Shown here piece after piece: positions 1 to 32,658 of a DNA stretch of 32,658 bases. A program made the translations under genes and the position numbers. The first letter of the stretch is position 1. Each line of letters begins with the position of its first letter. The notes below the pieces were generated by a model. It ran no database searches and was not told where the DNA came from. It saw nothing but the letters and a program-made list of their open reading frames with translations. Source of the stretch: Parvularia atlantis (taxonomy: Eukaryota; Opisthokonta; Rotosphaerida); contig CALSCO010000645.1 of assembly GCA_943704415.1 (NCBI GenBank), forward strand, positions 1-32,658, written 5' to 3'.

Positions 1-83
1 CCCCCCTCTCCCCTGCGCTTCTGTTTGCCGCGCGTCCTTCCTCTTCCCCGACGTGTACAGTTCGTCTCGATTTTGTCTTCGCG
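1..83 (+). promoter_or_regulatory. Upstream region of the coilin gene (window edge)
   Basis: The first 83 bases are C/T-rich and hold no credible coding exon. They directly precede the first ATG of the coilin gene, so they are probably its 5' UTR and proximal promoter, truncated by the window edge. No TATA box or CCAAT octamer is visible. Confidence 0.4.
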
Positions 84-1317
84 ATGCGCAGCGGCGGTGG
101 CGGCGGCGGCGGGGCGATCCGCGTCTACGTCTCGTTCGACGACCAGCCAGACGCGCTCGGCCCGGCGCTGGCGTCGCTCGTGACGCTGCACGGCGCGCCC
201 GTGGCGATGTGGGCGCACCAGATCGACGCGTTGCGTGGTCTGTGCTCTCTCGCGCGCACACGGCTCACGCTCGGCTCGGCCGCAGGACCGAGGCGCGCGG
301 GATGCGCCAGGCGCGGCACATCGCCGCCGACATCGTGCGCGCGTTCCGCCTGGTCAAGGCGTGCCCGCACGGCGTCGCCCTCGCGATCAACGGCGCGGGC
401 GTGCGGCCGCAGGAGCCGCCGAGCGTCTTCCGCGACAACGACGTCGTCCACGTGCGCCGCGTCGTCAGCCCCGATGCGGCCGCGCCGGCGCAAACGGCGG
501 CCGTGCCCGAGCCGACCGCGGGTCGCAAGCGCGTGCGCGGCAAGCGTGGCAAGCGCAGCCGGACTGCTGCTGCTGCTGCTGCGGCTGCTGCTCCGTCGGC
601 CTCGGCGCTCAAGGACGACGAGGATGAGGACGAGGACGAGGACGAGGATGAGGACGAGGACGAGGATGCGGAGGAGGACGATGATGCGGAGGAGGACGAG
701 GACATGGTAGCGACGCCCGCCAAGCCAGCGCCCGCCGCCCCAGCACCTGCCAAGCCCGTCCCCGCACCCACACCCGCCAAGCCAACGACGCCGATGCCGC
801 GCCCACCGCCAGCCGCCGCAGCACCGCCAGCAGCCGCACCAGCAGCCGCACTAGCAGCACGGCCACGCGCGACGGCTACCGACGACTTCCCGGCCGTGCA
901 CGATTTTGCGGCGCTGCCAAAGCTGACGACGACGCCCAAGGCCGGCATGCTCATTGCGTACAAGGCACACCGCCGCCCTGCTTGCGCCTCGCGCTGGGGC
1001 TGAACCCCCCTCGCGCGTGCAGGTGCTCGAGCTGTCGGCGACGTACCAACCCGTGATCAGCGACTTCAAGCTGGCACGCGTGGTCGCGTACGACGCCGCG
1101 CTGTCGCAGGTCACGCTCCGCCTCGCGCCGCAGTCGCGCCGCGTCGCCGCAAACGGGTGCGCCTGCCTGCCGTGGCGCGCTGTGGGGCCTGCTCTGATTG
1201 CCGCACAGCGCCAGACGCCGCTTCGAGCTCGACGACGGCAGCGGAGAAGCCGCGCCTGCCGAGCTGCCGGAGGTCGTTGCCGCCGCGCTCAACTCGCTCA
1301 TGGACGTGCGCACGGTC

Positions 1318-1320
<3 letters not shown>
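84..1320 (+). CDS. COIL: Coilin (Cajal body scaffold)
   Basis: Spliced exons 84-241, 286-964, 1023-1156 and 1209-1320 give 360 residues, an exact reading frame. The N-terminus (about residues 8-125) matches the coilin N-terminal self-association domain, including the conserved FRDNDVVHVR segment. A basic stretch (RKRVRGKRGKRSR) follows as a probable nuclear signal, then an Ala-rich and an Asp/Glu run and a Pro/Ala linker. The C-terminus carries the coilin Tudor-like fold: MLIAYK, then VLELSATYQPVISDFK. In known coilins this protein organises Cajal bodies and snRNP maturation in the nucleus. It is shorter than human coilin (576 aa), the shortening being in the disordered middle. Intron 2 (965-1022) has a GC donor after AAG; the homology is continuous across it. 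Convergent with the phosphatase downstream. Identification rests on both terminal domains. Confidence 0.86.

Positions 1321-1321
<1 letters not shown>

Positions 1322-1368
<47 letters not shown>
1322..1368. repeat. (GT)n microsatellite
   Basis: About 23 uninterrupted GT units begin one base after the TGA of the coilin gene, so they probably sit in its 3' UTR. The rest of the 192-bp gap to the convergent phosphatase stop (1321-1512) holds no coding signal I can see. Confidence 0.95.
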
Positions 1369-1374
<6 letters not shown>

Positions 1375-1512
1375 CGATAGACAAACATAGGCGCAGAGCA
1401 GCAAGCTTACAGACTGGTGTGAACTCTACCAGGGAGAATTTTTGGAGCGGGTGTCACGGTTCACCGACCTACTCGCCGGACGACTCGGTGAACTCATCGG
1501 CTGTGCCGCGCA

Positions 1513-4393
1513 TCAGCAATCGTGCGCTGCACCGCCGTGCTGCCACCACGCACCGTCCACTTCGTTGTCGCCGAGCGCCACACTTGTGTCGCGGTGCGCC
1601 AGGCCAAAGATGTCCTTGTCGGCCGACGGCGCCTCGATCGTCGGCTCGAGCTGCTCCTGCACAAACTGCGGCGGGGGCGTGGCCGGGCGCGACGACAGAT
1701 CTGCACGCGCCGTCAGTCCACGGCCCAGCAGGCCACCGCGCGCACCGATTGGCAGGCCCGTGCGCTCCGACATGGTCGAGGCGCCCGAGGACTGCGGCGA
1801 CGTCGGCGTCTTGGTCTGCGGCGTCCTTCAGTCCCGTCGCGCGCAAAAGGGCACGTGCGCACCCCGGATGGCACCGACAGCAGCGTGGCGGAGGACGAGG
1901 GCGAGAGCGATGCCGCAGTGGTCGGCAGGCCCTGCTGCTGCAGCTGAAGCACGAGTACCGAGAGGTTGTCGTGGCTGCCCTGCGCGTACGCCTGGGCGCA
2001 GACGCGGCTCGGCTCGGCGCTCTGCGTGCACACACACGCGCATCAGCCAGGCCCTGCCAGCACAGGCCGCACGTGCGCACCCGCCGCAGGATGTTGCCGA
2101 TGGCGTCGTTTGTGAGCACGTCAAAAATGCCGTCGCACCCGAGCAGCAGGTACATGTCGTCCTTGCTGTCGTGCGCGCACGCCCGTCAGCACCAGCGTGC
2201 CCGGCTGAGCGCCGCCACGCACGTGAACGCGTGCTCGGTCACGTCCGGCACGGGCGACACAAACGGTTGGAAGTGCTTGTCGCCGAGCGAGCGCGCGAGG
2301 TTGATCATGAGCCTGCGCGCTCTCCCGTCAGCCGCGCCATGCGGGCAGAGCAGCGGGGCCTCGCACCCGTCCACGTCGATGCGCTCGTTGCGGATCACGC
2401 CGCCCGCGTCCTTAATGCGCATCGCCTCGGCCTCGTCTGTGACCTTGTGGTCGACCGTGAGCGCCTGCTGCGACGTCGTACTGACGAGGACAGCGCGGCA
2501 GTCGCCCGCGTTGGCGATGTACATCTTGTTGCGCCTGATCACGATGACCTGGGCGCACGCACGGCGCTCAGCAGCGCAGCACCAGCAGACCCCGCAGCGA
2601 CGCACCAGCGCAGTCGAGCCGCACGAGTTGGCCCACGGCTCCGCGACCAGGCGGCGCTGGGCCTCGGCAAACGACTCGATGAGGCACTTTTGCATGTCGC
2701 GGTTGACCTACAGGCGCCATTAGCACCGCGTCCAAACACTGCGCGGTTTCGCATGCCTTGCGCGTGATGTACTGCGCCTCCATGATCGCGCGAAAGTTCT
2801 GCCCGAGCCACGTCGATACGGCCCTGCACACACGCGCGCGCTGAGCAGCGCGCGACGTCGGCACATCAACACGCACTTTCCGCCGTGCCCGTCAAAGATC
2901 GCGACCATCATGTCGCCCATCCCGTGCTTGAGGTTGCGGTCAAACACGAGCACGTCCTCCATGTACTTGCGGTCGCCGGACGACTGTGCGCGTGGTGAGC
3001 GGCCGGGCGAGCGTGGGTGAGGCCACGACGCACCTGGTATATCCGCACGCAGTACGTCAGGCCGAGGTTGTGCGGGAAGGGCGACTTGTCACCGAGAATC
3101 GACAGCCACTGCGGCGCGCGAGTACGCGTGAGCAACCTACGCGCACGCGGAAAGCGGAAAGACCACGCACGCGAAAGTACACAAACTGCTCCTGCTCGGC
3201 TGCGAGTAGCTGCAGCATCGGGCGCACGAGGCGCTGCTTCTTCGGCTACAAGCAGGGGGCAGGTCAGCGCACCACGCACGCGCCTCGTGCCTCGGTGCGC
3301 ACCCCAAAGAGGCCGCGCAGCCGGGCCATGAACGTGCCACGGCGCTCGTTGTCGCTCACGACGCTCATCATCTGGTGATCCGCGAGCGCCTTTGCCTCTG
3401 CGGTGAGCGCGCGCTCCCCTGCCAGTGTGCAACCGCGCGCACCATGTCCTCGGCGTCAGCGTCGTCGCAGTCGCCGTTGATCATGTCGAGCGCAGCCGTC
3501 TTGGCGTCGGTGAAAGGGTTGCTGAAGGGCGTCATGTCGACAAAGAGCGCAGCCTTGTGCGTGGCTATGGCGGCAGCAGGCGAGCGCTCAGCCGGGGGCC
3601 GAGTGCGTGGAGGTGTGTGTGCGCACCGGGGCCCTCGGGGATGGCGAAGCGGAACGTGCGCACGTCGTTCGGGCTGAGCCGGAACGAGATGCTGCGCGTG
3701 CAGACAGAGAAGTGAGCCATCCGCGTGTGCACGCGCGCCCGCAGTGCCGCACGCACGCGGCGCTGACGTCGAGCGTGAGCGGGGCGACGCTGCGGAGGCG
3801 CCGTATCTCGCTGATGAGCACGGTCTTGCGCGCGCAGATGAGCGCGAGGTCGTCGGGCTCGCCGGGGCCGCAGGCGATGCACACGACGCTGTCCCAGAAC
3901 GGGCTGACGGTGATGCGCTCGATCGCGGCGAGCTCGAGCTGCGCGTGTCGCACGCTCAGCACACGCCGCGCAGACGAAGACGGCGGCGACGACGACGACG
4001 ACGACGACGCACCTTGCGCTCGCACCGGTTCGTGCACTGCGTGAGGACGTACAGGTGCGACGCCGTGAGCGCGACAACGCGCGTGACGGGCAGCCCGTTG
4101 CCGTTGACGCGCAGCAGCGCCGCGACGTGCACCACGCCGTCGCCGTGCGCGAGTTCCCCCGGCAGCTGCGTGCCGCGCAGCACGCCCCGCGTGCTGTTGC
4201 CGTGCGCCTTGGGCGACATCGGCGACGCCGCGCTGCTGCTGCCGCTGTCGTCGTCGAGCGACGGCGACCGCCGCAGCTTGCGCCCGTCGTACAGATCGCC
4301 CTCGACCGACGTCGGCGCGTGCGCCATCGGGGCGGCCGCGGGCTGCGCGAGGCGGGGGACGGGCGCGGCGACGGCGGGGCTGCTGGCGGGCAT
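1513..4393 (-). CDS. PP2C-family Ser/Thr phosphatase with N-terminal TH1/PH-like domain
   Basis: Fifteen exons (high to low: 4393-4013, 3938-3757, 3691-3627, 3564-3443, 3395-3303, 3245-3171, 3108-3034, 2983-2877, 2823-2757, 2707-2606, 2548-2367, 2312-2223, 2165-2081, 2021-1863, 1815-1513) give 695 residues in one frame. Residues about 310-580 are a PP2C catalytic domain with the metal-binding residues intact: DRKYMED, IFDGHGGK, GCDGIFDV and GSHDNLS. Dephosphorylation of phospho-Ser/Thr is therefore expected. Residues about 85-210 resemble the membrane-binding TH1 domain of class I myosins or a PH-like fold (VVALTASHLYVL, ITVSPFWDSV, VRTFRF); this is a weaker call. The linker and Ser/Pro-rich tail are not recognised. 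Intron 2708-2756 has a GC donor. The acceptor at 3396 (AGAG) is my choice to keep frame. Confidence 0.92.
3988..4010. repeat. (GAC)n run inside a phosphatase intron
   Basis: Seven to eight GAC units lie on the + strand, so GTC in the sense of the gene, directly after the donor of intron 3939-4012 of the phosphatase gene. The intron is otherwise normal. Confidence 0.9.
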
Positions 4394-4621
4394 TCGTCTG
4401 AAAGCGGGCGTCAGTCACCGTCTGCGCCGACGACGAGCGCACGACAGCGAGCAGCAACGAGAAGGACGAGAGGCGGGACGGACGGGCACGCGCGCGAGGG
4501 ACACGAGGCCGGACAGGGGCAAGCGGAAGTGCGGGCGCAGGGGCGACCAGAAACGTGCCGCCGGAATTGCATCACGCTGGCCAATCAGAACAGCGAGCTT
4601 GGCGGCGCTCCATGAACTCAC
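4394..4621 (-). promoter_or_regulatory. Phosphatase 5' region with CCAAT octamer
   Basis: This 228-bp gap between the ankyrin gene stop and the phosphatase start has no coding exon. It holds CCAATCAG at 4581-4588 on the + strand and the probable leader intron. CCAAT boxes bound by NF-Y/HAP work in either orientation. Transcription of the phosphatase must start within or near this interval. Confidence 0.5.
4398..4442 (-). other. Probable 5' UTR intron of the phosphatase gene
   Basis: A 45-nt segment with donor GTGCGC, a CTGAC branch-like element and a TTTCAG acceptor ends four bases before the ATG at 4393. It matches the coding introns in size and signals. No coding exon joins upstream in frame, so it is best read as a leader intron. 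Confidence 0.6.
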
Positions 4622-5946
4622 TCATGAACCTACCGGTGCTTGCAGGCGCGCGATGTCGTCGAGTATCCTGCGCACGAGAGTTAGCGTCGCGACAGCGCGC
4701 CCGCGACAGCGTACCCGGACGAGGCCGCGTCGTTTGAAGGCAGGCGCGACACGAGCTCCTCGACAAACGCGGCCGTGACCGTCTCGGGCGGGACGCGGCA
4801 CGCGCGCGCGACGAGCGTCCGCGCCGCCGCCCAGCCGCGGTCGGCGTCGTCGTGCCGCGACACGACGATGCGGATGCCCGTCACGCCCGGGCCAAGCCCG
4901 GCGCTCGCATCGTCCGTGTGGCTGCGCGCGCGCTTCTTGGCCTCGCGCGCGCCCCGCAGCGATGCAGGGCTCAAGGCTGTGCGCACGCGCGCATGTCAGC
5001 ATCCGTGCCTATCTGCCCGCACCACGCCGCGCACGCTTCGAGGCGACGAGGGGCCTGCGTGTCGCGTCAGCAAGCAGCCCATTGCAACATGCACAGCGCG
5101 CACCGCGTCTCGAGTAGCGCCGGGTCGTCTGGCCGCAGCATGTGCCGGAAGTCGACCAGCGCGAGGTCCCACGGGATGCGCCCGTCCTGATCCGGCAGGT
5201 CGAGGCGCGCGCGCGTGAGCACGAGCAGGCGGATGAGCGTCGGGTTGGACGCGGCGCCGGCGTAGTGCAGCGCGGTGCGGCCGTTCTGGCGGTGGGGTGC
5301 GCACGTTCAGCGACTGGGCACACACAGCAGCGACGCGCCGCCACCACCTGGTCCACCGCGTTCACGTCCACGTGCAGCCGCCCGGCCAGGTGCTCGGCGA
5401 GGATGACCGTTGCGTAGTAGCTGGACATCGTCTGGCGCTGCAGGTTCGTGCCGGCGTTGACGATGCCGCTGCGTGCACGCGGCCGTGAGCCACTCACACG
5501 CACGGCCCGAGCGCGCGCACTAGATGCACGCCGTCAGCGGCGTCTGGCGCAGCGGCCCGCCGATCTCGTTGAGGCACGCGCGCAGCAGGTGCAGCACGCG
5601 CGGGAACGTGCGCAGCCGGTACGCGTCGCGCGCGCTGACGACTGCGGCACGCGCGTCAGGCCGATCGATGACTGCACGTGCGTGCGGGCCACGCACTGCG
5701 GTGCAGCGCCGTCTCGTCCACGCCGCCGGCGCCGCGCACGGTCGGGCGGATGCCGCGGACGAGGAGCAGCTCGATCGCCTCGGGCACGGCGATGGCGGCG
5801 GCGGCGTTGAGCAGCGTCGCGGCGGCCACGGGATGCGCGTTCCAGTCGGGCACGCCGAGCAGCTCGGCCTCGGCCTGCGCCCAGTCGGCGCGCTGCAGGC
5901 ACGCCGAGATGGACGAGACGGCGACGGCGAGGGCGGCCTCTGCCAT
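4622..5946 (-). CDS. Ankyrin-repeat protein, function unknown
   Basis: Exons 5946-5697, 5641-5521, 5468-5348, 5285-5095, 5054-5023, 4976-4715 and 4667-4622 give 340 residues in frame. Residues about 10-200 form ankyrin-type helical repeats; the clearest are VDETALHR, RQTPLTACIYG and NGRTALHYAG followed by LIRLLVLTRARLDLPDQDG. A basic segment (KRARR, REAKKRARS) about residues 230-255 could be a nuclear localisation signal. The C-terminal 80 residues (ending ILDDIARLQAPVGS) match no family I recognise. The last intron (4668-4714, donor GTACGC) has the in-frame stop TAA in its middle, so a shorter product ending at 4681 would result if it were retained. The ATG lies 67 bp from the divergent citrate synthase-like gene. 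Partners of the repeats cannot be inferred. Confidence 0.82.
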
Positions 5947-6013
5947 AGGCTGTGACGTAAAACGCGCTGATTGGTCGTGACGTCAGACACCGCGCGCCAA
6001 TCAGAGCGCGCGG
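5947..6013. promoter_or_regulatory. Compact symmetric bidirectional promoter (CCAAT + CRE)
   Basis: Only 67 bp separate the start codons of the ankyrin gene (-) and the citrate synthase-like gene (+). Within them lie CTGATTGG at 5967-5974 and its exact inverse CCAATCAG at 5997-6004, a full CRE/ATF palindrome TGACGTCA at 5978-5985 between them, and a related TGACGTAA at 5953-5960. CCAAT boxes are bound by NF-Y/HAP complexes and TGACGTCA by bZIP factors. Shared control of both genes is inferred from the symmetry. Confidence 0.8.
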
Positions 6014-7702
6014 ATGCGCCGCAGCATCGAGCTGAGGCTCCGCGGCGGCGGCGCCGAGCAGGCCGTGGCCGTGCCGGTCGAGGGCGGCGTCGTGCCGGCC
6101 GCCGCGATCCGCCAGCTGCTCGTGCGCGGCGCCGACGGTGAGCACGGCCTGCGCCTGTTCGACCCGGGCTTTGCAAACACGGTCGTGTGCCGCTCGCGCA
6201 TCTGCGCCGTCGACGTCGCGCACGGCACGATCCGCTACCGCGGGTACCTCCTGGACGACCTCGTCGCGCACTCGAGCTTCCTCGAGGTCGCGTTCCTGCT
6301 GCTGCACGGCGAGCTGCCGACGCGCGTGCGTCCCGTGCGCGACCTCGATCAGCTGCTGACTACTGATCAGTGGCGCGCACACGCAGGACCAGCTCGCGTT
6401 CTTCACCTCGCGCGTCATGCACCACACGTTCGTGCACAACGACGAGCTGCGCCAGCTCGAGACGTTCCGCTACGACGCGCACCCGATGGGTATGCTCGTC
6501 GCGACCATCGCCGCGCTCTCCGTCTCGCACCCGGACGCCAACCCGGCCGCCGTCGGCCCGGGCGTCTACCGCACGCCCGAGGCGCGCAACAAGCAGATCT
6601 ACCGCCTCCTCGGCAAGCTGCCCACGCTCGCCGCGTGCATCTTCCGGCACCACATCGGCCGGTGCGGGCGCGGCATCAGCACGCGTTGCCTGACCTGCTC
6701 GCGCGCACGCCAAGGCCCTTCAACACGCCCGACAGCAGCCTCGGCTACACCGAGAACCTGCTGTACATGATGGACCGCCTCTCGGACGTGATCTACCGCC
6801 CGGACGCGCGCATCAGCCGCGTGCGCCCTGTTTGCCTTCCTGCCTCACTGCAACGCTCACGCGCCGCCACGCACCAGGCCCTCGACAGGCTCTTCATCAT
6901 CTTGGCCGAGCACGGCGCGGCCACGTCCACCATCGGCTTTCGCCACCTCGCCTCGGCCGGCACTGACCCGTACACGGCCGTCTCGGGCGCGCTTGGGTGC
7001 CTCTACGGCGAGCGGCGCAGCAACGCCGTGATGCACTTGCTCGAGCGTATCGGCTCGGTCGACCACGTCGCCGCGCTCGTCGACGGTGTCAGCGCCGACC
7101 GCACCGCCGAGCTCGTCGGCTTTGGCCACGTCGTCTACGCGCACCGGCAGGACCCGCGCTCGGCCATGGTGAAGCAAATCCTGCTCGAGGTAGCGTGCCG
7201 CACGCGCTTCTGCCGAGTACGCTCTCACCATGAGCGGCAGATGATTGACCTGCTAGGTCAGGACCGCCTCGTCACGATCGGCTTCCGCCTCGAGGAGGCC
7301 GTGCTGCAGCGCGTCGAGCTGCTCGAGCGCGGGCTGTACCCCAACGTCGACTTTTACACGGCCCTGCTCTTCCACGTCCTCGGCTTCCCGACCGAGATGT
7401 TCCCAGTGCTCGCAGCCGTGCCGCGCGTCGCCGGCTGGCTCGCGCACTGGCTGGAGCAGCTCGACGACCCAGACACGCGCATCTTCCGTCCGCGACTGGT
7501 GCGCCCGCGCTCGCGCTCGTGCGCCTTGCGATCGCCCTGCTTGACGCCGCGGCGACCCGAACAGATCTACGAGGGCCACCAGCGGCGCCCCTATATCGAC
7601 ATACGCACGCGCCCGCCCGCCAACGTCGACCTCGAGGGCGAGTCAATCCGCAGCGACCCCGAGGCGGCCAAGCGCCGCCAGACGGGCATGACGGCGCCGT
7701 GA
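6014..7702 (+). CDS. Citrate synthase-like protein lacking the HGGAN motif
   Basis: Exons 6014-6325, 6387-6661, 6713-6830, 6878-7189, 7241-7498 and 7565-7702 give 470 residues in frame. Family features run along the whole length: DPGFANT, RYRGYLLDDL, HPMGMLVA, HPDANPAAVG, PFNTPDSSLGYTENLLYM, GFGH, LYPNVDFY and VAGWLAHW. It resembles the peroxisomal/bacterial type more than the classical mitochondrial type. Citrate synthase condenses oxaloacetate with acetyl-CoA. The histidine of GFGH and the aspartate of NVDFY are kept. However, where the family has LYGPLHGGANEAV this protein has LYGERRSNAV, three residues shorter and without the catalytic histidine (His274 in pig numbering). HELNxST is also changed to HGAATST. 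I see no clear targeting peptide or PTS1. It may be an inactive or repurposed paralogue. Confidence 0.88.
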   Translation: MRRSIELRLRGGGAEQAVAVPVEGGVVPAAAIRQLLVRGADGEHGLRLFDPGFANTVVCRSRICAVDVAHGTIRYRGYLLDDLVAHSSFLEVAFLLLHGELPTRVRPVRDLDQLLTTDQWRAHAGPARVLHLARHAPHVRAQRRAAPARDVPLRRAPDGYARRDHRRALRLAPGRQPGRRRPGRLPHARGAQQADLPPPRQAAHARRVHLPAPHRPVRARHQHALPDLLARTPRPFNTPDSSLGYTENLLYMMDRLSDVIYRPDARISRVRPVCLPASLQRSRAATHQALDRLFIILAEHGAATSTIGFRHLASAGTDPYTAVSGALGCLYGERRSNAVMHLLERIGSVDHVAALVDGVSADRTAELVGFGHVVYAHRQDPRSAMVKQILLEVACRTRFCRVRSHHERQMIDLLGQDRLVTIGFRLEEAVLQRVELLERGLYPNVDFYTALLFHVLGFPTEMFPVLAAVPRVAGWLAHWLEQLDDPDTRIFRPRLVRPRSRSCALRSPCLTPRRPEQIYEGHQRRPYIDIRTRPPANVDLEGESIRSDPEAAKRRQTGMTAP

Positions 7703-7745
7703 CGACCGTTCATGTGTACATCTGCAAGCGAGCCACACAACAACA
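7703..7745. other. 43-bp tail-to-tail gap
   Basis: Only 43 bp lie between the stop of the citrate synthase-like gene and the stop of the XMAP215 gene. The 3' UTRs of the two genes almost certainly overlap as antisense RNA. No terminator-like structure is evident. Confidence 0.6.
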
Positions 7746-16164
<8,419 letters not shown>

Positions 16165-16420
16165 CCTTGGGCGCGGCGGCGGCTGCGTGGGACGTGCGTG
16201 CGGCGTCAAAGTCGCGGTTCGAAGGCAAGGCGCGCGGGCGAAGCGCTCGTCTGGGAACCGTAACTGGCCACCATGGCGGCTAATACGCCTTGATGAGACG
16301 CTCGTATTGCAATCATGGCTGACATTACGCCTGGCTGGGATCAGCGGCACTGCAGTGTGGCTGCTGCACGCGTGGCTAGGAGGCGCGATTTCACAGCGTG
16401 GCGGTTGTAGTGTGACAGCG
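16165..16420. promoter_or_regulatory. Divergent promoter of XMAP215 and SCYL1 genes
   Basis: These 256 bp between two start codons have lower GC content than the flanking genes and no coding exon I can support. They contain a short imperfect direct repeat (TACGCCTTG at 16287 and TACGCCTGG near 16325) and GCCACCATGGCGGC near 16267. There is no CCAAT octamer. Confidence 0.5.
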
Positions 16421-19410
16421 ATGTTCTCGTGGCTGGGCGGCGCGCGCAGCCCGTTGGCCGACTTTGCGTACGCCGTGGGCGAGCCCGTGGGCGGTGGCGA
16501 GGCCGCGGGCGCCTTCCCGAGCCTGTGGACACTGCACAGCGGGCACAAGAAGGCGCGTGGGCGCGCTCGGTGCCACGTCGGCACGTCTGTTGCTGACACC
16601 GCGGCGCGCGCGAACGCGCAGGCCGACAAGAGCCCTGTGTCGGTGCTCGTGTTTGACGGGTCGGGCGCGCGGGAGGACCGGCTGCCGCTCGCGCGCAACG
16701 CGCTCAAGCGGAGCAAGACGCTGCGCCACCCGAGCCTGCTGCACTACCTCGACAGCCTCGAGGTCGAGTCGACACTGTACATTGTCACGCCGCACGTCGT
16801 GCCGCTCACGGCGCGCCTGGCCGAGATCGGCGCGGACGAGCAGCTGCTGTCGTGGGGCTTGCACCAGATCCTCGTGCGTGCGCTCGCAGCGCCACGACGC
16901 GCCGCTGACGCGCCCGCGAGCAGAAGGCGATCGCGTTCCTGAACGAGGACGCGGGCCTCGTGCACGGCGCGCTCACGGTCGGCAACATCTTCGTGGACGA
17001 CGCGGGCGAGCTCAAGCTGGGCGGGTTCGACGTGCTCAGTGGTGTGAAGGACGAAGACAGCGCGCTAATGGTGCGGCGCATGCTTAGTCGACGCAGCCGC
17101 CCTGACGATGGGCCGCAGAGGCACTACGACCTTGTGCCGTGGCTGCAAAAGTACCGCCCACCCGAGGTGCTCAAGCAGGGATGGTCGGCCGTGCGGACGT
17201 GCGCCTCGCCCATGGCCACCTGGGTGCGGCTCACGCTCGCGCCCACTGCAGCGCGCCGGCCTGGGCGATCGATGTGTGGTACTTTGGCTGCCTGGTCTTC
17301 GAGCTGTACAACGGCGCGTTCCAGCGCATCGAGCAAATCAAGACCAAGGGCGCCATCCCGGAGCCGCTGTACACGTGTGCCGCCGATCCGCTGCCTGCAT
17401 TCGCCATCGCTGACGCGGCGCAGCGTCTACAAGGACATCATGAAGGGCGATCCAAAGCTGCGGCCGTCGCCTTCGCAGCTGCTCGACCGCGGCACGGTCA
17501 AGGGCGGCTTCCTCGCCAACGACTTTGTGCAGGCCAACCTGTTTCTCGAGAGCTTTGCGCTCAAGGAGGCGTACGAGAAGGACCAGTTTTTCCGGTGCGC
17601 GCCCAGCCAGGCGTTGATAGTGCTCTGACGACGCACACGCAGAAAGCTGGCCGACGCGGTTGACCGCTTCCCGGCCGACTTTTGCAAGTATAAAGTGCTG
17701 CCGGAGCTGGTCAACGCGCTCGAGTTTGGCTCCGGTGAGCAATCTGGCGCACATACGCGTCGCTGCCCCGCATGCTGACGGCGGCGGCGACCGCGCAGCG
17801 GGCTCGAAGATTATCGCGCCGCTGATGAAGATCGGCGCGATGCTCACGGCGGCGGAGTACGAGGCGCGCGTCGTGAGCGCGGTCGTCAAGATGTTCGCGC
17901 AGACCGACCGTGCGATGCGCCTGAGCCTGCTCGAGAACCTGCCCAACTTTGTCGACCACCTATCGCCCAAGCTGGTGTCGCAGAGCATCTTCCAGCACGT
18001 GGTGCGCCCCGTGGGCCTGCCGGGAGCCGCTTGTGGTCGCGCTCACGCTCGCGCCGCCGCAGTGCACGGGGCTGCTCGACTCGCAGCCGACGATGCGCGA
18101 GGCGACGATCAAGGCGATGGTGCTGTTTGCGCCCAAGGTGCGCCCACTTGCTGCTGTGCGTGCGCTCGTCCGACCACGTCGCCGCAGCTGGGCGCGAAGG
18201 AGATGGACGACCTGATGCGGTACCTGGCCAAGACGCAGCTGGACGAGGAGCCTGGGATCCGCACCAACACGACGATCTGCCTGGGCCGACTGAGCGAGTT
18301 TATGAACGACGCGGTGCGCACGGCTGCTTTCGGTGTTGCAGTCACCGCTCGCTGATGATAACGCGGGCTGCAGACGAAGAAGCGCGTGCTGATCCCGGCG
18401 TTCACGCGCGCGCTCAAGGACCCGTTCCCGCCCGGGCGCATCGCGGGCATCACGGCGTTGCAGGGTGCTCCGACCGCTGGTGCATGCGCGCTTTGCAATC
18501 GACTGAGGCCGTCGCGCGCAGCCACAAAGGACCTGCACGCGCCCGAGGACATCGCGTGCAAGGTGCTGCCGGTGCTGTGCCCGCTGCTGGTGGACTACGA
18601 GCCGTGCGCTCGTGCAGTGCTTGGTGTGCACGCCTGACCGCCGTGTTGCGTCGGCAGGAGCGTGCGCCAGCAGGCGTTCAAGACGATCTCGGTCTACCTC
18701 AAGATGATGGAGGCGGCCGTGAAGGAGGTGCACACGCGCAGCTGCGGCACGTGCATGTCGCGCTGACGCGCTTGCCTTTGCGCGCAGGGTCCCGCCGGTG
18801 CCGAGAAGAGGGCGCTAGAGGCGAACGGCAAGGCCGAGGCCGCCGCGACCGAGGGCGGGTGGCTGTCGTCGTTCACGCGCACGGTCGCACGCTGTGGGGC
18901 GGCCGACGCAGCGCTGATGCTGCGTCGCGCAGCTCATTGGCGGCAACATGGCGCCGACGTCGTCGCTCTCGCCGCCCACGCCGACAGCTTCGTCCGTGCC
19001 CGCTGGTCCTGCCGCAGCGAGCACCGCGGGCACGACGGCCGCAGCGGCATCAGCGGCAGCATCACCTGCCGCCCTCGCGCGCACGCCGTCTGACGGTACC
19101 GCGCCCGCAGCGACACCGGCGCGCGCGACCCCTGCCAAGCCGCGGTGCGTGCCGGTGCCCAGCAAGCGCGCATGGGTGCTGACTGTGCTGCCCAGTGCGA
19201 CTGCGTCGACTGCGTCTGACGGCTGGAACGACGACAACCTGGACGACCTGCTCGGCGGCAAGAGCGATGAGTGGGGCGGGAGTGCGCGCTTGACGACGGC
19301 CGTTGGTCTCGCGCTCACCCCTGGCGCGCACACAGCCTTCAGCGACAGGGGCGCGCCAGCGTCGCCGGCCAAGCAGCCGCCGGCGCGCAGCAGTGGTCGT
19401 GGCAGAGGCA

Positions 19411-19441
<31 letters not shown>

Positions 19442-19844
19442 GTGGCAGCCGCTCGAGGTGGGTGCGACTGCCGCTGGCGCGCCGCGCGCCAAGCCGATCC
19501 TGCCGACGAGCAAGCCCGCGACTCTGGCCACGCCGAGCGCACCAGCCAAGGCGGCACTGACACCAGCACCGGCACTGGCACCGGCGGCGTCGTTCGCGCC
19601 CGGGCCCGACAGCGACCTGTGGGAGTCGCTCGACATGGCGCCGATCTCGGTGCGCGGTCGTTCGCCCGCCGACAGCTGTGCGCGTGCTGACCGCTGAGCG
19701 ACATGCCAGGCCGAGGACCGCACGCGGCAGCAGGAGGAGCGACGGCAGAAGCTGGAGGAGCGCAAGCAGCGGATGGAGGAGGCGCGCAAGGCGAAGGCGG
19801 GCGGAGCCGCGGGCAAGCTCGGGGCGGTGCGCAAGGCCGACTGA
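16421..19844 (+). CDS. SCYL1: SCYL1-type pseudokinase (COPI-associated)
   Basis: About 18 exons encode roughly 830 residues (human SCYL1: 808). The N-terminus MFSWLGG is typical. The kinase-like domain (residues about 15-300) lacks the catalytic residues: HRD is replaced within HGALTVGN, and DFG within LKLGGFDV. HEAT repeats follow, opening with LEFGSAGSKIIAPL and continuing through MFAQTDRAMRLSLLENL and IRTNTTICLGRLSEF. Then come a Ser/Thr/Ala/Pro-rich linker, an acidic patch (NDDDGDDDDDEW) and a basic coiled coil ending KLGAVRKAD. SCYL1 proteins act in Golgi-ER retrograde traffic, where a C-terminal RKLD-COOH motif binds COPI; here the end is RKAD. Early exons: 16421-16552, 16622-16873, 16924-17070, 17119-17198, 17252-17368, 17424-17594, 17643-17734, 17799-18001. 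Intron 1 has a GC donor. Confidence 0.93.
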
Positions 19845-19914
19845 AGACCGCGACTGCGGCGGAGGCGTCGCATTGTGTACCAGTATGGCTTGCCGCGACA
19901 GTACATGGGGCGGG
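19845..19914. other. 70-bp tail-to-tail gap between SCYL1 and UBC9 genes
   Basis: The two stop codons are 70 bp apart. No gene or clear structure is seen, so overlapping 3' UTRs are expected. Confidence 0.5.
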
Positions 19915-20686
19915 TCACGCGGAGGCAAACTGCTGCGCCTGGGCGATGACGCGGCGGGTGTACAGGTCGCGGTTGGAGCTGCGTAGCGGACACTGTGTGT
20001 GAGGCGGCGGTTAAACTGTTGAGCGAGCAGACGCACACGAAAAGCTGGTACGCCTCAAGCTGGGCGGGACTCTCGGGGTTGGGGTCGTTGAGCAGGTCCT
20101 GGATGCCGATGAGGATCTGCGGCGCGTGTGTGTGAGGCGCTCGGCTGCGGCGAAGCGGCGGCGGCGCGGGGCACCTGCTTGATCGTGATCGAGGGCCGCC
20201 AGCCGGCCGGGTCGTCCTCGTTCAGGATCGACAGGCAGACGGTGCCGGACGGGTATATCTGCGCGTGCGCCGCGCACGTGTGAGGCCTGTGCCGCTGCTG
20301 CTCGATGCGCGCACGTTCGGATGGAACAGCGGCGGCGTGAACTTGCACTTTGGCGGCTTACTCGGGTAGTCTTCGCTGAACGCCATCAACAGCTTATACA
20401 CGCCGCCCTCCCACGGCGTCTGCCATGTGCACGTGCGCGCGCGTGAGCATGTGAACGCTGCACGGCACAGCCACGCACGCCCGGCTTGCCGGGGATGCCG
20501 CAGCTCCAGAGCATCATGTTGAGCGTGCCGTCGGTGTTCTTGACGGGCGCGGCGAAGAAACCCTGGGCGCGCGCGGTGCTCAGTGGATCGCATCGCCGCG
20601 GGGGCGTGGGCACCGCGCACGTAGGGATGCTCCTTGCGCCACGCCTTGCGCTCCTCCTGCAGCCGCCCGAGCGCGATGCCGGCCAT
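19915..20686 (-). CDS. UBC9: SUMO-conjugating enzyme E2 UBC9
   Basis: Exons 20686-20621, 20562-20479, 20419-20315, 20258-20175, 20116-20037 and 19978-19915 give 160 residues. It is nearly co-linear with human UBE2I (158 aa): [18 protein letters not shown] at the start, then TPWEGG, PPKCKF, LFHPN, and [10 protein letters not shown] with the catalytic cysteine at position 93, the same number as in human. It takes SUMO from the E1 and transfers it to lysines of target proteins, mainly in the nucleus. Two extra residues occur just after the active site ([10 protein letters not shown] versus EEDKDWRP). Each intron junction restores an E2 motif. It shares a 178-bp divergent upstream region with the methyltransferase gene. 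Confidence 0.97.
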
Positions 20687-20864
20687 CGTCGACCGCGCAG
20701 AAGTGTGCAGCGCGGCGTGAGCTCATGTTTTTGCCAGGCGCAGAAGCGTGACAGCGTCCTCCCGGTTCGTCCCGGCTTCGCCCGGATCTGCCCGCGACGG
20801 GCGTAGACGCGCCGCCCCACCTTGCCGCAGCGTCGCGCGCTGCACACTTCCACGACCGAGCACG
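20687..20864. promoter_or_regulatory. Divergent promoter of UBC9 and trans-aconitate methyltransferase genes
   Basis: This 178-bp interval lies between two divergent ATGs. It has no coding exon, no CCAAT octamer and no TATA box that I can see. It contains a stretch of imperfect CCCGG-type repeats around 20758-20790. Confidence 0.45.
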
Positions 20865-21829
20865 ATGAGCGCGTGGGACGCACAGCGCTACATGCACTTC
20901 CTCAACGAGCGGACCCAGGCGGCCGTCGATCTCGTGCGCCGCGTCGAGCTGCCGGACGACGACGTGCGCCGCGTGGCCGACCTCGGCTGCGGGCCCGGCA
21001 ACAGCACCGAGGTGATCGCGGCGCGCTGGCCCGCGCTTGGCCACGCGCCCGGCACGCTGCTGTGCGGCGTCGACAGCTCGGAGACGATGCTGGCCGAGGC
21101 CCGGGTGCGCGCCAGTGGTGGCAGCTTGGCCACGATGCGGGGGGGGGGGGGGGGTGTTGACACGGGAACGGCAGACGCGCCATCCGCACTTCCGCTTCGC
21201 GCACCAGGACGTGTCCGACTTTTCGCTGGCCGGGCTCGCGGCGGCGCTTGGTGATGCGGCGGCGGGCGCGGCGCCGCTCGATCTGATCGTGTCCAACGCG
21301 ACGCACCACTGGATCGCCCAGCACGAGCGCGTCTTCCCGCAGCTGATGGGCTGCCTGCGGCCCGGTGGCGTGCTCGCGGTGCAGATGCCGCGCAACTTTG
21401 ACGCGCCGAGCCACCGCCTGCTGCACACGGTCGCGCTGGACGAGCGCTGGCGCGAGCGGCTGGCGGGCGTGCGCAAGGACCGCGACGTCAGCCCCGTGCA
21501 CGCGCCGGGCGACTACTACGACTGGCTGACGCCGCTGTCGTCGCGCGTGACGCTGTGGGAGGTGCGCGTCTTGTGCACGCCGCTTAACTCTTTGACGAAG
21601 CCGCGCCGCGCAGACTGAGTACGTCCATGTGCTCAACAGCGCCGACGATGTGGGCGAGTTTGTGCGCACGACCGGCGCGCGCCCGTTCCTGGACGCACTC
21701 GAGCCCGCGCAGCAGCCGCAGTTCCTGGCCGAGTACAAGCGGCTGCTGGCGCAGGCGTACCGGCCGCAGCGCGACGGGTGCGTGCTGTTCCCGTTCCGGC
21801 GCTTCTTCCTGCTGGCCGTGCGCAAGTGA
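20865..21829 (+). CDS. tam: Trans-aconitate methyltransferase (Tam type)
   Basis: Exons 20865-21104, 21175-21561 and 21614-21829 give 280 residues in frame. It matches bacterial Tam (252 aa) along its length: WDAQRYMHFLNERTQAA, the SAM-binding motif VADLGCGPGNST, SNATHHWI, LRPGGVLAVQMP, DYYDWLTP and the ending FFLLAVRK. Tam methylates trans-aconitate, an inhibitor by-product of the citric acid cycle, using S-adenosylmethionine. The protein looks soluble with no targeting signal. The close likeness to bacterial Tam, despite two normal introns, suggests either an old bacterial acquisition or a fungal-type Tmt1 relative; I cannot decide without a tree. Intron 1 (21105-21174) holds a 16-G run. 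Tail-to-tail with the next gene, 20 bp between stops. Confidence 0.93.
21139..21154. repeat. 16-nt poly-G run in intron 1 of the Tam gene
   Basis: An uninterrupted G run on the + (sense) strand lies inside intron 21105-21174, between the donor and the branch-like TTGAC. Confidence 0.95.
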
Positions 21830-21849
21830 CTGCTCTAGATGTGTGTGCT

Positions 21850-23456
21850 TTACAACTCGTCGCGTCGTGCTGGGGCTGTCTGCCGTACAAACGCGACAGT
21901 GTGCGAGTGGAAGCGCACGAGCGGGCTGTCGCTGCGCCCGATCTGCAGCAGGCTCAGCTCGTCGAGGTCGCAGCGCTCGAAGCCGTCGCTGCGCCAGGGC
22001 GGCCTGCAATACGCGCGTGCGTCGGCGAGCAGCGTGTGCGCGAGCCGGGGGGGGGGGGGGGGGGGGGGGGGGACGCACATGGTCGTGCCCTTGGGCGTGC
22101 CCCACGTCTCCTTGGCGCGCCCGCTCACGCCGTAGTCCTTCTCGCCGATCAGGACGTACTCGCGCACGGACGACGTCGCACGCACGGCCGCGGTCCAGTC
22201 GTCGTCCTTGGACATCCACGACACGAGCACGAGCACGGGCCGGTGGTGCTTGAGCGCGGCGACGTGGTCGCGCTTGATGACCGGGAAGCTGCGAGCGCGT
22301 CAGACAGGTGCGGACGAGGCAGGCGTGCACGCACCGCAGGGTTGCGTCGCCGACATTGCCAGCAATGTCGGATGCGACGAACGTGAGCTGCACGCCGGCG
22401 AGGGCGGGCGCGGCGGTGACGGCTTGCGCGAGAAAGTGCGTGAGGCGCCCGTTGCCCGCGCCGATCTCGAGCACGGTGAGCGCGGCGCCGGGTGCGGCGT
22501 AGCGCTCGAGGCGGTGCGCGACGTAGCGCGCGAGGCCGGCCACGTACTCGCGCGTGAGCAGCTCGCAGACCTTCAGGTACCCGTTCGAGAAGTAGTAGAG
22601 CCACGCGGCGGGCGTGAGCAGGTCGAACGCGAGGCGCGCGGGCGGGACGCGCAGGGGCCGTAGCAGCACGGCCTCATCCAGCGCGTCGGGAGCGGCGGCC
22701 GCGGCGTCGAGCCACGGGAACGCGAGCGCGACGTCGGCGTGCGACGGCAGGCACGTCGTGTTGAGCAGGCAGCGCAGCGCAGCGAGGCGCTCGGGCGAGC
22801 CGGCATCGAGGTCCACGTCGGGTTCGAGGCGCAGGTACTCGGTCACGGCGGCGGGCGAGGGCAGCGCGGCCTCGGCGTCGCTCGGCCCTGGGTGCCGCTG
22901 CAGCTCGGTCTGCGCGTCGGCCAGCAGCGCGCGCAGCCGCGCGCCATTCTCCATGAACGCCGCCGTCGGCTGGCACCCGCGCACGCCCATCTGCGCGCCG
23001 GCCTCAGTGCAGCAGCAACGTGCGCGCGTACACCGCACCTCGGTCGAGATGAACGTGCGCGCGTGCCGCTCGCGCAGCCGCTCGAGCAGCGCTGGATCGG
23101 CGTCGACCGTCAGCTGCGGCACGTCCGGCGGCGGCGGGAACAGATTCTCGTGCGTCCCGCCCTGCTGCACGCACATCCACTGCGCCGTGCTCCGTGCGCG
23201 TGAGCTGGCCGCGCCGCGCACCGCGGGAACGCACGCTGAAGAGCGCGTCGTAGCGGTCCTTGACGATGCGCTGCGCCATCAGGCCCAGGCGTGCGCCGTC
23301 GTACGCGCGCAGCAGCGGTGTGTCACCGCGCTCGACTGCCAGCACGTCGCGCACGAGCACCGCCACAGCGCGCTCGGCAGGCACCGCGCCCGCAGACGCA
23401 GCAGCCGTCGCGAGCAGGACGAGGACGAGGCAGACGGCGAGGAGCCGCGTTCCCAT
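21850..23456 (-). CDS. Putative ER-lumenal SAM-dependent methyltransferase
   Basis: Exons 23456-23235, 23179-23039, 22990-22335, 22288-22079 and 22003-21850 give 460 residues in frame. Residues 1-24 are a textbook signal peptide (MGTRLLAVCLVLVLLATAAA then SAGA). The C-terminus is RRDEL followed by TAA, an RDEL variant of the KDEL/HDEL ER-retrieval signal. A class I methyltransferase core begins about residue 295 with motif I VLEIGAGNGRLTHFL, followed by TFVASDIAGN, VLVLVSWMSKDDDW, VREYVLIGEKDYGV and a final strand RFHSHTVAFVRQ. The last segments resemble an uncharacterised methyltransferase family known to me only by pattern. The N-terminal 270 residues are unassigned. Substrate and the source of lumenal SAM are unknown. 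Intron 22004-22078 contains a 26-nt homopolymer directly after the donor. Confidence 0.8.
22047..22072. repeat. 26-nt poly-G (poly-C in the sense of the gene) in an intron
   Basis: The longest homopolymer in the window. In the sense of the methyltransferase gene it is a run of C that begins immediately after the six-base donor GTGCGT of intron 22004-22078. Splicing across it keeps the frame (GTTM then PPWRSDG). Confidence 0.95.
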
Positions 23457-24004
23457 GAAGCTGATTGGCTGCGCGTTTTTTTTTTTCCGTGACTATGGGG
23501 CGCGATCAGCAAGGCCGCGGTCTCGGCGCGCTTCGCTGGCCACGACACGTGGGACGGGCGGACGCAGGAAGTTAGGCGAACAAGAACGGAACTTAGGGCT
23601 CTTGGCGAAGGCTCAGACCCCTTCCCCCGCCCCCTGTCGCACCAAGTTTTTCCGTCTCTCACGCCGCCTGCTCTTCGTCCCCCTCCTCCGCCCGCGTTGC
23701 GGCGCAGCGCCCACCCCCTCGCGCGCGCTGCCTCGTCCCCCCCACTCGCGCGCGCGTGTAGCCCCAGGCCCTACTGCGCCGCGCCTCGCTTTCTTTGGGT
23801 GGTGAGCGCGGGCTCTCGCGAACCGCGTGACACGTGCCGCTCTTTCCCCTGTCGCCGCAACCATCGCGGGCACGTCGCACGCGCGCGCGCGCCGTGGCCA
23901 TCGCCTTCCGCCCGTCTCGCCGCGCCCTGCGCTGACCGCGGCGTGTGTGGCGCAGACGGGCAACAGTCACACCACCACCACCACCACCCCGCCGCGCGCG
24001 CCGC
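23457..24004. promoter_or_regulatory. Divergent intergenic region, ER methyltransferase / White Collar-like gene
   Basis: This 548-bp interval has no supported exon. CTGATTGG at 23461-23468 (CCAATCAG for the minus gene) lies five bases before the methyltransferase ATG. A 10-T run (23477-23486) follows. The part nearer the + gene is C/T-rich, as expected for a long leader or core promoter. A leader intron is possible but not demonstrable. Confidence 0.5.
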
Positions 24005-26854
24005 ATGAGCCAAGTCAGCCCCGTCGCCGCAGCCCTCGCCGGCGACGCGCCCGCGCCCGCGCCCCCCGCGCGCGGCATGTTCCTGCAGACGCCGCTCGGG
24101 CAGGACACGTTCGCGCGGGTGCGCCGTGCGCCGTGCGCCGTGCGCCGTGGGGGGGGGGGGCGCGCTCAAAACTCCGCCTGTCGCCCTGCCGCACGCACGC
24201 AGTACAACAACGACGACAACGTGGTCCAGTGGGAGCTGTTCCAGTCGTCGCCGCTGCGCAAGGACCGGCTGACGGTGCACTTCATGTTGGACATGCAGTA
24301 CCGCGTGCGTGTGCTGTCCTTCGTTCCCTCGCGCGCGTGCGCGCGCGCTCACGGCAAAACGCAGATTATCCGCGCCACGCCCAACGTGAACAACCTCACG
24401 GGCTTCGCGCAGGACCTGCTGACGGCCGTCTCGCCGCACTTTGTCTCGTTCGCGCACCCAAAGGACGTCGCGAGCATGCGCCAGAACCTTTTTGAGGTGT
24501 GTTCCTGGCGGGCTGCGTTGGCGCGGGCGGGGTGGCAGTCTGGGTCGTGAGCTGCGCATGCATCGGTGGCGGGCTGCGTCGGCGTGTTTGTGGCAGGCTG
24601 GGGTATCGGTCACGGCCGTCTCGCGCACTCACGCGCGCACGCCCCCGCACGAAACAGGCCGCCTCCACGGGGCCCGCTGCCGGCTACATCTTCCAGTCGC
24701 GCAACCAGATCGCGCAGCGGCACCGCATCGCGACCGCGTTCGGCCGCTACACCTGGGTCGAGACCGTGTACGTGCGCAGCGGCATTGGGGAGCCGTGCCT
24801 GCTGCTGCTCTGCAGCCCCATCGACGTGAGCTCGCTCGGCGCACCCGCCCGCCTGCCAACTGACGCCATTCGCTCAGCCGCCAGCCGAGGACGAGGAGTG
24901 GATGTGCGAAGGCGAACTCATGGCGCGCTCGTTCAACCTCAACATCGACCTGTCTCGCTCGGTCGTGTGGGTGTCGCCGGCGTGGTGCGTGCGCGCGCGC
25001 GGCATCTGGGGAAAATTTTCCCCCGACCCTCCGCCCTGACCGCGCCGCGCAGCACCATCCTCGGCTTCAACTGCCTGCAGCTGTTGTGGGTGGACGTGCT
25101 GGACATCGTGCACCCGCGCGACCGCGAGCGCTTCAAGCACGCCGTCGACTCGCGTGCGTCAGTGCGCAGGCCGCGCAGTGCGCGCGCGTGCTCATCCCGC
25201 GGCGCAGTCAAGGACGTCATCGGAACGCGAATCTCGATGATCGTCGACATCGTGCATGGCCAGGGCGTCTACGTCCGCTGCTCGGTCCTGATGGAGTCGG
25301 GCGTGCTGATGAGCGACGACCAGAAGCACCCGTGGCGGTTCATCCTGGCCAACTGCTCGGTCCTGGTGCGTTTTCCTCCCAATGCATGAGCTGCGCGCTG
25401 ACGACTCGGTGCTGCAGGACGCGCCCATGCCCGAGCTGTCCGCGGCCGAGGACACTGGCGCGGGGAGACCGACGGGCTTCGAGTACGACGCCAGCGGCTC
25501 AATGTATCAGACGCCACCGCCGTTCGGCACACAGCCGTACTATCATCAGCACCAGCACCAGCACCAGCACCAGCAGCCAGTTGATGTCGCGTTCGCGCCC
25601 GACCTCCCGGCGAGTCAGTACGCCTCGTACACGTCGCTGCCCGACGTGCTCGACACTGCCGATGTGCGTATCCGCTTCGCGCACCTTCTGAGCCATTGAC
25701 ACACACTCCTGCGCGCTGCAGCAGGACGTGCAGATGTACAACTGGCGCCTCATACCGCGCAACCTCAAGGTTGACCCGGCCGAGTACGAGAACCAGCTGG
25801 CGCAGCGCCTGGGCAACGCCGAGCCACACATGGAGCTGCTGGACGACGGTGCGCCAGCCGCGGCCGCCGCAGGGTTGGGTGGCAGCTGACGGTCACCCGG
25901 CCGCGCAGGGCTGCTCATTGCCGAGGAGATCCGCTCGATCTGCCAGACCTCGCCCACGCTTGCGCACCAGCCGCTGTGCGGGTCCGTGAGCATGCCGCCC
26001 TCGGCCACCCTGCTCGGCACGCCGACCAGCGCGAGCTCGAGCACCAGCCCGGGCACCGCTGGCACTGGCCACTCGCTGCTGCACGCGGCCTCGGCAGACG
26101 ACCTCAGCGGCGGCTTCACCGGGTTTCAGGACAGCGGTGCGGCCCCTCTTTGCGCGCCTCGCCAGCCTGGCTTACCAGCGTCGCAGTCTCGTACAGCACC
26201 ATGCCGCCGCAGCAGCTGCCCGGGCCCGCCGTTGCGACCCTCGCGCGGCGGGCCAGCAGCTCCAGCCACGACGCCACGGGCACGGTCAAAGTGCGCAAAC
26301 CCAAGGCGACGCCGGGCCACGCGCGGTCAAACAGCGTGCCGGCGCTCGTGCCGGCGGACGTGGTCGAGGACGGGCTGCTGAAGAAGGACAAGGTTGGCAC
26401 GCACGCGCGCGAACGCCGTGAGAATTGGCCGCTGACGCCGCTCCTTCCGCAGAAAAAGAGCGTCTATCGCCCCTCGCGCCGCCGCGACAAGGTCTGCGAG
26501 ATCTGCGGCCGGAACGAGTCGCCCGAGTGGCGCCGCGGGCCAACGGGCCACAACTCGTGCGTTGCGCCCCCCACTGGTACACCCGTCGCGCTCATTGTAC
26601 GGTCTTGCCGCAGCCTGTGTAACGCCTGCGGCATCCGCTTCGCCAAGTTTGTCAAGTCTGGCTGCCCGCCCGAGCAGGCCATCGCGCGCATGCTGCGGCG
26701 CGCCGAGTCGGACGACAGCCTCGTCACGCGGCAGCAGCTGACCGTGGCCGACTACATCATGTCGCCGCGCACGGACGACGCGACGCCGCATCCGCAGCTC
26801 GGGCCTTTTACGCCGATGATGTCGCCACCGCAGCAGCAGCAGAGCAGCGCCTGA
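24005..26854 (+). CDS. White Collar-2-like PAS/GATA transcription factor
   Basis: Thirteen exons (24005-24118, 24203-24304, 24365-24496, 24658-24825, 24878-24984, 25053-25153, 25208-25365, 25418-25663, 25725-25848, 25909-26136, 26187-26392, 26453-26556, 26614-26854) give 676 residues in frame. PAS1 spans about residues 58-170 (LTVHFMLDMQYRIIRATPN, LTGFAQDLL, FAHPKD). PAS2 spans about 195-290 (VVWVSPACTILGFN, DIVHPRDRERF). A His/Gln repeat follows near residue 330. The GATA zinc finger (CEIC, ESPEWRRGPTG, LCNACGIRFAKF) starts near residue 577. In fungi this architecture defines WC-2, the nuclear partner of the blue-light receptor WC-1. The flavin-binding LOV motif is absent, so it is not itself a photoreceptor. 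Intron 1 has a repeated donor motif and a G run, intron 3 is unusually long (161 nt), and the acceptor at 25721-25724 is a NAGNAG. Confidence 0.88.
24119..24146 (+). repeat. Tandem GTGCGCC x4 overlapping a 5' splice site
   Basis: Four perfect head-to-tail copies of the heptamer GTGCGCC start exactly at the donor of intron 1 (24119-24202) of the White Collar-like gene. The heptamer contains the window's consensus donor GTGCGC, so four candidate 5' splice sites lie in a row. Confidence 0.9.
24149..24160 (+). repeat. 12-nt poly-G run in intron 1 of the White Collar-like gene
   Basis: An uninterrupted G run follows the tandem donor copies inside the same 84-nt intron. Confidence 0.9.
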
Positions 26855-26984
26855 CCATACCCACCCATCAAGTCACGTCGAAATGCACTACTTGCTCTGG
26901 CTGTCCTCCGTTCTGTCTGTGGCCCTGCTGTGTGGCCCCCCCTTATGTTGTAGCGGCTGTAGCGGCGGATAAAGTACAAACTGT
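26855..26984. other. Tail-to-tail gap, White Collar-like / kanadaptin genes
   Basis: These 130 bp between two stop codons contain no supported gene. The region is less GC-rich than the coding DNA, as expected for 3' UTR and polyadenylation sequence. Confidence 0.5.
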
Positions 26985-29572
26985 CTAGTAGCCGAATTTG
27001 GCGTTAAGCGACGTGCGCCCGTCGCCCGTCTGGTTACTCGGCGGCACCCACTCTGATTGGTCCTTGAGCACCTCGGCCTGCGCGCGCCAGTCAGTGCACG
27101 CACGTGCGCAGAGAGACGCACATCGTAGTCCTCGCGGCTCATCGCGCCAAAGGTGCGCTTGGTCTTCTTGGGCGGCTTTTTGGCGCTCTCGTCGTGCGTG
27201 ATCTGGCGCCCCGCGAGCGTGTCATCTCGCAGAGCACGCGCCGCTGGTGCGCACCACGTCCTCGTCCGTGCCCGGCCGCACCACGTCCTCTTCAGGCGCG
27301 GTGGACGGCAGCTTTGCGCGCGGCGCTTCGGCGTCGCTGTCGCCAAACGCAGCCGCGACGTCCCCGCCTTGCCCGGCGCCGTGCACCCGTGACGCCGGCA
27401 GGTGTGGCCGCTTGAACGTGTTGTCTGCGTGCGGCGGTGCGGGCGGCCGCGCTGGTGCAGCAAGCTCGTGCGCCGGCGCGACGGCAGCGTCGGGCTCGAA
27501 GGTCGGGATGTGCGTCGGCCGGGCGACGTTGATCAGGCGCTCGACACCAGACAGCTCCTGCGTCGCCGGGTCAGCGCGCCCTTCGGCTGCATGAATCATG
27601 CAGCGCACCTGCAGGACCTCGTCCAGCTGCCCCCTGACCTTGGCGGCGTCGTCGTGCACGAGCGACACCTTAATCGCGTCCATGTACGCGTCCAGGTCGT
27701 CCTCCTCCTGCGCGATCGCGGCCTCCGCCTGCCGATGCACTAGGCGGTCGCGGCTCTCAGCCCCCGCAGGCACGGCAGGGGTGGCGACAACGAACGTGTC
27801 GCAGTGTGCAGCTGCTGCAGCTCGTCGCGTCGCTTGACCAGCTCCGCGCGCTGCGCCATGAGGCTGTCGTACGTCTGCGCCGTCGCCGAGCCCTTCTTAC
27901 CCGCCTTCTTGAGCGCTGCACGCATGGCCCCGGCGTGAGCGCGCCGAGAAGCACGCCGCCCCATGCGCACCCGTCCGGTCGTAGAATTCGTCTTGGTCAT
28001 CGTCGTCGTCGCCGTAGAGCTCCTTCAGGCGCCGCTTGCGCGCCTCGACCACTTGCGGCGTGTCAGCGGGCACGTCACGCACGACTACGTGAGGCTGCGC
28101 GCACTCTCGGCCGTCACAGACGGGTCGTCCGTGCGCAGCACGCCGCGCGAATTGAGCTTCTGACACGCGTCCAGGATCACCTCACGCTCGGCGTCCTTCT
28201 TTCGTCCGGCCGACGCCGACGCCCAGACTGCGCAGCGAGCGTGAGCACGCGCGTGCTAGCCGAGGCCCAGGCACGCACCCTCCGTGCCGAATTGGTCCTC
28301 GATCGGCAACTTGAGCCGCGCGTTGTACACGCGCGCGTGCCCCGGCCCGTCCTCCTCGACCACGATCTCCATGCGCTCGCCATGAAAGTCGAACCTGCGG
28401 GGTGTCAGCTCGCGCACAGGCACTCCACCATGCGCGCACGCACCAGCCACGCAAGATCTTGCGCGGATCACGCAGGTACCAATCTGTGCGCGAGCATGAG
28501 GCGCGACCGCTGCAGCGTCACTGCGCACCGTCGTCGTTTTCGCCGCCCTTGCCGTCCTCGCCCGAGGCCGCCGCGGCCTCCCGCTGCGCCTCCTCGTCCT
28601 CGCCGTCGTCCGCGCCCATGCCCCTGTGATGCAGACGTGAGCCAATGTGCCCCGCGGCACACGCCGCACAGCGCACCACGAAATGCCCTCGTCCTCGCCG
28701 TCGGGCTTGGCGGTCGCCTGCGCCTGCTCCTGCCGCGCGAGCTCGATCTGCCGCTGCCGACGCGCAGCGAGTGTGCCCGTGACCTGCACGGCACGACTCC
28801 AGTGTCAGGCACAGGCGGTCAGGAACGATTAAGCGGCACGCGCCATCGAGCGCAGCTGCTGGTCGCTCGTCTTGTCGCCGGCGAGGTCGAGCCCCTGCCG
28901 CGCGCAACGATCGTGAGCCACACCGCGCGTCCGCCGACCGGTCGCGCACCGGTGGCGGCTGCAGGATCAGGCTACGCGAGCTCTCGCCGAAGCGCAAGAA
29001 GCTGCCGGGCGGGACGGGCACAAACGTCTTCTTGGGCACCGTCTCTTTGTTGAGCCGCGTGCCGTGCGTCGAACCGAGGTCGTACAGGAACGCGCGCCCT
29101 GCGATTGCGAGCGTCGCGTGCATGCACGATGCACCTCACGCTGCGCGCGCACCGTCGTCGCGGAACTGCAGCACGGCGTGGTACCGCGAGACGGACTACA
29201 GCCGCGCCACGATCAGCAACGGCGCGCGCAACGGAAGCTCGCACACGCACCGCGTGCTCCATCGGCACGTCGCACGTCGGCAGCCGCCCTGGCGTACACG
29301 CATCGGTCACGTCCGCCGGCCGCACGACGGGCGACGCCGCGCACGCACCGATAGACACGTACGCCTTGTCGGCGGGCAGGGTGAGCGTCTCCAGCATCAC
29401 GCCGTCCTTGAGCACCTCGAGCACGAACGGCGCGGGCGGCCGCGCGGACCACTCGGGCGGCACGTACGCGGCGATCGGCGCGGTTGGCGGCTGCGCGGCG
29501 GCTGTGCGGGGCGGCGCGTGAGGCAGGCGAGGCGGCACACGGCGAAGGCGCGCGCGGCTCACGCTCTGCCAT
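26985..29572 (-). CDS. SLC4A1AP: Kanadaptin (FHA-domain nuclear/splicing-associated protein)
   Basis: About 17 exons encode roughly 570 residues. The order matches kanadaptin throughout: AAYVPPEWSARPPAPFVLEV, an FHA domain (RLPTCDVPMEHASVSRYHAV, YDLGSTHGTRLNK, FGESSRSLILQP), a helical linker, ISWGMGADD, DWYLRDPRKILRGWFDF, QKLNSRGVLRTDDPSVTAE, DEFYDRT, LDAYMDAI, and the conserved C-terminus SEWVPP, GDGRTSLNAKFGY. FHA domains bind phosphothreonine; kanadaptin is nuclear and widely conserved but its role is poorly defined. The first coding exon is only 10 nt (29563-29572), joined by intron 29501-29562; this start keeps frame and is the only ATG I can connect. The junction near 28,800-28,850 (SMAR to VTG) is uncertain. 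Its ATG lies 45 bp from that of TFB2. Confidence 0.92.
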
Positions 29573-29617
29573 CGGTTCCGCTCGTCGGCGACGGCCCTGC
29601 ACACAGATAGAATTCGC
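29573..29617. promoter_or_regulatory. 45-bp divergent start-to-start region, kanadaptin / TFB2
   Basis: Only 45 bp separate the two start codons. No CCAAT or CRE motif is present. Either both genes have extremely short leaders or their transcripts begin inside each other's coding regions. Confidence 0.6.
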
Positions 29618-29661
29618 ATGGAGGACTCTGCAGGGGCACCGGATGTCGTCCAGGTGCCGCG

Positions 29662-29707
<46 letters not shown>

Positions 29708-31597
29708 TGACTAGTCGCGCTCACGCAGTACCTCGAGACGCTCGCGCCGGCGATGATGGAGCGGCTGTGTGCGCAGCCAGCCGCGTGCCTCGCCATCTTC
29801 CGCGCCCTGCCGAACCTGGCCAAGACGTACATCATGCGCGCGCTGTACCTGCCGCACGCGCTGCCGATGGCCACCGTCGCCGGGTGGTGCCGCCCGGACC
29901 AGCTGCGAACGTGCGTCGCGCGCTGCGCCCTGCCGTGCCGATCGCTGATTGTACGCGCCACGCAAAGCGCACACGCGCACGCGCTCAGCCGGCTGCGGCG
30001 CCTGCACCTCATCGGCAACGCCGAGACCGTGTTCCAACTCATGCCGCAGTTTGCCAAGCATCTGGTCGAGGCGCTCGCGGGTAGCGGCGACAAGAGCAGC
30101 TTTGGCGTGCCGTCCTCGACCGCGGCCAGCTCAGCCGACGACCGGAAGCAGAACGTCGACATCGATCTGCTGGACACGGTCTCGCGCAAGCGCTGGGAGG
30201 CGCGTCGGCCGCACCATGTGCACACGCGGGCTGACGCTGCACGGTCGCAGGCGATACTGCACTTCATGGTCGACATCAACGTGGACGAGCGCCCGCCGCC
30301 GGGCGTGACGCGCCTGCTCGAGCGCGCGGGGCTGATCACGCTCAAGTGCGGCCCGCACTCACCGCACAGCGTGCGCGTCTCACCACGCACGGCCAGAGAC
30401 GACGTCGTGCGCATCACGCCCAAGGGCTTCCAGTTCCTCCTGCGCAACTCGCACGCGCAGGTCTGGACGCTCCTGCTGCACTACGTCGACATGGGCGAGG
30501 TGCGCACCGTCGCACTTGGCGATCGTCGTACTGACCGTGCCGACGTGTGCGTACAGGACGAGCTCAACATGGACCGCATCGAGATCTTGCACTTTCTGTT
30601 CCAACTCGGTGCGATGACGCTCGGCATGGTGCGCGCCGGTGCGCTTGTGCTCGTCCAGCCGCCTCACGCCGGCGCGTGTCCTAGGCGTACAAGGTCAGCA
30701 AGCTCACCGAGACGCAGCGGACGATGCTCGAGGACCTGAAGGACCTCGGCCTGGCGTACCAGCGCGACGTGCGCGCCCGTGCGCCGTTACATGCCGTCCT
30801 GCTGCCTCACTGCGCCGCCAGTCGACCTCGCACCGCTTCTACCCAACACGCCTCGCCACGCTGCTCACGTCGCGCAACGCCGCACTGAGCGACGTGCGCC
30901 ACGAGGCCTTCATCATCGTTGAGACCAACTTCAAGATCTACGCCTACACGGGTGCGGCGCGCGCGCGCACTCTTTGCGTCTGCTCACGCGTGTGCGGCCG
31001 CAGACTCGCCACTGCAGATCGCCATCCTCAACCTGTTCTCGAACCTGCGCTACCGCTTCGCCAACCTCGCCGTGGGCTCGATCGAGCGCGAGAGCGTGAG
31101 CAAGGCGTTCGTGAACGGTATCACGGCCGACCAGGTGCGCAGCCGAGCCCATGCGGCAGGAGCTTACCAACCGCCATGCGCAGATCCTGCACTACCTCGC
31201 AACGCACGCGCATCCGCAGCTGCGGCGGAAAGTGCGCGCTTGCACTGCTTCACAGAAACAACGGCCGTTCTGACGCCAGACCGCAGACGCCCGTCATCCC
31301 GCTGTCGGTCTCGGACCAAATCCGCCTGTGGCACATGGAGCGCGACCGCCTCAAGAAGACGCCGGGCGTCCTCTACGACGAGTTTGAGACGAAGGAGGAC
31401 TACCAGCTGGTGGCGTCGTACGCGCGCGACCTCGGCGTGCTGCTGTACGAGAACGTGGCGATTGGCAACGGCGTGCTCGTCGTGACGCGCCCCGGGCACG
31501 ACCAGGTGTGCTTGGCTGGCGGCGGCAGCGCGCGACTGACCACCAAGCGCAGGTCAAAGAGTTTGTTAACCGGCACATCACAAACAGACGGACATAG
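29618..31597 (+). CDS. GTF2H4: TFIIH subunit TFB2/p52
   Basis: Twelve exons (29618-29653, 29729-29910, 29968-30199, 30251-30345, 30397-30499, 30557-30628, 30685-30768, 30822-30951, 31004-31134, 31184-31231, 31287-31505, 31553-31597) give 458 residues in frame (human p52: 462). Conserved blocks include [108 protein letters not shown] and the C-terminal clutch [15 protein letters not shown]. In TFIIH this subunit anchors and stimulates the XPB helicase for promoter opening and nucleotide excision repair. The 75-nt first intron contains a (CT)21 tract; intron 30200-30250 has a GC donor after GAG. Confidence 0.95.
29664..29705 (+). repeat. (CT)21 microsatellite in the first TFB2 intron
   Basis: Twenty-one CT units fill most of intron 29654-29728, between the donor and the CTGAC branch-like element. 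It makes an unusually long polypyrimidine stretch placed upstream, not downstream, of the branch region. Confidence 0.92.
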
Positions 31598-32152
31598 ACT
31601 GTATACTAAGAACATAGCCAGGCGAAGAAACATGACTCGATCATCGATGGCACGCTGCAACGGTCGTCAAGGAAAAGTCGGCCGAGTAGCATCCGTCCGG
31701 CTCGCCACTTGCACAGTCTCCCCAGCGGCCTATGACACACCGCCCGGCAGCTCGATCGGCACGTCTGCTGCCCGTACGCGCAGGATAGGCCGTTATCAGT
31801 CACCATCGACCGATCGCGTGTTTCGGGAAAGTTCTTGACCCCAAATTACGCACACGCCACGCGACTTTGCGGGGTCGGACGCCCGCTGCCCCCGCGCGTT
31901 GCCGCGGGGATCCCCACAGCGTGCACGTGCTGCTGTTGTGCGCGCTATGCCCAGCTGCTGCTGCTGCTGCTGCTACAGCTGCTGCTGTGACGAGCGCAAC
32001 TGAGCGCTCACAACAGGGGGCGCAGCACGCTCCCGTGGAAGCGTCCCGTGCTGCGCGCTCGCATTACCTCAGAGCGCAGGCCGCGGCCGCCCGGACGCAG
32101 CAGTTAACGCGCGACGCGCGCGGCGCAGACGGCGCACACGACACGAGTGGGA
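31598..32152. other. 555-bp intergenic region with CTG tract
   Basis: No supported exon, tRNA or structured RNA is seen. The first 250 bp are relatively A/T-rich and are probably the TFB2 3' UTR and terminator region. A GGGGATCCCC palindrome lies near 31905-31916. An interrupted CTG tract occupies about 31953-31988. The remainder is the presumed promoter of the secreted-protein gene. Confidence 0.5.
31953..31988. repeat. Interrupted (CTG)n tract
   Basis: About eleven CTG units in two blocks separated by CTACAG, in non-coding DNA upstream of the last gene. Confidence 0.85.
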
Positions 32153-32658
32153 ATGACAAAGCACATGGCGGTGGCGGTGGTCGCTGCGGTGGTCGTGGTT
32201 GCGCTTGCGTGCACGGCGGGTGCGCGTGCGCAGAGCACGGTGCTGTACTACCGGTGCGTTGGCGCGCGTCGTGCTCACTCGCGTGTCTCACACGGCGCAC
32301 GCAGCAACCGCAACTGGTACAGCAACGCGAGCGTGGCGACGGTGCAGCTGCTCGTGTACGACAGCGCCTCGGCATACCTGGGCGCCGTGCCGCTGTCCAA
32401 GTGCTCGGCGAGCATCATCGACGACTTCTGGATCACGTCCATCGGCACGCTCGGCGCCGGCTTCGCCACCAACCGCTACGCCGTCGCGGGCTACAACTCG
32501 GCCGGGGTGCGCCGCACCCCCCGCCCCGTCCGTCCACCCTGCGCGCCCTGACCCTCCCCCTCGCAGGCGCAGATCGTGCTCGACACGGCCGTGTGCGGCT
32601 CGGCCTCGTCGCTGTACTCGAGCGTGCGCCGCCCCCCCACCCCCACCGCCCCGCCCCG
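32153..32658 (+). CDS. Secreted protein, 5' part only
   Basis: Exons 32153-32253, 32305-32506 and 32567-32623 encode the first 120 residues; a further donor GTGCGC at 32624 shows that the gene continues past the window. The start is a strong signal peptide (hydrophobic VAVVAAVVVVALACTAGA, cleav-age likely after ARA). The mature part contains VATVQLLVYDSASAYLGAVP, two cysteines so far (SKCSAS, AVCGSAS) and several N-x-S/T-like sites (NAS). I recognise no domain. It is probably exported or wall/surface associated, judged only from the signal peptide. Intron 2 (32507-32566) is C-rich. Confidence 0.72.

Follow-up and report, generated by a model that had tools for sequence, protein, structure and literature searches.

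The window, by which we mean the whole stretch of 32,658 nucleotides analysed here, carries on its minus strand a five-exon gene (21850..23456) that, from splice reconstruction and alignment with a paralogue, is predicted to encode a lumenal methyltransferase of 460 residues. Exon 1 (23235..23456) supplies residues 1-74 and exon 2 spans 23039..23179; exon 3 (22335..22990) encodes a middle domain and the first half of the SAM fold. Exon 4 (22079..22288) contains the stretches RPVLVLVSWMS and SVREYVLIGE, which are common to the paralogue and in part to bacterial relatives, and exon 5 (21850..22003) ends in RDEL and the stop codon. The introns placed by the splice reconstruction are of 55 nt (intron 1, 23234-23180), 48 nt (intron 2, 23038-22991), 46 nt (intron 3, 22334-22289) and 75 nt (intron 4, 22004..22078, with a long C run), and all four start with GTGCG and end with AG. 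The spliced protein starts MGTRLLAVCLVLVLLATAAASAGAVP and ends APARRDEL, followed by TAA. An earlier note on this DNA had described a spliced product of 460 residues with a signal peptide at its start and RDEL before its stop, and our reconstruction reproduced it; the class I SAM-binding motif that it had named is present at 22439..22474 as VLEIGAGNGRLT, within the region of the Pfam matches. No ATG precedes the one at 23456 in its open frame, which begins just 12 codons before it, at 23492. At the other end of the gene, the paralogue aligns nearly to the stop codon, up to 10 residues before it, and thus fixes the 3' reading frame.

Two further features flank this gene. A second class I methyltransferase, with a Methyltransf_25 match just above the cut-off, lies on the plus strand at 20866-21829, tail to tail with the RDEL gene and with 20 bases between the two stop codons. 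Divergent from the RDEL gene, a PAS-like/GATA region occupies about 24000-26851 on the plus strand; within 24496-26851, a GATA zinc finger frame stands beside a PAS-like frame (PAS below cut-off), and we take the two to be white-collar-like. GC content along the window is 65-73%. Long G runs occur on the plus strand at 21139-21154, 22047-22072 and 24149-24160, one of them within intron 4 of the methyltransferase gene, and are either intronic repeats or assembly artefacts.

We searched the source assembly (16.25 Mb, 616 contigs) with the C-terminal part of the window protein and found one other gene, on contig C141; a query with exon 3 found the same gene. Our model of this paralogue has seven exons and 441 residues, and its identity to the window protein is 41% overall and 56% in the SAM core. 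In our models the first two introns of the two genes correspond: intron 1 follows ALFS in the window gene and ALFQ in the paralogue, and intron 2 follows FISTE and FIATQ, respectively, each in phase 0. The paralogue model needs GC-AG introns at 2 of its 6 sites (15348 and 15535), and its exact splice sites are less certain. Each protein has a single N-glycosylation sequon, NTT, at the same place, which in the window protein is N198 (22754..22762, minus strand), between C195 and C201.

To which enzyme family do these proteins belong? Pfam gave only sub-threshold class I methyltransferase matches round motif I (best E 0.013, at 16.7 bits where the cut-off is 30), the best NCBIfam match scored 18.1 bits against a cut-off of 212, and no Pfam family matched the paralogue at E values up to 1. 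We also considered, and rejected, the NanM type of sugar O-methyltransferase, as the NCBIfam match spans only 35 residues round motif I, at 15.6 bits against a cut-off of 44. Sequence searches of the PDB returned chance-level matches only. The window protein nevertheless carries the class I motifs, namely motif I and a post-beta-2 acidic residue in FVASDI. One review takes motif I, together with an acidic residue in the post-I position, as a mark of the seven-beta-strand fold (PMC13027442). Both paralogues keep motif I as E-x-G-A-G-x-G, the VASD aspartate that follows beta 2 and an SW pair. Together, these features indicate that the window protein most likely belongs to a class I (seven-beta-strand) SAM methyltransferase family without a name, with predicted activity.

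The relatives that we found outside the assembly are plasmid-borne bacterial proteins of about 310 residues, which match the window protein over about 100 residues of the SAM fold. With tblastn, two Azospirillum records reached E 6e-4 and a Niallia record 2e-2, and hhalign gave probabilities of 96.6% and 95.9% against bacterial relatives. The two that we aligned share with the window protein motif I (with one Gly-to-Ala change), the post-beta-2 aspartate, the SW pair and a V-x-x-Y-x-x-I-G strand. These proteins, from Azospirillum, Serratia, Citrobacter and Niallia plasmids, are annotated as 'SAM-dependent methyltransferase' or 'hypothetical protein', and the two that we scanned matched no Pfam family above cut-off. 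The homology is remote and lies within the SAM fold; the N-terminal part of the bacterial proteins is different and, unlike the window protein, they have no signal peptide (two translated) and no xDEL. The paralogue's core gave no match against the plasmids, and no relative was found in phages. Likewise, tblastn found none in viral contigs (three alignments) or in prokaryote contigs (two alignments), each scan using only two short peptide patterns, by which distant relatives can be missed.

Plasmids often carry metal resistance. Near-full-length bacterial copies occur in five records, and in all four that we read, genes for metal transport or resistance lie no more than a few kilobases from the copy. 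The Azospirillum copy has copper-resistance and P-type ATPase genes as neighbours. The Serratia and Citrobacter copies, which score alike, each adjoin a P-type ATPase gene and genes for a cation transporter and a divalent metal transporter, and near the Citrobacter copy there are pco and ArsR-type genes as well; the Niallia copy neighbours ArsR-family and CDF genes. Partial matches in Pontibacillus and Hydrogenophaga have no metal-gene neighbours. We treat this neighbourhood as a lead only, the homology to the window protein being too remote to carry function.

Conservation of the motifs bears on whether the fold is active. The protein could be lumenal yet catalytically inactive, serving as a chaperone, scaffold or binding protein. 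It scores far below the Pfam thresholds, and overall identity between the two paralogues is only 41%. Moreover, the histidine methyltransferase METTL9, to which we return below, is reported to work mostly independently of catalysis during neural development in vertebrates (PMC12313917), a conclusion that a later review doubts (PMC13027442). However, identity between the paralogues rises to 56% in the core; both retain motif I, the VASD aspartate and the SW pair; and the aspartate, the SW pair and motif I, with its one Gly-to-Ala change, are found in the two aligned bacterial relatives as well. We regard an inactive fold as quite unlikely.

The N-terminus of the window protein, MGTRLLAVCLVLVLLATAAASAGA (23385..23456, minus strand, approximate cleavage site), has a 12-residue hydropathy maximum of 3.46. 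To judge it against chance, we used the 351 ATGs of the window (both strands, each followed by at least 40 open codons), the methyltransferase gene's own ATG being counted among them. Hydropathy over the first 30 residues was as high at only 1 of the 351, and 4 passed a crude signal-peptide rule of our own, which is not SignalP. A single basic residue lies before the hydrophobic core. Beyond the signal peptide we found no hydrophobic stretch of anchor length, and hydrophobic 19-residue windows lie only within residues 1-28. The paralogue, which starts MRPLPICVLLVACIAAAVDAAA, is signal-peptide-like too. With its own signal peptide and the same sequon, the paralogue suggests that the common ancestor of the two probably already entered the secretory pathway. 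We rejected the idea of an ordinary cytosolic enzyme whose start had been misplaced, since the ATG is the first in frame and the paralogue has a signal peptide too.

A hydrophobic start might instead be a mitochondrial presequence, or be fortuitous, leaving the enzyme cytosolic or mitochondrial like its bacterial relatives. Starts rich in Ala and Leu arise more easily in GC-rich DNA, and this genome is 70% GC; the two translated bacterial relatives begin without a hydrophobic segment. Against this reading stand the rarity of comparable starts in the window, whether judged by hydropathy or by the signal-peptide rule, the lone basic residue before the core, the signal peptide of a paralogue that has otherwise diverged, and the conservation of the single sequon. 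We therefore consider a start of this kind very unlikely, and prefer a signal peptide.

At its C-terminus, the window protein bears RDEL (21853..21864, minus strand) at the end of a ten-residue tail, QTAPARRDEL, which follows the last shared core residue; the paralogue has two residues there, IV, and stops 8 residues earlier without an xDEL. The earlier note proposed asking whether homologues conserve both signals: in the one paralogue, the signal peptide is kept and the xDEL is absent. Since the paralogue has no xDEL, retention does not look like a rule of the family; the RDEL tail appears specific to the window copy, and ER entry looks like a family trait. From the composition of both paralogues, the chance of a C-terminal [KRH]DEL is 6.4e-5. 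Among 5261 stop-ended frames (all six frames of the extracted loci of the source assembly, with overlapping frames counted), 2 terminate in x[D/E/N]EL, the methyltransferase gene and one frame of 19 residues. As a DNA pattern, [K/R/H/Q/N/S]-D-E-[L/F] plus a stop or W shows no excess across the genome, with 33 matches against 62 in the reversed control (16.25 Mb). Because the pattern lacks enrichment over the control, RDEL alone is weak evidence; it gains weight because a signal peptide stands at the other end of the same protein. The window protein thus has what is expected of an xDEL resident, an N-terminal signal peptide by our crude rule and RDEL directly before the stop. The further argument that the two signals lie on exons 1.6 kb apart adds little, as the start and the end of a gene lie apart in any case.

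Does this genome use such signals? The KDEL-receptor family PF00810 is present as two pieces on contig C490. Of the 33 pattern matches, for 30 of which loci were extracted with one further locus added later, 15 encode [KRH]DEL and a stop, the window gene among them. Pfam was run on 10 of the other 14 C-terminal frames, with frames longer than 170 residues entered as their last 170; two short frames (42 and 13 residues), a frame of low complexity and the later locus were left out. Among the scanned frames, HDEL ends a protein of the Hsp90 family that has an acidic tail and is presumably endoplasmin-like, glucosidase II beta (a PRKCSH_1 protein) and a PLA2G12-like protein that scores below cut-off (31.2 bits against 34). 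RDEL ends an EGF_CA protein, which we take to be CRELD-like, and an Amidohydro_3 protein (amidohydrolase). One TPR protein, which probably does not belong to the ER, ends in KDEL. The remaining four scanned frames comprise one with a weak, sub-threshold KIND match and three without a Pfam match. Among 24 matched Hsp70-family pieces, the ends of two genes were read and neither is xDEL, so that no BiP end was identified; a PDI-like gene is truncated by the end of its own contig, and a cyclophilin with a hydrophobic start has a C-terminus without xDEL.

These observations also bear on the possibility that the signal peptide is real but the RDEL is due to chance or too weak, in which case the protein would be secreted or vacuolar and act outside the ER, as the paralogue may. 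The paralogue, with a signal peptide and no xDEL, is consistent with such a fate, as is the lack of enrichment of the bare pattern. Yet the RDEL forms the extreme end of a short additional tail, its chance by composition is low, RDEL and HDEL end other proteins of ER-type families in this genome, and RDEL is bound by the mammalian receptor, according to the excerpt of PMC7561476. Escape from the ER is thus unlikely. The earlier note had proposed a lumenal methyltransferase, and its placement in the ER is supported by the signal peptide, the RDEL, the sequon, the paralogue, the receptor family and the other xDEL proteins. Predicted residence in the ER lumen is, at the level of sequence, well supported; we infer the actual localisation, catalysis, SAM import and substrate class.

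How does the window protein compare with known methyltransferases of the secretory pathway? In excerpts of PMC12313917, METTL9 is described as a histidine methyltransferase of that pathway, located in its early part, which enters the ER lumen via a signal peptide and is N-glycosylated; an earlier paper reports ER localisation of METTL9 independent of its signal peptide (PMC8571522). Both METTL9 and the window protein are soluble seven-beta-strand methyltransferases with an N-terminal signal peptide, predicted in the case of the window protein. They differ in that METTL9 is reported, again in excerpts of PMC12313917, to be without a KDEL-type signal, whereas the window protein ends in RDEL. We found a separate METTL9/DREV gene in the source assembly (C400:15875-16654; E 1.9e-39; PF05219 E 2.2e-42), whose closest solved chains are a DREV methyltransferase and a protein-L-histidine N-pros-methyltransferase. 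When the window family was compared with this protein, hhalign gave 9.5% over 18 columns of motif I. With its METTL9 gene separate and no DREV (PF05219) match in Pfam, the window gene was ruled out as a METTL9 orthologue. The assembly looks fungal to us, and PMC12269839 states that METTL9-like sequences are absent from fungi, a statement with which the C400 gene conflicts if the assembly is indeed fungal; an early-diverging fungal lineage would then be the obvious guess.

A second comparison is with NHMT (Aspergillus AN4663), a fungal N-terminal histidine methyltransferase of the ER that acts on secreted LPMOs and has, in excerpts of PMC10349129, seven predicted transmembrane segments and a soluble domain aligned to the spermidine-synthase-like domain of METTL13. 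NHMT is thus predicted to be anchored in the membrane, whereas the window protein has no membrane segment past its signal peptide; an NHMT-like enzyme was ruled out, as the N-terminal seven-transmembrane domain is missing. The third group comprises the plant Golgi polysaccharide methyltransferases (QUA2 and others), for which, according to the excerpt of PMC9946043, SAM is imported by MFS 5 carriers (GoSAMT). They use SAM in a lumen, as the window protein would, but they belong to the Golgi, whereas the window protein is predicted to be retained by RDEL, and a Pfam scan of the window protein gave no relation to any named plant methyltransferase family. In light of METTL9, NHMT and the plant Golgi enzymes, the earlier note's premise that soluble SAM methyltransferases do not reside in a lumen is out of date. 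Our searches of the open-licence literature turned up these three and no soluble methyltransferase bearing an xDEL. Lumenal methylation itself therefore has precedents; what would be novel, by that literature, is a soluble, xDEL-retained member of an unnamed family.

Our preferred reading, to which we give a probability of about 0.68, is that the window gene encodes a soluble class I methyltransferase that is imported into the ER, retrieved by RDEL and methylates secretory cargo with imported SAM. The protein would enter the ER co-translationally, its signal peptide would be cleaved, and it would probably receive one N-glycan, at N198. A receptor for RDEL/HDEL would retrieve it from the Golgi, and methyl groups would pass from lumenal SAM, imported from the cytosol, to secretory cargo. 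In our judgement, a protein side chain is somewhat more likely as the substrate than a glycan, though still at less than even odds, and a lipid or small molecule accounts for the rest. A bolder reading, which we put forward tentatively and at somewhat less than even odds, is that the pair represents an undescribed secretory-pathway methyltransferase family distinct from METTL9 and NHMT, with one member retained by RDEL and its sister passing onward; cargo would then be methylated at two points along the secretory route, both supplied by a pool of SAM in the lumen.

Few enzymes are known to methylate proteins or glycans within the secretory pathway, and the window gene may point to a little-explored methylation of exported molecules. 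A soluble enzyme with an ER retrieval signal would offer a clean handle on lumenal methylation, and a pair of paralogues with and without RDEL a natural comparison of retained and non-retained methylation.

Such an enzyme would depend on SAM in the lumen. A lumenal supply is plausible because METTL9 is reported to be in the lumen and to methylate ER-facing parts of SLC39A7, as stated in excerpts of PMC12313917 and PMC13027442. In the literature covered, the plant Golgi carrier is the only SAM carrier for lumenal methylation. We found a gene that matches Pfam MFS_5, in five pieces, on contig C113; from the name, we infer that Pfam MFS_5 is the plant 'MFS 5' carrier family. The presence of METTL9/DREV and MFS_5 genes in the same assembly likewise makes a lumenal SAM supply plausible. 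The MFS_5 gene is a candidate SAM carrier only and may well carry something else; the profile also matches 5 of 14 prokaryote controls, above cut-off in 1. Just upstream of this gene, at the start of its contig, lies a fragment (DESYTSKTC ... GRDINGARN) that we take to be TnpB/Fanzor-like.
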